Source: Halobaculum gomorrense
Lineage (GTDB): Archaea; Halobacteriota; Halobacteria; Halobacteriales; Haloferacaceae
Direction of reading: 5' to 3'
DNA length: 64,000 nucleotides
NCBI RefSeq assembly: GCF_900129775.1
Contig: NZ_FQWV01000004.1
Coordinates: forward strand, 62,001 to 126,000
The notes beneath the pieces are model-generated. The model was not told the DNA's origin and ran no database searches. It saw nothing but the letters and a program-made list of their open reading frames with translations. The position numbers were made by a program, and so were the translations under genes. Positions 1-64,000 of this stretch are shown in pieces; position 1 is the stretch's first letter; every line of letters starts with the position of its first letter.

Positions 1-374
1 CGACCGCCTCGCCAGCCGATCTCGACGCCGGCGCCGTCGGAGAGTGGCTCGCCGCCTCGCTCGCGGACACCGAGTTCGCCTACGGATTCGACGCGACGCT
101 GTCGCTCGACGGCCGGACGGCGCGCCACCGGATGGCCTCCGACGACGTGGGCGAGACGTTCGAGACGCTCGTCACCTGGTTCGCGGACGCCGCCGGCGGC
201 GACACGGCTCCGGAGGACGCGCTCGGTATCCTTCTGGCCGGAATGGACACCGCGCCGCGGCTCCCGCCCGACGCCGTCCGGTCGGCGCTGGCGGGGCTGG
301 GCGTCTCCCGCGACGACTCCGTCGATGACGTGTTGGCGGCGCTCGACGAGGTCGGCGGACTCCGACTGGAGTGA
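1..374 (+). CDS. 3' end of an unrecognised haloarchaeal protein (partial)
   Basis: The reading frame is open from base 3 of the window to a TGA at 372-374, so only the C-terminal 123 residues are visible. The sequence is acidic and looks globular: an AVGEWLAASL-type helix, a strand-rich part (FAYGFDATLSLDGRTARHRM), then helices with an EDALGILLAGMD segment. There are no membrane spans, cysteines or catalytic motifs that I can recognise. It resembles a small haloarchaeal family that I recall as DUF7500, but that is memory and not a search. It lies about 100 bp upstream of cheY, which has its own promoter, so it is probably a separate transcript. The function is unknown. Confidence 0.6.
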   Translation, partial: TASPADLDAGAVGEWLAASLADTEFAYGFDATLSLDGRTARHRMASDDVGETFETLVTWFADAAGGDTAPEDALGILLAGMDTAPRLPPDAVRSALAGLGVSRDDSVDDVLAALDEVGGLRLE

Positions 375-444
375 GCGGTCCGGCCGACCGCGGCTCGAGC
401 ATCCATCCGCCGCAGTTTTCACTGCTGATAGGCACGGGAATGCG

Positions 445-473
445 TTTATTATCGCCGCCGAGGCGATATCGCC
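445..473 (+). promoter_or_regulatory. cheY promoter: TATA-like box and a 12-bp palindrome at the start site
   Basis: TTTATTA at 445-451 is an archaeal TATA-like element centred about 28 nt before the cheY ATG at 477, which predicts a nearly leaderless mRNA. The perfect palindrome GGCGATATCGCC (462-473) covers the expected transcription start, a position where a bound repressor would block initiation. The operator role is inference. Confidence 0.5.
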
Positions 474-476
474 TAT

Positions 477-839
477 ATGCCGACCAGCGTGCTGATCGCG
501 GACGACTCGGAGTTCATGCGGAACCTCCTGCGGGAGATCCTCGAGGGCGAGTTCGAGATCATCGGCGAGGCCGAGAACGGCGTGGAGGCGGTCGACCTCT
601 ACGGCGAACACGCCCCCGACATCGTGATGATGGACATCGTCATGCCGATCCGCAACGGGATCGAGGCGACCACCGAGATCACGGAGGAGCACCCCGACGC
701 GAGCGTCATCATGTGCACCAGCGTCGGGCAGGAGGAGAAGATGAAGGCCGCGATCAAGGCGGGCGCCGAGGGGTACATCACGAAACCGTTCCAGAAGCCG
801 AACGTGCTCGAAGCTATCAACGACGTCGTCCCCGCGTAG
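477..839 (+). CDS. cheY: Chemotaxis response regulator CheY
   Basis: A 120-residue single receiver domain, the normal CheY length. All phosphorylation-site residues are present: acidic pair D9/D10, phospho-acceptor D53 (in IVMMDIVMP), T81 (MCTSVG) and K103 (YITKPF). CheA phosphorylates CheY, and in archaea CheY-P signals to the archaellum through CheF rather than FliM. The gene heads a + strand run: cheC starts 2 nt after its stop and cheD follows, then the arl operon. That makes it the response regulator for the motor encoded next door. The start is set by the TATA box 28 nt upstream. Identification is secure from the motifs and context. Confidence 0.96.
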   Translation: MPTSVLIADDSEFMRNLLREILEGEFEIIGEAENGVEAVDLYGEHAPDIVMMDIVMPIRNGIEATTEITEEHPDASVIMCTSVGQEEKMKAAIKAGAEGYITKPFQKPNVLEAINDVVPA

Positions 840-841
840 GG

Positions 842-2041
842 ATGTACGTCGACATCCAGTCGCTGGGGGAGTTCTCCGATCTCGCGAGTCAGGGAGCGGA
901 TCGGGCGGCCGACGCGCTCGGGCAGCTCGCCGGCGCGAACGTCTACGTCGACGTGACCGACGTGACGCTGATGGCCGCCGGCGACCTCCGGGAAGCGTTC
1001 GCCGGACGGGAGTTCGTGGGCGTCGAGATCGGACTACGCGGGGGGATCGCCGGGCAGACCGTGATGGCGTTCGAGCTGGAGGCCGCCGAGAGTCTGGTCG
1101 AACGATTACTGCCCGGCGGTGGCGACGGAGAACTCGTTCGAAGCGGCGTCACCGAGGCGGGTAACATCATGACCTCGGGATTCATCGACGGCTGGGCCGA
1201 CCACCTCGGCGTCGCAATCGACATGACGCCGCCGGCGTACGTCCGCGCGTCGGGGACGGACATCCTCCCCGACGGCACCTTCGACGACGACCGACAGGGC
1301 GTGTTCATGTTCGAGTCGCAGGTCTCCTCGATGGACGAGGACCTCGAGTTCACGATCTACATGCTTCCCGAGTACGCCGGCTTCACGGAGATGCTCGGCC
1401 ACGACGGCCCCGTCGGCGATACCGGCGACGCGGTCCCGGTGAACAAGCTGCCGACGTTCAACCGGATGACCGAGCAGGGTGCCGCCGCCGCCGCCGACAA
1501 CATCACCATGATGACCGGTACGGAGACGGACGTGGATGTCTCGCGGCTCCGGTTCGTGCCGGTACAGGACGTGCCCGCCGAACTGGGCACCGAGACCGTC
1601 GCGGGGACGGTGTTCGAACTGCACGGCGACCCGAGCGGCTACCTCGCCATCCTCTTCGACGAGGCGTCCGCCGAGGAGGTCGCCGGCGGGATGATCCCCA
1701 CGGAGACCGAGCCGGGGATCGGCGACATGGAGAAGGGCGCGCTGCGGGAACTCGGCAACATCATGACATCGGGGTTCATCGACGGCTGGGCGAACGTGCT
1801 CGACACGAGCATCGAGCACACCCCGCCGCAGTTCGTCCACGACATGGGCTCGGCGGTGATGAGCCCGCTCGTGAGCCGGCTCGGGCAGACGCAGGACCAC
1901 GCGTTCATCATCGACTCGACGGTCCGCACCCCCGACGGCAACGTCCGATGCGACATCTACGCCCTCCCCGACCAGCGCGAACTGGCCGCGGCGCTGGACC
2001 GCATCGAACCCGCGGCGACCGACGGCGGATCGCTCCGGTGA
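842..2041 (+). CDS. cheC: CheC-type phosphatase, tandem two-domain form
   Basis: 399 residues, about twice the length of a bacterial CheC, made of two CheC domains. Each half carries one intact CheC/CheX/FliY motif (E-x2-N plus a downstream Pro): E105/N108 followed by TPP near 129-131, and E303/N306 followed by a matching TPP. Both motifs sit in the same sequence, GNIMTSGFIDGWA, showing internal duplication. The first motif expected in each half (near residues 15-20 and 211-214) lacks the E/N pair, so only one active site per half looks functional. The predicted role is dephosphorylation of CheY-P and/or regulation of CheD. The ATG at 842 is 2 nt after cheY's stop, so translation is probably coupled. 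Archaeal genomes often have several CheC paralogues (for example the CheJ type), and this is the long type. Confidence 0.88.
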   Translation: MYVDIQSLGEFSDLASQGADRAADALGQLAGANVYVDVTDVTLMAAGDLREAFAGREFVGVEIGLRGGIAGQTVMAFELEAAESLVERLLPGGGDGELVRSGVTEAGNIMTSGFIDGWADHLGVAIDMTPPAYVRASGTDILPDGTFDDDRQGVFMFESQVSSMDEDLEFTIYMLPEYAGFTEMLGHDGPVGDTGDAVPVNKLPTFNRMTEQGAAAAADNITMMTGTETDVDVSRLRFVPVQDVPAELGTETVAGTVFELHGDPSGYLAILFDEASAEEVAGGMIPTETEPGIGDMEKGALRELGNIMTSGFIDGWANVLDTSIEHTPPQFVHDMGSAVMSPLVSRLGQTQDHAFIIDSTVRTPDGNVRCDIYALPDQRELAAALDRIEPAATDGGSLR

Positions 2042-2048
2042 GCCGCTC

Positions 2049-2594
2049 GTGAGCCCAACCGACTCGTCGAACGCGGGTGCGCCGCCCGCGCAGCAGGCCC
2101 CCGACCCCGACCGGTCTGCCCCGCGGCGGAAGGTCGCGCTCTCGGACGCGGCGGTGGCGGCCGACGGCGCCGTGTTGGTCACCAGCGGGCTCGGCTCCTG
2201 TCTCGGCATCGCGCTCCACGATCCGACCGCCGGCGTCGGTGGACTGTTACACGCGATGCTCCCGGCCGCCGAGGGGCGTCCGGGCGCGCCCGAGAAGTTC
2301 GTCGTCGACGGTATCGACGCGACCGTCGCCGCGATGGCAGACGCCGGCGCCGATCCGGACGGGCTCCGCGCGAAGATCGCCGGCGCCGCCAAGATGATCG
2401 AGTTCAACGCCGGCGGCTCGGACGGCTCGGTCGGCGACCGCAACGTCGCCGCCGCGGAGGCCGCGCTGCGCGACCGCGGGATCCCCGTCGTCGACACCGA
2501 CACCGGCGGCGACCGCGGGCGGTCCCTCCGGTTCGATACGGCCACGGGGTGTCTGCACGTCTCGTACGCCGGCGGCGACACGATCGTGGTATAG
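2049..2594 (+). CDS. cheD: Chemoreceptor glutamine deamidase CheD
   Basis: 181 residues starting at a GTG 7 nt after cheC's stop. The CheD catalytic triad is present with the family's spacing: T45, C51 (GLGSCLGIALHD) and H68 (LLHAMLP). CheD converts specific Gln residues of transducers to Glu and in other organisms forms a complex with CheC, which is encoded directly upstream. The first ~27 residues are a Pro/Ala-rich extension without recognisable function. The Cys/His core makes the assignment firm; the N-terminus could be shorter. Confidence 0.92.
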   Translation: MSPTDSSNAGAPPAQQAPDPDRSAPRRKVALSDAAVAADGAVLVTSGLGSCLGIALHDPTAGVGGLLHAMLPAAEGRPGAPEKFVVDGIDATVAAMADAGADPDGLRAKIAGAAKMIEFNAGGSDGSVGDRNVAAAEAALRDRGIPVVDTDTGGDRGRSLRFDTATGCLHVSYAGGDTIVV

Positions 2595-2703
2595 GGCCGA
2601 TCTGCGACGCACCGATTCGGTTCGATTGCACCGGTGTGCGGTTCGCCCTCGCGCCGGCGAGCGGTCGCCGTCCGAGATCGGGGACGAGGCTCGCTGACAA
2701 TCG

Positions 2704-2763
2704 TTATCGGAGACGATAATCCGCGGGATGGGTTTAAGTTTCGTTCGGAGGTGTTCAGGTGTA
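2704..2763 (+). promoter_or_regulatory. arlCE promoter with TTATC-N6-GATAA inverted repeat
   Basis: TTTAAG at 2733-2738 is centred about 28 nt before the ATG at 2764, giving a leaderless arlCE transcript. Upstream lies TTATCG-GAGA-CGATAA (2704-2719), a 6-bp inverted repeat immediately 5' of the BRE/TATA region. The whole stretch from 2704 to the ATG recurs, gap-free, in front of the arlI leader ORF at 6045-6107 (46 of 63 positions identical by eye). This points to a shared regulator of the archaellum operon. No such regulator is identified here. Confidence 0.7.
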
Positions 2764-4227
2764 ATGGGTCTCCTCACCGCGCTACCGGGAGCAGGGGTCG
2801 GCGGGATCCCAGGGGCCGACGCGACACTCCTCGTCTCGTTCGGACTCCTGGGAGCCAGCCTGCTCGATCGCTTCCGCGACGGCGACGACGGGCCCGGGGA
2901 CGTCGACGACGGCGACGGCGACGATCTGCTCGGCGGCGACGACGGCGCCTTCGGCGGCGATGGCGGCGACGGCGGCGACGACGACCTCGGCGACCTCGGC
3001 GGCATGGACGACTGGGACGACGACGACCCCTTCGGCGGAGAGGAGGGCGGCGGCGACGACGGCGTCGCCGAGCTCGAAAAGCGGGTCGACGACCTGGAGA
3101 ACGAAGTCGCGAGCCTCTCATCGACCGTCAACACGGTCCGATCGGAGAACGAGGAGATCTCCGGCAAGGTCGAGGACATGGGGGAAGACGTCCGCAGCCT
3201 CCTCGACATCTACGAGATGGTGACGCGGGGGATCAACCCCTTCGTCGACGACGTGCAGGGGGGCGGCGACTTCGGCGGCGAGGGGGGCTTCGGGCTGTTC
3301 GACGACGCCGGCGACGAGCAAGAAGAAAGCGAGGACGACCTCGACGAGGACCTCGCCAGCGCCGACGCCGAGGGGTTCTTCGACGAGGACCTCGCCGACG
3401 ACGGGATGGACGACCTCGGCGAGATGGACGAGGGCGACGACCTCGACGACGACTTCGGCGACATGGAGGAGATGGACGAGGAGGACGGCTTCGACGACGA
3501 CCTCGACGGCTTCGGGGACGACGACGCGGATGACACCGATTCAGATACCATGGCGACCGACAACGGCGGCGGAAAGAGTTTCAGCGAACTGAAAGACGAG
3601 TACGAGTCGGGCGACGCCGACTGGGACGAGGGTGAGGGGGAGCCGGCAGACGACGGAGCGAGCGATCCGCTCGACGCCCTCGACGCCGAGCCGAAGTCGA
3701 ACGGTCACGACGAGTCCGGTGACCTCGGGATGGGGAGCGAACCCGAACCGGAGCCCGAACCGACGCCGGACTCGACGGCCGGGCCGACGGACCCGAGTCG
3801 ACGCGGCGAGGGGGTCGACGAGAACGGCGGCTTCGAGTTCGTCGAGGAGGACGACCTCTCCGACGAGCCGTCGAAGCCGTATCTCACGAGCCTGCCGGGC
3901 GACTACGTGGGCGACCTGATGGTGATGGAGTGGCTGGAGTTCCTCGTCGAAGAGTCCACCACGACGGACGCGGTGCGGGCGATCAACTACTACGAGCGCG
4001 TCGAGTGGATCGACGAGGGAGTCGCGGACCAGCTCAAGGGGTTCCTCTCGGGCTTCGGCGACATCGACCGGAACCTGATGGACCGCCCCGGCACCGACCA
4101 CCTCGAGTTGGACCACCATACGCGCTCGCTCAAGTACATCATGCAGTTGACCGACGCCACGGCCGAATCGGTCGTCATCGACCGGTGGCCGCAGCTCTCG
4201 GGGGGCATGCATGGGCTTCAGCGTTAG
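2764..4227 (+). CDS. arlCE: Archaellum switch protein ArlCE (FlaC-FlaE fusion)
   Basis: 487 residues from the leaderless ATG at 2764; an ATG 12 codons earlier lies upstream of the TATA-predicted transcript start and is rejected. Order: short N-terminal part with a hydrophobic stretch (LLVSFGLLGASLL), Asp/Gly-rich linker, coiled-coil FlaC-like region (VAELEKRVDDLENEV near 100 onward), a very long acidic linker rich in D/E repeats, and a C-terminal FlaD/E domain (KPYLTSLPGDYVGDLMVMEW; VRAINYYERVEWI). In halophiles ArlC and ArlE are fused, and the protein is part of the cytoplasmic motor ring that receives the CheF/CheY signal. No separate arlD is seen in the operon. The extreme acidity is typical of haloarchaea but marked even so. 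Its end overlaps arlF by 17 nt. Confidence 0.93.
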   Translation: MGLLTALPGAGVGGIPGADATLLVSFGLLGASLLDRFRDGDDGPGDVDDGDGDDLLGGDDGAFGGDGGDGGDDDLGDLGGMDDWDDDDPFGGEEGGGDDGVAELEKRVDDLENEVASLSSTVNTVRSENEEISGKVEDMGEDVRSLLDIYEMVTRGINPFVDDVQGGGDFGGEGGFGLFDDAGDEQEESEDDLDEDLASADAEGFFDEDLADDGMDDLGEMDEGDDLDDDFGDMEEMDEEDGFDDDLDGFGDDDADDTDSDTMATDNGGGKSFSELKDEYESGDADWDEGEGEPADDGASDPLDALDAEPKSNGHDESGDLGMGSEPEPEPEPTPDSTAGPTDPSRRGEGVDENGGFEFVEEDDLSDEPSKPYLTSLPGDYVGDLMVMEWLEFLVEESTTTDAVRAINYYERVEWIDEGVADQLKGFLSGFGDIDRNLMDRPGTDHLELDHHTRSLKYIMQLTDATAESVVIDRWPQLSGGMHGLQR

Positions 4228-4645
4228 CGCCTCCGCAGGGGTCGTCTTCCTCGGCGTGTTCCTCGCGATCGGCATCGTCTATCCCGCCGCGGCCAACGGC
4301 TTCGAGCGGGTGAGCGACGCGCGCCACGACGCCGCCGACCGCGCGCTCGCGCAGGCGAACACCGGAGTCACCGTGACGAACGCGACGTACAACGACTCGA
4401 CGGACACCCTCATCGTGAACGCCACCAACGACGGCACCACGGCCGTCGACGTGAGCGATGCGGGCCTGTTCGCCGACAACAACCTGACGGCGCCGTCGGT
4501 CACCGTCGCTGGCGACGGCGGGACCGACGTGTGGCTCCCCGGCGAGACCGCCCACTTCGAGGTGTCGCTGTCGACGGCGCCCGACCGGGTCCAGGTCGTC
4601 GTCGACCACGGGGTCCGCGACGCGAGCGCGGTGGAGGTGATCTGA
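4211..4645 (+). CDS. arlF: Archaellum stator protein ArlF
   Basis: 144 residues. An N-terminal membrane anchor (VVFLGVFLAIGIVYPAA, about residues 10-27) is followed by an exported beta-sandwich with Asn/Thr-rich N-glycosylation-like sequons (NATYNDSTD, NATND). ArlF and ArlG form a complex outside the membrane that ties the rotating archaellum to the S-layer. The ATG lies inside the end of arlCE (17-nt overlap) and the stop abuts the GTG of arlG, so the three genes are tightly coupled. Confidence 0.92.
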   Translation: MGFSVSASAGVVFLGVFLAIGIVYPAAANGFERVSDARHDAADRALAQANTGVTVTNATYNDSTDTLIVNATNDGTTAVDVSDAGLFADNNLTAPSVTVAGDGGTDVWLPGETAHFEVSLSTAPDRVQVVVDHGVRDASAVEVI

Positions 4646-5098
4646 GTGGCGGGCGGGAGCGCCGCCGAACTGATCCTGTTCATCGCGGCCATCGTCATCG
4701 CGGCGTCGGTCGCGGGGACGCTCACCAGCGAGGTCGACCGCGTCAGCGACGCCATCTCGGCGAAGTCGCTCGACGTGTCCGCCGAGATCCGCGCCGACGC
4801 GGAGATCGTCTCTGATCCGGGCGCGCCCGTGTACAACCGCTCAGGCGACGAGAACGTCACGATCCACGTCCGCAACACGGGTGTATCGGATCTCCCAGCG
4901 GAGTCCGGGACGTTCGACGTCCTCCTCGACGGCGAGTACCAGACCGACCTCACCGTCTCGGTCGTCGACGGCGGCGACACCTGGCACCGCGGCGACGTGG
5001 TCAAACTGGAGTTCGCCGCCCCCGACCTCCCCGCCGGCGACCACCGGCTGAAGCTGGTCGTCCGCGGGGACGAGGAAGTGTTCCGATTCAGAACCTGA
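4646..5098 (+). CDS. arlG: Archaellum stator protein ArlG
   Basis: 150 residues from a GTG directly after arlF's stop. An N-terminal hydrophobic helix (LILFIAAIVIAASVAGTL, about 10-27) is followed by a beta-sandwich with the family's VTIHVRNTG and DGGDTWHRGDVV segments. It pairs with ArlF as the pseudoperiplasmic stator. The order F-G-H matches other euryarchaeal archaellum operons. Confidence 0.92.
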   Translation: MAGGSAAELILFIAAIVIAASVAGTLTSEVDRVSDAISAKSLDVSAEIRADAEIVSDPGAPVYNRSGDENVTIHVRNTGVSDLPAESGTFDVLLDGEYQTDLTVSVVDGGDTWHRGDVVKLEFAAPDLPAGDHRLKLVVRGDEEVFRFRT

Positions 5099-5116
5099 GC
5101 CCCACCACACCGCACG

Positions 5117-5169
5117 CCCCTCACGACCACCCACCCCTCACAAGTCACCCCTTACGATCCACCCCTCAC
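5117..5169 (+). repeat. Four phased CCCCTCAC motifs just before arlH
   Basis: CCCCTCAC occurs at 5117-5124, 5134-5141 and 5162-5169, with CCCCTTAC at 5148-5155, spaced 17, 14 and 14 nt. The last copy ends one base before the arlH ATG. The 72-nt arlG-arlH spacer is nearly pure C/A/T on the coding strand and has no Shine-Dalgarno sequence, so arlH cannot use ordinary SD initiation. The function is unknown. Confidence 0.7.
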
Positions 5170-5170
5170 A

Positions 5171-5929
5171 ATGTCACGAGCACAACAGAACACGCTGCTG
5201 TCGATCGGCTTGCCCGAGCGCGACCAACTGAACAAGGAACTCGGCGGGGGGATCCCCCGCGGCTCCATCGTCCTCATGGAGGGGGACTACGGCGCCGGGA
5301 AGTCCGCGCTGTCCCAGCGGTTCGCGTACGGCCTCGTCGACGAGGGCGCGTCCGTCACGCTGCTGTCGACCGAGTTGACCGTCTCCGGGTTCATCGACCA
5401 GATGTACTCGCTGGGGTACGACGTGACCAAGCCCCTGCTCAACGAGGAGCTCCTCTTTCTCGCGGCGGACTTCGACTCCGGTGGGAACTTCTCCGACACC
5501 GACGCCGAGCGCAAGGAGCTGCTCAAGCTCCTGATGGAGGCGGAGACGATGTGGAACTCCGACGTGATCATCCTCGACACGTTCGACTCCATCCTCCGCA
5601 ACGACCCCACCTTTGAGGCGCTCGTCCGCAACAACGACGAGCGGCAGGCCGCCCTCGAGATCATCTCCTTCTTCCGCGACATGATCTCCAGCGGCAAGGT
5701 GATCGTGCTCACCGTCGACCCCTCCGCGGTCGGCGACGACGCGATCGGTCCCTTCCGCTCCATCGCCGACGTGTTCTTCGAACTGCAGATGGTCGAGGTC
5801 GGCTCCGACGTGCGCCGGAACATCGCGGTGAAGCGCTTCGCCGGGATGGGGAGCCAGGTCGGCGACTCGATCGGCTTCTCGGTGCGCTCGGGAACCGGGA
5901 TCGTCATCGAGTCACGCAGCGTCGCCTGA
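5171..5929 (+). CDS. arlH: Archaellum motor regulator ATPase ArlH (KaiC-like)
   Basis: 252 residues. RecA/KaiC fold with Walker A GDYGAGKS (38-45) and Walker B VIILD (132-136), followed by TFDS. ArlH binds ATP, sits inside the ArlC/D/E ring and interacts with the ArlI hexamer, and its nucleotide state is thought to control motor assembly and switching. The length is usual for the family. The gene is preceded by a C-rich spacer with phased repeats rather than a ribosome-binding site, and followed by 264 nt carrying a second promoter for arlI. Confidence 0.95.
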   Translation: MSRAQQNTLLSIGLPERDQLNKELGGGIPRGSIVLMEGDYGAGKSALSQRFAYGLVDEGASVTLLSTELTVSGFIDQMYSLGYDVTKPLLNEELLFLAADFDSGGNFSDTDAERKELLKLLMEAETMWNSDVIILDTFDSILRNDPTFEALVRNNDERQAALEIISFFRDMISSGKVIVLTVDPSAVGDDAIGPFRSIADVFFELQMVEVGSDVRRNIAVKRFAGMGSQVGDSIGFSVRSGTGIVIESRSVA

Positions 5930-6044
5930 GGGAGCGCTGTCCGGATGGCTGCTGCCTGACCGGTCGTCGTGCGAGCGGCTGTCGCCCGAGTGGCCGTCGC
6001 CGCCAGCGGACGAGTTCTTGGGCGTTTGCATACACCGCGCGGTG

Positions 6045-6104
6045 TTATCGGTGGTGATAGCTCGCGGGTAGGGTTTAAGCCTCGTTCGCGGGTGTGTCGT
6101 CGTA
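6045..6104 (+). promoter_or_regulatory. Internal arl promoter upstream of arlI, copy of the arlCE promoter module
   Basis: The TATA-like TTTAAG at 6074-6079 and the inverted repeat TTATC-N6-GATAG at 6045-6060 have exactly the spacing of the arlCE promoter (offset 3341 nt throughout). The predicted transcript start (~6103) coincides with the ATG at 6105 of a 30-codon ORF. This implies arlI and arlJ can be transcribed separately from arlCE-H, with the same regulator. Confidence 0.65.
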
Positions 6105-6197
6105 ATGAGCTTCACCCTCGTCGGGAGCCGGGGGCGCGGTGCCGTCACGTCCGACGACGGACGCCGGCCGTCGCCGGCACGGAGGTGTATTCGATGA
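6105..6197 (+). CDS. 30-codon leader ORF overlapping the arlI start (ATGA)
   Basis: The ATG lies at the predicted leaderless start of the internal arl promoter. The frame encodes 30 residues (MSFTLVGSRG...) and ends in TGA at 6195-6197, sharing ATGA with the arlI ATG at 6194. A strong Shine-Dalgarno, GGAGGTG at 6181-6187, sits inside the ORF 6 nt before the arlI ATG. The peptide is Arg/Gly-rich and resembles nothing I know, so the act of translating it may matter more than the product. The arrangement looks like translational coupling: a leaderless 70S start first, then SD-driven reinitiation. A chance ORF is possible given the GC content, but position and overlap argue for use. Confidence 0.5.
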   Translation: MSFTLVGSRGRGAVTSDDGRRPSPARRCIR

Positions 6198-7861
6198 CAG
6201 ACCAAGGACAGGCGAATCCCTCGAGCGAGCTGAAGCAGCTGGCCATGAAGCGGCCGCACCTGCGCGAGCACCTACAGAAGTTCAAACAGATCACCGGCGA
6301 GTTCCCGATGTTCGTCGACGAGATCGAGGGGGAGCACGAGGCCCGCCGCCCGAACGTGCTGTACCCCGTCGGCGGTCCCATCTTCTGTCACGTGTACGGT
6401 GACTTCGGGCAGGACACGAAGTACTACACCGTCGAACCGACGCTGTCGGGCGCCGAGGAAGACGTGCTCGACACGGTGAAATCGAAGCTGCTGCGCCAGA
6501 GCGGCCACAAGCCCGCGCCGGAAGGCGAGTCGGGATACGACGACCTGATCGAGGAGCTGTTGGAGGAGGTCACCGCCGTCACCGAAGAGCAGGGACAGCG
6601 AAACGTCCTCTCGTCGATCAAGAACTTCGGGCGCGTGGAGGTGTCGAAGCAGACGTACGACAACATCCGCTACCGGCTCAACCGCGACATCGTCGGCTTC
6701 GGCCCGCTGGAGCCGGTCATGCGCGACCCGGAGAATGAGGACATCCACGTCATCGGCCCGAAGGAGTGCCACGTCGACCACGGCGTCTTCGGCATGCTGG
6801 AGACGACCGTCGACTTCGGGACGCCGACGGAGTTCGACAACTGGCTGCGCAACATGGGCGAGCGGATGGGCGACCCCGTCTCCGACTCCAACCCGATCAT
6901 CGACTCGACGCTGCCGGACGGCTCGCGTATCAACATCATCTACTCCGATGACGTGTCGATCAAGGGCTCCTCGCTCACGATCCGTCAGGGCGAGGAGACG
7001 CCCCTCTCGATCAACCAGATCACGAAGTGGGGGACGCTCAGCCCCGAACTGGCGGCGTATCTCTGGCTGTGCCTGGAGAACGAGCAGACCGTCTTCGTCG
7101 TCGGCGAGACGGCGTCCGGGAAGACGACGACGCTCAACGCTATCCTCTCGTACATCCCGCGGGACTCGAAGATCTACACCGCGGAGGACACCGCGGAGGT
7201 CGTCCCCCCGCACAGCACGTGGCAGCAGCTCCTGACCCGCGAGGGCGACGGTGGCGACTCCAACGACGTGGACATGTTCGATCTCGTCGCGGCGGCGCTG
7301 CGCTCGCGCCCCGACTACATCATTGTGGGGGAGGTTCGTGGCGCCGAGGGCCGCATGGCCTTCCAGGCGGCCCAGACCGGGCACCCGGTGATGCTGACGT
7401 TCCACGCCTCCGACATCGTCTCCATGATCCAGCGGTTCACCTCCGAGCCGATCAACGTCCCGGAGACGTTCATGGACGTGGCCGACGTGGCGCTGTTCCA
7501 GAACCGTGTCAAGCAGGGCGATAAGGTCCTGCGTCGGGTCACCTCCGTCCAGGAGATCGAGGGGTACTCCAAGGAGATGGACGGCGTCGTCACCCGACAG
7601 GTGTTCGACTGGGACCCCGTCGAAGACGAGATCGTCTTTCGCGGGCGCAACAACTCTTACGTGCTCGAAGAGCAGATCGCGACGCTGCTGGGCTACGCCG
7701 ACACCCGCGACATCTACGACGACCTGAGCTTCCGCGCGGAGCTCATCGAGCGGATGATCCAGGAGGGTATCCTCGGCTATCACGAGGTGAACGAGGCGAT
7801 CACCTCCTTCCAGCGCGACGGCGTCGACGGGCTTCCATTCGACATGCACCGCACGACCTGA
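6194..7861 (+). CDS. arlI: Archaellum assembly and rotation ATPase ArlI
   Basis: 555 residues. Type II/IV secretion ATPase of the PilT/GspE superfamily: Walker A GETASGKTTT, an acidic Walker B region after ALRSRPDYIIVGEVRGAEG, then a His box (AQTGHPVMLTFHA). ArlI is the hexameric ATPase that powers both assembly and rotation with the membrane platform ArlJ. The ATG at 6194 is chosen because of the Shine-Dalgarno GGAGGTG 6 nt upstream and because the protein begins as expected (MTDQGQANPSSELKQ); in-frame codons further upstream are Arg-rich and non-coding in character. arlJ starts 9 nt after the stop. Confidence 0.95.
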   Translation: MTDQGQANPSSELKQLAMKRPHLREHLQKFKQITGEFPMFVDEIEGEHEARRPNVLYPVGGPIFCHVYGDFGQDTKYYTVEPTLSGAEEDVLDTVKSKLLRQSGHKPAPEGESGYDDLIEELLEEVTAVTEEQGQRNVLSSIKNFGRVEVSKQTYDNIRYRLNRDIVGFGPLEPVMRDPENEDIHVIGPKECHVDHGVFGMLETTVDFGTPTEFDNWLRNMGERMGDPVSDSNPIIDSTLPDGSRINIIYSDDVSIKGSSLTIRQGEETPLSINQITKWGTLSPELAAYLWLCLENEQTVFVVGETASGKTTTLNAILSYIPRDSKIYTAEDTAEVVPPHSTWQQLLTREGDGGDSNDVDMFDLVAAALRSRPDYIIVGEVRGAEGRMAFQAAQTGHPVMLTFHASDIVSMIQRFTSEPINVPETFMDVADVALFQNRVKQGDKVLRRVTSVQEIEGYSKEMDGVVTRQVFDWDPVEDEIVFRGRNNSYVLEEQIATLLGYADTRDIYDDLSFRAELIERMIQEGILGYHEVNEAITSFQRDGVDGLPFDMHRTT

Positions 7862-7870
7862 CCCGCCTCC

Positions 7871-9619
7871 ATGAGTGCGAACAGCGCGTCCGCGTCCGAC
7901 TTCTTCCCCGACTCCGCAGCGGAGCTTGCCGCCGATCTGGTGGCGTCGTACGACGCGCTGGACATGTCCAAGCGGACGTACGTCGGCTACATCCTCGGGC
8001 CGTCGACGGCGTTCTTCTTGCTCACGATTGTCGGCGCGTTCCTGCTGCCGCTGCCGCTGACGGTCCGTCTTCCGATCCCGGCGCTCGGGATTCTGGTGTT
8101 TGTCGCGGCCGTCTTCTACCCGAAACTGTACCTCAACGGCCGGCAGGTCGCCATCGAGAACCAACTCCACCTGGTGATGACGCACATGACCGTCTTGTCG
8201 ACGACGAACATCGACCGCATGGAAGTGTTCCGGACGCTCGCGGTCGAGGAGGAGTACGGCGCCGCCGCCGACGAGCTCGGCCGGGTCGTCCACCTCGTCG
8301 ACACGTGGAACCAGTCGCTCGACGACGCGCTGCGTCGACGAGCGAAGGAGGTTCCGTCCGACGTGTTCTCGGACTTCTTCGACCGGCTCGGCTACACCAT
8401 CGGCGCCGGCCAGACGCTCGACGACTTCCTGCTGTCCGAGCAGGACGCGGTCATCCAGAACTACATCACGGTGTACGAGGGGGCGCTGGCGAACCTGGAG
8501 GTCATGAAGGACCTCTACATGTCGATGATCCTCTCGATGACGTTCGCGCTCGTGTTCGCCATCGTGCTCCCGATCCTCACCGGCGACAACCCGACGCTCA
8601 CCGTCTCGGCAGTCATCGTCCTGTTCATGCTGGTCCAGTTGGGCTTCTACGTCGTCATCCGGGCGATGGCCCCCCACGACCCCGTCTGGTTCCACTCCGA
8701 GGAGGGGGCGCCCTCGGACTTCCGGCTGTGGGGCAGTTTCGCCGTCGGCGTCGCCGGCACTACCGGGCTCGTGATATTCGTCGGCGCCGGGCTCTTCGGG
8801 GTCGGCCCGGGGCTGCGCGGCCTGCTCTTTTTCCTGGAGGACATTCCGCTCGCGATGTACATCTGCGTCCCCATCTCACCGATGGCCATCACCGGGGTGA
8901 TGCTCCGGTTCGAGGAGCGCAACATTGAGGAGCGCGACAAGGAGTTCCCCTCGTTCGTCCGCGCGCTCGGCGCCGCGGAGTCCGCGAAGCAGTCGACGAC
9001 CGGCGACGTGCTGGCGACGCTCCATAAGAAGGACTTCGGCGCGCTCACCCCCGCAATCGTCCGGCTGTACCGGCGGCTCAACATCAGGATCAGCTCCGAG
9101 CAGGCGTGGTACACCTTCGCGACCGACACGCGGTCGTACCTCATCCAGAAGTTCTCCGACATGTACCTCGAGGGGCGCTCGATGGGCGGTCGGCCGAAGC
9201 TGCTCGGCGAGCTCATCTCCCAGAACATGAACACCGTCATGCAGCTCCGCGAGCAGCGCCGGCAAGCGACGGTGACGATGATCGGGCTGCTGTACGGGAT
9301 CACCTCCGCGTCGGCGTTCGCGTTCTTCATCGGCCTCCAGGTCGTCAACATCCTCGCGGACCTGTCCCAGCAGTTCAACATCACCAACGCCGGTGGCGTC
9401 GGCAAGGTCATCTACGCCGGGGTGTACGACATCGCGCTGATCGAGTTCCTCCTCCTGCTCGTCATCCTGTTCAACGCCGTGCTCTCGTCGGTGATGATCC
9501 GCACGATCGACGGCGGCAACAAGGCGAACGCCTACCTGCACTTTGTGCTCATGACGTGGCTCGGGTCGGGCGTGGCCATCTTCACGAAGCACCTCGTCAG
9601 CGCGATCCTCACGATCTGA
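7871..9619 (+). CDS. arlJ: Archaellum membrane platform protein ArlJ
   Basis: 582 residues, a polytopic membrane protein of the TadC/GspF type. There are two N-terminal spans (about 45-95), a cytoplasmic basic/acidic domain, two spans around 215-255, further spans near 300-345, a second long cytoplasmic domain (LRFEERNIEERDKEFPSF onward) and three C-terminal spans. ArlJ anchors the motor and works with the ArlI hexamer. It is the last gene of the arl run; no archaellin gene follows, so filament subunits are encoded elsewhere. Confidence 0.95.
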   Translation: MSANSASASDFFPDSAAELAADLVASYDALDMSKRTYVGYILGPSTAFFLLTIVGAFLLPLPLTVRLPIPALGILVFVAAVFYPKLYLNGRQVAIENQLHLVMTHMTVLSTTNIDRMEVFRTLAVEEEYGAAADELGRVVHLVDTWNQSLDDALRRRAKEVPSDVFSDFFDRLGYTIGAGQTLDDFLLSEQDAVIQNYITVYEGALANLEVMKDLYMSMILSMTFALVFAIVLPILTGDNPTLTVSAVIVLFMLVQLGFYVVIRAMAPHDPVWFHSEEGAPSDFRLWGSFAVGVAGTTGLVIFVGAGLFGVGPGLRGLLFFLEDIPLAMYICVPISPMAITGVMLRFEERNIEERDKEFPSFVRALGAAESAKQSTTGDVLATLHKKDFGALTPAIVRLYRRLNIRISSEQAWYTFATDTRSYLIQKFSDMYLEGRSMGGRPKLLGELISQNMNTVMQLREQRRQATVTMIGLLYGITSASAFAFFIGLQVVNILADLSQQFNITNAGGVGKVIYAGVYDIALIEFLLLLVILFNAVLSSVMIRTIDGGNKANAYLHFVLMTWLGSGVAIFTKHLVSAILTI

Positions 9620-10013
9620 GTTCGGGTCGCCCGCGGACACGGTCGCACTCGACGGCCGCCCGTGGCCGCGTCCTTGCCACCCCGGCGATCGCCGTCGCTC
9701 TCGCCGCTGATACGCTACGCCAAACCGGTATCTCCCTCCGTTGCGGAGTCGTCGTTTAGCCGCGGTCGCGGAGATGCGGGAGTCGACCGCCGTCTGGTCG
9801 CGGCGAAGCCGTGGGGAGGGGCCTGGCGTTCGACGTGCAGACCCCGAATTCGAACATCCCGGTTCGGGGCGCCCGAGCGACATTCTCGGCGGTACTGTTC
9901 ACACGCGGTCGATGGGGCCTGTCAGAACGCCCCACGCGGTCGCGACCGCCCGTCGAGACGCGGGGCCGCACCGCGGACGCTGCGGTGCCGCCGCTCGTCG
10001 TCCGAGCGCGTGC
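9620..10013. other. Gene-free convergent intergenic region
   Basis: About 390 bp between arlJ (+) and the transporter gene (-). The open frames here are Arg/Pro-rich on both strands and have no plausible start signals. The only structure I see is a weak inverted repeat, CCCCGAA (9842-9848) with TTCGGGG (9863-9869). I see no RNA gene. Confidence 0.5.
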
Positions 10014-10069
10014 AAAAAACGGAGTCCGACGCCGCGACGGTCGGCCGACCGGTCGTCGGTTCGGCCGAC
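10014..10069 (-). terminator. Hairpin plus T6 terminator-like site after cstA
   Basis: GTCGGCCGA (10040-10048) and TCGGCCGAC (10061-10069) form a perfect 9-bp stem with a 12-nt loop. On the - strand it is followed after 21 nt by six Ts (10019-10014). It lies 23-78 nt beyond the transporter gene's stop, consistent with a transcript end. Confidence 0.5.
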
Positions 10070-10091
10070 TTCCGAACGGATGCCGCCGAAC

Positions 10092-11942
10092 TCAGGAATC
10101 GCGCTGTGATCCCTGACCGCCGTCCGTGGCGACCGCGCCGCCGGTACCGCTGCGAGCGTCTTGGATGTTCTCGTATCCCATCTTCACCAGCGACAGCGCC
10201 AGGTAGATGAGGGTGAACGCGAGGGCGATCTGGACGACCGCCGAGAGCATCGCGAAGGCGCCCGCTTCGGCCATCCACGCGTCGTTGAGGAACTTCGCGT
10301 AGACGTTGTCGTGGAGCGCGAGCCACAGCAGGCCGAGCACCGTGATGGTCACCATGACCACCATCGGGCCGCCCGTGGAGATGAGCTGCTTCGAGTCGCT
10401 CCAGTTGGCCAGCCACACCGTCGCGGTGAGCAGCGCAAGCGCCGCGAGCAGCTGGTTCGCTCCGCCGAACAGCTGCCACAGCGTCAGCCACGACCCGCTC
10501 GTGATGAGGACGTACGCCGGAAGCGCCTGTACGACGGCGTTGCCGTAGCGGTCGGCCGCGAACGACTCGACCGACGACTCGGGCGTGCCGACGATCTCCT
10601 CCATCATGTACCGACCCAGCCGGACGGCGGTGTCGGTCGACGTGAGCAGGAAGCTCACGAGGACCAGCGCCATGAACGGCCCACCGAAGGAGGTCGGGAT
10701 GCCGAAGCTCGTCAGGATGATGCCGCCGCCGGTCGCGAACGTCGGCAGCGCGAGGCCGATGCCGCCGCCGACCTCGGGCGCGACGAGCGCGACCGTGATC
10801 AGCGCGACGGTGGCGAGCAGCCCCTCGCCGAGCATCCCGCCGTAGCCGATAGCGCGCGCGTCGGTCTCTTTGTTCAGCTGCTTCGCTGTCGTCCCCGAGG
10901 AGACCAGCGAGTGGAACCCGGAGATCGTCCCGCACGCGATGGTGATGAACAGCAGCGGGAACAGCGGTGCGCCCGAGCGGCCGATGAACCCGTAGAACGG
11001 TTCGAGATTCGTGACGAGCGGCTGGCTCGGTGTCACCGCCGAGATGCCGAGCGCGCCGCCGACAGTGCCGACGATGATCGCCAGGAGCGCCCCGCCGACG
11101 CCGGAGTACAGCAGGAACGACGACAGGTAGTCACGCGGCTGCAGCAGCACCCACACCGGGAGCGCGCTCGCGAGCGCTCCGTACACGAGGATGACCGGGA
11201 TCCACGCCGCCGTGTTGGCGCCGAGCGTCCCCGCGCCGGGGAGCCACGAGCCGCCGCTGCCGAGCAGAACGATCGTCTCGGCCGGCGCGCGCGAGGCCGG
11301 CTCGAACAGCGCGACCGGGAACATCGTGCCCACGTACACGCCCACGAACATCAGGGCGACGAACGCGACGGTCCCCGGAATGAACGAGAGGTTCAGCTGG
11401 TACAGGTACACCCCGAACAGCACCGCGAGTGCGATGTAGATCAGGCTCGCGGTCGCCGCCTCCGGGTACGCGTTGAACACGATCCCCACGACGAGCGCGA
11501 ACACCGCGACGACGAGGATGATCGTGAGGAACGCGAACCACAACAGCATGTTCTTGCCACGCTCGCCCACGTACTCGCCGATGATGTACCCGATCGACTT
11601 CCCCTCGTGCCGGAGGCTCGCCGACAGCGAGACGAAGTCGTGCACCGAACCCATCAGCGGGTTGCCGATAGCGATCCACAATAGCGCGGGCACCCAGCCC
11701 CACACGACGCCCGCAGTGATGGGGCCCACGATGGGCGCGCCGCCAGCGATGCTCGAATAGTGATGCCCTAAGAGTACCGGCTTCTTGGCCGGAACGTACT
11801 CCTGTCCGTCTTCGTACTTGTGTGCCGGCGTCTCGCGCTCCTCGTCCAGTTCGACGAACTGAGCGAGGTACCGCGAGTATCCGAGGTAGCCCGCGCTGAA
11901 CAGCACGAGTACCCCGATCACCAGCCACATTGCAGCCACCAT
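10092..11942 (-). CDS. cstA: CstA-family peptide/pyruvate transporter
   Basis: 616 residues with well over ten hydrophobic spans. The CstA family's N-terminal hallmark is present (VLLGHHYSSIAGGAPIVGPI), as are GNPLMGSVHDFVSLSASLRHEGKSIG and a central ACGTISGFHSLVSSGTTAKQ. CstA/BtsT proteins import peptides or pyruvate in bacteria. The archaeal substrate is not fixed by sequence. The start at 11942 is within reach of the TATA-like box at 11979-11986; an ATG four codons downstream is an alternative. It is monocistronic, convergent with arlJ. Confidence 0.9.
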   Translation of the reverse strand: MVAAMWLVIGVLVLFSAGYLGYSRYLAQFVELDEERETPAHKYEDGQEYVPAKKPVLLGHHYSSIAGGAPIVGPITAGVVWGWVPALLWIAIGNPLMGSVHDFVSLSASLRHEGKSIGYIIGEYVGERGKNMLLWFAFLTIILVVAVFALVVGIVFNAYPEAATASLIYIALAVLFGVYLYQLNLSFIPGTVAFVALMFVGVYVGTMFPVALFEPASRAPAETIVLLGSGGSWLPGAGTLGANTAAWIPVILVYGALASALPVWVLLQPRDYLSSFLLYSGVGGALLAIIVGTVGGALGISAVTPSQPLVTNLEPFYGFIGRSGAPLFPLLFITIACGTISGFHSLVSSGTTAKQLNKETDARAIGYGGMLGEGLLATVALITVALVAPEVGGGIGLALPTFATGGGIILTSFGIPTSFGGPFMALVLVSFLLTSTDTAVRLGRYMMEEIVGTPESSVESFAADRYGNAVVQALPAYVLITSGSWLTLWQLFGGANQLLAALALLTATVWLANWSDSKQLISTGGPMVVMVTITVLGLLWLALHDNVYAKFLNDAWMAEAGAFAMLSAVVQIALAFTLIYLALSLVKMGYENIQDARSGTGGAVATDGGQGSQRDS

Positions 11943-11978
11943 GCTTGTTACCTCGTCACAGCCGTGTGTGGAAAGAAC

Positions 11979-11986
11979 ATAAAAAC
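11979..11986 (-). promoter_or_regulatory. TATA-like box for the CstA-type gene
   Basis: On the - strand this reads GTTTTTAT, in an AT-rich pocket unlike the surrounding DNA. The expected start (~11955) gives a leader of about a dozen nucleotides. Confidence 0.5.
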
Positions 11987-12092
11987 ATTAACTTTCGCCG
12001 ATGCGCCCACCCGCTCACGACGGGCGACCTGAGGCCCTGAACGCGCGTTCTCTATTGTTTCCCTACCTTTTTGAACTGGATTTTGTCAGCAG

Positions 12093-12107
12093 GTATTCGT
12101 TGAATAC
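12093..12107 (-). terminator. Small hairpin in an AT-rich pocket after the ArsA-like gene
   Basis: GTATTC (12093-12098) and GAATAC (12102-12107) form a 6-bp stem with a 3-nt loop, about 57 nt past the ArsA-like stop. There is no T-run directly after it on the - strand, so the terminator call is tentative. It lies in the ~165-bp gap before cstA's promoter, which otherwise holds nothing I recognise. Confidence 0.3.
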
Positions 12108-12163
12108 TTTGTGGTTCCCCCCGACCGCCTCGCCCGCGCTCGCGCGCCGCTGTCGCGACGCAG

Positions 12164-13147
12164 CTACCTCGACGCTTCCGACGGTGTCGCCGGCGCGTCG
12201 GCGCCGATGTCGAGTTCGTTGGCGACCTCCGTGAGGAAGTCGCCCTTCACCTCCTCGACGCGGGTTTCGATCTCGGCGACGACGGGCTGATCGAACTCTT
12301 CGCGGAGCGTCCGAAGGTGCGCGCGCTCGGTCGCGACCCGGTCCCGAAGGTAGCGCGCGCCGCGACCGTTCTCGTCGTCGTCGGGCGACGGCGTGAGGCG
12401 GTTCACCGCGAGCCCGCGGACGGGAAGACCGCGCTCGGAGAGCCCCTCGGCCGCGCGGCGCGTCTCCCGGACGGAGAGTTCGTCCGGGTTGACGACGAGG
12501 AAGAAGGCCGCGTGCTCGCGCAGCGTCTCGCCGGCGTACTCGAAGAACTCCTTGCGCTCCTGCAGCCGCGCGAGGATCGGGTCGCCGTCCATCACGCGGC
12601 GCGGCTCGTTGTTCCCGATTGCGGCCTTCTCGAACAGGTCGATCGACTTCTCGCGCTTGCGACGCAGCCGGTCGATCCACCCCTCGAGGAAGTCGGGAAG
12701 CCCGAGCAGCCGGAGGGTTCCGCCCGTCGGCGAGGTGTCGAAGACGACGCGGTCGAAGTTCTCGCTCGATCGCATCACGTCGACGAAGCGGTCGAAAAGC
12801 GCCGCCTCGTAGGCGCCGGGCGTCTGGTGAGCCATCTCGATCTGGCGGTCGATCTCGTTGACGAGCGCCGCGCTCACCTGGTCGCCGAGGGCCCGCTTCG
12901 TCTCCATGAGGTGGTGTTCGACCTCCTCGTCCGGGTCGATCTCCATCGCCCACAGCCCGTCGCGACCCTCCACCGCCTGCGGTTCGTCACCCAATCGCTG
13001 GTCGAACACGTCCGATGTCGAGTGCGCCGGGTCCGTCGAGACGACGAGCGTGTCGAGGCCGGTCGCGGCGCACTTGACCGCGTACGCCGCCGACATCGTC
13101 GTCTTGCCGACGCCGCCTTTCCCGCCGAAGAACACGAACTTCTCCAT
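12164..13147 (-). CDS. ArsA/Get3-family P-loop ATPase
   Basis: 327 residues. Deviant Walker A GGKGGVGKTT (9-18) with the signature first lysine, switch region STDPAHSTSDVF, and VVFDTSPTGGTLRLL as the A-motif/switch II region. These define the anion-transporting/Get3 group. There is only one ATPase half, so it resembles Get3 homodimers rather than the duplicated bacterial ArsA. I see no paired Zn-binding CxxC, so tail-anchored protein targeting is possible but unproven. It lies 22 nt downstream of a small gene on the same strand, with a GGAGGC ribosome site upstream of the start. No arsenic genes are nearby. Confidence 0.85.
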   Translation of the reverse strand: MEKFVFFGGKGGVGKTTMSAAYAVKCAATGLDTLVVSTDPAHSTSDVFDQRLGDEPQAVEGRDGLWAMEIDPDEEVEHHLMETKRALGDQVSAALVNEIDRQIEMAHQTPGAYEAALFDRFVDVMRSSENFDRVVFDTSPTGGTLRLLGLPDFLEGWIDRLRRKREKSIDLFEKAAIGNNEPRRVMDGDPILARLQERKEFFEYAGETLREHAAFFLVVNPDELSVRETRRAAEGLSERGLPVRGLAVNRLTPSPDDDENGRGARYLRDRVATERAHLRTLREEFDQPVVAEIETRVEEVKGDFLTEVANELDIGADAPATPSEASR

Positions 13148-13169
13148 CGCTAGTTGCCTCCGGTCATCG

Positions 13170-13493
13170 TCAGAAGTGGTACTGCTGCCCCTTGCGTTCG
13201 AGCATCGACCCGCGGTCCCACATCCGCCGCTCCCACGCCTCGAACTCGTCGTCGAGGTACGGGAGCAGCTCGGCAGTGTAGTAGGACACCGGCGAGGGGA
13301 TACCGAAGGCGTCGGGGAAGCACGCCAGCATGAACGAGTCCTCCAGGTCCTCGGCTTCTTTCTCGATCTTTTCGTACGCTGGGTGAGTCAACAGTCCGTG
13401 GTACAGCCCGGCTCCCCACTCGCGCAACGCGTCGAGGTACCGGTCGATCCGGTCCGCGAGGGCTGCCTCGCCGTCGTCCGTGCCGTCGCTCAT
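13170..13493 (-). CDS. Conserved-looking small haloarchaeal protein, operon partner of the ArsA-like ATPase
   Basis: 107 residues, acidic and mostly helical, with many aromatic residues (SPVSYYTAELLPYLDDEFEAWERRMWDRG). The start at 13493 is favoured over upstream codons because a TATA-like GGTTAAG (complement, 13518-13524) is centred about 28 nt before it. It is the first gene of a two-gene transcript with the ArsA-like ATPase, so it may be a partner or regulator. I do not recognise the family. Confidence 0.75.
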   Translation of the reverse strand: MSDGTDDGEAALADRIDRYLDALREWGAGLYHGLLTHPAYEKIEKEAEDLEDSFMLACFPDAFGIPSPVSYYTAELLPYLDDEFEAWERRMWDRGSMLERKGQQYHF

Positions 13494-13646
13494 TAGCCGC
13501 TTGTGGAACGCTGGCGTGGTTAAGGGTGTCGCGATCGCGTCCGCGGATCGCACTCCTCGATCGCCCGCGACTCACACACTCCGTTCGCGGCCGACTGCCG
13601 TCCGCGACCAACGCGCACAAGTACCACACTCCCGGATCGTACGCCG

Positions 13647-14972
13647 ATGACACCCGGACGCGGACTCGGCGGCGGTCCCGGACCGAACGGCTCCGACGCC
13701 GTCCCGGTGACGGTCCTCTCGGGGAGCCTCGGCGCCGGTAAGACGACGCTCTTGAACCACATCCTCTCGAACGCCGGCGACCGCGATGTCGCCGTTCTCG
13801 TCAACGACGTGGGGTCGGTGAACGTCGACTACGATCTGCTCTCGTCGGAGGACCTCCCGGCGGTCGGCGTCGCCGAGCTGTCGAACGGCTGTATCTGTTG
13901 TGAGCTGCGCGACGACCTCGAACGCGCCGTCGTCCAGCTCGCCGACGGCAAGGAGTTCGACCACCTCGTCGTCGAGCCGTCGGGCATCAGCGAGCCCGGC
14001 CCGGTCGCCCGACAGTTCACCAACGGCCCCGCAGCCGCTCGCTACCGGATGGACGCGGTCGTCACGGTCCTCGACACTCCGCAGTTCCTCGACGCGTTCG
14101 CGAGCGAGGGGTCGCCGACGCGACGGGGATCGCTGGCGGACGCGGACCGCGAGGGCGACGACGCCCGCCCGCTCTCGGACCTCCTCGTCGAACAGGCGGA
14201 GGATGCCGACGTGGTCCTGCTCAACAAGGCCGACCTGTGCGACGGGGCCGAACTCGCCGAGGCCGAGGAACTGGTGGGCGCGCTCCGTCCCGGCGCGCCG
14301 GTCGTCCCGACCGAGCACTCGGCGGCGCCGCTGGATCGGATCCTCGACGTGGATCTGTACGAGCGCCGGGACGACGGGCACGACCACACGCACGGGGACG
14401 GCGGCCACGCGGTCGACGGCGACGGGCACGCCGACGGCGACGGGCACGCGGTCGACGGCGACGGGCACGCACACGGCGGTGACGACCACGACCACGCCCA
14501 CCCGGACGAGGTGTACGGCGTCACCTCCTTCGTCTACCGGGAGCGGCGACCGTTCCACCCCGAGCGGCTCGCCGAGTTTCTCGCGGACCTCCCGTCGTCG
14601 GTCGTCCGATCGAAAGGGACGCTCCACGTCGCCGGCAGCGATCAGCGGTTGGACTACAGCCAGGCCGGCCCCTCGGTTCGGGTTGAGGCGGTCGGTCAGT
14701 GGGTGGCGGCCATGGACGAGGCCGACCGGGAACTGTACCGCGCGAACCGCCGCGGCGACGCCGACTGGGACGACGAGTGGGGCGACCGGCACACGGAGGT
14801 CGTCGTCATCGGCGTCGACCTCGACGAGCCCGCGGTTCGCGAACGGCTGGACGCCTGTCTGGTCTCCGAAGACGAACTCGCGGACGGGATCGACGCGAGC
14901 CTCGCGGCGTGGGTCCCGACCGCGTCCGACGGCAACGCCGACGGCGACGACACCGTCGTCTCGCTGTCGTAG
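13647..14972 (+). CDS. CobW/COG0523-family GTPase with His-rich metal-binding loop
   Basis: 441 residues. G domain with Walker [12 protein letters not shown] (26-36), the CxCC motif [12 protein letters not shown], and NKAD. A His/Asp/Gly-rich insert (about 246-290, with repeated DGDGHA units) precedes the CobW C-terminal domain ([19 protein letters not shown]). COG0523 proteins are GTP-driven metal chaperones for Zn, Co or Fe. The His loop and CxCC suggest zinc or cobalt insertion. No cobalamin genes are near, so a CobW role is not supported by context. It converges with a small Cys-rich gene 3 nt away. Confidence 0.88.
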
Positions 14973-14975
14973 CGG

Positions 14976-15200
14976 TCAGCAGGCGCAGCCGGTCGATCCA
15001 GGCGACCGCTCGAACTCCATGTCGTCGCCGCACTCCGGGCACGACGGCGGTCCCTCCCCAGTTACGTCGAGGTCGAGCAGGCGCTCGTCGCAGTCGTGAC
15101 ACCAGTACGCGCCCTCCGACTCCGCCGTCTGATCGCCGCCGCGGTTCGGCGACTCGGTCGATGCCTTCAGCGTCTCCGTGAGCGTGCCGAGTAGTCCCAT
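14976..15200 (-). CDS. Small two-CxxC zinc-ribbon protein
   Basis: 74 residues from the start at 15200, which lies about 28 nt from a TATA-like box (complement of GCATAAAC, 15224-15231); two in-frame upstream Met codons would precede that start site. The N-terminus is short and helical (MGLLGTLTETLKAS), followed by a zinc ribbon WCHDCD...PPSCPECGDDM and a Cys-rich end (GCAC). Such proteins are common in haloarchaea, and their roles are mostly unknown. It is convergent with the CobW-type metallochaperone gene. Confidence 0.75.
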   Translation of the reverse strand: MGLLGTLTETLKASTESPNRGGDQTAESEGAYWCHDCDERLLDLDVTGEGPPSCPECGDDMEFERSPGSTGCAC

Positions 15201-15279
15201 GGGTGTGCCAGTTGGTACCTCGTGCATAAACTGCGACGCGGCGTCCCGAACGCGGCGCACAACCGTCGCGCCCGCGGAT

Positions 15280-15684
15280 TCAGGCGTCCGCGGCGACGGC
15301 GTCGAGTAGCCGGCGCAGTTCGCCGCGGCGCTTCCATCCGGCGACGCGGTCGGCGAGCGGGACCGGCAGCCCGAGCGAGACGCGCGAGACGGCCCGCACC
15401 CGGCTCCCCTCGTCGGACGCCTCGAGGGTCACCTCGGTGTCCATGGCGTCGAACGGCCCTTCGTCGCCGACCTGCTCGTAGCGCCAGCCGTCGGCCGTCT
15501 CGGTCACGCGGAGGTCGAACTCCAGGCCGCCGCCGGCGACGGTGACGACGGTCGCGTCGCCGTCCTCGCGCGCGGTCCGCGCACGGAAGCTGCCCTCGTA
15601 CTCGACGAGCGTCGTCGGCGAGAGGCGCCGGCGGAGGGCGTCGGGCGCCGCCGCGACGAACCGCTCGGCCTCGACTTCGCGCAT
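15280..15684 (-). CDS. SRPBCC/START-like small protein
   Basis: 134 residues from the ATG at 15684 (MREVEAERF); an upstream Cys-rich extension is unlikely to be translated. The alternating strands with a long C-terminal helix (DRVAGWKRRGELRRLLDAVAADA), and the pattern VEYEGSFRARTAREDGDATVVTV, fit the polyketide cyclase/START-like SRPBCC fold that binds hydrophobic ligands. The ligand is unknown. It stands alone between two other - strand genes. Confidence 0.6.
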   Translation of the reverse strand: MREVEAERFVAAAPDALRRRLSPTTLVEYEGSFRARTAREDGDATVVTVAGGGLEFDLRVTETADGWRYEQVGDEGPFDAMDTEVTLEASDEGSRVRAVSRVSLGLPVPLADRVAGWKRRGELRRLLDAVAADA

Positions 15685-15783
15685 GCATCGGGGTGGGCGC
15701 CCCCCGCACAAAAGCCCGCGGGGAACCGGCTCCGAATCCCCGGACCGCTCGCCGGCTGCTGCGGGGCGTTCGCGTCGGTCCGC

Positions 15784-16107
15784 TCACCAGTCGACCAGCG
15801 GGAGCGTCAACGCCACGAGGAGGAGCCCGAAGGCGACTCCGGCGTACCACAGCCGGCGGAACCGCAACGACGCCGGTAGCTCCCCGCGGAGGTCCGGTTG
15901 AGCCGACCGAACGAGGCGGTGGTACGCGAGGGCGGCGGTGGGAACGAACGCCGCGGCCGACCCGGCGAGCGCGACCGGCACGTCGACGCCGAACAGTGCC
16001 ATCAGGTAGATCGGTCCGGCCGAAAAGAGGATCATGAACGCCATCCCCGCGACGACGAGAAACGGGACCGGGTCGATGGGGTCGCCTTTGCGGTTCCGGA
16101 GGCGCAT
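15784..16107 (-). CDS. Small membrane protein, three predicted spans
   Basis: 107 residues. A basic start (MRLRNRKGDPIDP) is followed by three hydrophobic segments (VPFLVVAGMAFMILFSAGPI; VPVALAGSAAAFVPTAALAYH; LWYAGVAFGLLLVALTLPL). It is transcribed divergently from the small membrane protein gene at 16159, about 50 bp away. The function is unknown. Confidence 0.65.
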   Translation of the reverse strand: MRLRNRKGDPIDPVPFLVVAGMAFMILFSAGPIYLMALFGVDVPVALAGSAAAFVPTAALAYHRLVRSAQPDLRGELPASLRFRRLWYAGVAFGLLLVALTLPLVDW

Positions 16108-16158
16108 ACCTCCGCTATGACCGCGAGAGCCAAGTAGGTGGTTCCCGCACGCCGACGC

Positions 16159-16338
16159 ATGGCAAGCGACGGCGACCCCCGAGTGCTGCTCGCGATGAAT
16201 CTCGTCCTCTCGTCGATCTTCGCGTCGGTCGTCGTGTGGGGGCTGTCGTACCTCGATCTCGCCGCGCTGACGCTCGAAAACGTCCTCGGGCTCGGCCTCG
16301 TTATTTTCGCGGCCACGTACCTGATCGTGTTGCGGTAG
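16159..16338 (+). CDS. 59-residue membrane protein
   Basis: The ATG at 16159 gives MASDGDPRVLLAMN followed by two hydrophobic helices (LVLSSIFASVVVWGLSYL; VLGLGLVIFAATYLIVL). A GTG at 16138 is in frame but adds only basic residues. It resembles the many short haloarchaeal two-helix proteins; the function is unknown. The ~80 bp that follow contain nothing I recognise. Confidence 0.6.
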   Translation: MASDGDPRVLLAMNLVLSSIFASVVVWGLSYLDLAALTLENVLGLGLVIFAATYLIVLR

Positions 16339-16419
16339 CGCGGCCGCCCGGCGGTTCCGCTCCGCTCGCTCGTGTTCGTGCGTTCGTCCGGCGGCCGCCT
16401 CGTGTCGCCGCAGGTCGAC

Positions 16420-17052
16420 TCAGGCCGCCAGCAGGAACACCGCGGTCATCGCCGCCCCCGCGGTCGGCGGGATGGTGAGGTTGTCGTCGACCACGTAGCC
16501 GCGGATCACCGGCTTTACGCCGTCGGCGACGGTCGCGCCCAGCGCCCCCGCTGCCGCGGCGGCGACGCCGACGACCGCTCCCGCGTGGAGCACGGTGATC
16601 GGCACCGCGAGCGCGAAACAGACGAGGAACATCACCGCGAGCACGCCCACCTCCTTCGCGGCCGTCGCGTCGTTGCTTCCGAGGTACCCCGAGACGGGGT
16701 CGCCGATCGAGAGCATCAAGATCGCCGACACCGACAGCGGCGGCTCGAAGGCGACGATCGCGGGGCCGTACGGCGGCGCGAACACCAGCGCAGCGGCAGT
16801 CGCGCCCACCATGAACAGCGCGTAGCCGGCGACGCTGTCGGCCTCGTACTCCCGCGTCAGTTCGTCGTACACGCGGTCAAGCGGCCCCCACTCCACGTCG
16901 ACGACGAGCCGGAGGAACTCCAGCAGGAACACGCCGGCGGTCGCGAGCAGGAGAAGCGCCTGTAGCTGCCGCCACGTGACCAGCCCGAGCAGGTAGATCG
17001 CGGGAAACCCGGTCCCGGAGGCGTGCACCGCCCGCCGCTTCAGCTCCCCCAT
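16420..17052 (-). CDS. Dolichol/polyprenol kinase-like integral membrane protein
   Basis: 210 residues with about seven membrane spans. It matches the SEC59/phosphatidate cytidylyltransferase-like kinase group: an RRAVHASGTGFPAIYLLG opening, a cytosolic loop (DVEWGPLDRVYDELTREYE) and a DGVKPVIRGYVVDDNLTIPP C-terminal motif. Members phosphorylate dolichol or related polyprenols with CTP, feeding archaeal N-glycosylation. It lies 7 nt downstream of glyS on the same strand, so it may be co-transcribed with the CBS protein and glyS. The exact substrate is not proven. Confidence 0.7.
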   Translation of the reverse strand: MGELKRRAVHASGTGFPAIYLLGLVTWRQLQALLLLATAGVFLLEFLRLVVDVEWGPLDRVYDELTREYEADSVAGYALFMVGATAAALVFAPPYGPAIVAFEPPLSVSAILMLSIGDPVSGYLGSNDATAAKEVGVLAVMFLVCFALAVPITVLHAGAVVGVAAAAAGALGATVADGVKPVIRGYVVDDNLTIPPTAGAAMTAVFLLAA

Positions 17053-17059
17053 CGGCGTC

Positions 17060-18910
17060 TCAGGCCGTCTCCACGCCCGTCTCGATCTCGTCGTACGCCG
17101 CCGTCAGCGCGTCGAACGCGCGGTCGTCCTCGGGGTCGAGGAGCGCGTCGAGCTCGTCGGCGACCTCGCGCACGGGCACGCGGACCTGCCGCGCGGAATC
17201 GCGCTCGCGGACGGTGACGGTGTCGGGGTCGTCGCCCTCGACGCCGTCGCGGTCGACGGTGACACAGAACGGCGTGCCGACCTCGTCCTGCCGGCGGTAG
17301 CGCCGACCGATCGAGCCGGAGTCGTCGTACTCGACGGAAAGGCCCGCCGCGCGCAGGTCGCCGGTGACCTCGTCGGCGAGGTCGAGCAGCCGGTCGTCGT
17401 TGGAGACGAGCGGGAAGACGGCGGCGTCGGTCGCGGCCATCTCCGGGTCCAAGGCGAGGTAGGTGCGCTCCTCGTCGTCGACCTCGTCGGTCCGGTAGGC
17501 GTGCTCGATCACCGTGTAGACGATGCGGTCGATACCGAACGACGGCTCGACGACGTGTGGGGTGATGTGCTCCCCGTTCTCGGTCACCGTCTCGACCGAA
17601 AAGTTCGCCACGTCGCTGTCGACGGTCATCTCGTCGCCGTCGACCTCCACCTCGACCTCGTTGGCGTCGAAGGCGTCGGGATCGCGCTCGGCGAGCGTCT
17701 GCAGGGCGTCTGCGACCGCGCCGGCGTCGCCGCCGAACTCGGGGCCGAGCGTCGCCATGTCGGGATCGACGGCCGCGCGCTCGACCGTCTTCGGCTCGTC
17801 GTACTGCTTGAACACGGTGAACGACTCGCCGGAGTGCTCGGCGTGCTTCGAGAGGTCGTAGTCCGAGCGGTACGCGAAGCCGGTGATCTCGATCCAGTCG
17901 CCGCCGTCTCGCGGCTCCTCGCCGTCGCCGCTCGATCCCGCGGCGATTCCCGCCGCGCCCACTTCTGATTCGGCGTCCCAACAGTCCGCGGCGTAATGGG
18001 CGAGTTCGCCGGGGAGGTGCTGACGGAAGCGGAACCGGTCCATGTCGACGCCGACACGCTCGTACCAGCCCTGCGCGACCCCGAGGTAGTAGCCGACCCA
18101 GTCGGAGCCAATGACGCCCTTCTCGATGGCCTCGCCGACGGTCGTGGTGTACGCCTCGCCCTCTTCGTCTTCCTGCTCGGTGGCCGGGTACAGCGTGACC
18201 TCCACGTCCTCGACCTCGTGGAGCGGCGGTTCGTCCTCCTCGGGGTCGATGAACGTCTCCAGCTCGGCCTGGGTGAACTCCCGAACGCGGATGATGCCCT
18301 TTCGTGGGCTGATCTCGTTGCGGTAGGCGGGACCGATCTGGGTGACGCCGAACGGAAGGCGGTTGCGCGCGTACTCCTTCAGGCGGGGGAACTCGACAAA
18401 GATGCCCTGCGCCGTCTCCGGGCGCAGGTAGCCGGGCTGGCCCGTGCCGGGGCCGATGCTCGTCTCGAACATGAGGTTGAACTCCTCGACCGGCTCGCCC
18501 GAGAGCGCCGCGTCGCAGGACGGACAGCGCAGGTCGTGCTCGCGGATGAGTTCCTCGACCTCCGGGACCGGCAGCGACTCGGCCTCCTCGATGTCGGTAT
18601 TGTCCTCGGTGAGGTGGTCGGCGCGGTGGGACTCGCCGCACTCGGGGCACTCGACGAGCATGTCGTCGAAGCCGTCGAGGTGGCCCGACGCCTCGAAGAC
18701 GGCCTCGGGCATGATCGTCGGCGCCTCGATCTCCATGTTGCCCTGGCGCACCGTGAAGCGGTCGCGCCAGGCGGACTCGAGGTTGTCCTTCACCGCCGCG
18801 CCGTTCGGGCCGTAGGTGTAGAAGCCGGCGACGCCGCCGTAGGCGCCGTTCGCGCCGAAGAAGAACCCCCGGCGCTTCGCCAGTTCGATCACGTCCTCCT
18901 GTGCGACCAT
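17060..18910 (-). CDS. glyS: Glycyl-tRNA synthetase, class II dimeric type
   Basis: 616 residues from the ATG at 18910, just downstream of the CBS gene's stop. Class II motifs: FYTYGPNGAAVKDNLE, motif 2 (GPAYRNEISPRKGIIRVREFTQAE) and motif 3 (EPSFGIDRIVYTVIEHAY). Insert with Zn-binding CPECGESH and CPSC pairs, and a C-terminal anticodon-binding domain. Eukaryote/archaeal alpha2 type, with length as expected including acidic halophilic inserts. Essential translation gene. Confidence 0.95.
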   Translation of the reverse strand: MVAQEDVIELAKRRGFFFGANGAYGGVAGFYTYGPNGAAVKDNLESAWRDRFTVRQGNMEIEAPTIMPEAVFEASGHLDGFDDMLVECPECGESHRADHLTEDNTDIEEAESLPVPEVEELIREHDLRCPSCDAALSGEPVEEFNLMFETSIGPGTGQPGYLRPETAQGIFVEFPRLKEYARNRLPFGVTQIGPAYRNEISPRKGIIRVREFTQAELETFIDPEEDEPPLHEVEDVEVTLYPATEQEDEEGEAYTTTVGEAIEKGVIGSDWVGYYLGVAQGWYERVGVDMDRFRFRQHLPGELAHYAADCWDAESEVGAAGIAAGSSGDGEEPRDGGDWIEITGFAYRSDYDLSKHAEHSGESFTVFKQYDEPKTVERAAVDPDMATLGPEFGGDAGAVADALQTLAERDPDAFDANEVEVEVDGDEMTVDSDVANFSVETVTENGEHITPHVVEPSFGIDRIVYTVIEHAYRTDEVDDEERTYLALDPEMAATDAAVFPLVSNDDRLLDLADEVTGDLRAAGLSVEYDDSGSIGRRYRRQDEVGTPFCVTVDRDGVEGDDPDTVTVRERDSARQVRVPVREVADELDALLDPEDDRAFDALTAAYDEIETGVETA

Positions 18911-18911
18911 C

Positions 18912-19766
18912 CTACAGCGCCTCCAGCAGGTCGACATCCCGCACCACGCCGACGAGGTCGCCGCCGCCCAACAGCGGGAGTTGTTCGATGTCCTCGGTGA
19001 CCATCTCCTGGGCGGCCTCCCGGACCGAGCGCGAGCGCGAGACGGACTTCACGTCCGCGGTCATGAACTCCTCGACCGGCTCGGCGGGGATCTCGACGTT
19101 TCGAGTCGGCACGTACGCGGCGCCGACGGCCTTGATGCCCTCCCACTTCCAGTCGTCGTCCTGGTCGGCGATCGAGTCGCCGGTGTCGTCCTCGCCCTCG
19201 ACGACGCGGGCGACCTCGAGCACGTCGACCTCGGTCAGCATGCCGGCCATGTCGCCGTCGTCGCCGAGCGCGACCGCGTACGGAACGTTCGCGAAGAACA
19301 GTTGGCGCTCGGCGACCGTCAGCGGCGTGCCGGTGTACACCGTGTTCACGTCGGCGCCGACGACGTCGCCGCAGACGGCGTCAGTGTCGACCTCGCCCCG
19401 GGCGATCGCATCGACGATGTCCGTGACGGTGATGATCCCCGCCAGGGCGTCGCCGTCGTGCGCCTCGACGACGGGGAGCCGCCGGCTGCCGCCGACCATC
19501 ACCTGCGCGGCGTCTCGGAGGTTCGTCTCGGGCGTGACCGTCGGCACGTCGCGCATCAACAGCGCGAGCTGGTCCTCGTCGGGCTGCTCGATGAGGTCGT
19601 CCCGCGAGACGAGACCGCGGTACACTTCGCCGTCGCCGTCGCCTTTGATCACGGGCACCGACGAGAAGCGGTACTCCTGCAGGTACGTGAGGACATCGTC
19701 GCGACCGCCAGGGAGCGATACCGTAACGAGATCCGCCCGCGGCGTCATCGCGTCTGCTACGTTCAT
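18912..19766 (-). CDS. Four-CBS-domain protein
   Basis: 284 residues containing four CBS modules: opening MNVADAMTPRADLVTV, then VPTVTPETNLRDAAQVMVGG, CGDVVGADVNTVYTGTPLTVAERQ, and a last one ending MVTEDIEQLPLLGGGDLVGVVRD. No enzyme or transporter domain is attached. CBS pairs bind adenosyl ligands (AMP, ATP, SAM) and act as sensors. The gene ends 1 nt before the glyS ATG, so it is almost certainly co-transcribed, which suggests a nucleotide-sensing role coupled to translation (inference). Confidence 0.85.
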   Translation of the reverse strand: MNVADAMTPRADLVTVSLPGGRDDVLTYLQEYRFSSVPVIKGDGDGEVYRGLVSRDDLIEQPDEDQLALLMRDVPTVTPETNLRDAAQVMVGGSRRLPVVEAHDGDALAGIITVTDIVDAIARGEVDTDAVCGDVVGADVNTVYTGTPLTVAERQLFFANVPYAVALGDDGDMAGMLTEVDVLEVARVVEGEDDTGDSIADQDDDWKWEGIKAVGAAYVPTRNVEIPAEPVEEFMTADVKSVSRSRSVREAAQEMVTEDIEQLPLLGGGDLVGVVRDVDLLEAL

Positions 19767-19940
19767 ACCCCGCAGTGCGCCCCGACGCCTCTTGTATCAT
19801 GCGAAGGTGTGCCGCCGGCTGTCCCGAGCGCTCACCCGACGAACCGGGAGCTGAAGCCGTCCCCGTCGGGCCTCGGGTCACCCCCTGTCACGCGGTGACA
19901 ATCCGACGAGTTTATCAGTTCGCATGTGAGAAGTATGCAT

Positions 19941-20093
19941 ATGACAACGAGGCACACGGGGTGCGAGCCCGGTGAGGTGATGGCGTCGGTGGACGAGAGT
20001 TCCGCGGAGTTCGTCATCGCGGACCTCGCACGCGACGACGCCTGGCTCTCCGTCGGCGAGGGCGACGCCCCGGTGCTCGAGAACTGGTGTTGA
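19941..20093 (+). CDS. 50-residue haloarchaeal protein (very short)
   Basis: ATG at 19941 to TGA at 20091-20093. A TATA-like TTTATCA at 19911-19917 is centred 27 nt upstream, an ideal leaderless start; an ATG at 19935 is in frame but too early. The product is acidic, with the core FVIADLARDDAWLSVGEGDA, and ends in NWC. The pattern of a strand (EFVIADL) followed by DDAWL recalls a small haloarchaeal family that I remember as DUF7556 (from memory only). The function is unknown. Confidence 0.6.
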   Translation: MTTRHTGCEPGEVMASVDESSAEFVIADLARDDAWLSVGEGDAPVLENWC

Positions 20094-20178
20094 AGCCGGG
20101 GGATCTGGAGGCTCCGGTGCTGTTTTCCGCGCACGTTCGCCGCTGATCGCGGTTCGACTGGTTCGAGCGACGGCGCCG

Positions 20179-20430
20179 TCAGATCTCGTCGTCCGGGTTG
20201 TGGTCGCCGGCCATCCGCTCGGCCTCGGCGGCGTATCGCTCCCGGCGCTCGTCGTCGTCGACGCGGTCGGTGTCGTCCTCGTCGCGGTCGATGGCGGCGG
20301 TGATTGGCTTGCGCTGGAGCAGTTCGATCGACGCCTGCCGGGTGTACGACCGGCGACCGTCAACGCTCGCGTAGTTGAGCGTCACCGTCTGTCGGGTGTC
20401 GTACTCGCGGGAGACGAGCCAGAGGCGCAT
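20179..20430 (-). CDS. Small hypothetical haloarchaeal protein
   Basis: 83 residues. A strand-rich N-terminal half (MRLWLVSREYDTRQTVTLNYASVDG) and an acidic, helical C-terminal half with many Asp/Glu/Arg. Composition and codon use match real genes better than the shadow frames around it. No motif identifies it. It sits just downstream of the transducer gene on the same strand but 110 bp away. Confidence 0.6.
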   Translation of the reverse strand: MRLWLVSREYDTRQTVTLNYASVDGRRSYTRQASIELLQRKPITAAIDRDEDDTDRVDDDERRERYAAEAERMAGDHNPDDEI

Positions 20431-20540
20431 GGCACCCGGTTCGAGCGCACGCGAGAAAGGATGTGGGGTTCGCGGGTGGCGTCCGCCGACGCGGTCCGCT
20501 CCGGTCGTAGACGGTCCCCGCCGGGCCGTCGGCGCTCGGC

Positions 20541-22313
20541 TCAGTTCCCGAACTCGAAGCCGCCGTAGTCGTCGGCGTCGTCCTCCGCGTCGTCTTCGCT
20601 GGGCTCGATGGTGACGCCGTCGTCCTCCTCGTCATCGCTGCGGCCGTCGTCCCCGGGCGCGTCGATCGTGATGCCGCCGTCGGTGCGGAACTCCGGTCCC
20701 TCGCTTCCGGAGCGACCCGGCCGCCCGCCGTCGCCGCGGACCCCGGTGCGCTCGGCGTGTTCGCCGCGGAGGTCGGCGACGCGCCGGGAGAGCTCGGCGA
20801 TCGCCTCGCTCTGATCGTCGGTCGCGGCGACGATCCGATCGGCGGCGTGCTCGGTCTCGGTCGAGCGCTCCCGCACTTCCTCGATGGTGGCGGTCAGCTC
20901 CTCGACGGTGGCCGCCTGATCGTCGGTCGCGCGCGACACCTCGGCGATGCCGTCTGCCGCCTGATCGATGGAGGAGGCGATGTCCTCGAACGCCTCCAGC
21001 ACGTCGTCGATCTGGTCGGCCGCGTGGTCGATCTGCTGGTGACTCTGCTCGGCGGCGACGACCGTCGAGTCGGTCTGGCTCTGGAGTTCCTCGATGTTCC
21101 CGGTGATCTGCTCGGTGTGCTGGCGGGTCTCGTCGGCGAGGGTCTTCACCTCCTCGGCGACGACGGCGAACCCGTCGCCGTCCTTGCCCGCGCGCGCGGC
21201 CTCAATGTTCGCGTTGAGCGCCAGCAGGTTCGTCTGCTCGGCCACGTCGGAGATGACCTCGACGACGGCCTCGATGTCGTCCATCCGGTCGCCGAGATCG
21301 GTGACGGAATCGACCAGTTCCTCGCCGATGTCGGTCACCTCCTCGGTCGCCTCGCGGGCGTCCTCGCTGGCGTCGAGGCCGTCGGTCGCGGCGTCGCGCG
21401 CCTGCTCGGCTGCTGTGTCGACCTCCTCTGCGGTCGCGGCGACCTCCTCCATCGACGCCGAGAAGGTCTGCATCTCCGAGACGCCCTCCGAGAGCAGCTC
21501 GTTCTGTTCGCCGACGTTCTCGGCGATCTCCTCGGCGGCGTCGACTGCCTCCTCGACGGACTCTTCTATCCGCACGGTCCCCTCGTCGACGCCGGCGGCA
21601 GTCTCCTGGAATGCGTCCGCCATCCGGTTTAGATCGCCAACGACCGACAGGAGCCGGTCGTCGAGGCAGTCGTCCTCGTCCTCGAACGACGCCCGCGCGT
21701 CGAGATCACCTTCCATCAGCATCCCCATCGTCGAACCGAGCTCGTCGACGAGCCCTTCCACCGCCTTCTGTCGGCGGACCTGCTCGGTCCGATCGCGGAC
21801 GGTCTCGACGACTGCGACGAGTTCGCCCTCCTCGTACAGCGGCATCGCGGTGAAGTAGATGTGACGGTCGTCGCCGTGTTGGTCGGTCATCACGCTCTCG
21901 TCACAGTAGAGCCACGACGACTCGTCTTTCAGTTCGATGTCGAACTCCTCGTGGACGGATTTCGGGTACTCCAGCACCTTGTCCGCGAGCGTCTGTGCTC
22001 GCCGGCCGTCCGGGTAGAACATCTCGCTGGCGTGTTCGTGGCCGACGGCCTCCTCGGCGGTTGCGCCGGTCAGCTCCTCGATCGCGGAGTTCCAGGCGAC
22101 GATCTCGCCGTCGGCGTCCAGCATGAACACGGCGGCGCCGACGCCGTCGAGCAGCATATCGTCGTCGACGTTCAGGTCGTCGTCTTCGGTGGCGCCCGAC
22201 TCGGGCATCTCGGCCGGGGCGGCGCCCGATTGGACGGTGACACCGCCGTCCGCCAGCGGCTCGTTCCGTTCCGTCCCCGCGACCCACGCGCGGAGGCGGG
22301 CGAGTAATGGCAT
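20541..22313 (-). CDS. Soluble PAS-domain methyl-accepting transducer (Htr)
   Basis: 590 residues, no membrane span. PAS domain about 50-175 (AVFMLDADGEIVAWNSAIEELTG), then a HAMP-like linker and a long MCP coiled coil with the conserved hairpin tip EQTNLLALNANIEAARAG, flanked by Gln/Glu-rich methylation-type helices. The C-terminal ~70 residues are an acidic tail ending GGFEFGN. A cytoplasmic sensor, perhaps of redox state or a small ligand via PAS, signalling to CheW/CheA encoded 20 kb away in this window. A TATA-like element (complement of CGCTTAAC near 22340) fits a leaderless start at 22313. I cannot name which halobacterial Htr it matches. Confidence 0.92.
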   Translation of the reverse strand: MPLLARLRAWVAGTERNEPLADGGVTVQSGAAPAEMPESGATEDDDLNVDDDMLLDGVGAAVFMLDADGEIVAWNSAIEELTGATAEEAVGHEHASEMFYPDGRRAQTLADKVLEYPKSVHEEFDIELKDESSWLYCDESVMTDQHGDDRHIYFTAMPLYEEGELVAVVETVRDRTEQVRRQKAVEGLVDELGSTMGMLMEGDLDARASFEDEDDCLDDRLLSVVGDLNRMADAFQETAAGVDEGTVRIEESVEEAVDAAEEIAENVGEQNELLSEGVSEMQTFSASMEEVAATAEEVDTAAEQARDAATDGLDASEDAREATEEVTDIGEELVDSVTDLGDRMDDIEAVVEVISDVAEQTNLLALNANIEAARAGKDGDGFAVVAEEVKTLADETRQHTEQITGNIEELQSQTDSTVVAAEQSHQQIDHAADQIDDVLEAFEDIASSIDQAADGIAEVSRATDDQAATVEELTATIEEVRERSTETEHAADRIVAATDDQSEAIAELSRRVADLRGEHAERTGVRGDGGRPGRSGSEGPEFRTDGGITIDAPGDDGRSDDEEDDGVTIEPSEDDAEDDADDYGGFEFGN

Positions 22314-22451
22314 GTTTTTACGGCACCGTGAATCACGCTTAACGATTGCTGTCAGATAATCACGAGCGATAGCTGGATACTGCCCGTACCCTCGTTCGGT
22401 ATCGCGTTCGACGCGTCACCCTCAAACGCGCGGGGCCCTCATCCTCCCGCG

Positions 22452-24185
22452 ATGGACGCGAGCGTCGTTCGGAAGCGGGCGGCCGATCTCCCCCGCGATC
22501 CCGGAGTCTACCAGTTCCTCGACGGCGACACCGTGTTGTACGTCGGGAAGGCGGTCGACCTCTGCGACCGGGTGCCGTCGTACGCTGACCCGCGGTCGGC
22601 CCGGGTCGCCCGGATGGTCGACCGCGCGGACGCGATCGACTTCGCGGTCACGGACACCGAGACGCAGGCGCTTCTGCTGGAGGCGAACCTGATCAAGCGG
22701 CTCAACCCACGCTTCAACGTCCGGCTCAAGGACGACAAGTCGTACCCGCTGGTCCAGTTGACCGACCACGCCGTGCCGCGGATCGGGGCGACGCGGGATC
22801 CGGACGAGGCCGCGACCGTCTTCGGGCCGTTCACCGACAAGGGCCGGGTCGACACCGTGATCAAGGCGATCCGCGAGACGCACGGGCTGCGCGGCTGCTC
22901 CGACCACAAGTACGAGGGGCGCGAGCGTCCCTGCCTCGACTACGAGATGGGACTGTGCTCGGCCCCCTGCACCGGCGAGATCGACGAGGAATCCTACCGC
23001 GAGGATGTCGAGTCTGCGGTCCGCTTCTTCGAGGGTGAAACCGGGGCGCTCGCCGACCCGCTGCGACGGGAGATGGATTTGGCCGCCCAAGCGCGCGAGT
23101 TCGAGCGCGCGGCGAATCTCCGCGACCGCCTCGACGCCGTCGAGGCGTTCCACGGCGAGGGCGAGGAGGCCGTCGCGGACCGCTCCGACGAGCGCGCCGT
23201 CGACGTGCTCGGCGCGGCCGTCGAGGGCGACTCGGCGGTGGTCGCGCGCCTGCACAGCGAGCGCGGCCAGCTCGTCGACCGCTCCCGCCACTCGCTTGAC
23301 GCCCCGCAGACCGAAGACCGAGTCGCGGAAGTCTTGTCGGCGTTCCTGGTGCAGTACTACGCCGAGCGGGAGCTCCCAGACGCGATACTGCTCTCCGAAC
23401 GGCCGGCGGACGGCGACGTGCTCGCGTGGCTGGAGGCCGAGGGCGTCGCCGTCCGCGTCTCCGGTGCCGGTCGGGAGGCGAAGCTCGTCGACCTCGCGCT
23501 GAAGAACGCCCGTAGCGGTCCGACCCGCCGCGACGAGCTATCGGCGCTCGCGGACGCCCTCGGTATCGCTCGACCCGAACGCATCGAGGGGTTCGACGTG
23601 AGCCACGCGCAGGGCAAACACGTCGTCGGCTCGAACGTCTGCTTCGTCGACGGGAGCGCCGAGACGGCGGACTACCGTCGCAAGAAGCTCACCGACCGCA
23701 ACGACGATTACGCGAACATGCGCGAGTTGGTGAAGTGGCGCGCCGAGCGCGCCGTTGACGGGCGCGACGACCGCCCCGGCCCAAACCTGTTGCTCATCGA
23801 CGGCGGCGACGGCCAACTCGGGGCCGCACACGACGCCCTCGCGGAGATTGGCTGGAACGTGCCGGCGGTGGCGCTCGCCAAGGAGGAGGAACTGATCATT
23901 ACTCCCGACGGGGTGCTCCGCTGGGACGACGACGCGCCGCATCTCCACCTGCTCCAGCGCGTTCGTGACGAGGCGCACCGCTTCGCGGTGCAGTACCACC
24001 AGACGCTCCGTGACGACGTATCGACGGTCCTCGATGAGGTCCCCGGCGTCGGCTCCGAGACCCGTCGACGACTCCTCCGACGGTTCGGGTCCGTCGAGAA
24101 CGTCCGCGCGGCCAGCGAGTCCGATCTGCTGGACGTACCTGGCGTCGGCGAGAAGACGGCGCGAGCGCTCAAGACGCGGCTGTAA
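22452..24185 (+). CDS. uvrC: Excinuclease ABC subunit C
   Basis: 577 residues. N-terminal GIY-YIG nuclease ([17 protein letters not shown], residues 19-35), UVR motif region ([17 protein letters not shown]), RNase H-like C-terminal nuclease ([22 protein letters not shown]), and tandem helix-hairpin-helix at the end ([20 protein letters not shown]...[15 protein letters not shown]). It makes both incisions in nucleotide excision repair with UvrA/UvrB. A TATA-like CTCAAAC at about 22423 fits the leaderless start. uvrA and uvrB are not in the window. Confidence 0.95.
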
Positions 24186-24362
24186 GCGCGGCCGATCCCT
24201 CCGATGTGGCTGACAGGTGGTCCGACCGTCTCGCGACCGGCGAAGGGGGACCGCACACCCGCCCGGGCCCTCGCCGGCTGCCGTTATGTCACGCGACGGG
24301 ATGGTCCCGGTTTCGGATAAGAAGGTTCGCCCACGCGGCGAGGGAGCTCCGCAGGGCCGTGG

Positions 24363-25040
24363 TTACTGCGTCCGGAACGCGCGGTCGCCGGCGTCGCCGA
24401 GGCCGGGGACAATGAACCCCTCGTCGTTGAGTTCGTCATCGATAGCGACGGTGAGGAGATCGGCCTGCGGCGCCTCCTCAGCGACGCGGGTGAGCCCCTC
24501 CGGGGCGGAGACGGCAGAGAGCACGAACAGGTCTTCGGGTTCGGGGTTGTCGGCGAGCACGTGATCGAGCACGGCGCACATCGTCGATCCCGTCGCGAGC
24601 ATCGGGTCGGCGACGATGACGGTGTCCTCGGCGGTGATGTCGGGGAGCTTCGTGTAGTCGATCTCGATGGGGAAGGTACCGTCGTCGCCCATCCCGGCCT
24701 CCTCGTTGCGGCCGGCGGAGATGACGCCCTGCTTCGCGCGCGGGAACGCCTTCAGTAGCCCCTCGACGAACGGCGTGGCGGCGCGCAGCACGTTGATGAT
24801 GACAACGTTGTTGAGCCCCTTCACGCGCTCGCCCGTCGTCTCGGCCAGCGGCGTTTCGATCGAGACGAACTCGGTTTCCATCGCGCCGTCGATGATCTCG
24901 TAGCCGCAGATGCGGCCGAGCTTCACAAGCCCCTTGCGGAACGCCACCTGCTCGGTCTCTACGTCGCGCAGTCGGGAGAGCGTGTCCTTCGCCAGCGCGT
25001 GCGTGATGAGGTGTGCGTCCCCTCGCTCCTCGATGGCCAT
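24363..25040 (-). CDS. upp: Uracil phosphoribosyltransferase
   Basis: 225 residues from the ATG at 25040 ([19 protein letters not shown]); longer frames upstream cross the promoter (TATA-like GATTATCA complement near 25072). PRPP-binding signature [20 protein letters not shown], and the C-terminal uracil-binding part ([20 protein letters not shown]). Pyrimidine salvage: uracil + PRPP to UMP. Divergent from mdh. The ~175 bp between uvrC and upp holds no recognisable feature. Confidence 0.94.
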
Positions 25041-25136
25041 CGTTGCTCGAAGGTAGCTGTGCGGGCGGTGATAATCCCGTTGGCTCGCGCGTACTGACCT
25101 GTGCACCGCGAGACCGGCGTCGGGCCGGTAACGAAG

Positions 25137-25201
25137 TCGACGATCGTCGATCGTAGTTACGTCGTTCAGCACCCGAGATCGTCGGTTTCGAAACGTTTAC
25201 C
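25137..25201. promoter_or_regulatory. upp-mdh intergenic palindromes and mdh promoter
   Basis: TCGACGATCGTCGA (25137-25150) is a perfect 14-bp palindrome. GTTTCGAAAC (25185-25194) is a perfect 10-bp palindrome abutting the mdh TATA-like element CGTTTACC just downstream, which is about 28 nt before the mdh ATG at 25229. The second palindrome occupies the BRE position and could be an operator (inference). Confidence 0.4.
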
Positions 25202-25228
25202 GGCGACTCACTCGCCTAGGTACGTGAT

Positions 25229-26143
25229 ATGACGAAAGTTAGTGTGATCGGTGCGGCGGGAACCGTGGGCGCCGCGGCCGGCTACAACATCGCGCTTCGG
25301 GACATCGCGGACGAGCTCGTCTTCGTCGACATCCCTGACATGGAAGAGACGACGATCGGACAGGCGGCCGACACCAACCACGGCGTCGCGTACGACTCCA
25401 ACACCCGGATCCGGCAGGGCGACTACGCCGCCACCGAAGGCTCGGATGTGGTCGTCATCACCGCCGGCATCCCGCGCAAGGAGGGCCAGACCCGGATCGA
25501 TCTGGCGGGCGACAACGCGCCGATCATGGAGGATATCGGCGAGTCGCTGCGCGAGTACAACGACGACTTCGTGTCGATCACCACGTCGAACCCGGTCGAC
25601 CTGCTCAACCGCCACCTGTACGAGAGCGGCGAGCGCGCCCGCGAGAAGGTGCTCGGCTTCGGCGGTCGCCTCGACTCCGCGCGGTTCCGCTACGTGCTCT
25701 CCGAGCGGTTCGACGCGCCGGTGAAAAACGTCGAGGCGACGATCCTCGGCGAGCACGGCGACGCGCAGGTGCCCGTGTTCTCGAAGGTCCGCGTCGACGG
25801 CGCCGACCCCGAGTTCACCGCCGACGAGAAAGAGGAGATCCTCGGCGACCTCCAGGAGTCGGCGATGGACGTAATCTCCCGCAAGGGCGCGACCGAGTGG
25901 GGACCGGCGACCGGCGTCGCCCACATGGTCGAGGCTGTGATCCGCGACACCGGTGAGGTGCTCCCCGGGTCCATCGCGCTGGAGGGCGAGTTCGGCCACG
26001 AGGACACCGCCTTCGGCGTCCCCGTGAAGCTCGGCTCGAACGGCCTCGAAGAGGTCGTCGAGTGGGACCTTGACGACTACGAGGCCGACCTCATGGACGA
26101 GGCGGCCGAGAAACTCTCGACGCAGTACGACAAGATCGCGTAG
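25229..26143 (+). CDS. mdh: Malate dehydrogenase (LDH-like type)
   Basis: 304 residues. Rossmann start [21 protein letters not shown]-specific acidic residue in ELVFVDIPD, substrate Arg in [18 protein letters not shown], catalytic His in [11 protein letters not shown]. This is the tetrameric lactate-dehydrogenase-like MDH studied in halophiles: malate + NAD to oxaloacetate. Arg rather than Gln in the IPRKEG loop supports malate over lactate specificity. Monocistronic; a T-rich stretch at about 26195-26205 follows. Confidence 0.95.
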
Positions 26144-26230
26144 GCGGGCCGCGTTCCGGCTCCGCTTCAGACGCGCGACCGCGCCCGAAACCCACCTTCG
26201 TTTTTCACGCCGCCGTCCGACCGCGATCGT

Positions 26231-27115
26231 ATGGACTCCACAGTCATCGTCACCGGCGGCCTCGGTCGCTCGGGGCGCTGGATCGTCGATCGACTCGCGG
26301 CCGACCACGCGGTCGTCTGCGTCGACCTCGACCACCCCGGCTACGAGATAGCGCCGCGCCAGCACGTCGACTTCCGCGCGGTCGACCTCACCGACGCCGG
26401 CGAGACGTTCGACCTGGTCGGCGAGATCGATCCGGACGCGGTCGTCCACTGGGGCTCGCATCCGTCGCCGACGCGCCACGCGGGGAGTCGCGTCTTCGGT
26501 GACAACGTCGCCGGGGCGTACAACGTCCTCGTCGCTGCCGGCCGCGCGGACGCGACCGTCGTTCAGGCGTCGAGCGAGAGCGCCTACGGGCTCGCGTTCG
26601 CCGAGGACACGCCGCTTCCGGACGAACTCCCGATCACCGAGGACCACCCGATGCGACCCGAGGACCCCTACGGGACGGGGAAAGTCGTCGCCGAGGAAGT
26701 CGCCGACATGGTCCACCGTCGAGACGGCGTCCCCGTCACGTCGGTCCGCCCGTCGTGGATCCAGTACCCGGGGGAGTACACCTGCCTCGGGCTCGACGAC
26801 CTCGCCGACGGCGCGGGCAACTGCTGGTCGTACGTCGACGTGCGCGACGTGGCGGCCCTCGTCGCCCGCGCGGTCGACGACCCGCCCGCCGGCCACGAGG
26901 CGGTCCACGCCGCCGCCGCCGCCAACTACCTGGGTCGCCCGACCGCCGAGGCCGTCGAGGAGCACTTCGGACGGCTCCCCGCCGACTGCGACCTCGACGG
27001 CGAGCGGTCGGCGCTGTCGACGGCCAAGGCGGCCCAGTTGTTCGACTGGACCCCCGAACACGAGTGGCGAACCGCGCGCGAGGAGGACGTTTCCGACCCC
27101 GAGTTGTGGAGCTAA
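26231..27115 (+). CDS. NAD-dependent epimerase/dehydratase (extended SDR)
   Basis: 294 residues. Glycine motif VTGGLGRSGRW (GxxGxxG at residues 9-15), acidic residue after strand 2 (VVCVDLDHPG), catalytic Ser in VQASSESAYG and Y-x3-K in DPYGTGKVVAEE. An extended short-chain dehydrogenase related to UDP-glucose 4-epimerases; the substrate is not determinable. The start is leaderless relative to a GTTTTTCAC element about 27 nt upstream. It stands alone and not in a sugar cluster. Confidence 0.88.
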   Translation: MDSTVIVTGGLGRSGRWIVDRLAADHAVVCVDLDHPGYEIAPRQHVDFRAVDLTDAGETFDLVGEIDPDAVVHWGSHPSPTRHAGSRVFGDNVAGAYNVLVAAGRADATVVQASSESAYGLAFAEDTPLPDELPITEDHPMRPEDPYGTGKVVAEEVADMVHRRDGVPVTSVRPSWIQYPGEYTCLGLDDLADGAGNCWSYVDVRDVAALVARAVDDPPAGHEAVHAAAAANYLGRPTAEAVEEHFGRLPADCDLDGERSALSTAKAAQLFDWTPEHEWRTAREEDVSDPELWS

Positions 27116-27304
27116 CGGACGCGAGAGTTCATATCGGATAGCGAGACCAGTCCCCGTGTGACCTGACGAGGGCCGTGGCGGGTTCGCGGGTGTGCGGCGC
27201 CCCCGTCACGGTTCGACCGCGCCGCCTGTCAGCCTCCACGCCAGCCGTCGCTCCGGCGACACATCGAGGCAACGACTAAATCGTTGGCTCGCACAGCCGA
27301 AGGT

Positions 27305-27508
27305 ATGTCCGACTCCTGTGACGCGTGCGGATCGTCGGTGGAGGACGCGCTCGCCCGGACGATCCGCCTGTCAGTCGATCGATCGACGGTCGACGAGCAG
27401 CGACTGTGCCCCGGCTGCTTCGCCGACTGGATCGACCGCTACGAGCAGCAGATGCAGTCCGATACGGACGTGACGCTCGACGAGGAGAACGACATCATCG
27501 TCGACTGA
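27305..27508 (+). CDS. Small two-CxxC zinc-binding protein
   Basis: 67 residues: SCDACGSSVEDALARTIRL then LCPGCFADWIDRYEQQM, so two CxxC pairs form a likely zinc ribbon, with an acidic C-terminus. The ATG at 27305 is centred 27 nt from a TATA-like GACTAAAT (27274-27281). It belongs to the numerous haloarchaeal microproteins with a zinc ribbon. The specific role is unknown. Confidence 0.75.
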   Translation: MSDSCDACGSSVEDALARTIRLSVDRSTVDEQRLCPGCFADWIDRYEQQMQSDTDVTLDEENDIIVD

Positions 27509-27778
27509 CGCGCACGGTTCGAACGAACAGGTCGCTCCGACCGCGAGCCTCTCCTCTTCGACGTGTGCGGCCAGACTCCGGTACCATCCGTAGTCGCGAA
27601 ACGGCATCTCGGCGCCGGAACCCCCTCGCGGACGGACACCGGGTCGTGGACAGTCACGTCGCAGTCGCAGCAAGCCCAGTCGGTCGTGTCGGCCATGCAC
27701 GAGTGGTGCGGTGCGGCCGGCGGCGTGAAAACGAACCCGTCTCGTGGACCTTCGTCCGCGGTGGACGGCCGACTCGGG
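27509..27778 (-). other. Intergenic region with a possible frameshifted Cys-rich small gene
   Basis: On the - strand an ATG at 27696 follows a TATA-like CGTTTTCAC (~27728-27736) and opens MADTTDWACCDCDVTVHDP. The protein-like character then continues in another frame (MPFRDYGWYRSLAAHVEEER), as if one G were missing from a run of Gs near 27630. The continuing frame has no stop before the oppositely oriented zinc-ribbon gene. It could be a decayed gene, an assembly error or chance. Confidence 0.2.
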
Positions 27779-29827
27779 CTACTCCCCGTTGTCCTCGTCT
27801 TCCTCGTCTTCGTCTGCACCCGCGCTCAGCCCGTCGCCGTCGGGTCGGTCGAGCGCGCGCTCCGCGTCGTGGTGCTCGGAGTAGCCGTCGAACCAGCGGA
27901 CGATGCGCTCGATGCGGTCGACGATGTGCGCCGGCTCGCCCGAGCGCGACAGCTCGTGGCCCTCGCGCGGGTAGCGCACGAGCCGCGTGTCGACGCCCGC
28001 TTTCCGCAGGATGCGGTGGTACAGCTCCGCGGTGTTGTCCGGCGTCCGGTAGTCCTGATCGGAGTGGAGTACGAGCGTCGGCGTGTCCACGTCGTGCGCG
28101 TACGCCACCGGCGAGTGCTCCCAGAGGAGCTCCGGCTCCTCCCACGGCGTCGCGTCGTAGTCGCCTTCGACCAGCTTGTACGCGCCGTCGGTCGACCCGT
28201 AGAAGCCGGTGAAGTCGTACACGCCGCGCTGGGAGACGGCCGCGCGGAAGTAGTCGGTCTGCCCGACGGTCCACGAGGTCATGTACCCGCCGAAGGAGCC
28301 GCCGGTGAGGAACACGTTCGTCTCGTCGACGTAGTCGCGCGCGGCGACCGCCTCAACCCCAGCCAGCACGTCGGTGAGCGTCACGTCGCCCCAGTCGCGC
28401 TCGATGGCCTGCATGAACTCCTCGCCGAAGCCGGTCGAGCCGCGCGGATTCGACCAGAAGACGACGTAGCCGCGCGCCGCGAGTGTCTGGAACTCGTGCC
28501 ACATCGTCCCGCTGGTCGTCCACATCGCGTGCGGGCCGCCGTGGACCTCTACAGCGAGCGGATAGGTCTCGTCTTCGCTGAAATTGGGAGGCGTCAGCAC
28601 CCACCCCTCGACGGGTCCCTGCTCGGATTCGAACGCGAGCGGCTCGGGCTCGCGCACGTCGACGGAGTCGAGGTATTCGGCGTTGAGATCGGCGAGCCGG
28701 CGCTCCTCGCTGCCGTTGAGGACGAACAGGTCGCCGGGGTGGTCCCACTCGCTTTTCGTGATCGCCGTCACGCCGTCGGCGACGTGCCCGCCGTTGACAG
28801 CGCCGCCGCGGTACTCGCGTTCGGGGGACGCGCTCGCGTCGCCGGACGCCGACCAGAGGCTCGTCGCCCCCTCGTCGGGCGTGACGAAGTACACGCACTC
28901 CTCGTCGGGGCCCCACTGCGGCGCGGCCCCCATCCCGACCGTCCGGTCCAAGTCGGCCGTGAGGTCGTGCGTCTCGTCGGCCGCGCGGTCGTACACGTGG
29001 AGTTCCGTCGGCTGAATGCTCGCCTGCTCGGCCTCGGTGTAGGTGTAGGCGATCCGGTGGTCCTCCGTGACCGCGAGCGACGCGCCCCACCCCGTCGTCC
29101 GGTGGATGTCCTCGGTCTCGTCCGACTCGGTGTCGTAGGCGACGATGTCGATCTCGTAGTTGTCGTCGGGGTCCTCACCGGCCTTCTGCGCGGTAAAGTA
29201 GAGCGTCTCGTCGTCGCCCCACGTCGGCGCGGCGTGGTCGTGGTCGCCGTCGGTGACGCGTGTGAGACCGCCGGACTCGACGTCGAGAACGTACACCTGT
29301 AGGCGCTTCCCGTCGAAGTACGTCGTACCGGTGCGGTAGACGGTTCGGTCGATGACCTGCGGGTCTGGCTCCTCGGGCTCGTACTCCTCAGGAACCTCGA
29401 GGTCGCGCTCCTCGTCGCGGTCCTCCTCGGTGACGGACTGGAGGAACGCGATCCGGCTCCCGTCGGGGCTCCACGCGATCGAGGTGACGCCGCCGACCAC
29501 GTCGGTTATCTGCTCGGCCTCGCCGCCAGGGCCGTCGAGCGGGAGCAGCCACAGCTGTTGTCTGTCGCCGTCTTTCCCCCGCGTCGAGGTGAACGCGAGG
29601 CGGTCGCCATCCGGCGCGAACCGCGGCTCGGCGTCTGTCCCCTCCTCCAGCGTCAGTCGTCGGGCGTCCCCGTCGCCGTCGGTCGGGGCGAGGTACACCG
29701 TCGACTCGTAGCTGTCGTCGTCCTCGGGCACGCTCCGCACGAACGCGACGTGTTCGCCGTCCGGCGCGACCCGCGGGTCGCTCGGCTTGGCGAGGTCGTG
29801 GAAGTCGCTCGCCTGAATGTGGTCCAT
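27779..29827 (-). CDS. S9-family serine peptidase (acylaminoacyl-peptidase/prolyl oligopeptidase type)
   Basis: 682 residues from the leaderless ATG at 29827. N-terminal beta-propeller (repeated PRFAPDGDRLAFTS, ITSIAWSPDGSRIAF-type blades, to about residue 400), then an alpha/beta-hydrolase domain with nucleophile GGSFGGYMTSW, Asp in LHSDQDYRTP and His in YPREGHELSRSGEP. Cleaves peptides or removes acylated N-terminal residues in the cytoplasm; there is no signal peptide. Acidic tail (GADEDEEDEDNGE). The start is fixed by a TATA-like element near 29853. Confidence 0.92.
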   Translation of the reverse strand: MDHIQASDFHDLAKPSDPRVAPDGEHVAFVRSVPEDDDSYESTVYLAPTDGDGDARRLTLEEGTDAEPRFAPDGDRLAFTSTRGKDGDRQQLWLLPLDGPGGEAEQITDVVGGVTSIAWSPDGSRIAFLQSVTEEDRDEERDLEVPEEYEPEEPDPQVIDRTVYRTGTTYFDGKRLQVYVLDVESGGLTRVTDGDHDHAAPTWGDDETLYFTAQKAGEDPDDNYEIDIVAYDTESDETEDIHRTTGWGASLAVTEDHRIAYTYTEAEQASIQPTELHVYDRAADETHDLTADLDRTVGMGAAPQWGPDEECVYFVTPDEGATSLWSASGDASASPEREYRGGAVNGGHVADGVTAITKSEWDHPGDLFVLNGSEERRLADLNAEYLDSVDVREPEPLAFESEQGPVEGWVLTPPNFSEDETYPLAVEVHGGPHAMWTTSGTMWHEFQTLAARGYVVFWSNPRGSTGFGEEFMQAIERDWGDVTLTDVLAGVEAVAARDYVDETNVFLTGGSFGGYMTSWTVGQTDYFRAAVSQRGVYDFTGFYGSTDGAYKLVEGDYDATPWEEPELLWEHSPVAYAHDVDTPTLVLHSDQDYRTPDNTAELYHRILRKAGVDTRLVRYPREGHELSRSGEPAHIVDRIERIVRWFDGYSEHHDAERALDRPDGDGLSAGADEDEEDEDNGE

Positions 29828-29910
29828 ATCGCGGCGTCGGAGTCGCGCGCAAAGTACGTTCGGAACCCGGAACGAGGTGACCGGTTCCGTCGATCGAGGA
29901 GGGACACGGG

Positions 29911-30543
29911 TCACTCGATGTCGACGCGGCCGCTCATCGCCGACCGGAGGCGGTCGCGAAGGTCGGGAGCGTCGGCGACGGGAACGCGCGCCTCGAAGGA
30001 TACCTCGGCGTCGTAGTCGGCCTCGAACTCGACGCCTGTCGATTCGAGGATCCCGCGTACGGTGCCGGAGTCGTCGTACGCGACCGCGAGCGCGATCCGC
30101 TCGTGGGGCTCCTCGTCGACGACGCCCGCGGCGTCGAGGCCTTCCTTCACCGCGCGGGAGTAGGCCCTGGCGAGGCCGCCGACGCCGAGGTTCGTCCCCC
30201 CGTAGTAGCGCGTGACGACGGCGACGACATTGCGTACCTCCTGCTGTTCGAGGACGTTCAGCGCCGGCTTGCCCGCCGAGCCGGTCGGTTCGCCATCGTC
30301 GCTCGAGTACTCCCTGAGCATCACGCCGCCGGGCGAGTTCGACGCCCCGTCGCCGGCGGGCACGCGGTAGGTGGGGACGTTGTGCGTCGCGTCGTCGTAC
30401 TCCGTGCGCACCTCCTCGACGAACGCCTCCGCCTCGTCGACGGTGTCGACGGGCGCGAGGTGACCGATGAACCGCGACCCCTGCACCGTGAACTCCGCGG
30501 ACGCGCGCTCGCCGACGGTGCGGTAGGGATCGGGGGTCGCCAT
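29911..30543 (-). CDS. IMPACT/YigZ-family protein
   Basis: 210 residues with the family's signature segments EYSSDDGEPTGSAGKPALNVLE and VVTRYYGGTNLGVGGLARAYS, followed by a C-terminal ferredoxin-like domain (DUF1949-like). Bacterial YigZ and eukaryotic IMPACT are linked to translation control; the biochemical activity is uncertain. The gene stands alone, 31 nt before the next - strand gene upstream. Confidence 0.88.
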   Translation of the reverse strand: MATPDPYRTVGERASAEFTVQGSRFIGHLAPVDTVDEAEAFVEEVRTEYDDATHNVPTYRVPAGDGASNSPGGVMLREYSSDDGEPTGSAGKPALNVLEQQEVRNVVAVVTRYYGGTNLGVGGLARAYSRAVKEGLDAAGVVDEEPHERIALAVAYDDSGTVRGILESTGVEFEADYDAEVSFEARVPVADAPDLRDRLRSAMSGRVDIE

Positions 30544-30573
30544 GGCGGTGCGTGTCGACGGCGGGTGAAAGGG

Positions 30574-31065
30574 TTACTCCTCGCCGGCGCGGTCGGCCAG
30601 GGCCGCACCATCGCTCGGATCGCCCCCGGACGCCCGCGGGTCGGCGACGAACAGCACGAGGAACGCGGCCGCGCCGAGGGCCTGCGCGGCGAAGGAAACG
30701 AACGCGATCGGGTCGCCCGCCAGGTGGGCGATCACCTCGCCGACCGGATCGGTCACCTCGTGGCTCGGGAGGAGCCCGCCGTGGTCGGTGAGGTGCCACC
30801 AGGTGTACCCGACGGAGTACGTGAGCAGGACCCCGGCGCTCAGCGAGTAGAGGCGCCGGTCGTGGGACCCGCGGACGACGAGCGTCGCGAGCACGACCAC
30901 CAGCAGCGCCGACGGAACGAACAGGTACGGTCGGGGATCCCGAAACGACAGCCGCGGGAGGTAGACGAACAGTCGGGGAAGCCCCTCGAACAGGTGGATC
31001 GCCGCCGAAACGAGCGCCGCCTGCACGCCGAACACGCGCAGGACGCTCGCGAGTCGGTCGTCCAT
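30574..31065 (-). CDS. Four-span membrane protein, unknown function
   Basis: 163 residues. Four hydrophobic segments (about 8-30, 45-65, 72-92 and 118-142), with a His-containing loop (YTWWHLTDHGG) between the third and fourth and an Asp-rich tail. No family recognised. Possibly co-transcribed with the IMPACT gene (gap 30 nt). Confidence 0.65.
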   Translation of the reverse strand: MDDRLASVLRVFGVQAALVSAAIHLFEGLPRLFVYLPRLSFRDPRPYLFVPSALLVVVLATLVVRGSHDRRLYSLSAGVLLTYSVGYTWWHLTDHGGLLPSHEVTDPVGEVIAHLAGDPIAFVSFAAQALGAAAFLVLFVADPRASGGDPSDGAALADRAGEE

Positions 31066-31141
31066 ACTCTCCCTGGGCGAGTCGCGCTGAAAGCGCCGTC
31101 GGTTCGACCGTCGCGGGGCGCAGCGCCCGCCTCCCCGCGGA

Positions 31142-31642
31142 TCAGAACTCGACGCTGCGGACGTACGGCAGCTCGCGGATCGACACGAGCAGGTCGCCGG
31201 GTAGCTCCTCGTCGGTGATGAGGTACAGCTTCGGGTCGTCGGCGAACTCCGGGTCGTCCGAGAGCACCTGCCGCAGCGGGAGGCCGGCGTCGGCGAGCAG
31301 CCCCGTGATCTCGGCGACGATGCCGGCGGCGTCGGGGTCGCCGACCTCGACAGTGAGCACGGTGAGCCCGAGCACCGGCGCCAGGTCCATCAGGCTCGGC
31401 ACCGAGGTGATGTTGGCGAAGATCCGCCGGAGCTCCTCGTCCTCGCGGATCGCCGTCGTCGTCGCGTCGACGACGCGGCGGTCGACGCCGGCCTCCCGGG
31501 CGATCCCGGTGTCGGGAATCTCGATGCCGCCGGAGACGACGCGGCCCTCCTCGTTGACGGAGAAGCCGCGCGCGAGCAGGAGCCTCACCACCGCCTGCTG
31601 CCCCGGCGATCCCTCGAACTTCCCCAGGATCTCGTCGAACAT
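31142..31642 (-). CDS. HTH-ACT amino-acid metabolism regulator
   Basis: 166 residues from the ATG at 31642, about 28 nt from a TATA-like element (complement of GCATAACT near 31670). The N-terminal half carries a helix-turn-helix (QQAVVRLLLARGFSV...IPDTGIAREAGVDRRVVDATT); the C-terminal half is an ACT domain (LTVLTVEVGDPDAAGIVAEI...GLPLRQVL). This architecture belongs to the archaeal regulator family COG2150, predicted to sense amino acids. The target genes are unknown. The upstream flank is the 63-bp repeat array. Confidence 0.8.
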   Translation of the reverse strand: MFDEILGKFEGSPGQQAVVRLLLARGFSVNEEGRVVSGGIEIPDTGIAREAGVDRRVVDATTTAIREDEELRRIFANITSVPSLMDLAPVLGLTVLTVEVGDPDAAGIVAEITGLLADAGLPLRQVLSDDPEFADDPKLYLITDEELPGDLLVSIRELPYVRSVEF

Positions 31643-31747
31643 CGTTGTCCATCGTCGCCCAGCGACGGGCATAACTGTTCGGTGTCGGCCGATCGATGCG
31701 TCGCGTGCCGCGGCCTCACTCCGGTTGACCGCGCCCGTCTCACGGGT

Positions 31748-32083
31748 CGCTGCGCTCGCACCTCGCCCTGCTCACGGCTCCCCCCGGTCGCCGTTCGCTT
31801 TCGAGGTGCTCGCTGCGCTCGCACCTCGCCCTGCTCACGGCTCCCCCCGGTCGCCGTTCGCTTTCGAGGTGCTCGCTGCGCTCGCACCTCGCCCTGCTCA
31901 CGGCTCCCCCCGGTCGCCGTTCGCTTTCGAGGTGCTCGCTGCGCTCGCACCTCGCCCTGCTCACGGCTCCCCCCGGTCGCCGTTCGCTTTCGAGGTGCTC
32001 GCTGCGCTCGCACCTCGCCCTGCTCACGGCTCCCCCCGGTCGCCGTTCGCTTTCGAGGTGCTCGCTGCGCTCGCACCTCGCCC
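31748..32083. repeat. Perfect 63-bp tandem repeat array (5.3 copies)
   Basis: Five complete 63-bp units (31748-31810, 31811-31873, 31874-31936, 31937-31999, 32000-32062) plus 21 bp, apparently identical. Each junction forms a hairpin with 8-bp arms CGAGGTGC/GCACCTCG and an 11-nt loop (first at 31802-31828). Because 63 is a multiple of 3, several frames on both strands stay open with a 21-residue period; these are not genes. There are no unique spacers, so this is not CRISPR. It lies between the ACT regulator (-) and a zinc-finger gene (+), where their promoters should be. Confidence 0.95.
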
Positions 32084-32118
32084 GCAACGCCCATGTCGCC
32101 CCCCCCCGATCTTCGGAC

Positions 32119-32760
32119 GTGCGCGAACTCGACTGCGACTTCTGCGGGGGGACGGCGGCGGGCGCGTACGAGGTCCTGCCCGCGGAACTCGGCCCCTCCT
32201 TCGACGAACAGGTGCGCGTCGTCCTCTGTGACTCCTGTCGGGAGACGCTCGACGACGTGGTGGCCCCGCTTCTCGACCGCCTCGGTTCCGGCGAGGCGTC
32301 CGCTCCCGGCCCGTCGTTCGCCGCGGACGCGGCCGGCCATTCCTCGCCGACGGCGGACCCGTCCGCCGACGCTGTCGACGACGGCGACCACGCCGACGAG
32401 TCCGACGAGGATTCGGGGATCGCGATCGATGTCTCCGGGAGCGCGGCGACCGCCGAGGGACCCGACCCCAAGCCGAGCGCGACGGACTCCGAAGGCGACA
32501 CCGCGGCGGATGTCACCGCGGCCGACGACGACGCGACCGAGGAACCGACCGCGGCGGACTCGCCGCGGGAGGAGCCGGCGAACTTCCGGACGGTGATGCG
32601 GTTCCTCAACAACCGCGAGTTCCCCGTCGAGCGCGCCGAGGTGGCGGAGTTCGCGGCTGGCGCCTACGACCTGGAGGACCGGGAGGTCCGCGAGATCTTC
32701 GACTACGCGATCGAGCGGGGGATCCTCGCCGAGGAGAACGGCCAGTTAATAAAGGGGTAG
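32119..32760 (+). CDS. Zinc-finger protein with acidic linker and winged-helix-like C-terminus
   Basis: 213 residues from a GTG. N-terminal zinc module LDCDFCGGTAAG...VLCDSCRETLDD (two CxxC), a 90-residue Asp/Ala/Ser linker, and a C-terminal helical domain (TVMRFLNNREFPVERAEVAEFAAGAYDLEDREVREIFDYAIERGIL) that looks like a winged-helix DNA-binding or protein-binding unit. Possibly a transcription regulator. The start is uncertain: an ATG at 32093 is one base out of frame because of a nine-C run at 32099-32107. The 63-bp array ends 36 bp upstream and I see no TATA box. Confidence 0.75.
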   Translation: MRELDCDFCGGTAAGAYEVLPAELGPSFDEQVRVVLCDSCRETLDDVVAPLLDRLGSGEASAPGPSFAADAAGHSSPTADPSADAVDDGDHADESDEDSGIAIDVSGSAATAEGPDPKPSATDSEGDTAADVTAADDDATEEPTAADSPREEPANFRTVMRFLNNREFPVERAEVAEFAAGAYDLEDREVREIFDYAIERGILAEENGQLIKG

Positions 32761-32811
32761 TGGAGGGGTGAGCTGCGCCGGGTCGAGCCGCGGCCGCGGC
32801 CAGCCGGCGCG

Positions 32812-33402
32812 TCAGAGGTCGCCCTTGGTGCTGGGCGTGTCGCTGCGGCGCTCGTCGAGGCGGGTCGCGTCGTCGAGCGCCCGGGCGAGCGCCTTGAACA
32901 GCGCCTCGACCTCGTGGTGGGCGTTGACGCCGCGCTCGACCTCGGCGTGCAGCGTCAGGCCGGCGTTCATCGCCAGCGAGTACGCGAAGTGCCGGGCCAT
33001 GTCGCTGGCCATCTCCCCGACCTCCTCCTGGGAGAACTCGCCGACAAACTCGAAGTAGGGCCGGCCGCTCACGTCCACGACGACCCCGGCGACCGCCTCG
33101 TCCAGCGGGACGCGCCGGTCGGCGTACCGGCGGATGCCGCGCTTGTCGCCCAGCGCCTCCGCGAACGCCTCGCCCAACGCGATCCCCACGTCCTCGACGG
33201 TGTGGTGGTCGTCAACGTGCGTGTCGCCGTCGCAGCGGACCGTCAGGTCGAACAGGCCGTGCGTGGCGAACGCCGTCAGCATGTGGTCGAAGAAGCCGAC
33301 GCCGGTGTCGACCTCGCTGTCGCCGTCGCCGTCGATCGCGAGCGTGAGATCGACATCAGTCTCGGCCGTCTCCCGACTCACGGCTACCGTGCGGTCGCTC
33401 AT
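32812..33402 (-). CDS. hisB: Imidazoleglycerol-phosphate dehydratase
   Basis: 196 residues from the ATG at 33402. Family motifs: [16 protein letters not shown], the metal-binding [16 protein letters not shown] and [17 protein letters not shown]. Step 6 of histidine synthesis (IGP to imidazole acetol phosphate). Monofunctional, as in archaea. hisA lies 300 bp upstream on the same strand with an unexplained gap between them. Confidence 0.95.
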
Positions 33403-33702
33403 GGCCGAGGCGTCGGCGCCGCCGGGCAAGACGGTTCCGGCTCGGGCGGTCGAGGTGGCCGCGCGAATCCCTCTCCTCGGCGTGTTCGTCCGCCGGCTGT
33501 CCGACGCCCGTTCGACCGGGTTTCAAGTCGATCCGAGCGTGACAGTGTCTCGTATGAAGGGGGAACTGCCGGCCGCCCTCGCGTTCGCCGGCGGCTCGGT
33601 TTCGCTCTCGTCGGCGACCGCGGGCGGACTCCTGCTCGGGGTGGTTGGCGGTCGCGTACGCCTCGCGGCGGCTGTGCGCGTGAGCGTCGCTCGGCGCCGG
33701 CC
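33403..33702. other. hisA-hisB gap with a possible short + strand ORF
   Basis: 300 bp. On + there is a TATA-like TTTCAAG (~33520) and an ATG at 33554 opening a hydrophobic, Gly/Ala-rich peptide (MKGELPAALAFAGGSVSLSS). The frame then runs on into hisA antisense; a shift near 33637 would give a 15-residue Trp/Tyr-containing end and a TGA. This might be a decayed small membrane-protein gene. Nothing else seen. Confidence 0.2.
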
Positions 33703-34425
33703 TCAGACCGACTGCGCCTCGGCGAGGGTGAACCGCCCCTCGTACAGCGCGGTGCCGACGACGACCGCCGCGGCGCCGGCCTCGCGGAGCGCACGCACGT
33801 CGTCAAGCGTCGTCACGCCGCCGGAGGCGACGACCGGGATGTCGACGGCGTCGACGACGCGCTCGACCTGCTCGCGGTTGATCCCCTCCAGTTGTCCCTC
33901 CACGTCCACGTCGGTGAACAGGATCGCGCCCGCGCCGAGGTCCTCGTAACGACCGGCGGCCTCCGCCGGGTCGAGGCCGGTTCCCTCCGTCCACCCGGAG
34001 ACGACGACCTCCCCGTCCTTCGCGTCGAGGCTCACCATCACACTTCCGGGCTGTTCCTCGGAGATCTCCGCGACGATGCCCGGGTTCTCGACGGCGGCGG
34101 TGCCGAAGATGACGCGGTCGACGCCGCGACCGAGGAGATCGAGCGCGTCGTCGGCGGTGCGGATCCCGCCGCCGAGCTGGACGGGGACGTCCACCGCGTC
34201 GAGGACGGCGTCGACGGCGGCGGCGTTGACGCGCTCGCCCTCGAAGGCGCCGTCGAGGTCGACGAGGTGGAGCGTCCGGGCGCCCTCGTCGATCCAGCGT
34301 CGGGCCGCCTCGACGGGGTCGCCGTAGCGGGTGGCCGTGCCGCGCTCGCCCTGCACCAACTGGACGACCTCGCCCTCCTGCATGTCGACGGCCGGGATGA
34401 CCTCGAACTCCGGGAAGTGGCTCAT
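33703..34425 (-). CDS. hisA: Phosphoribosylformimino-5-aminoimidazole carboxamide ribotide isomerase
   Basis: 240 residues from the ATG at 34425 (MSHFPEFEVIPAVDMQEG). TIM barrel with catalytic Asp in IPAVDM, the phosphate-binding VQLGGGIRTADD and VVASGGVTTLDD halves, and the second catalytic Asp in LFTDVDVEGQLEG. Catalyses the ProFAR to PRFAR rearrangement in histidine synthesis. Length usual. Other his genes are not in the window. Confidence 0.95.
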   Translation of the reverse strand: MSHFPEFEVIPAVDMQEGEVVQLVQGERGTATRYGDPVEAARRWIDEGARTLHLVDLDGAFEGERVNAAAVDAVLDAVDVPVQLGGGIRTADDALDLLGRGVDRVIFGTAAVENPGIVAEISEEQPGSVMVSLDAKDGEVVVSGWTEGTGLDPAEAAGRYEDLGAGAILFTDVDVEGQLEGINREQVERVVDAVDIPVVASGGVTTLDDVRALREAGAAAVVVGTALYEGRFTLAEAQSV

Positions 34426-34567
34426 GGACGGTGGTGGGTCGGGATCCGGGGTAAGTGGTTCGCGATCGATCTGGACGGCCCGGTGTCGGCGGTGTCGTTC
34501 CCGTTGCCGGCGTTCGACCCCGTCGCCGTCGCCGTACTTATGCTCCGACCGCCCACACCACCCACGC

Positions 34568-35119
34568 ATGACGGTCTACGAGTCCGACCTCCCGGGAGTC
34601 GGGAAGAAACACGAGATCGAACTCCACGGCGACGAGCGGCTCGTCGTCGTCACGCACAACACCGGCAAGCGCGAGGTGTTCCGACGGGCGGACGCCGACA
34701 GCGACGCCGAGAAGCTGTTCGAGCTGCCTGACGGTCTCGCGCGGACCGTGGGAACGGTGCTCGAGGGGGCGTACTTCCAGCCGATCGCCACCGAGAACAT
34801 CGACACGGTCCTCGGCGGCGACGCGCTCATCGAGTGGTACGAGGTGCCCGACGACTCCGAACTCGCGGGCGAGACGATCGAGGCCGCGGACGTTCGCCAG
34901 CGTACCGGCGCGTCGATCATCGCGGTCGAACACGGCGACGAGGTGACGCCCAACCCCGATCCCGGGGCGGGCGTGCACGCCGGCGACACCGTCGTCGTCA
35001 TCGGCTCGCGCGAGGAGGTCGATTCCTTCCACGCGACGTTCATCGCCTCGGCCGGCGACGGCGATGAGGGTCACCGCGACGACGGGGGCGACGACGGCGC
35101 CGGGACCGTCCGCGACTGA
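34568..35119 (+). CDS. TrkA-C domain regulatory subunit of a cation/proton antiporter (KhtT-like)
   Basis: 183 residues. The N-terminal half (MTVYESDLPGVGKKHEIELHGDERLVVVTH) matches the KhtT/AmhM regulatory subunit; the C-terminal half is a TrkA-C (RCK-C) domain (RQRTGASIIAVEHGDEVTPNPDP...GDTVVVIGSREEV). The stop overlaps the start of the transporter gene by 1 nt. RCK-C domains bind small ligands, such as c-di-AMP or nucleotides, to gate K+ or Na+ transport. The leaderless start is supported by ACTTATGC at 34536-34543. Confidence 0.88.
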   Translation: MTVYESDLPGVGKKHEIELHGDERLVVVTHNTGKREVFRRADADSDAEKLFELPDGLARTVGTVLEGAYFQPIATENIDTVLGGDALIEWYEVPDDSELAGETIEAADVRQRTGASIIAVEHGDEVTPNPDPGAGVHAGDTVVVIGSREEVDSFHATFIASAGDGDEGHRDDGGDDGAGTVRD

Positions 35120-36324
35120 TGGCGGTCGGACCGGACGCGGCCGTGGTGGGAGACCTCCACGGCCTGCTCGCGCTCGGCGTCCTGATCGCGGCCGCGACGC
35201 TCGTCGCCGCGGTCGGCCGGCGCGTCGGGATCCCGACGGTGCCGCTGTACGTCCTCGGCGGAGTACTCGTTGGCCCGCACGTCGCCGGCGCGGTCGGGCT
35301 CCCGTCGATCGCGCCCGCGGAGGTGCTCACGCTCGCGGAGGTGGGCGTCGTCCTCCTGCTGTTCTTCCTCGGGCTGGAGTTCAGCATCGACCGGCTCATC
35401 GACGCCCGGCGGAAGCTCTCGGCGGCCGCCGCCGTCGACCTCTTCGTGAACTTCCCCGTCGGGGTCGCGCTCGGCCTGCTGTTCGGGCTCGGGCCCCTGG
35501 GCGCGTTTCTCGTCGGCGGTATCGTCTACATCTCCTCGTCGGCGGTGATCACCAAGTCGCTGGTCGACCTGGGGTGGATCGCCGACCCGGAGGCCGAACC
35601 GGTGCTCGGAACGCTCGTCGCCGAGGACCTCGTCATCGCCGTCTACCTCGCGTTGGCGGTCGCGCTCGTCGCCGGCGGCTCGCCCGTCGACGCGCTCCCG
35701 CGGATCGCCGTCGCGCTCGGCTTTCTCATCGCGGTCGCCGCCGCCGCCCAACTGCTCGCGCCGCGGCTCGCGCCGTACCTCGGGACCAGCGATGAGGACC
35801 TGGTCGTCCGGACGCTGGCGGTCGCGCTCGTCGTCTCCGGGCTGGCGCTGGCGGTCGGCGCCAGCGAGGCGGTCGCGGGCTTCTTCGTCGGCGTCGGCGT
35901 CGGCGCCACCCCGCTGCACGATCGCGTCGCCGACCGGATCGCTCCGCTGCGGGACGCCTTCGCGGTCGTGTTCTTCGCGTGGGTCGGACTCAACACCGAC
36001 CCGGTCGCCGTCGCCGGCGTCGCCGCGTTCGTCCTCGCGGCCGCGGCGCTGTCGGGCCCGACGAAGGTGATCAGCGGCGCCGTCGGCGGCCGGCTGTACG
36101 ACCTCTCGCCCCGGCGGTCGCTGCGGACCGGCCTCGCGCTGGTGGCTCGCGGGGAGTTCTCGCTCATCATCGCGGCGCTGGCGGCGACCTCGCCGGACCC
36201 GACGATCGCCCGGGTGATCCCCGCGTTCGCGGTCGGATACGTGCTTGTGATGGCGTTCGCGGGGACGCTCGCGATGAGCGAGGCCGACCGGATCGAACGG
36301 CTGCTCGGCGTCGCCGACGGGTGA
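35119..36324 (+). CDS. CPA2-family cation/proton antiporter (KhtU/KefB-like)
   Basis: 401 residues, about 12 spans, no C-terminal RCK domain because that is supplied by the preceding gene. Family marks: a GVVLLLFFLGLEFSIDRL segment in an early span, a YISSSAVITKSL helix break, LVAEDLVIAVYL with acidic transport residues, and VFFAWVGLNTDP. Exchanges K+ or Na+ for H+ and probably serves ion or pH homeostasis. It starts at an ATG overlapping the upstream TGA, so translation is coupled. Confidence 0.9.
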   Translation: MAVGPDAAVVGDLHGLLALGVLIAAATLVAAVGRRVGIPTVPLYVLGGVLVGPHVAGAVGLPSIAPAEVLTLAEVGVVLLLFFLGLEFSIDRLIDARRKLSAAAAVDLFVNFPVGVALGLLFGLGPLGAFLVGGIVYISSSAVITKSLVDLGWIADPEAEPVLGTLVAEDLVIAVYLALAVALVAGGSPVDALPRIAVALGFLIAVAAAAQLLAPRLAPYLGTSDEDLVVRTLAVALVVSGLALAVGASEAVAGFFVGVGVGATPLHDRVADRIAPLRDAFAVVFFAWVGLNTDPVAVAGVAAFVLAAAALSGPTKVISGAVGGRLYDLSPRRSLRTGLALVARGEFSLIIAALAATSPDPTIARVIPAFAVGYVLVMAFAGTLAMSEADRIERLLGVADG

Positions 36325-36443
36325 GTAGTCGGCGCCTCGGCGGCGTCCGAGCCGGCCCCCACCGGGTGCTGCGGGCTCCACCCGTTTTCACCGCTGAACA
36401 CCGGTGCGAAACGGTCAAGTTGACCGCCTCGCTGTCGACTGGT

Positions 36444-37310
36444 ATGAGCGAGACGGTCGTCGCCGACTTCGTCGGTCGGTTCTTCGCGCCCGGCGTCGAG
36501 GGCGAGCCGCCGACCGGCCGGATCATCCTGAGTCAGCGGCGACTCGTGCTCGCGGCCGACGGCTCCAAGGAGACGATCCCGCTGTCGTCGGTGTTCGACG
36601 TGAAGCTCGGGCAGATTCCCCCCGAGATGGCGGGCTATTTTAACGACACCGTCACCGTCGCCTACCGGACGGACGACCGCCGCGGCGTCGCCGCGATCGA
36701 GGGCACCGACACCAACATCGACCGCTTCGCGACAGTGCTGTTCAAGGTACTGCTCAACGGGACGCCGGCGCTCGCACGCCACCCGGCGAAGGTCGGCGGG
36801 CGCGTCGTCGACTCGGAGGCGCACAGGGCCCGCCTCGACGTGACGCAGGGCGCGCTCTCGTTCGAGGGGTGCCCCGAGCCGTTCACGGTCGACCTGCGAA
36901 ACGTCGTCTCCGTCGAGCGCGCGGACCGCGACCTGGGCAACGGCAACCACCCCGTCATCTCGTTTCGACACATCGAGGACGGTACCGCCGTCACCTCGCA
37001 AGTCGGACTGGAGTCCGGGCGACTCACAAACGTGCTCGGTCGCTACATCCGACTCCGTTACGCCGACGTACAGGAGGAGCTCGCCGACGTGGAACTCGGC
37101 GAGGAGGAGACGGAGGTGCTCGTCGCGGCGTACTCCGCGGGACCGGGCGTCTCGCTGTCGAAGGTGGTCGACATCGAGCCACAGCGGCTCACCATGCTGC
37201 TCAACGGCCTCATCGACGAGGGACTGCTCGTCGACACGGACGAGGGGACGAAGCTCACCGCGAAGGGTCGGGTGGTCGTCGGGCAACGGATCGAGAACGT
37301 GAACACCTGA
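36444..37310 (+). CDS. cheF: Taxis protein CheF (first copy)
   Basis: 288 residues. Matches the archaea-specific CheF family (DUF439): SQRRLVLAADGSKETIPLSSVFDVKLGQ near the start, a repeated domain, and a C-terminal winged-helix-like unit (LLVDTDEGTKLTAKGRVVVGQ). In Halobacterium two such proteins, OE2402F and OE2404R, bind CheY, CheD/CheC and the archaellar accessory protein. Here too one copy is on + and one on -, convergent. The leaderless ATG at 36444 follows a GTCAAGTT element about 27 nt upstream. Confidence 0.9.
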   Translation: MSETVVADFVGRFFAPGVEGEPPTGRIILSQRRLVLAADGSKETIPLSSVFDVKLGQIPPEMAGYFNDTVTVAYRTDDRRGVAAIEGTDTNIDRFATVLFKVLLNGTPALARHPAKVGGRVVDSEAHRARLDVTQGALSFEGCPEPFTVDLRNVVSVERADRDLGNGNHPVISFRHIEDGTAVTSQVGLESGRLTNVLGRYIRLRYADVQEELADVELGEEETEVLVAAYSAGPGVSLSKVVDIEPQRLTMLLNGLIDEGLLVDTDEGTKLTAKGRVVVGQRIENVNT

Positions 37311-37349
37311 GCGGTGCGGTCGCGGTGCGGCGCCGACCGCTCACGACGC

Positions 37350-38261
37350 CTACTGTTCGTTCATCGCCTCGCTGGCGATGTTGCGGCCGCGGGGCTCCAG
37401 CGCCACCTCGCGGCGGGTGCGCACCTCCTCCAGCACGTCCACCTCGATGAGGCGCTCGAAGATCTCCTCCACCCGGTCGACGTCCATGCCGAGGAAGTTC
37501 GGCACCTCGAACGAGGAGACGCCCGAGTACAGCGCCATCAGCACCTCGCGCTCGGACTCGGACAGTTCGACGGCGCCGCGGTTGCGGTCGTGGCCCTGCC
37601 CCAGATACGACTTGATCACCGCGACGAGCCACGGCTCGCCCGAGAGGTACGTCTGAACGCTCGTCTCCTCGTCGTCGGTGTGTTCGGCCTCGATGACCGG
37701 CGCCTTCTCGTCCATCACGGTCCGCTCCGTCTCCTCCAGGGTACCGATGTCGTCGAGCTCGAGCCGGACGAACGCGCCGCTTTGCTGGGCGACGGAGATC
37801 CCGTCGGCCTCCACCTTCACGCGCGCCTGCTCCCACTCGGTGTCCTGCACGACCCCGCCCTTGATCGCGGGGTGGCGCGCCGTGATCACCTTGCGGTCGA
37901 GGAACGCTCGGTACAGGTCCGTGCGGAACTCCTCGTGCTCCTCGGCGGCGACGAGGAACACGTCGTCGCCGATGCGGAGGCTGACGTAGTTCGAGACGCG
38001 CTGGATCTCCTGGTTGGCGTCGTAGCGGCCGCCGATCCCATCCACCGACGACAGCGCGATCGTCCGCTTGCCGCCGTTGCCGACGAGGACGACCCGCTTG
38101 TTCGAGAGGATCACCCGCCCGTTGGTCCACCCCACGTCGTTGAGCTTGCGGCCGCCCTTCATCGCCTGGGCGAACTTGGCGCGGGCGTCCGCGACCTTGT
38201 ACTCCTCGCCGCCGCCGGCCTGCTGTCCACCACTGCCGTCTTGCTGCCTGCTGTCGCTCAC
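37350..38261 (-). CDS. cheF: Taxis protein CheF (second copy)
   Basis: 303 residues from a GTG whose GTGA overlaps the stop of the HEAT-repeat gene. Same family as the neighbouring convergent gene: WTNGRVILSNKRVVLVGNGGKRTIALSSVDGIGG, and LSESEREVLMALYSGVSSFEVPNFLGMDVDRVEEIFERL as the C-terminal winged-helix unit. It has a Gln/Gly-rich N-terminal tail. It is last in the cheB-cheA-cheR-HEAT-cheF series, all with overlapping starts and stops, so it is made together with the kinase. Confidence 0.9.
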   Translation of the reverse strand: MSDSRQQDGSGGQQAGGGEEYKVADARAKFAQAMKGGRKLNDVGWTNGRVILSNKRVVLVGNGGKRTIALSSVDGIGGRYDANQEIQRVSNYVSLRIGDDVFLVAAEEHEEFRTDLYRAFLDRKVITARHPAIKGGVVQDTEWEQARVKVEADGISVAQQSGAFVRLELDDIGTLEETERTVMDEKAPVIEAEHTDDEETSVQTYLSGEPWLVAVIKSYLGQGHDRNRGAVELSESEREVLMALYSGVSSFEVPNFLGMDVDRVEEIFERLIEVDVLEEVRTRREVALEPRGRNIASEAMNEQ

Positions 38262-39484
38262 TGTCTAACACCTCCGAGTTTTGACAGCGACGCGAACGCC
38301 CGCTTGCGTATCTGTTTGTCCACGTCGCTGTCGGTGATCGCATCGAGCGTCTCCTTTGCGCGGTCGCCGCCCACGTCGCCGAGGGCGTACGCCGCTTTGG
38401 CGCGCGCGTCGACCGACGCATCGTCGTCTTTCACGAGGTCGATGAGCGTCGACTCGACGGCGAGTCCCTCCAGGTTGGTGATGCTCGTTGCCGCGAACTG
38501 TGCGGTCATCTTGTCGTCGTCGTCGAGCGCGTCGACCAGCGCGTCGAGCACGTGATCGGGGGGCTCCGCGCTCGTCACCCGCCCGAGGAACCAGACGGCG
38601 TTGCGGCGCTGGCGCGCCTGCGTCGCGTCCTCGAGGATCTCCACGAGCGGACCGGTCACCGTCTCGTCGTCGGCGTCCTGGAGTTCGGAGACGACGGCGT
38701 CGCGGACCGCGTGGCTCTGCTTGGTCGGCGCGTTCGCGAGCAGCTCGATGATCGAGAACACCGCCGCCCGCCGCACCGTGTCGTGCTCGTCGGCGAGCGC
38801 CCCGGCCAGCTCCGGCACCGGCTTCGCCGAACTCGCGTTGCCCAGCGCCGAGGCCGCGAGCCGACGCAGGCTGACGTTCTCGTCGTCCAGCAGGTCGAGC
38901 AACGCCGCGAGCGCCTCCCCGCTGGCGATGGTCCCGAGCGCGTCGGCGGCGGCGGTCTTCACCGCCGGATTGTCGTCGGCGAGTTTCCGCTTCAGCCGGC
39001 CGACGGCGCGCGGGTTCCCGATGCGCCCGAGCGCGAGGCAGGCGCGCTCGCGAACCCGGGCGTCGGGATCGTCGAGCCGCTTCGCCAGCGGACCGACGGC
39101 GTCCTCGTCGCCCATCCGCCCCAGCGCGTTCGCCGCGGCCATCCGGTACTCCGGGATGCTCGCCCCGTCGAGCACCTTCGCGAACGCCCGGATCGCCGCC
39201 CAGTCGGCCGCGTTCGGGTCCACGCCGGTCTCCTTGGCGATGAGGCGTTCGAGCCCGTTCCCGCCGAGTTCGTCGAGCCCGTCGATGGCCGACGCCCGGA
39301 CGGCGTCATCCTCGTCTTCGCGCGCGAGGTGGATGAGCACGTCGACCGTCCGGTCGTCCTCGGGGTCACCCACGTCGCCGAGCATCTCCGCGGCCCGGCG
39401 CCGCACCGCGGCGCTGTCGCTGTTCTTCGCGGTGTCGGTGAGCTGCTCCATGTCCCCGTCGCGGGCGAGCGTGTACAGTGACAT
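38258..39484 (-). CDS. HEAT-repeat protein of the taxis operon (OE2401F-like)
   Basis: 408 residues made almost wholly of PBS-lyase-type HEAT repeats of about 31-35 residues (for example DAVGPLAKRLDDPDARVRER; ALGRIGNPRAVGRLKRKLADDN). It corresponds to the HEAT_PBS protein OE2401F found with CheF1/CheF2 in Halobacterium salinarum and shown there to be part of the taxis interaction network. Likely a scaffold. Start codon overlaps cheR's stop by 1 nt (TAATG); the stop overlaps cheF. Confidence 0.88.
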   Translation of the reverse strand: MSLYTLARDGDMEQLTDTAKNSDSAAVRRRAAEMLGDVGDPEDDRTVDVLIHLAREDEDDAVRASAIDGLDELGGNGLERLIAKETGVDPNAADWAAIRAFAKVLDGASIPEYRMAAANALGRMGDEDAVGPLAKRLDDPDARVRERACLALGRIGNPRAVGRLKRKLADDNPAVKTAAADALGTIASGEALAALLDLLDDENVSLRRLAASALGNASSAKPVPELAGALADEHDTVRRAAVFSIIELLANAPTKQSHAVRDAVVSELQDADDETVTGPLVEILEDATQARQRRNAVWFLGRVTSAEPPDHVLDALVDALDDDDKMTAQFAATSITNLEGLAVESTLIDLVKDDDASVDARAKAAYALGDVGGDRAKETLDAITDSDVDKQIRKRAFASLSKLGGVRQ

Positions 39485-40311
39485 TATCCCGTGTACCGGT
39501 AGATGCGGCTGCGTTTGGCCACCGGCTCGAACTCGTCGCGCAGCTCCGGGGGCACCGTCTCGGTCTTGCCGAGCACGAGGTAGCCGCCCCGCCGCAGCGA
39601 GTCGCGCAGCGTCTCGAACAGCCGGCCCTTGTACTCGCTGTCGATGTAGATGAGGAGGTTGCGACAGAAGACGAGGTCCATGTCGGCCTTCGGCCCGTCG
39701 CGGATGAGGTCGTACGGCTCGAACGTGACCCGCGACTGCACCGACTCGCGCACGCGGAAGACGCGCTCCTCCTGCTCGACGTAGGTCTTCGGATCTGACA
39801 GCGGCGACAGTTCCTCCTCGATATCCGTCGTTCGCGTCGTCTCGTAGACGCCCGCGCGGGCGGCGTCGAGCGCCTCCTCGCTGATGTCGACGGCGGTGAT
39901 CCGGAGCCGGCGCTCGTCGACCTCGTCGTCGTCGGCCGCGAGCATCGACAGCGAGTACGGCTCGCGGCCGTCCGCGCAGGGGGCGCTCCACACGTCGACG
40001 CCGGCGCGCCCGTTCTCCTCGGCGAGATCCCGCAGCACCGGGCGCAGGTCCGCCCACATGTCGGGGTCGCGGAAGAAGCCGGTGACGTTGATTGTGAGCG
40101 CGTCCAGCAGCGCCTCGCGCTCCTCGTCGTCGTCCTCGAGGATCGCGCGGTACTCGGCGTGGTCGTCGGCGTCGCGCCGCTGCATCCGCGCGGCGATCCG
40201 CCGCCCGAGGTACGCCTCGTTGTAGTACCCCGGCTCGAACGGGACGCGGTCCTCGACGAAGTCGATGACCCCCTGGAGGTCGCCGGCGTCGCCGCCGCGC
40301 GCGCGGCTCAT
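39484..40311 (-). CDS. cheR: Chemotaxis methyltransferase CheR
   Basis: 275 residues. N-terminal helical CheR domain (FEPGYYNEAYLGRRIAARMQRR), the INVTGFFRDPDMW signature, SAM-binding VWSAPCADGREPYSLSM, and MDLVFCRNLLIYIDSEYKGR. Methylates Glu residues of transducers with SAM. Overlaps cheA by 4 nt (ATGA). Length usual. Confidence 0.95.
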   Translation of the reverse strand: MSRARGGDAGDLQGVIDFVEDRVPFEPGYYNEAYLGRRIAARMQRRDADDHAEYRAILEDDDEEREALLDALTINVTGFFRDPDMWADLRPVLRDLAEENGRAGVDVWSAPCADGREPYSLSMLAADDDEVDERRLRITAVDISEEALDAARAGVYETTRTTDIEEELSPLSDPKTYVEQEERVFRVRESVQSRVTFEPYDLIRDGPKADMDLVFCRNLLIYIDSEYKGRLFETLRDSLRRGGYLVLGKTETVPPELRDEFEPVAKRSRIYRYTG

Positions 40312-42563
40312 CGCCGCCCCCCGAGCGTCTCCACGTCGAGGATACTCACCACGTCGCCGTCTCCGAGAACGGCCGTCCCGGAGAGACCGGGGATCCCCGA
40401 GAGGATCCCCTCCAGCGGCTTCACGACGACCTCCTCCTGGTGGAGCACGTCGTCGCAGTGGAGCGCGACGGGGCGCTTCTCCTCGTGGATTCGCAGGAGC
40501 ATGCCGTCACCCTCGTTCGCGTCGCCTGCGCCGACCGCGTCGGCGCCCGCGCTCCGACCGTCCGCGTCGTCGACCCCGCCGTCGGCGAGCGCGCCGCCGG
40601 TGCCGCCTCCGACTCCACCACCGCCGGCCGCCCCGGTGGTGCCGAGCACCTCGCTCAGTCGGATCACCGGGTAGATATCGTCGTCGTGGCGGACGACCTC
40701 GTCGCCGTGGGCCACGTCGACGCCGTCGGCGCGGCTCACCTCCGCGATGTTCTTGATCGGGACGCCGTACTCGACGCCATCGACCTCGACGAACATCACG
40801 CGGACGATGGCGACCGTGACGGGGAGTTTGATCTCGAAGCGCGTCCCCTCGCCGGGCGTCGAGTCGAGCGTGACGCTCCCGTCGAGATCTTTCACCGTCG
40901 TCCGAACCACGTCCATGCCGACGCCGCGGCCGGACACGTCCGTCACCTCGTCGTTGGTGGAGAAGCCGGGGTGGAAGACGAGTTCGCGCGCCTCCGCGTC
41001 GGACATCGCCTCTACCTCCCCGCGTGATTTGACGCCCTTCTCGACGGCCTTCTCGCGCAGGGCGTCGGCCTCGATCCCGCCGCCGTCGTCCTCGACGACG
41101 ATGGTGACGTGGTCGCGCTCGCGGTCGGCCCGGAGCTCGATCGTGCCGGTCGGGTCCTTCCCGGCCGCCTCGCGCTCCGCGGGCGGCTCGATGCCGTGGT
41201 CGACGGCGTTGCGGAGGATGTGGACCAGCGGGTCGCGGATCTCGGTGAGGATCGTGCGGTCCAACTCGATGTCGCGGCCGTCGATGTCGAAGTTCACGTC
41301 CTTCTCTTGGTCGCGCGCGAGGTCGCGCACGAGCCGCGGGAACGTGTCGACGACCGCCGACAGCGGGATGAGCCGCATGTCCATCACCGTGTCTTGGAGG
41401 CTCGTCGAGATCTTGTCCAGTTCGTCGAGGTTGTCGGAGTCGATGTCTGCCTCCTCCATCTCGCGGCGGAGCTTGATCCGACTGGTCACGAGCTGTTCGA
41501 CCAGCCCGTACAGGTCGTCCAACTGCTCCACGTCGACTCGGACTGATGAGATGTTGTCCGACGAGGACGAGGTGGACCCGCCGCCCCCGGCGGAACCGGA
41601 CGAGTCGTCGCGTTCGCCGTCATCGTCGTCTCCTGCGGCGTCCGAGGCCGCGTCGCCGCCCGCGTTGTCTCCGCCCTCCGAAGCGTCGGCCGCGTCGACC
41701 GCGCCGTCGATCGTCCCGCTCGCGTCGTCGCCGGGCGCCGGTTCGACCGCGGCCACGTCGACCGCGTCGACTTGGCTCACCGCACCGACGCCGGCGTCGA
41801 CCGTTGCGCCGGCGTCGGCGACGACGTACAGGTCGAAGGTGCCATCGAACTCGCCCTCCTCGATCGCGTCGCGGTCGGGGTCACAGGCCATCCCAGCGAA
41901 GCCGTCCTCGACGGCCTCCAGCACGAACATCGCGTCGATGCCGGGCATGTCGGCGTCGCCGAGGTCGACGCGAGCGCGGTAGACGCCCTCGTCGTCGCCG
42001 GGAGCGAGGCCGTGGTCGAGGGCCGGATCGACGGGCTCCGTGCCGTCGTCACTCCCGGTGTCGCCGCCGGTGGCAGTATCGGCTTCCGCGTTCGCGTCGG
42101 GGCCTTCGTCGGCCGAGTCCGTCCCGGTGCTCGCGTCCGTCCCGTCGTCTGTCCCTGAGACGCCGTCGGTGTCGAGCGAGTCGACGCCCTCCTCCGCCAT
42201 CGTCCGGAGGTCCTCCTCGACGCCGGTCGGGTCGATGCTCGTGTCGCCCGAGTCGTCTATCTCCCCGAGCATCGCGTCGAGCAGGTCGACCGCCTCGAAC
42301 AGGCGGTCCATCAGGTCGCCCGAGACGGCTATGTCGCCGCCGCGGACCTCATCGAGCAGGTCCTCCATCGCGTGCGCGAGCCCGGAGAAGTCGCCGAACC
42401 CCATCGCCGCGGCGTTCCCCTTCAGGGTGTGGGCGGTCCGGAAGATGGCGTCCATCGCCTCCGGGTCGTCCGGGTCCGACTCCAGCGCGAGCAGGGAGTT
42501 GTTCAGCTCCGTGATCCCCTCCTCGGACTCGCGGACGAACGCGCGGATGTGCGCCTCGCTCAT
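40308..42563 (-). CDS. cheA: Chemotaxis histidine kinase CheA
   Basis: 751 residues. P1/Hpt domain with phospho-acceptor H45 (RTAHTLKGNAAAMGFG); a long acidic, low-complexity region containing a P2-like CheY-binding domain; P3 dimerisation helices from about 338; P4 ATPase with N box (LVHILRNAVDHGIEPPAE), G1 (EDDGGGI) and G2 (VSGRGVGMDVV); P5 CheW-like domain at the end. P5 has a Gly/Ala-rich insert of about 50 residues (GGGGVGGGTGGAL). Autophosphorylates and passes phosphate to CheY and CheB. Overlaps cheB and cheR by 4 nt each. Confidence 0.96.
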   Translation of the reverse strand: MSEAHIRAFVRESEEGITELNNSLLALESDPDDPEAMDAIFRTAHTLKGNAAAMGFGDFSGLAHAMEDLLDEVRGGDIAVSGDLMDRLFEAVDLLDAMLGEIDDSGDTSIDPTGVEEDLRTMAEEGVDSLDTDGVSGTDDGTDASTGTDSADEGPDANAEADTATGGDTGSDDGTEPVDPALDHGLAPGDDEGVYRARVDLGDADMPGIDAMFVLEAVEDGFAGMACDPDRDAIEEGEFDGTFDLYVVADAGATVDAGVGAVSQVDAVDVAAVEPAPGDDASGTIDGAVDAADASEGGDNAGGDAASDAAGDDDDGERDDSSGSAGGGGSTSSSSDNISSVRVDVEQLDDLYGLVEQLVTSRIKLRREMEEADIDSDNLDELDKISTSLQDTVMDMRLIPLSAVVDTFPRLVRDLARDQEKDVNFDIDGRDIELDRTILTEIRDPLVHILRNAVDHGIEPPAEREAAGKDPTGTIELRADRERDHVTIVVEDDGGGIEADALREKAVEKGVKSRGEVEAMSDAEARELVFHPGFSTNDEVTDVSGRGVGMDVVRTTVKDLDGSVTLDSTPGEGTRFEIKLPVTVAIVRVMFVEVDGVEYGVPIKNIAEVSRADGVDVAHGDEVVRHDDDIYPVIRLSEVLGTTGAAGGGGVGGGTGGALADGGVDDADGRSAGADAVGAGDANEGDGMLLRIHEEKRPVALHCDDVLHQEEVVVKPLEGILSGIPGLSGTAVLGDGDVVSILDVETLGGRR

Positions 42564-43672
42564 GAATGCTCACCCGTGATGCCCGCGGCGATGTCGCCCA
42601 GCGGGAGCACCGAGTCGACCGCGCCGGTCGCGGCGGCGCGCTTCGGCATCCCGTACACCACGCAGGACTCCTCGTCTTGCGCGAGCACGCGGGCGCCGAT
42701 CCGCGAGAGCGCCTGCACGCCGTCGCTCCCGTCGCCCCCCATCCCGGTGAGGATCACGCCGATCAGCGGGTCGTCGACCACGTCGGCGGCCGACCGCATC
42801 GTGACGTTCACCGACGGGCGCACGCCCTCCCCGCGCTCCTCGTCGATCACCGTCAGCCGGAGGCGGCCGTTTCGCGCGTTCGTGATCTCCAGGTGGTGAC
42901 CGCCCTTCGCGACCGCGAGTTCGCCGCGTCCCAGGCGCATTCCGTCCTCGGCCTCCCGCACCGACAGCTCGCAGGCGTCGTCGAGGCGGGTCGCGAACCG
43001 CCCGGTGAACGCCTCGGGCATGTGCTGGACGACGACGCCGCGGAGGTCGGCCTCGCCGGGGAGCGCGGAGACGACCCGCTCGACCGCGTCCGGTCCGCCG
43101 GTCGAGGAGCCGATGATGAGCGTCGTGTTCGGCTCGATGTCGGCCCCGGTCGCGCCCCCGGAGGGGCTCGCCGGGTCCGACGCGCTCGTCGACGCCGGCG
43201 TCGCGCCGCCGGCGCTCGCGGCCGCTGCGGCCGCGTCGCTCCGGCGGCGACGCCCCGCCGTTGAGAGGTCGGCCCCGGCGACCGACCGGACGGTCTCCAC
43301 GAGCTGCTCTTCCATCCGGGAGACGCCCATCGACACCTCGCCGCCGGGCTTGGCGAAGAAGTCGACCGCGCCGGCGTCCAGCGCCGCGAACGTCTCCTCG
43401 GCGCCCTCGGCGGTGTACGCCGATAGCATCAGCGTCGGCGTGGGGTTCTCGGCCATCAGCCGCTCGACGGCTTCGATCCCGTTCATCTCGGGCATCTCCA
43501 CGTCCATCGTCACCACGTCGGGGTCGACCTCGGCGACGACCGACAGCGCCTCGCGGCCGTCCCCGGCCTCGCCGACGACCTCCACGCCGCCGGACTCCAG
43601 GATGTCCGCGATGAGTCCCCGCATGAACCGCGAATCGTCAACCACGACCGTCCGCGGCACCCGCGCGCTCAC
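42560..43672 (-). CDS. cheB: Chemotaxis methylesterase CheB
   Basis: 370 residues from a GTG. Receiver domain with D57 (VVTMDVEMP), a ~50-residue Ala/Ser linker, and a methylesterase domain with catalytic S190 (GSSTGG), H217 (VVQHMPE) and D314 (TGMGGDG). Removes methyl groups and deamidates transducers when phosphorylated by CheA. First large gene of the - strand taxis operon. Its GTG overlaps the TGA of a 13-codon leader ORF (see separate entry) and a G-rich SD-like stretch precedes it. Divergent from cheW. Confidence 0.95.
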   Translation of the reverse strand: MSARVPRTVVVDDSRFMRGLIADILESGGVEVVGEAGDGREALSVVAEVDPDVVTMDVEMPEMNGIEAVERLMAENPTPTLMLSAYTAEGAEETFAALDAGAVDFFAKPGGEVSMGVSRMEEQLVETVRSVAGADLSTAGRRRRSDAAAAAASAGGATPASTSASDPASPSGGATGADIEPNTTLIIGSSTGGPDAVERVVSALPGEADLRGVVVQHMPEAFTGRFATRLDDACELSVREAEDGMRLGRGELAVAKGGHHLEITNARNGRLRLTVIDEERGEGVRPSVNVTMRSAADVVDDPLIGVILTGMGGDGSDGVQALSRIGARVLAQDEESCVVYGMPKRAAATGAVDSVLPLGDIAAGITGEHS

Positions 43673-43710
43673 GGCGCACCCCCAGCCGGCCGTGCGGCGT
43701 CTCGAATCAT
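43669..43710 (-). CDS. 13-codon leaderless ORF overlapping the cheB start
   Basis: ATG at 43710 lies about 26 nt from a TATA-like TTCAATAA (complement near 43736), so it sits at the predicted transcript start. It encodes MIRDAARPAGGAP and stops at TGA (43671-43669), sharing GTGA with the cheB GTG at 43672. A G-rich stretch just before the GTG resembles a Shine-Dalgarno. This is the same design as the arlI leader ORF. The peptide itself is unremarkable, so a coupling role is inferred. Confidence 0.45.
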   Translation of the reverse strand: MIRDAARPAGGAP

Positions 43711-43781
43711 GTCCTTGCTTACCGATACGCCGTTATTGAACTCACCGTCCCGAATTTCATGGCTGATAGCTCGTGCGCTAC

Positions 43782-43812
43782 GGTTAAGCGAGCGGATCCT
43801 GGGATCGGATGT
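43782..43812 (+). promoter_or_regulatory. cheW promoter
   Basis: GGTTAAG within 43782-43788 is centred 27 nt before the ATG at 43813, giving a leaderless cheW mRNA and ruling out the in-frame ATG at 43759. The cheB TATA-like box lies ~50 bp away on the other strand, so the two promoters are separate but close enough for shared control. Confidence 0.6.
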
Positions 43813-44265
43813 ATGGCAAGCAGTCAGCGCGCGGCCGACGGGGAGACCGTCGTCGCCGAGGAGACGACGCAGGTGCTGGAGTTCGGACTCGGCGACGAGA
43901 CGTACTGTCTCGACATCGCCTACATCGACGAAATCGTCGACGCGGGCGACCTCACGGCGATCCCGAACTCGCCGCGACACGTCGAGGGCGTGATGGACCT
44001 GCGCGGCAAGACGACGACGATCATCGACCCCAAGACGCTGTTGGGCGTCACCGGCACCGGCGCTCGCGAGCGGATCATCGTCTTCGATCCCGAGGAAGTT
44101 GACGACGGCGGCACCGTCGGCTGGGTCGTCGACGAGGTGTTCCAGGTGCGCGACGTGGCCGCCGACCAGGTCGACGAGGCGACGACCGCCGGCGACGACT
44201 CCGTCCGGGGGATCGTGAAAGGCGACGATCGGTTCGTCGTCTGGGTCGAGCCGCGAACCGAGTGA
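43813..44265 (+). CDS. cheW: Chemotaxis coupling protein CheW
   Basis: 150 residues, the normal length. SH3-like CheW domain: VLEFGLGDETYCLDIAYIDEIV, IPNSPRHVEGVMDLRGKTTTIIDPKTLLG, and VGWVVDEVFQVRDVAADQVD. Couples transducers to CheA. Transcribed divergently from cheB and followed after 190 bp by a KaiC-like ATPase gene with its own promoter. Confidence 0.95.
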   Translation: MASSQRAADGETVVAEETTQVLEFGLGDETYCLDIAYIDEIVDAGDLTAIPNSPRHVEGVMDLRGKTTTIIDPKTLLGVTGTGARERIIVFDPEEVDDGGTVGWVVDEVFQVRDVAADQVDEATTAGDDSVRGIVKGDDRFVVWVEPRTE

Positions 44266-44457
44266 CTCGCGTCCGGAAAACGGAGTGACTCACGGCTGGA
44301 GACAAGGTAGCCCGGGCGAACCGGACCTCGGCTTCCGAGCGACTCCAGACCGGTGCGCTCGCCCCCGATCGACGCAACCGGTACTGCGCGCCCCGGCGAT
44401 ATCATTGCTGAGTATCGGGAAGCAGTTCTTATCAGACCCCTCGTGCCGTAGTGTGGT

Positions 44458-45153
44458 ATGCGCGTTTCGAGCGGCGTTTCGGGGTTCGACGACCTCGTCG
44501 ACGGGGGGCTCCCCAGCGAACGGCTCTACGTCGTCTGCGGCCCGCCGGGAAGCGGGAAGACGACGTTCTCGGCACAGTTCATCGCGGAAGGGGCCGCGAC
44601 GGGTGACCGCTGCCTGTTTATCAGCATGCACGAGAGCCGTGCGGACCTCGAACGGGACATGGAAGCCTACGAGTTCGGGTTCGCCGAGGCGCTCGACTCC
44701 GGATCCGTCACCTTCCTCGACGCCTTCTCTTCGGAGGGGAAACGGTTCTTCGGGATGCCGGGCGACCGACGCGATGTCAACAGCGTCACCAACCGGATCA
44801 GTTCGTTCATCGAGTCGCGGGACATCGACCGGGTCGTCATCGATTCGACGATGCTGCTTCGGTATCTCCTCGACGACACCGACAACACGACGATGCGGTT
44901 TCTCTCGGCGCTCAAGCGCACCGGCGCGACCACGTACCTCATCTCCGAAATGACCGACCCCTCGGCGTATGCGGACGAGCACTTCCTGGCCCACGGCGTC
45001 GTCTTCTTCCACAACTACATGGAAGACGACGGGATGCGCCGCGGGCTCCAGGTCGTGAAGATGCGCGGCGCCGACGTGGACACCGACATCCAAGCGCTCG
45101 CCTTCACCGACGACGGGCTCGTCGTCGGCGACGGTCCGGCGGCCACCCACTGA
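44458..45153 (+). CDS. KaiC/RAD55-like ATPase in the taxis locus
   Basis: 231 residues. RecA fold with Walker A GPPGSGKTT (28-36), a Walker B-type strand (IDRVVIDSTMLL) and the KaiC start VSSGVSGFDDLVDGGLP. It is a single KaiC domain lacking the phospho-Ser/Thr region of clock KaiC, hence more like the GvpD/RAD55/ArlH group. Leaderless start from TTCTTATC (~44430). The next gene begins within its stop (TGATG), so the two are translationally coupled. Location between cheW and the arl-type genes suggests a regulator of taxis or motor genes, but no function is demonstrated. Confidence 0.82.
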   Translation: MRVSSGVSGFDDLVDGGLPSERLYVVCGPPGSGKTTFSAQFIAEGAATGDRCLFISMHESRADLERDMEAYEFGFAEALDSGSVTFLDAFSSEGKRFFGMPGDRRDVNSVTNRISSFIESRDIDRVVIDSTMLLRYLLDDTDNTTMRFLSALKRTGATTYLISEMTDPSAYADEHFLAHGVVFFHNYMEDDGMRRGLQVVKMRGADVDTDIQALAFTDDGLVVGDGPAATH

Positions 45154-45623
45154 TGTACGCCGACCGACTGGGGACCGACTGGGAGGACATCTCCGGCACC
45201 GAGGCGATCCGACGGGCGTACGCGCTCGGCGTCGCCGCCGCGTTCGGCTACGAGAACCGTGACGAGTTCGACCGCCTCAGAGCGGCGCTCGACACCTCCT
45301 ACGACCGCAGCATCATCGACCTCGCCTACCAGGAGGGGAAACACGAGGCAGCGGTCGTTCACGCCGACAGCGACGCGACGGACGGCGACGCCGTCTGGGA
45401 CCAACTCGTCGAGGGGGCGGCCCCGGCAGGCGCCGCCGGGCTCGACGACGGCGACGATATCGTCTCCGGTTCGCCGATCGACCGGCCGATCACGGCAGTC
45501 GAGCTCCCGGCGGCGCTCGAACGCGCGGGACTGCTCGAGGGCGGTACCGGCTTCGGCGCGCCCGGCTTCCCGTCGCTGCTCGGATCGGGGCCCGGGAACG
45601 ACGACACCGACGGGGGACCGTAG
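45153..45623 (+). CDS. Unknown protein coupled to the KaiC-like ATPase
   Basis: 156 residues starting at an ATG overlapping the upstream stop by 1 nt. The N-terminal ~70 residues are helical (EAIRRAYALGVAAAFGYENRDEFDRLRAALDTSYDRSIIDLAYQEGKHEA) and may be a small effector-binding or dimerisation unit; the rest is acidic and Gly/Pro-rich with low complexity. I do not recognise the family. The overlap implies it works with the ATPase. The following ~200 bp contain only the next gene's promoter. Confidence 0.7.
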   Translation: MYADRLGTDWEDISGTEAIRRAYALGVAAAFGYENRDEFDRLRAALDTSYDRSIIDLAYQEGKHEAAVVHADSDATDGDAVWDQLVEGAAPAGAAGLDDGDDIVSGSPIDRPITAVELPAALERAGLLEGGTGFGAPGFPSLLGSGPGNDDTDGGP

Positions 45624-45830
45624 CGTGGTGTCGGCGACACCGCCGGCACCGGCTCGGCGCCACCGCCCGACCGACTGCGACGCTGTCGGATCAGCGGACG
45701 CTTCGCCGACCGCAGTCGGCGCCTCCGCAGCCGCCAGCGACGGTGACGACCTGTGAGCCTCTACCGATCCGAGCTCCCGTTCCCGTCGGTTTGGACAAAG
45801 GTTTTAGCTGCCCGACGCATCCTCACGCGT

Positions 45831-46457
45831 ATGCTGGAGGACGCACCGCTGTCACTCGACGGCGGTGGCGGAGGCGAGAGTCTCCTCATCGCCGGTCCGC
45901 CCATGACTGGCAAGTACGCGCTCATGCTCCGTCTGCTGGCGGAGGCTGGCGAGCGCGGCGTCCTCATCACCACCGGCGACCCTGCCGAGCAGGTGCGCGC
46001 GGACTACGCCGACGCGGCCGGCGTCGCCCCGGAGTCCGTGGGAGTCGTCGACTGCGTCTCCAAGCAGCGGGGCGGCGATCTCCTCGACGACGAACTCGTC
46101 AGGTATGCCTCCTCACCGAAGAACATCACCGACATCGGGATGAAGTTCACCGACTTGTACGAGGCGTTCCGCGACACGGACGCAACCGTCGCCGTCGGCA
46201 TCAACTCGCTGTCGGAGCTGCTGATGTACCTCGACCCCCAAGATGTCTACCAGTTCGTGCGGGTGCTCACCCGGCAGGCGCAAAGTGAGGGATGGACGAC
46301 GATCGCCGTGATCAACTCCACCATGCACGACGAGCAGACGCTCCACACGATGTACGAGCCGTTCGACACCGTAGTCAACACCCGCGAGGAGGACGGCGCC
46401 CGCGAGCTCCGCGTCCGCAACCGCACGCAGGCGGCGACGGCGTGGACGACGTTCTGA
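45831..46457 (+). CDS. Second RAD55/KaiC-like ATPase
   Basis: 208 residues from the ATG at 45831, 27 nt from the TATA-like GGTTTTAG (45800-45807); an in-frame upstream GTG is rejected on that basis. Walker A-like GPPMTGKYA (22-30): the loop has K28 but Tyr where Ser/Thr is usual, which may weaken Mg-ATP binding. The rest (GVLITTGDPAEQVRADYADAAG; TVAVGINSLSELLMYLDPQDV) follows the RAD55 family. Degenerate P-loops are known in regulators of this group. Last gene of the taxis block. Confidence 0.78.
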   Translation: MLEDAPLSLDGGGGGESLLIAGPPMTGKYALMLRLLAEAGERGVLITTGDPAEQVRADYADAAGVAPESVGVVDCVSKQRGGDLLDDELVRYASSPKNITDIGMKFTDLYEAFRDTDATVAVGINSLSELLMYLDPQDVYQFVRVLTRQAQSEGWTTIAVINSTMHDEQTLHTMYEPFDTVVNTREEDGARELRVRNRTQAATAWTTF

Positions 46458-46522
46458 CCGAGGCAGTTCGGGGACTACCGCAGTTTCTCTGCGCAGTACC
46501 TACGACACCGTCGCCTGATACG

Positions 46523-46861
46523 TTATCTCTCACCCGCTTCGATGTCGATTTCGACGGCACTCGTCGGAGGGCTGAGTCCGATCTCTACACGCTCACCACC
46601 CACAACGTTGAATACGGCGGCGTACGCGACGCCGCGTCATCGATCGAGCCCCAGGTGTTCGCCCGTGTCGGAGCCCATCTCGAGCTGCTCCGACAGTTGC
46701 GTGTTCCCAGTCTGTGTGTTCGTCACCGTGACCGCAAGTTGCTGTGAGCGCTCCGTTCGATCGAATATCGAGATGGAAATCGGCTTCGCGCCGAGTCCGA
46801 GACAGCCAGCAGCGAGGACACACCCACGGAGTCCACCGACGATCAGTTCCCTGCACTCCAC
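46523..46861 (-). pseudogene. Lipoprotein-like gene interrupted by an in-frame TGA
   Basis: A GTG at 46861 opens a frame with a lipobox-like start (GGLRGCVLAAGCLGLG) and a beta-rich body (LAVTVTNTQTGNTQLSEQL). TGA at 46639-46637 stops it after 74 residues, but the same frame continues protein-like for 37 codons (GVAYAAVFNVVGGERVEIGL) to TAA at 46525-46523. Reading through gives 112 positions in a single frame. The pattern fits a small haloarchaeal surface lipoprotein with a nonsense mutation, perhaps CGA to TGA. Haloarchaea are not known to recode UGA. A sequencing error is possible. Confidence 0.5.
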
Positions 46862-46952
46862 TACGACTCACCCCCGGCGTTGGCTGTCTTCACGGGTCGC
46901 TCCGCCGACAGGCCAATAAAAAGCCAGGCTGTGCTCCGACGAGTGGGGCGAC

Positions 46953-47164
46953 CAGAGTTTCGGAGTTTGGATTTTGATGCGTGCCTTATTTTCACGTGGT
47001 CTGTGAATGGATAGTTTTTCGTCCGGCGATTAGGCTGCAGTCGCGGAGTATGTCGCTCAGAAAAGTTTTCTGAGTGATAAAATTACGGAACCGCAAGACA
47101 GCTCCTGTTTCACAGGTCCTTCATATGAACAGAAGGCACACATCAAAGCCATCCTCCGAGGTTG
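46953..47164 (+). mobile_element. 212-bp MITE, copy A, with 9-bp target-site duplication
   Basis: The element starts CAGAGTTTCGGAG and ends CTCCGAGGTTG. It has imperfect ~35-bp terminal inverted repeats (TCGGAGttTGG...GATGcGTGCCTT against TCGGAGgaTGG...GATGtGTGCCTT). TGGGGCGAC flanks it on both sides (46944-46952 and 47165-47173). It has no ORF and is AT-rich compared with its surroundings. It is gap-free alignable to copy B on the opposite strand. The parent transposase family is unknown; it inserted upstream of the DUF5783-like gene. Confidence 0.85.
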
Positions 47165-47256
47165 TGGGGCGACGGCTCCATCAATTCCATATCGCGTTAT
47201 TCGATTTACAGCGACCGACCGTCGGGCTTACACCTCCGCCCGCTAATCGTCCGATA

Positions 47257-47592
47257 ATGGCCGAGTTCGACCCCGAGCAGTTCGAAGACAAGTACGCGAA
47301 CTACTTCCCGGAGCTTCAGCGGGCGTACAAGAACGCGTTCGAGACGATGAACGACCAGTTCGACTCGGAGCTGATACACGGCATCGACCAGCAGATCCTC
47401 AACGAGTCCGAACCGTTCTACGACGAGGAGTCGGAGACGTTCCGCGTCGAGCTCCCCGAGAACCCCACAGATCGACTGACCGCCATCGCCGTCGACGACG
47501 ACAAGCTCGCGCAGACGCTCGACCGCTACGTGACCGAGATCGAGTCGGAGCTGTACCGGGTGTTCGACGTTGAACCGCCCGCTGTCGACTGA
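47257..47592 (+). CDS. DUF5783-like haloarchaeal protein
   Basis: 111 residues, acidic, helical: EQFEDKYANYFPELQRAYKNAFETMN, ALIHGIDQQ-type middle (SELIHGIDQQILNESEPFY) and DRYVTEIESELYRVFDV at the end. I recall this family as DUF5783 from haloarchaeal genomes; no function known. The leaderless ATG lies about 27 nt from a GGCTTACA element. It is flanked by two MITE copies and followed 62 bp later by the NifU-domain gene. Confidence 0.75.
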   Translation: MAEFDPEQFEDKYANYFPELQRAYKNAFETMNDQFDSELIHGIDQQILNESEPFYDEESETFRVELPENPTDRLTAIAVDDDKLAQTLDRYVTEIESELYRVFDVEPPAVD

Positions 47593-47654
47593 ATCGGCAC
47601 ACTGTACCCCCGCGAGCACAAGGTTGAAACCCTCGTGCCGCCAACCAACACGTA

Positions 47655-48041
47655 ATGAGCGCCGACTCTCAGGACGACGGCGGCGAGGACGAACTGCGCG
47701 AGCGCGTGACGAACTTCCTGCGCCGCAACTTCCCGCAGATCCAGATGCACGGCGGCAGCGCGGCCATCCAGCACCTTGACCGCGAGACGGGCGAGGTCCA
47801 CATCTCGCTGGGCGGCGCCTGCTCCGGGTGCGGCATCTCGCCGATGACGATCCAGGCGATCAAATCGCGTATGACCAAGGAGATACCCGAGATCAACGAG
47901 GTCGTCGCCGACACCGGCATGGGATCGGGCGCCGACGGCGACCTCGGCGGTATGGGTAGCTCCGACGCCGGGATGTCCCCTTCGTTCCCCGGTGATTCCT
48001 CGGACGGCGAGGAAGACGAAGGGCCGCAGGCGCCGTTCTGA
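47655..48041 (+). CDS. NifU C-terminal-domain iron-sulfur scaffold protein
   Basis: 128 residues. The NifU-type domain spans about 10-85 with the cluster-binding CxxC in GACSGCGISPMTIQAIK, followed by a Gly/Ser/Asp-rich tail. Proteins of this kind (Nfu) carry and deliver Fe-S clusters. The gene's stop codon lies inside the 7-8 bp duplicated by the insertion of MITE copy B, so the element inserted exactly at the gene's end without disrupting it. A GTTGAAAC element lies about 27 nt before the start. Confidence 0.88.
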   Translation: MSADSQDDGGEDELRERVTNFLRRNFPQIQMHGGSAAIQHLDRETGEVHISLGGACSGCGISPMTIQAIKSRMTKEIPEINEVVADTGMGSGADGDLGGMGSSDAGMSPSFPGDSSDGEEDEGPQAPF

Positions 48042-48044
48042 GCC

Positions 48045-48256
48045 CAACCTCGGAGGATGGTTTTGATGTGTGCCTTCTGTTCATGTGTTAAATCTGTGAA
48101 ACAGGAGCAGTCTTGTGGTTCGACATTTCTATCACTCAGAAAACGTTTCTAAACGACATACTCCGTGACTTGACCCTAATCGACAGATGAAAGCCTATCT
48201 ATCTGATGACAGTGTGAAAATAAGCCACGCATCAGATCCCATCCTCCGAAACTCTG
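48045..48256 (-). mobile_element. 212-bp MITE, copy B, inverted relative to copy A
   Basis: Same ends as copy A in opposite orientation, same length, and clear similarity along its whole length without gaps. Flanks are TCTGAGCC (48037-48044) and TCTGAGCG (48257-48264), an imperfect target duplication that differs from copy A's, so the two insertions were independent events. It has no ORF and contains an internal GAAACGTTTTC-type near-palindrome. The 286 bp between it and the sulfatase gene show only that gene's ribosome site. Confidence 0.85.
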
Positions 48257-48542
48257 TCTGAGCGACGACCCACGTTCGTTCTCGCGGTCGGTTTCCGTTC
48301 GCGTCTCCCGGAGCGACCGCGCTGCCGAGGAGCGGTACCGCTTCGATTCTCTTCGCTGTTTCTCCGTATTTCGATTCGAGAGGGCTGTCTCGCCACGATC
48401 CATACTGTCCACCGGCATGCGTTCGATCCCATCTATACACCGAATAACGCGATATCGAATGGCCGGATCGACCCTGTACGCACCGTCGTCTCTCGCTGAA
48501 GAGACCAGAAGAGGGATTACCGGCGAGGGGAATCCGGAGGAC

Positions 48543-50126
48543 ATGAGCGACGACTCGCCCGAGAACGTGCTGTTCGTCGTGCTCGACACGGTTCGGAAGG
48601 ATCGGCTCGGGCCGTACGGCTACGACGGGGGGACGACGCCGGGGCTGGACGCGTTCAGCGAGGAGGCGACGGTCTTCGAGAACGCCGTCGCGCCCGCGCC
48701 GTGGACGCTCCCCGTGCACGCGTCGCTGTTCACCGGGATGTACCCGCACCGCCACGGCGCCGACCAGGAGAACCCGTATCTGGAGGGAGCGACGACGCTG
48801 GCGGAGACGCTCTCGGCGGCGGGCTATCGGACGGCCTGCTACTCCTCGAACGCCTGGATCACGCCCTATACCCATCTCACGGACGGCTTCGACGACCAGG
48901 ACAACTTCTTCGAGGTGATGCCCGGCGACTTCCTCTCGGGGCCGCTCGCGCGCGCCTGGAAGGCGATGAACGACAACGACGGGCTCCGGACGGTCGCGGA
49001 CAAACTCGTCTCGCTGGGCAACGTCGCCCACGAGTACCTCGCCAGCGGCGAGGGCGCCGACTCGAAGACGCCGGCGGTGATCGACCGCACGAAGTCGTTC
49101 GTCGACGACGCGGACGCCGACGGCGACGACTGGTTCGCGTTCATCAACCTGATGGACGCACACCTGCCGTATCACCCGCCTCAGGAGTACGTCGACGAGT
49201 ACGCGCCGGGCGTCGACTCGACCGCGGTGTGCCAGAACTCCAAGGAGTACAACGCGGGCGCTCGCGACATCGACAGCGAGGAGTGGGAGGCCATTCGCGG
49301 GCTCTACGACGCGGAGATCGCCCACATCGACGACCAGCTCACCCGGCTGTTCGAGTGGCTCAAGGAGACCGATCGCTGGGAGGACACCGCTGTCGTCGTC
49401 TGCGCCGACCACGGCGAACTCCACGGCGAACACGACCTCTACGGCCACGAGTTTTGCCTGTACGACCAGTTGATCAACGTCCCGCTCATGGTCAAACATC
49501 CCGACCTGAACGGGGGCCGCCGCGAGGACACCGTCGAACTGCTCGACACCTACCACACGGTCCTCGACACGCTCGGGGTCGAGGGCGGCGTCCCCGCCGC
49601 CGCCGCCGACGAGGAGGCCGTCGCGCTCGACCGCACCAGATCGCTGTTGTCGGCCGACTACCGCGAGTTCGCGGGCGTCGACGATGCCGACCGCGACCCC
49701 GGCCAGCGCGCCTCACCCGACGGCGACTTCGGCTTCGTGGAGTACTCGCGCCCCGTCGTGGAGCTGAAACAGTTGGAGGAGAAGGCGTCGAGCGCGGGGA
49801 TCGAACTCCCCGATGACTCCCGGTTCTACTCGCGGATGCGCGCGGCCCGCTCGACGGACGCGAAGTACGTCCGTATCGACCGGATCCCGGACGAGGCGTT
49901 CCGGATCGACGAGGACCCCGCCGAGGAGCGGAACGTCGCCGGCGCCGCAGGCAGCGACGAGGACGACGACCGCATCGCCGAAGCCGAGTCCCGGCTCGGC
50001 GAGTTCGAGACCGCCGCCGGCGGCGCGTGGACCGACGCCGCCGACGGCGCGGTGACGGACGACTCGCTCGACAAGATGGACGACGAGGCGACCGAGCGAC
50101 TCCGCGATCTGGGATACGTCGAGTAA
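48543..50126 (+). CDS. Sulfatase-fold hydrolase with Thr at the nucleophile position
   Basis: 527 residues from the ATG at 48543, with GGAGG 4 nt before it. Alkaline phosphatase/sulfatase superfamily: metal ligand in VVLDTVRKDRLGPYGY (D15), second metal site ADHGELHGEHDLYGHE, His in LMDAHLPYHPP. The nucleophile segment is PWTLPVHASLFTG, with T55 where true sulfatases have Cys/Ser in C/S-x-P-x-R, and the Arg is replaced. So it is more likely a phosphodiesterase, phosphotransferase or non-FGly sulfatase, possibly acting on surface glycans. There is no signal peptide, and an acidic C-terminus. No glycan genes next to it. Confidence 0.82.
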   Translation: MSDDSPENVLFVVLDTVRKDRLGPYGYDGGTTPGLDAFSEEATVFENAVAPAPWTLPVHASLFTGMYPHRHGADQENPYLEGATTLAETLSAAGYRTACYSSNAWITPYTHLTDGFDDQDNFFEVMPGDFLSGPLARAWKAMNDNDGLRTVADKLVSLGNVAHEYLASGEGADSKTPAVIDRTKSFVDDADADGDDWFAFINLMDAHLPYHPPQEYVDEYAPGVDSTAVCQNSKEYNAGARDIDSEEWEAIRGLYDAEIAHIDDQLTRLFEWLKETDRWEDTAVVVCADHGELHGEHDLYGHEFCLYDQLINVPLMVKHPDLNGGRREDTVELLDTYHTVLDTLGVEGGVPAAAADEEAVALDRTRSLLSADYREFAGVDDADRDPGQRASPDGDFGFVEYSRPVVELKQLEEKASSAGIELPDDSRFYSRMRAARSTDAKYVRIDRIPDEAFRIDEDPAEERNVAGAAGSDEDDDRIAEAESRLGEFETAAGGAWTDAADGAVTDDSLDKMDDEATERLRDLGYVE

Positions 50127-50237
50127 GCTCCGATTCCTACTCCCGTCTGTTGGATATTCGAACGAACACGCTTTCTGAAAAACCGTTAGCAGAGTCGACG
50201 AATCGGCGCATCGTCACCGGACTCCAAGCTCCCCGTT

Positions 50238-51164
50238 TCACCCCCCGTTGTGATCCCGCTCCCATGTCCGCAGCAGATCCGCCATCGTCCGGTTCGTCGG
50301 AGTGTCGACGCCGCGGTCGCGGCCACGGTCGACGACGGCGCCGGTGATCGCGTCGACCTCGGTCCGGCTCCCCGACTCCACGTCCCGACGCATCGACGAG
50401 CGGTTGGCCGCGGTCTCCGCGACGACGGTGTCGACGGCGTCGACGGCCTCCTCGTCGCTGAGGGCGACGCCCTCGACGCGGGCCACGCGGGCCGCCTCAC
50501 GGGCGGCGCGGTGGGCGACCGCGCGACCCGGCTCGTCTGCGAGCGCGCCGTTGGGCACGCGCGCCAGCGCGGTCACGGCGTTGATACCGGCGTTGACGGC
50601 GAGCTTCTCCCAGCGTCGGCGGGACATCCGGGGGTCCGCTTCGCATGCGAGTCCGCACTCGCGAAACGCAGCGGCGACGCGCTCGGCCCGGTCGCTCGCG
50701 GCGTCGCCGTCCTCCGCGAGGCGGGCGTCCGCGAACTCGCCGACGTGGATCCGCCCGACGCCCGTGCAGCGGACCTCGCCCGGGCCGACGAGTTCGGCCC
50801 CGTAGGTGGCCGATCCCGCGATCACGCGGTCGCCGAGGCGCTCCGCGAGCGTCTCCTCCGTGAGGCCGTTCGAGAGCGCACAGACGAGCGCGGGGTCGCC
50901 GGTCGCGAGGGATTCGGCGGCGGTCGCCGTGTCGTACGCCTTCACCGTCACGAGCGCGAGGTCGCAGGTCAGATCCGCGGACGTGGGATCGGTCGTCGCC
51001 CGCGGTCGGGTGTGCGCGTCGAGGTCGCCGACGACGCGCAGCCCCTGTCCCGCAATCCGTCGGGCGTGCGGGTCGCGTGCGACGAGCGTGACCTGGTGCT
51101 CGCGGGCGAGCATCCCGCCGACCAGACTCCCGAGCGCGCCAGCGCCGAACACGACGATCTCCAT
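50238..51164 (-). CDS. panE: Ketopantoate reductase-like (ApbA/PanE)
   Basis: 308 residues. Rossmann start MEIVVFGAGALGSLVGGML, catalytic Lys in RRWEKLAVNAGINAVTAL and Glu in SRTEVDAITGAVVDRG, all as in PanE. Reduces 2-dehydropantoate to pantoate with NADPH on the way to coenzyme A. Other 2-ketoacid reductases share the fold, so the substrate is not certain. Single gene. Confidence 0.85.
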   Translation of the reverse strand: MEIVVFGAGALGSLVGGMLAREHQVTLVARDPHARRIAGQGLRVVGDLDAHTRPRATTDPTSADLTCDLALVTVKAYDTATAAESLATGDPALVCALSNGLTEETLAERLGDRVIAGSATYGAELVGPGEVRCTGVGRIHVGEFADARLAEDGDAASDRAERVAAAFRECGLACEADPRMSRRRWEKLAVNAGINAVTALARVPNGALADEPGRAVAHRAAREAARVARVEGVALSDEEAVDAVDTVVAETAANRSSMRRDVESGSRTEVDAITGAVVDRGRDRGVDTPTNRTMADLLRTWERDHNGG

Positions 51165-51242
51165 GCCTGCGGGTGCGCGGGAGACGAAAAGAGCGGTTCG
51201 GTCGCGGCCTCGGTCGATATCCGTCGAGTCGTGGGTCTCCGG

Positions 51243-51536
51243 TCAGTCTTCGATCCAGTAGTAAATCTGTTCACGCGCTGCGTCGCAGTTCGGGCACGCC
51301 TCCGGCATGCCGTCGCTGAGGTCACCCATCTCGCCGCAGTCGGAACAGCGCCACATCAACTCGCCTTCGCCGAACTCGTGGCCCGTCCGCTCGTGTTCGA
51401 TAGACAGCGAGACGATTCCCTCGCGCGTGCTCACGTAGAAGCCGCCCTCGTCGAACCCGCGAACTGTGCCCAGTTCCCTCCCCGACTCGGTGTACACGCG
51501 CTGGCCGACGCCGATCGCTGGTCGCTCATCGCTCAT
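51243..51536 (-). CDS. Rubredoxin-like zinc protein (paralogue 1)
   Basis: 97 residues from the ATG at 51536 (TATA-like element GTTTATCG complement near 51562). An N-terminal PRC-barrel-like part (GQRVYTESGRELGTVRGFDEGGFYV) is joined to a rubredoxin-like zinc ribbon MWRCSDCGEMG...PEACPNCDA and a conserved end YYWIED. I recall this layout as DUF7130. Its neighbour upstream has the same architecture and ends YYWAED, so the pair arose by tandem duplication. Confidence 0.8.
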   Translation of the reverse strand: MSDERPAIGVGQRVYTESGRELGTVRGFDEGGFYVSTREGIVSLSIEHERTGHEFGEGELMWRCSDCGEMGDLSDGMPEACPNCDAAREQIYYWIED

Positions 51537-51626
51537 AAGTGACAGTTTCGCTGCGAGCACGATAAACTCGGCGGGCGGTCGCTGGAACGGCGGCGATCGC
51601 TGAGTGGCGCTGCCTCCCGGGTGGAG

Positions 51627-51932
51627 TCAGTCCTCGGCCCAGTAGTACAGTTCCTCTCGCGAGGCGGCGCAGTCCGGGCAGCTCTCGGGGAGGTCGCCTT
51701 CGATCTGGCCCATCGCTCCGCACTCCCAACAGCGCCACATCACGTACGCCTTGCCGAAGATGTCGCGGGCCTCATCGAGCGTCACTGCCCCGGTCTCCTC
51801 GCCGGCGAGGACGTAGAAGCCGGCGTCGTCGACGCCGCGAACAGTCCCGAGTTCGTTGCCGTCGGCGTCGTACACGGACTGTCCGGCCGAGATGTCCGCC
51901 AACTCCACCCCTTCGCGTTGTTCGGTGGCCAT
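51627..51932 (-). CDS. Rubredoxin-like zinc protein (paralogue 2)
   Basis: 101 residues, same domain order as the downstream paralogue: GQSVYDADGNELGTVRGVDDAGFYVLAG, MWRCWECGAMG, PESCPDCAA, YYWAED. It has its own leaderless promoter (GGTTAAC complement, 51955-51961). Four cysteines in two CxxC pairs bind zinc or iron. Function unknown; PRC-barrel proteins often bind partners or RNA. Confidence 0.8.
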   Translation of the reverse strand: MATEQREGVELADISAGQSVYDADGNELGTVRGVDDAGFYVLAGEETGAVTLDEARDIFGKAYVMWRCWECGAMGQIEGDLPESCPDCAASREELYYWAED

Positions 51933-52088
51933 GGAGGCTGTACGTCTCTCATCGTGTTAACCTATCCCGCGAATCGGCGATCCGTCGCGTTCCGATCGCG
52001 TTCCGAATCGCTCTCGAATGCGACCCACGTGGCGATCAGATCGATACTCGCTGACGATTCTCCCAAGCGTTCGGTCGACTGCCGACGG

Positions 52089-55000
52089 TCACATGAAGTC
52101 CGCAATCGATCCCTGTTTGTTTTTGTCGTTCTCGAACACCGACTCCAGCGAGCGTTCGAGAATCTCCAGCCGCTGGATAGTGTACTCGCGGCAGCCGAAC
52201 TCCTTGGCGACCTCCAGCGCGACGTCCATGTACTTGTTCACGGAGCCGCGGTGGACGGTGAGGGTCATGTCGCCGCCGCACTCGCGGCAGTCGCCCGTGA
52301 GGGGCATCCGACGGTACTTCTCGCCGCAGTCGAGACACCGCGTCTCCTGTCTGGAGAACGCCCGGAGATTCCCGATCAGGTCCGGCAGGAAGTGGTACTC
52401 GATGACCCGCTCGGCCACGTCCGTCTCGTCGACGGCGCGGAGCTTCCGCGCGAGCGCCAACTGCGCGTCCATCTTGTCCATCATCGACCCGAGCGTCTTG
52501 TACGCCGAGAGGTCGGGGCCGAGCGCGATGTCGGTCGTGTCGTGGGTGTGGTCGAAGCCGCGGTACTCGTCGTCGGTGCCGAGGGTGTCCTCACCGATCT
52601 GGATCAGGTCCTCCACCTCGCCGGGGTCGGCCATGTCGAGGGTGGCCTCGTAAAACTCGCGGGGGTACTGCCGGACGATGTCCATGTTGTGCGCCTCGTC
52701 GTCGATTTCGGAGGGGTCGATGCGCGAGGACATGACGAGCGGGGCGTCCATGGAGTTGTGGGCGTACAGCCAGTTCGCGGTGAAGACGGGTTCGCCCCCG
52801 ACCTGTAGATCATAGAGGAACCCGTCGTAATCGACGCGCTCGACGTTCTGCACCCGGAGGTACGAGAGGTCCCCGTCGACGATCGGGCGGACCTCGTCGA
52901 GTTTGGAAGCCGCAGCCTGGGGGAGTTCCCGCTCGTCGAGCGCGCTAACGATGTCGCGGAGTTTCTCCAGCGAGATGTGTTCGCGCCGCTTCAAATACTC
53001 CGGCACGAGACGCTTCACGCCGGGAATGTCCATCTCCCGAATTCGCATCAACGCGTCCGGGACCGACACGACGAGGCTCTTCGGTTGGTACGGCTCGTTC
53101 CCGTCGAGGAGACGACCGAGGGGGTTGTCGGACGCTCCACCTGAGACAGTGACCGTGAAAATCGGCTGGCGCGATTCGTCACGCTCGCGTCGGGAGACGT
53201 TCGCGACGAGTCCGAACCGGTGGAGCAGGAACACGACGCCGTCCTTCACGTCCTCGCTGGTCGTGTGGAACGCGATCGTTGTGTGGTTGTCGTCACTCGT
53301 TTCGCTTCCGTCGCCGGCGATGAACCCCCGGAGGAAGGCGAGTGCGATGTCGTCAGGGGCGCGGAGTATACACTTCGGGACGATCTTCTCGCTCGACGTG
53401 CATTCGTCCCTGTCCTCGAAGCCGAGTTCGTAGAGGATCTCGCGGACGACCGCGGGGAACGCTGCTTCATACGCCTTGTTCGACCATCTCACCGCGGGGT
53501 CGCATCCGAGCGACGCGTTCGCAGCCTCGACGACTCGATCGATTAGTTCGTCGTCTGCGTTGTGGATCGTCGGTCGGACCCCGGAGAGCGATCCTTCGGC
53601 GACGAACATCCCGAGCAACCACGCGAACTCCTCGTCCACGTCGACGGACCGATCGATCCCGTCCGAAGACCCCCTCAGTCCGACACTGACCGCCTCCGGA
53701 GGATCGGTGTCCGACCGTTCACCGATCGTCTTCAACGTCTCGGCGGACAGCTTCCGTTTCGAGAGCCGGTAGGAGAGTCCTCCATCGAATGCGACGCGTG
53801 TCTCGTCACCTCGGCGAGATCCCTCCCATACGTCGGTCAAGTACGCCTCAACTTCCTCATCGACGAACACGTACGGATCCTCGACGGCATCGATCGCGTC
53901 GATCGTCGTCGACTCCGGTTCGATATCCAGCCGTTGGGGAGCAACGACGAGATCGCCCTCCCTCAGATCGCCACCCGCCACCTCCTCGATCCCGTCATCG
54001 TATCGGAACAGACTGTGGTGTTCTGTGAGTTCGAGCGAGCGGCCGAACTGCGTCTCGATGCGAACGAGCGACTCATCCTCGTCGGCCCGGTACCGGATCG
54101 CCTTTTCGATGGGTTTCAGCGACGCCTCGTGATTCTCGTCGAACGCGTACGTCTTCCATCCCTCCCACCGGCACGTGCGCTTCCGGAACTTCCCATCGAC
54201 CTCGATTGGGCTCTCCAGTTCCTCCCAGAACTCTCCAAAGGTAGTGAACCGAACCTCTCTATCGGGACCGACCGCGACGAGCCGCGAGTCCTCGGTTACG
54301 CTCCCGCCGCGCTGGTCCGGGAGGAACGACTTGCTGAAATTTAGCAGGCCGTCCATGAGGAGCATGACGCAGTCTTCGTCGCCGTCGCATTGCGCTGAGT
54401 GAATCCCGTTTGCAACGAGCGTGTGCGTTTCCTCGACCGTGAGACAGTACGTGTGACTCGTGTCGCTCTCGGCGTAGTCGACCGACGTGATCTCATCAAC
54501 GCTTCGGCCGCCGTCGGCACGGGCCACCGGGGGACCCTCTCGAGAGGCGACGCGGTCGTCGGGCGTCGTGGCCGGGATCGAGAGTTCGTCTCCGACCGTC
54601 AACTCGGTCGCCTCTATCGTTTCGATCCCGTCGTCCCATCGGCAGAGCCGGTGATCCGGCGTCACCGTGATCTCTCGCCCGCTCCGCGTCTCCACGCGAA
54701 CCATGTGATCCGGCGCGATGTGCTTCGAAACCGCCTCGACCGGCTTCAGCACCTCCTCGCCGTCCTCGGTCACCGAGGGAACGAACACGTCGCCGTCCAG
54801 TTCCGACACGAGCGTCCCGAAGTCGTCCTCGCTCGGATCGTCCAACCGCTCCTCGACGAACTCGTCGATCCGTCCGTGGTGCCACTCGTCGGTCTCGTCG
54901 TGATACCAGAGCTTCGTCTCCGGGTGGAAACAGTTCCGCCTCTTTGCCGCGTGGAAGTACGGGTGCGCGTACCCGACGGCCGCGCTCGTGAAGCCGACCA

Positions 55001-57728
55001 CTCTCCCCACGACCGCGGCGCTGGTGTGGGGGGCCATCCCGAACACGAGTTCGCCCACGAGGTCGTCGCGCTCGTTCACCTCGTAGAACGGCTCCAGATC
55101 GTAGAAGTCCGTGAGCAGTTCGTCGACGAAGTCGGCCGTCTTCATCATGTGTTCGGCCGCGCCGTCCGAGAGGACGATGTCCTGCACTTTCAGCTCGATG
55201 AGCTGGTCGTCGTGGACGAGCGGTTCGCCGTCGATGTCGGTCTCGTAGCCCAGCTCCCGGAAGTGGTCGGCGGTCACGTCGAGTTCCTGTGGCCGGACCG
55301 ACGTGACGGGGAGGTCGGTCATGTCGTAGCGGACGGTACCGTCCTTGAACGACGTGACGCCGTGTTTCGCGCGGAAGACCCCCTTCTCGATCGGTTCGGG
55401 CGTCTTGTTCGATGAGGACAGACCCTTGACACCTTTTAGGATGTCGAAGCTCGCCTCGCGCTCGCCGGTCGCCTCCAGCGCCGACCAGTACTCGTCGTTG
55501 AGGTCGATCGTGTGCCAGTCGGGACTCTCGACATCGCGCTCGCAGCGCGGGCACTCGACGCGTCCGGACTCGTCGGGCTCACAGACGGTGCCGCACTCCT
55601 CGCACTCGTAGTACGGCTCCGTGTGGGCCGAGCACGCCGGACACTGCGGCTTGAACGTGTGCTCGCCGCACTCGGGGCACTCGCGCTCGCCGACGAGCAC
55701 GTCGTAGACCCCCTTCCCTTTGTCCGTGCGGTTGCGGGCGGCCTCGCCCACGGATCGCTGGTTGCCGCCGAGTTCCGTGATCGGGAACAGCGTGTGGACC
55801 GCCGGCGAGAGGTCGCGGCTCTCGGATTTCTCCGGCCGGCCCATCCGGTTGCCGATCCGGGTGGGGGCGCGCTCGCGCACCTCGAAGCCGACCACCTCGT
55901 TGACCGCGCGGATCGCGTTCTCGCCGCCGTCCCACCCCTCGGCCTCCGCCGACAGGGCCGTCCGGTCCCACTCGCGGCGCAGGCCGTCGGTGACTCCCAC
56001 CTGCCGGAGCAGCGGTCGGAAGTCGGGAATCCGTATCGCGTCCTCGGTCTGCGTGTGCTCCACGAGCAGCTTCTCCAGCGCACGGCGGACGGTGTCGGTG
56101 TGCTCGACGACGAGGAGGTCGCCGGTCACCTCGCCGTCGGCCGCGGCGTCCGCGAGCGCGTCGTACTCGTCGACCGAGATGTCGTGCCAGCAGTAGGTGT
56201 AGGCGGGGTGCAGGGGCGCGTCGTACTCGTCGACCCACGCGAGCGCCTGGCCTGCGTCGGGCTCGTCGAGATCGACCGTGAGGTCGTCCTCCAGCGCCTG
56301 GAGGTCTGCGCCCGCTGCCGCGAGATCCTGTTCCCACCACTCGCGGACGTACGAGGCGGGCGCGAGCGGGTGGTTGTTCTCGACGAACTCGCCGAAGTTG
56401 ACGAGGTACTCGCCTAAGTCCAGCACCTCCTCGACACCGTTGCGGACCTCCTTCGCTTCCTTCGGATCGTCGATGCGGCGCACGTCACCGTTCGCCAGCC
56501 TGACGGTCGGTCCGTCGATCGAGTCGACGGGGACGACGCCGCCGGCCTTCCCGGGGCGTTCGGTCTTGATCTGGGTGCCGGTCGCGAGGAAGTCGTCGAC
56601 GATGTGCATCGTCGCGGGGTGGACGCCGGCGGTGGCGAAGCCGTGGTTGCGCGCACGGCCGTAGCGCAGTCGGAAGCCCCCCGCCTCGGAGGGATGGCCG
56701 AAGACCGGACGTCCGGCGATGAGGTCGCGGAGGAACTTCTGAGAGGAGTCGGCCCGCGTCGGCTCAATCGGGGCGTCCGGGTCCCCCTCGGCCGATCCCG
56801 CCCCCTCGCTCTCCGCGCCGTCGTTCGTCTCGTCCTCGGTGCCGTCGCCGTCTCCGTCGTCGCCCGCGGCCTCCTCGCTGCCATCACCGTAGTACGTGCC
56901 GTCGATGAGGTCCTGAAGCCAGGGCCAGTCGACCTCGTCGAGCTGACGGGTGTACCGCTGGATCTTGGGGGCCTTGAGCGCGATCCCCTCTGCGAGCACG
57001 AGGCACATCCCGCCGCGGGCGTTGTTGGTGTCCACCCGCTCGAGATCGCGGAACCCGGAGACCTCCTCGTCGCCGGTGGCCTCCCCGTCGAGCATGATCG
57101 GCATGTGCTCGGCGATGAACTTCGTCTCCGTGTCCTTCGGCGTGTACTGGAGCCCTGTCTCCTTGTCGTAGAGGCCGACCTCCTCGGCGTAGCGTTCGAC
57201 CTCGTCGTCGCGAGCGCGATACTCCTCGATGCCCAGCAGCGCGCGGGCGTAGTCGCCGACGAGCACCGACAGCGCCTGCGCCGTCCCGCCCGCAGAGCGG
57301 ATCGGTCCGGCGTAGTAGACGTTGATGAACTCGGTGCCGTCGTCGTTCTCCAGGATCTCGACGCGGTCGATCCCCTCGATGGGGGCGGCGACGACCCCCT
57401 CCGTCAGCAGGGCGACCGCCGTCCGGACTGCGCCCTCGATCTTGCCCGCGCGGGAGTCGAAGTCGCCGACGGTGCCCTCCACGAAGTCGGTCACGAGCTC
57501 CAGCGCCGCCTCCTCGCGGGACATCTCCCCCTCCAGTTCGCGGACGCGCTCGGCGACGCCGGGGATCTCGAGGATGTTTTCGACGCGGTCGGCCATGTCG
57601 CGGGCGACCGGGATCTCGATCTCCGTCTCCGGGTCTTTCCCCTGTGCCTTCGCCGCCTCCGCGCGCTCGAACGCCTCGTCCAACCTGTCCTCGATCCGTG
57701 CGAAGTAGCGCTCGTCGTCCGGTCTCAT
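52089..57728 (-). CDS. polC: DNA polymerase D large subunit DP2 with two inteins
   Basis: 1879 codons from the ATG at 57728; removing the inteins leaves 1182 residues, the usual DP2 size. Opening MRPDDERYFARIEDRLDEAF; family blocks VYYAGPIRSAGGTAQALSVL and GFRLRYGRARNHGFA; zinc clusters (CPECGEHTFKPQCPACSAHT, CEECG, CPRC; C-terminal CLDCG/CRECGG). The catalytic aspartates lie in NCDGDEDCVMLL, split by intein 1. The C-terminus KQGSIADFM is a PCNA-interacting (PIP-like) peptide. Euryarchaeal replicative polymerase; DP1 is not in the window. The start shares ATGA with an upstream ORF, and the predicted promoter is ~200 nt upstream, giving an unusually long leader. Confidence 0.96.
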   Translation of the reverse strand: MRPDDERYFARIEDRLDEAFERAEAAKAQGKDPETEIEIPVARDMADRVENILEIPGVAERVRELEGEMSREEAALELVTDFVEGTVGDFDSRAGKIEGAVRTAVALLTEGVVAAPIEGIDRVEILENDDGTEFINVYYAGPIRSAGGTAQALSVLVGDYARALLGIEEYRARDDEVERYAEEVGLYDKETGLQYTPKDTETKFIAEHMPIMLDGEATGDEEVSGFRDLERVDTNNARGGMCLVLAEGIALKAPKIQRYTRQLDEVDWPWLQDLIDGTYYGDGSEEAAGDDGDGDGTEDETNDGAESEGAGSAEGDPDAPIEPTRADSSQKFLRDLIAGRPVFGHPSEAGGFRLRYGRARNHGFATAGVHPATMHIVDDFLATGTQIKTERPGKAGGVVPVDSIDGPTVRLANGDVRRIDDPKEAKEVRNGVEEVLDLGEYLVNFGEFVENNHPLAPASYVREWWEQDLAAAGADLQALEDDLTVDLDEPDAGQALAWVDEYDAPLHPAYTYCWHDISVDEYDALADAAADGEVTGDLLVVEHTDTVRRALEKLLVEHTQTEDAIRIPDFRPLLRQVGVTDGLRREWDRTALSAEAEGWDGGENAIRAVNEVVGFEVRERAPTRIGNRMGRPEKSESRDLSPAVHTLFPITELGGNQRSVGEAARNRTDKGKGVYDVLVGERECPECGEHTFKPQCPACSAHTEPYYECEECGTVCEPDESGRVECPRCERDVESPDWHTIDLNDEYWSALEATGEREASFDILKGVKGLSSSNKTPEPIEKGVFRAKHGVTSFKDGTVRYDMTDLPVTSVRPQELDVTADHFRELGYETDIDGEPLVHDDQLIELKVQDIVLSDGAAEHMMKTADFVDELLTDFYDLEPFYEVNERDDLVGELVFGMAPHTSAAVVGRVVGFTSAAVGYAHPYFHAAKRRNCFHPETKLWYHDETDEWHHGRIDEFVEERLDDPSEDDFGTLVSELDGDVFVPSVTEDGEEVLKPVEAVSKHIAPDHMVRVETRSGREITVTPDHRLCRWDDGIETIEATELTVGDELSIPATTPDDRVASREGPPVARADGGRSVDEITSVDYAESDTSHTYCLTVEETHTLVANGIHSAQCDGDEDCVMLLMDGLLNFSKSFLPDQRGGSVTEDSRLVAVGPDREVRFTTFGEFWEELESPIEVDGKFRKRTCRWEGWKTYAFDENHEASLKPIEKAIRYRADEDESLVRIETQFGRSLELTEHHSLFRYDDGIEEVAGGDLREGDLVVAPQRLDIEPESTTIDAIDAVEDPYVFVDEEVEAYLTDVWEGSRRGDETRVAFDGGLSYRLSKRKLSAETLKTIGERSDTDPPEAVSVGLRGSSDGIDRSVDVDEEFAWLLGMFVAEGSLSGVRPTIHNADDELIDRVVEAANASLGCDPAVRWSNKAYEAAFPAVVREILYELGFEDRDECTSSEKIVPKCILRAPDDIALAFLRGFIAGDGSETSDDNHTTIAFHTTSEDVKDGVVFLLHRFGLVANVSRRERDESRQPIFTVTVSGGASDNPLGRLLDGNEPYQPKSLVVSVPDALMRIREMDIPGVKRLVPEYLKRREHISLEKLRDIVSALDERELPQAAASKLDEVRPIVDGDLSYLRVQNVERVDYDGFLYDLQVGGEPVFTANWLYAHNSMDAPLVMSSRIDPSEIDDEAHNMDIVRQYPREFYEATLDMADPGEVEDLIQIGEDTLGTDDEYRGFDHTHDTTDIALGPDLSAYKTLGSMMDKMDAQLALARKLRAVDETDVAERVIEYHFLPDLIGNLRAFSRQETRCLDCGEKYRRMPLTGDCRECGGDMTLTVHRGSVNKYMDVALEVAKEFGCREYTIQRLEILERSLESVFENDKNKQGSIADFM
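52755..54302 (-). mobile_element. DP2 intein b: full-size intein with LAGLIDADG endonuclease
   Basis: 516 residues (DP2 positions 1143-1658), inserted between RGG and SMDAPLV. Starts Ser (SVTEDSRLVAVGPD), block B TEHHSL, ends WLYAHN with canonical His-Asn, +1 residue Ser. Two LAGLIDADG-type motifs, LLGMFVAEGS (229-238) and FLRGFIAGDGS (323-333), each with its acidic catalytic residue, so the homing endonuclease could be active. Splicing leaves no scar. Confidence 0.93.
54390..54932 (-). other. DP2 intein a: mini-intein in the catalytic motif, ending Ala-Gln
   Basis: 181 residues (DP2 positions 933-1113), inserted between KRRN and CDGDED, directly at the polymerase active-site aspartates. Cys1 start (CFHPETKLWY), block B TPDHRL, and block F/G TYCLTVEETHTLVANGIHSAQ region; +1 residue Cys. 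No endonuclease domain is present. The C-terminus is Ala-Gln instead of His-Asn; inteins at this DP2 site with terminal Gln are known from Pyrococcus. Only 29 extein residues separate it from intein b. Confidence 0.93.
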
Positions 57729-57910
57729 TGCGTCGCCTCCGTCGTCGGGCCGCGGCGTCCGCTCCGCCGGCGCGGGTCTCCCCGCCGGGGCCGTCGCTCC
57801 CACCGACCCTGCTCGGGTTGCAGTCGTATCGTTGGTACCGACCCCGGAGCCGCGTTCACGGCGGCGACGAACGCGCCGCCTCGGCTCGCGTGTCGGGGTC
57901 GTCGGTGCAC
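57725..57910 (-). other. DP2 leader region with a possible GTG-initiated ORF ending at ATGA
   Basis: A TATA-like TTATCA (complement, ~57938) predicts a start near 57912. A GTG at 57910 opens 61 codons whose TGA overlaps the DP2 ATG. The encoded peptide is Arg/Pro/Gly-rich and looks non-coding in composition, so chance is likely, but the design matches the arlI and cheB leaders. The rest of the 270-bp gap to the PPC gene holds only CTCCC/GGGAG near 57916-57932. Confidence 0.3.
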
Positions 57911-58002
57911 GTCACCTCCCTGTGCGCGGGAGGGTGATAAGCGGTTCGCGTCTCCTGCGACCACGGGTTCGCTCGTGGCCACGTCGGTCGGCCCGGCCGG
58001 CC

Positions 58003-58422
58003 CTACAGCCAGAGGTCGAGGTCCGTGACCTCGTCGTGCTCGCGCTCCAGCGGCTCCTCGAACGCGCGGAGGTACACCTCTCCCGCGAACACCGTTGCGG
58101 CGTTCAGGTGCCCCGCGAGCGCCTGCCCGCTGCGCCGCGAGAGCACGGCGTGGGTGTGGGCGAAGCGCTCGCCGTCCAGTCGCGCGACGTTGCCGACGCA
58201 GGCGGCGACCTCCAGCGGTTCGTCGAACGCGACCGACCGGTACTCCTGGTCGTCCTGATCGTAGAACCACACCTCGGCGTCCTGCACGGCGCCCATGGCG
58301 TTGAACCACGCCGCGTCCGCCTCGACCTTGTCGGCGAGCGACTCGATCTCCTCGCGCCAGTCGGCGCCGTTGTCCAGGCTTGCCACGTACTCGCCGGCGA
58401 CCTCGACCGCTCGGTAGTTCAT
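58003..58422 (-). CDS. PPC/DUF296-domain protein
   Basis: 139 residues forming one PPC (plant and prokaryote conserved) domain: EIESLADKVEADAAWFNAMGAVQDAEVWFYDQ, and GERFAHTHAVLSRRSG with the family's metal-binding His cluster, then GHLNAATVFAGEVYLRAFE. Forms trimers; in plants attached to AT-hook DNA-binding proteins, in prokaryotes alone with unclear function. Divergent from nothing; same strand as DP2, 274 bp upstream of it. Confidence 0.85.
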   Translation of the reverse strand: MNYRAVEVAGEYVASLDNGADWREEIESLADKVEADAAWFNAMGAVQDAEVWFYDQDDQEYRSVAFDEPLEVAACVGNVARLDGERFAHTHAVLSRRSGQALAGHLNAATVFAGEVYLRAFEEPLEREHDEVTDLDLWL

Positions 58423-58634
58423 ACTTCACGCGTCGGCCGACCGGGAGTAAAACGTTGCCGCCGCGACCGAACCTTCATATACGAAGCCGGGACCAGCGCC
58501 ACCGATGCGACGCTGAGAACTGCCGCCGACGGCGAGACGGGTGCGCGGTCCGACCGTCGGCGCGGACGTGGTCCGACCGATCGCGGTGTCGATCGGGGCA
58601 CACAGGCCGCCTGTCAGCCCTCTCCGATCCGTAG

Positions 58635-59933
58635 CTACCGCGTCGCCGCGTCGATCGCGCGGTCGAGGTCGGCGACGATGTCCTCGGGGTTCTCGACGCC
58701 GACCGACAGGCGGATCATGTCGCCGGTGACGCCGGCGGCCAGTTGCTCCTCCTCGGTGAGCTGCTGGTGGGTCGTGCTCGCTGGGTGGATGACGAGCGTC
58801 TTCGCGTCGCCGACGTTCGCCACCAGCGACGCCAGTTCGGTTCCCTCGACCGTGTCGCGTGCGGCCTCGTAGCCGCCGTCGAGCCCGAACGCGATCATCC
58901 CGCCGTAGCCGCCGTCGAGGTACTCCGACGCCTCGGCGTGCGTCTCGTGGTCCGGGAGCCCCGGGTACGTCACCCAGTCGACGGCGGGGTGGTCAGCGAG
59001 GTGCTCGGCGACGTGCTGGGCGTTCGTGCAGTGGCGCTCCATTCGCATCGGGAGCGACTCCAGCTTCTGCATCGTCGCCCACGCGTCGAACGGCGACTGG
59101 GCGCTGCCGAGGTCGCGCTGCCCGCGCGCGATGGCGGCGTAGGTGAGTGCCGCCTCGCCGAAGCGCTCGGCGAAGTTGACGCCGTGGTACGCGGGGTTGT
59201 CGCCGCCGAGCTCCGGGAAGCGGTCGGCGTGCTCGCCCCACGGGAACGACCCGCCGTCGACGAGCACGCCGCCGATGGTCGAGCCGGAACCGTGGATCCA
59301 CTTGGTCGTCGATTCCCACACCAGGTCCGCGCCGTGTTCGATCGGCCGGCAGAGGTACGGCGTGGCGAACGTGTTGTCGACGAACAGCGGGACGCCGTGC
59401 TCGTGGGCGATGTCGGCGATGCGCTGGATGTCTGGCGTGACGAGCGCCGGGTTCCCGATGGTCTCGAGGTGGACGAACGCGGTGTCTTCGTCGATGGCGT
59501 CGGCGTACCCCTCGTAGTCGAGGGTGTCGACGAACCGGGTCGAGACACCGCGTCGCTCGACGGTGTGGGTGAGGTAGGTGTAGGTGCCACCGTACAGCGA
59601 CGACGAGGAGACGATGTTGTCGCCGGCCGACGCGAGCAGGAACGTCGCCAGGTCGAATGCTGCCATCCCGGAACTCGTCGGGACCGCACCGACGCCGCCC
59701 TCCAGCGACGCGAGGCGCTCGCCCAGGCGAGCGACCGTCGGATTGAGCAGTCGGCTGTAGATGTACCCTTCCTCCTCCAGCGCGAACAGCCGCGCGGCGT
59801 GGTCGGCGTCGTCGAACACGTAGGAGGTCGTCTGGTGGATCGGCGGCGCGCGCGCCCCGGTCGTCGGATCGGGGTCGGCGCCGTCGTGGACGCTGCGAGT
59901 CCAAAAGCCGTAGTCGGTATCGTCTTCTGCCAT
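58635..59933 (-). CDS. metY: O-acetylhomoserine sulfhydrylase-type PLP enzyme (MetY paralogue 1)
   Basis: 432 residues from the ATG at 59933. Cys/Met metabolism PLP family: PIHQTTSYVFDDADHAARLF, SGMAAFDLATFLLASAGDN, DNTFATPYLCRPIEHGAD, and the PLP lysine in [16 protein letters not shown]. Converts O-acetylhomoserine plus sulfide (or methanethiol) to homocysteine (or methionine). It is highly similar to the gene at 61345-62649 and flanks metX on the other side; it has its own promoter about 28 nt upstream (GCTTAGAG on the - strand). Specific thiol substrate unknown. Confidence 0.9.
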   Translation of the reverse strand: MAEDDTDYGFWTRSVHDGADPDPTTGARAPPIHQTTSYVFDDADHAARLFALEEEGYIYSRLLNPTVARLGERLASLEGGVGAVPTSSGMAAFDLATFLLASAGDNIVSSSSLYGGTYTYLTHTVERRGVSTRFVDTLDYEGYADAIDEDTAFVHLETIGNPALVTPDIQRIADIAHEHGVPLFVDNTFATPYLCRPIEHGADLVWESTTKWIHGSGSTIGGVLVDGGSFPWGEHADRFPELGGDNPAYHGVNFAERFGEAALTYAAIARGQRDLGSAQSPFDAWATMQKLESLPMRMERHCTNAQHVAEHLADHPAVDWVTYPGLPDHETHAEASEYLDGGYGGMIAFGLDGGYEAARDTVEGTELASLVANVGDAKTLVIHPASTTHQQLTEEEQLAAGVTGDMIRLSVGVENPEDIVADLDRAIDAATR

Positions 59934-60037
59934 ACTGTTTCCACCTACGGACACCGCTCTCTAAGCGCTGCCGCCGAGCGCTGAACTCGCCGCTGTCGAC
60001 GACGCAGGACGACGCGTCGCGGTCGGCCGCCGCCGGG

Positions 60038-61348
60038 CTACCCGGGAAACAGGCTCGCGTGGACCGGCGCGCGGTCGGGGCCGCCGGAGTGGCCGCCCGA
60101 GCCGTCGCTCCCGTCGCTCTCTTCTCTTTCGTCGCGGACGGCGCGCCCGTCGACGCCGTCGGCGAGGAAGTCGCGCAACGGCGGGCCGACGGACTCGGGT
60201 TCGACGAGGAACGCGTCGTGTCCGTGGTCAGACTCGACGACGTGGTGCGCGGTCGGCACGTCCGCGTCGCGGGCTGCGGCCGCGAGCGCGCGGGACTGCT
60301 CGACGGTGAAGTGCCAGTCGCCGGTGAACGACAGTGCGAGCAGTTCCCCCTCGAACGCCGCAAGCGCCTCCGTATCGGAGCCGTAGCCCGCGGCGAGGTC
60401 GTACTCGTCCATCGCCCGCGTGAGATAGAGATAGCTGTTGGCGTCGAAGCGTGCGGTGAACGAGTCGGCGTTGTAATCGAGGTACGACTCGACCTCGCGG
60501 TACGGGAAGAACCGGTCCGTCGGGTCGGCGGGCGCGTCGCCGAAGGCGCCGCGGCCGGCCGCACGGCGGCCGAACTTCCGGCCCATCGACGCCTTCGAGA
60601 GGTACATCACGTGACCGATCCGGCGCGCCTGCGCCAGCCCGTCGTCCGGATTCGGTCGGTCGTCGCCGTAGTAGTCGCCGCCGTTCCAGTTCGGGTCCGT
60701 GGTGATCGCGCGGCGGGCGATGGCGTCGAGCGAGAGGCACTGCGTGTCGAGCCGCGCAGCCGTCGCGACGGCGGCCACGCGGCGCACGTCGTCTGGGTAG
60801 TGCTTCGCCCAGTCGACGGCGTTCATCCCGCCGACGCTCCCGCCGACGACGGCGTGGAGGCGGCCGACGCCGAGGCGGTCGAGGAGCCGTCGCTGCGCGC
60901 GGGTCCAGTCGCCGACCGTCACCGGCGGGAACTCTGTCCCCCACGGTTCGCCGTCCGGTCCCTCCGACGGCGGCCCCGAGGAGCCGTAACAGGAGCCGGG
61001 GACGTTGACGCAGACGACGTAGTACTCGGTCGTGTCGATCGCCTTGCCGGGGCCGACCACGTCGTCCCACCACGCGCGGGCCTGGCCGGCGGTCTGCACG
61101 CCTGTCCCCACGTCCGCGTCTGCGTCCGCGTCGGCCGCCTCGGCGCCGCCGTCAGGACCGTCGGTGACGGGCTCGTGGTCCTCGCTGCGGGGCGCGTTCG
61201 AGACGTGCTGGCTCCCGGTGAGCGCGTGACAGACGAGGACCGCGTTGTCCCCGTCGAACTCGCCGTACGTCTCGTAGGCGAGCCGGAGGTCGTCGATCGA
61301 CTCGCCGCACTCGAACCGGAACTCGCCGACGGACTCGACGGCCGTCAT
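60038..61348 (-). CDS. metX: Homoserine O-acetyltransferase
   Basis: 436 residues from the ATG at 61348. Alpha/beta-hydrolase: [27 protein letters not shown], nucleophile [13 protein letters not shown], then Asp and His near [14 protein letters not shown] and [14 protein letters not shown]. Two haloarchaeal acidic inserts (an Asp/Ala stretch near 70-85 and a Gly/Ser/Asp tail). Acetylates homoserine with acetyl-CoA, the entry to methionine synthesis, and feeds the flanking MetY-type enzymes. ATGA overlap with the upstream metY paralogue. Confidence 0.93.
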
Positions 61349-62649
61349 CGCGTCGCCTCCGCGATGGCCCGATCGAGGTCCGCGACGATGTCTCCGGGGT
61401 CCTCGATCCCGACGGAGAGCCGGAGGAGGTCGGGACTCACGCCCGCGGCCGCCTGCTCCGCCTCGGACAACTGCGCGTGGGTCGTGCTCGCCGGATGGAT
61501 GATCAGCGAGCGGGCGTCGCCGATGTTCGCGAGGAACGACACCAGCTCCACTTCCTCGCAGACGCGCTTGCCGGCGGCGAAGCCTTCGTCCAGCCCGAAC
61601 ACGACCATGCCGCCGAACCCGTCGAGGTACTCGGCGGCGGCGTCGTGCGTCGGGTGGTCCTCGAAGCCGGGGTAGGTGACCCACGCCACCTCGGGATGAT
61701 CGCGGAGGTGTTCGGCGACGACGCGCGCGTTCTCGCAGTGCTTCTCCATGCGGATCGGGAGCGTCGAGAGCCCTTGGAGCGTCTGCCACGCGTCGAAGGG
61801 GGACTGCGGGTTCCCGAGCGTGCGCACGCCGCGGTGGCGCGCGACCTGTGCGAACGCCCGCTCGCCGAACCGCTCGGAGAAGTCGATGCCGAAGGCGGGG
61901 TTCTCCCCCGACAGCTCGGGGTAGTCGGCGTCCGGGTGGTCCCACGGGAAGGTGCCGCCGTCGACGAGGACGCCGCCGACGGTCGTGCCCGCACCGTGGA
62001 TCCACTTCGTCGTCGAGTTCCACACGATGTCGGCGCCGTGGTCGATCGGGTTGCACAGCGCCGGCGTGGCGAACGTGTTGTCGACGACGAGCGGGACCGC
62101 GCGGTCGTGCGCGATCTCGGCGATCCGCCCGAAGTCGGGCGTGACGAGCGAGGGGTTCGCGACCGTCTCGACGTGGACGAACGCCGTGTCCTCGTCGACG
62201 GCGTCCTCGTACGCCGCGTAGTCGGTCGTGTCGACGGTTCGCACCTCGACGCCGCGCCGCGAGCCCATGTGCGCGAGGTAGGCGCTCGTGCCGCCGTACA
62301 TGTCGGCGCTGGCGACGACGTTGTCGCCGGTGCGCGCGAGCAGGCTCGTCGCGGTGTCGAGGGCGGCCATCCCAGAGGCGGTGGCGACGGCGTCGACGCC
62401 GGCCTCCAGGTCCGCGAGTCGCTCCTCCAGCACCCGCGTCGTCGGATTGGAGATGCGCGTGTACACGTCGCCCTCGCGGTCGAGGGCGTACAGATCGGCA
62501 GCGGTGTCGGCGTCGGGGAACGCGTAGGAGGTCGTCTGGTAGATGGGCGGCGCTCGCGCGCCGGTCGCCGAGTCGCCCGTCCAGCCGGTGTGGAGCGCTC
62601 GCGTCCGTGCGCCCCACTCGCCCGCCGGCGCGTCGGCGTCGTCGGTCAT
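61345..62649 (-). CDS. metY: O-acetylhomoserine sulfhydrylase-type PLP enzyme (MetY paralogue 2)
   Basis: 434 residues. Same family and layout as the gene at 58635: [60 protein letters not shown] lysine in [16 protein letters not shown]. First gene of an operon with metX (4-nt overlap). A perfect palindrome sits on its promoter. The two MetY copies may use sulfide and methanethiol respectively, or differ in expression; sequence does not decide. Confidence 0.92.
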
Positions 62650-62658
62650 GTACTACGG

Positions 62659-62682
62659 GCATATCCACACAAACGGATATGC
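62659..62682 (-). promoter_or_regulatory. Palindrome GCATATCC-N8-GGATATGC at the metY-metX promoter
   Basis: Perfect 8-bp inverted repeat with an 8-nt spacer. One arm contains the TATA-like GCATATCC on the - strand, centred about 30 nt before the ATG at 62649, and the other covers the region up to the transcript start. A dimeric repressor here would block TBP and RNA polymerase. The + strand ABC gene starts 80 bp away on the other side and has its own TATA-like element (~62730). Confidence 0.55.
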
Positions 62683-62762
62683 ACGCGAGTTACGGCAACG
62701 TCTGCCGGCTGCCGCACGAACTCCCAAAGTCTAAAGCGGAGACCGGCGGAAGCGGGCGGTAT

Positions 62763-63752
62763 ATGGCCGCCATCGAGTTGGACGGCGTCACGAAGCGATA
62801 CGGCGACGTAACGGCCGTCCGCGACCTCAACCTCGCGGTCGAGGAGGGCGAGGTGTTCGGCTTCCTCGGCCCGAACGGGGCGGGGAAGTCGACGACGATC
62901 AACATGCTGCTCGACTTCGTGCGTCCCACGAGCGGCACCGTCCGGGTGCTCTCGCGGGACGCGCAGGCGGAGTCGGTCGCGGTCCGCCGCCGGACGGGGG
63001 TCCTCCCCGAGGGGTACGACGTGTACGAGCGGCTCAGCGGCCGCAAACACATCGAGTTCGCGATGCGCTCGAAGGAAGTCGACGGCGACGCAGAGGCGAT
63101 GCTGGAGCGCGTGGGCATCGCCGACGCCGCCGACCGCCGCGCGGGCGGCTACTCCAAGGGGATGCGCCAGCGGCTCGTCCTCGGGATGGCGCTCGTCGGC
63201 GACCCGGACCTGCTCATCCTCGACGAACCCTCCTCCGGACTGGACCCCGCCGGCGCCAAGGAGATGCGCGAGATCGTCCGCAGCGAGGCCGACCGCGGCG
63301 CGACGGTGTTCTTCTCCAGTCACGTCCTCGGGCAGGTGGAGTCGGTGTGCGACCGCGTCGGCATCATGCGCGAGGGGGAACTCGTCGCCGAGGACTCCAT
63401 TGAGGGCCTGCGCGAGGCCGTCGGCGGCGAGGAGCAACTCGTCGTCACCGTCGACGCTGCCAGCGAGGAGGATGTCGAGGCCGTCCGCGCGCTCGCGGGC
63501 GTCTCCTCGGCGGCGACCGACGGCGGCACCGTCACGGTGTCGTGCGAGAGCGACGCGAAGACGCAGGTGATCGGGGCGCTGGAAGACGCCGGGGTCACCG
63601 TGAAGGACTTCACCACCCAGGAGGCGAGCCTGGAGGATCTCTTCCTCACCTACGCGGAGGGCGCTGGCGCCGTCACCGGCACCGGCACCGGGGCAGGTGC
63701 GGGTCGCGGTGACGACAGCACCGCCGCCGCGGACACGGAGGTGCCCGAATGA
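62763..63752 (+). CDS. ABC transporter ATP-binding protein
   Basis: 329 residues. Walker A GPNGAGKSTT (36-45), signature YSKGMRQRL (in place of LSGGQ), Walker B LLILDEPSSGLD, H-loop SSHVLGQVESVCDRVG, plus an ~80-residue C-terminal accessory domain and a Gly/Thr-rich tail. The DRA/CcmA-type exporter ATPase group; the partner permease follows after 145 bp. Substrate unknown. Leaderless start from GTCTAAAG (~62730). Confidence 0.9.
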   Translation: MAAIELDGVTKRYGDVTAVRDLNLAVEEGEVFGFLGPNGAGKSTTINMLLDFVRPTSGTVRVLSRDAQAESVAVRRRTGVLPEGYDVYERLSGRKHIEFAMRSKEVDGDAEAMLERVGIADAADRRAGGYSKGMRQRLVLGMALVGDPDLLILDEPSSGLDPAGAKEMREIVRSEADRGATVFFSSHVLGQVESVCDRVGIMREGELVAEDSIEGLREAVGGEEQLVVTVDAASEEDVEAVRALAGVSSAATDGGTVTVSCESDAKTQVIGALEDAGVTVKDFTTQEASLEDLFLTYAEGAGAVTGTGTGAGAGRGDDSTAAADTEVPE

Positions 63753-63897
63753 GCTTCGGGAGACGGTCCTGCTCGCTCGCGTCGCTCACGGGTCGCTTCG
63801 CTCCCCGATCGTCACCGAGGTCTCACTCCGTTCGACCTCGTACCGCTCACTTCGCGGGCTGCGACTCCCGTGCTCACACTCACCGGGGGTGGTTCGC
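63753..63897 (+). other. Insertion-like segment between ABC ATPase and permease
   Basis: ATGAGCTTCG at 63749 (ATG overlapping the ATPase stop) and GTGAGCGTCG at 63898 (permease start) are near-identical and 149 bp apart, as if the original permease start had been separated from the gene by an insertion. The segment contains CGAGGT-N13-ACCTCG (63816-63840), a hairpin of the same type as the 63-bp repeats at 31.7 kb. A 50-codon ORF (63749-63901) bridges it with overlaps at both ends; its product is Ser/Arg-rich and looks non-coding. Confidence 0.5.
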
Positions 63898-64000
63898 GTG
63901 AGCGTCGAGGCCGTCGCGCGAAAAGACTTCCAAGACGCCGTCCGTTCGCGGTGGCTGCTGGGGCTGACGGCGTTCTTCGTCCTGCTCGTCTCAGTCGTCG
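63898..64000 (+). CDS. ABC-2-type permease, 5' end only (partial)
   Basis: GTG start followed by MSVEAVARKDFQDAVRSRWL and a first hydrophobic segment (LGLTAFFVLLVSVV) that runs off the window. The VARKDFQDAVRSRWL amphipathic lead-in followed by a membrane span is typical of ABC-2/ABCB-like permease subunits paired with this ATPase type. Confidence 0.75.
   Translation, partial: MSVEAVARKDFQDAVRSRWLLGLTAFFVLLVSVV

Follow-up and report, generated by a model that had tools for sequence, protein, structure and literature searches.

The window, that is, the whole 64,000-nt stretch of DNA analysed here (positions 62001-126000 of contig 11, C11, of a 3.2-Mb genome), carries part of a cluster in which a KaiC-like gene is followed by a csmR candidate on the opposite strand, two archaellin genes, further genes, cheY, a cheC-like and a cheD-like gene, arlCE, arlF, arlG, arlH, arlI and arlJ; the names arlF, arlG, arlJ, cheC and cheD are those that we presume from position and general knowledge. 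The gene for the archaellum motor ATPase, arlI (6194-7861, + strand), matches NCBIfam NF058587 with an E-value of 5e-271 (900 bits, the cut-off being 550) and is 98-99% identical to its counterparts in Halobaculum saliterrae and H. litoreum, which points to a Halobaculum as the bearer of this genome. The gene arlCE (2764-4227, +) opens with a leaderless-type ATG located 27 nt past the TTTA of a TATA box (TTTAAG, 2733-2738, +), a distance that is conserved in relatives. This box lies exactly 14 nt past the palindrome TATCGGAGACGATA (2705-2718, +), which matches the motif TATCA(N4)TGATA reported for the regulator CsmR (PMC13286277). A similar arrangement precedes arlI, with the palindrome TATCGGTGGTGATA (6046-6059, +), a copy specific to Halobaculum, and 14 nt further on the box TTTAAG (6074-6079, +). 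The first ATG past this promoter (6105) opens a leaderless-type leader ORF of 30 codons (6105-6197, +), whose TGA overlaps the ATG of arlI (ATGA), and a Shine-Dalgarno-like sequence, GGAGGTG (6181-6187, +), conserved in the genus, precedes the arlI ATG. Another CsmR module, with one mismatch, was located at 417-448 (+) before cheY (ATG 477).

The gap-free likeness of the two 63-nt promoter blocks put forward in the preliminary description was recounted and holds, with 46 of 63 positions identical between 2704-2766 and 6045-6107, and TTATC-N6-GATA, CGCGGG, GGGTTTAAG and TCGTTCG are indeed present in both. The binomial probability of at least 46 matches is 3.5e-13 per pair and about 7e-4 across all same-strand window pairs, i.e. 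a chance expectation below 0.001. When every same-strand pair of 63-nt segments in the window was compared, pairs reaching at least 46/63 turned up at 14 offsets, among which the arlCE and arlI promoters are the sole non-coding pair; the others involve a 63-bp tandem repeat with exact copies, parts of arlCE that are rich in D/G, the cheC region and further stretches that seem to be repeated or paralogous coding DNA. TTATC-N6-GATA itself occurs in the window only at these two promoters, which share 30 of 47 positions outside the motif, compared with a mean of 14.2 and a maximum of 25 for 324 other site pairs. The spacing from TATA box to ATG is in both cases compatible with leaderless or near-leaderless starts, as had been proposed. 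In the flanks, local alignment over 60 nt upstream and over 90 nt downstream scored no higher than shuffled sequence, and no structured-RNA match to Rfam was found within positions 1-10000. The tandem repeat (31747-32083) consists of 5.3 exact copies with 100% identity and no indels, and several reading frames remain open throughout it.

CsmR was described in June 2026 as a regulator of archaellum and cell shape in Haloferax volcanii, in which it is HVO_1209, a 13-kDa winged-helix protein whose gene adjoins the archaellins (PMC13286277). According to the same source, 50 of 65 ChIP-seq peaks, that of the arl operon among them, contain the semi-palindrome TATCA(N4)TGATA, the motif adjoins BRE/TATA in the promoters of H. 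volcanii, and deletion of csmR raises archaellum transcripts yet abolishes motility. The TATC-N6-GATA repeats upstream of arlCE and arlI agree with this motif in core, length and position. The TATC/GATA core is exact in both palindromes and the inner A/T positions differ in part, the operators here reading TATCG...CGATA or TATCG...TGATA compared with the published TATCA...TGATA. A csmR candidate is encoded at C11:59904-59563, between the KaiC-like gene and the archaellins and divergent from the archaellin gene; its product of 113 aa matches HTH_20 (E 6e-8) and has no relative in the PDB by sequence. Size, winged-helix fold family and gene neighbourhood agree in making it a candidate ortholog of HVO_1209. 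The KaiC-like gene (L010:14750-15502), convergent with the csmR candidate, is a CirA candidate with a marginal match to GvpD_P-loop. Between csmR and the first archaellin there are two CsmR-type palindromes (L010:15991-16032, corresponding to C11:59991-60032), 28 nt apart, of which the proximal one alone keeps the 14-nt register.

Throughout the 3.2 Mb the exact pattern TATC-N6-GATA-N14-TTTA occurs three times, always in the archaellum cluster, before an archaellin gene (C11:60019), arlCE (64705) and arlI (68046); with cheY, at one mismatch, four promoters of the cluster place the palindrome exactly 14 nt from TTTA. Allowing up to two mismatches there are 59 modules genome-wide versus 19 for the reversed pattern, and a refined consensus gives 17 versus 1 for the control. 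Genes at start-codon distance past the looser sites include cetZ tubulin, a second archaellin locus, histidine kinases of 7TM and of GAF type, pilins, a MinD-like ATPase, chemoreceptor-like proteins and cheB, although a single site with two mismatches carries little weight, as chance would account for about a third of them. Among those in the window are a module with two mismatches at 22340-22371 (-), before a PAS-containing chemoreceptor-like gene (22313-20541), and a palindrome at 43755-43768, common to the divergent pair formed by cheB (-, GTG 43672) and a cheW-like gene (+, ATG 43813). The latter palindrome has a TATA-like box 14 nt off on either side (43737-43786 in all) and, read in either direction, departs from the core pattern at two positions. 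Past the cheB-side box there is a 13-codon leaderless-type ORF, MIRDAARPAGGAP (43669-43711, -), whose stop overlaps the GTG of cheB in an arrangement resembling that of the arlI leader ORF. The predicted regulon thus covers archaellum, chemotaxis and cell-shape genes (archaellin, arlCE, arlI, cheY, cheW/cheB, chemoreceptor-like genes and cetZ). A dedicated regulator confined to two arl units, as envisaged in the preliminary description, is not what we find, since the module is also present at cheY, cheW/cheB, chemoreceptor, cetZ, pilin and sensor-kinase genes.

The exact module was found 186 times in 146 genomes of the same order, as opposed to 10 times for the reversed control, a roughly 19-fold excess. 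When the gap between palindrome and TATA was left free, from 6 to 24, a gap of exactly 14 accounted for 60 of the 150 matches listed and every other gap for at most nine, which places the centre of the palindrome 21 bp, or two helical turns, from the TATA box. With no more than 2 mismatches in 12, the module before arlCE is present in 63 of 79 named loci, the ATG lying nearly always 27-28 nt past the box; Halorubrum shows a TCTCA variant. The two promoters might resemble each other merely as strong haloarchaeal BRE/TATA core promoters in which the inverted repeat is incidental, and their likeness does lie partly within the BRE/TATA region, leaderless genes being numerous in haloarchaea (PMC4983044). 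However, a palindrome kept at fixed spacing across haloarchaea, in such excess over the control and tied to csmR, renders this explanation extremely improbable.

The tie to csmR emerges from the distribution of the gene, with a match below E 1e-18 taken as an ortholog. Shared ancestry being ignored in each comparison, the module is present in 84 of 104 genomes with csmR versus 1 of 42 without it, in 65 of 80 versus 0 of 11 among genomes possessing arlI (Fisher p 1.6e-7), and in 19 of 24 versus 1 of 31 among those lacking arlI. As the association is seen in both groups, it is not merely a link with motility. One genome in which arlI is not detectable (G007; L187, L188) retains a csmR-like gene, and its cheY and a chemoreceptor-like gene both carry exact modules. 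The repeat could also be bound by another winged-helix regulator, a paralogue of csmR, instead of the CsmR encoded beside the archaellins; most genomes do contain weaker paralogues resembling csmR, this one with three matches (e.g. C8:115605). Against this proposal, which we regard as improbable, genomes in which only weak paralogues occur lack the module in all but 1 of 42 cases, in contrast to its presence in 84 of 104 with a strong match, and the ChIP motif was published for the protein encoded beside the archaellins (PMC13286277). In clade f12 strong csmR matches coexist with almost no exact modules, and its archaellin site (L185, G072) reads TTTCACTGGTGATA with a TTTT box, a looser match; this combination suggests that the operator has drifted in this clade. 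Returning to CsmR itself, the fit to its motif, the preferred gap and the co-occurrence with its gene support, at the level of sequence, the earlier proposal that a dedicated regulator may recognise the repeat just upstream of BRE/TATA.

The copy before arlI has a far narrower distribution. Among 80 named arlI loci the module precedes the gene in only two, both of Halobaculum; it is present in all ten arlI-bearing Halobaculum genomes and absent from all other genomes examined. The spacer between arlH and arlI measures 207 and 263 nt in the two named Halobaculum loci and at most 116 in the other 78. In the nearest sister genus, whose ArlI is 92% identical, modules precede archaellin, cheY and arlCE but not arlI. 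Absence of the module upstream of arlCE/arlI in close relatives had been named as a refuting observation, and the outcome is mixed, the module being conserved at arlCE and present at arlI within the ten archaellated Halobaculum genomes, but absent at arlI in the sister genus; as a general feature the arlI module was not borne out, being specific to Halobaculum. The arlCE copy is probably the ancestral one. In a short alignment with weak internal support the arlI promoters cluster with the Halobaculum arlCE promoters and not with outgroup ones. We favour, from these sequence comparisons, a duplication, in a Halobaculum ancestor, of some 60 bp from the promoter of arlCE; the alternative is convergence under very strong constraint, the flanks being without similarity. 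If it was a duplication, the block was limited to about 60 bp because the flank alignments are not above shuffles, and a duplication reaching into the flanks or the coding start was rejected on the same grounds. Continuing homogenisation of the two promoters was also considered and rejected: identity within a genome (44.9/62) is barely above that between genomes (44.1/62), and such nearly equal values give no clear sign of gene conversion.

A duplicate of this kind may have decayed or be unused, with transcription that starts at the arlCE promoter reading through into arlI. The arlH-arlI spacer contains no T-run of four or more, so that read-through from arlCE into arlI is likely as judged from sequence, and relatives cope without an arlI promoter. 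Nevertheless, operator, TATA box, spacing and start are intact in 10 of 10 archaellated Halobaculum arlI promoters while the flanking sequence differs, and these promoters are as alike among themselves (53.6/62) as the arlCE promoters are (52.3/62), which makes disuse unlikely. As regards the two co-regulated units of the preliminary description, co-regulation of arlI is likely, whereas the proposed splitting of the operon goes beyond what the sequence shows, given the likely read-through. In H. volcanii ArlC to ArlJ are handled as one transcriptional unit, and the mentions of ArlI in the main text of PMC13286277 include no separate arlI promoter. The frame of the leader ORF and its overlap with arlI are kept in nine of ten Halobaculum genomes, even across a 6-nt change in length; in the tenth the ORF stops 6 nt earlier. 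Its variable sites are spread evenly over the codon positions (7, 6 and 8), and among 15 codons that vary the encoded residue differs in 11. We thus rejected a functional peptide, what is conserved being the frame and the overlap, and the arrangement suggests translational coupling of the leader ORF to arlI. Through its own CsmR promoter and coupling leader, Halobaculum might set the amount or phase of ArlI and ArlJ apart from the rest of the archaellum, for example in functions linked to type IV pili; we put this forward as a speculation, and a rather doubtful one.

Thus, we propose, with high confidence in the explanation as a whole, that CsmR-operator promoters are located at arlCE and arlI, the former ancestral and the latter a copy that arose by duplication or convergence, with a handover through the leader ORF. 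A CsmR dimer would bind TATC-N6-GATA and, with the dyad two turns upstream of TATA, may face and contact TFB/TBP. The fixed position of the dyad, which is like that of the site bound by the activator GvpE, points to control of TFB recruitment; the neighbouring KaiC-like CirA homologue is a probable antagonist. The duplicated promoter would give the genes for motor ATPase and platform their own entry into the motility regulon; the arlI transcript would begin with the short leaderless ORF, and ribosomes may be passed on to arlI via the ATGA overlap and the Shine-Dalgarno sequence. As to the sign of the control, the csmR deletion in H. volcanii raises archaellum transcripts though motility is lost, which speaks against plain activation, and we lean only slightly to activation or dual control over plain repression.

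CsmR and its operator are already published. As far as the literature shows, what is new is how widely the module is conserved and how exactly it is spaced, its association with csmR whether or not arlI is present, and the arlI promoter, with leader ORF, that is restricted to Halobaculum. Knowledge of this regulator, until now drawn from a single model species, thereby reaches much of the haloarchaea. The operator-TATA module with its exact spacing can be used for regulon prediction, the presence of the operator being tied to the regulator gene. In Halobaculum nature has provided what looks like a promoter duplicated inside the archaellum operon, and the two sister promoters make the question of activation versus repression by CsmR directly testable.

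Among the closest known systems are the CsmR promoters of H. volcanii, which share the semi-palindrome adjoining BRE/TATA at archaellum promoters and the small winged-helix CsmR beside the archaellins; at the arlCE and arlI sites described here, by contrast, the inner positions are occupied by G/C or G/T, and there is the additional site before arlI. The upstream activating sequence of GvpE at gas-vesicle promoters is likewise formed by two half-sites 4 nt apart directly upstream of BRE, at a distance to BRE that is critical, with back-to-back promoters whose sites overlap and with a P-loop ATPase antagonist, GvpD (PMC4390858), the probable counterpart here being the KaiC-type CirA-like protein. 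GvpE itself is an unrelated, leucine-zipper-like activator and not a winged helix, and its site has another sequence. The fla promoters controlled by EarA in Methanococcus and Pyrococcus also depend on a regulator that is dedicated to the archaellum and binds upstream of the promoter, but according to PMC13286277 EarA has no similarity to CsmR in sequence or structure and is absent from haloarchaea.
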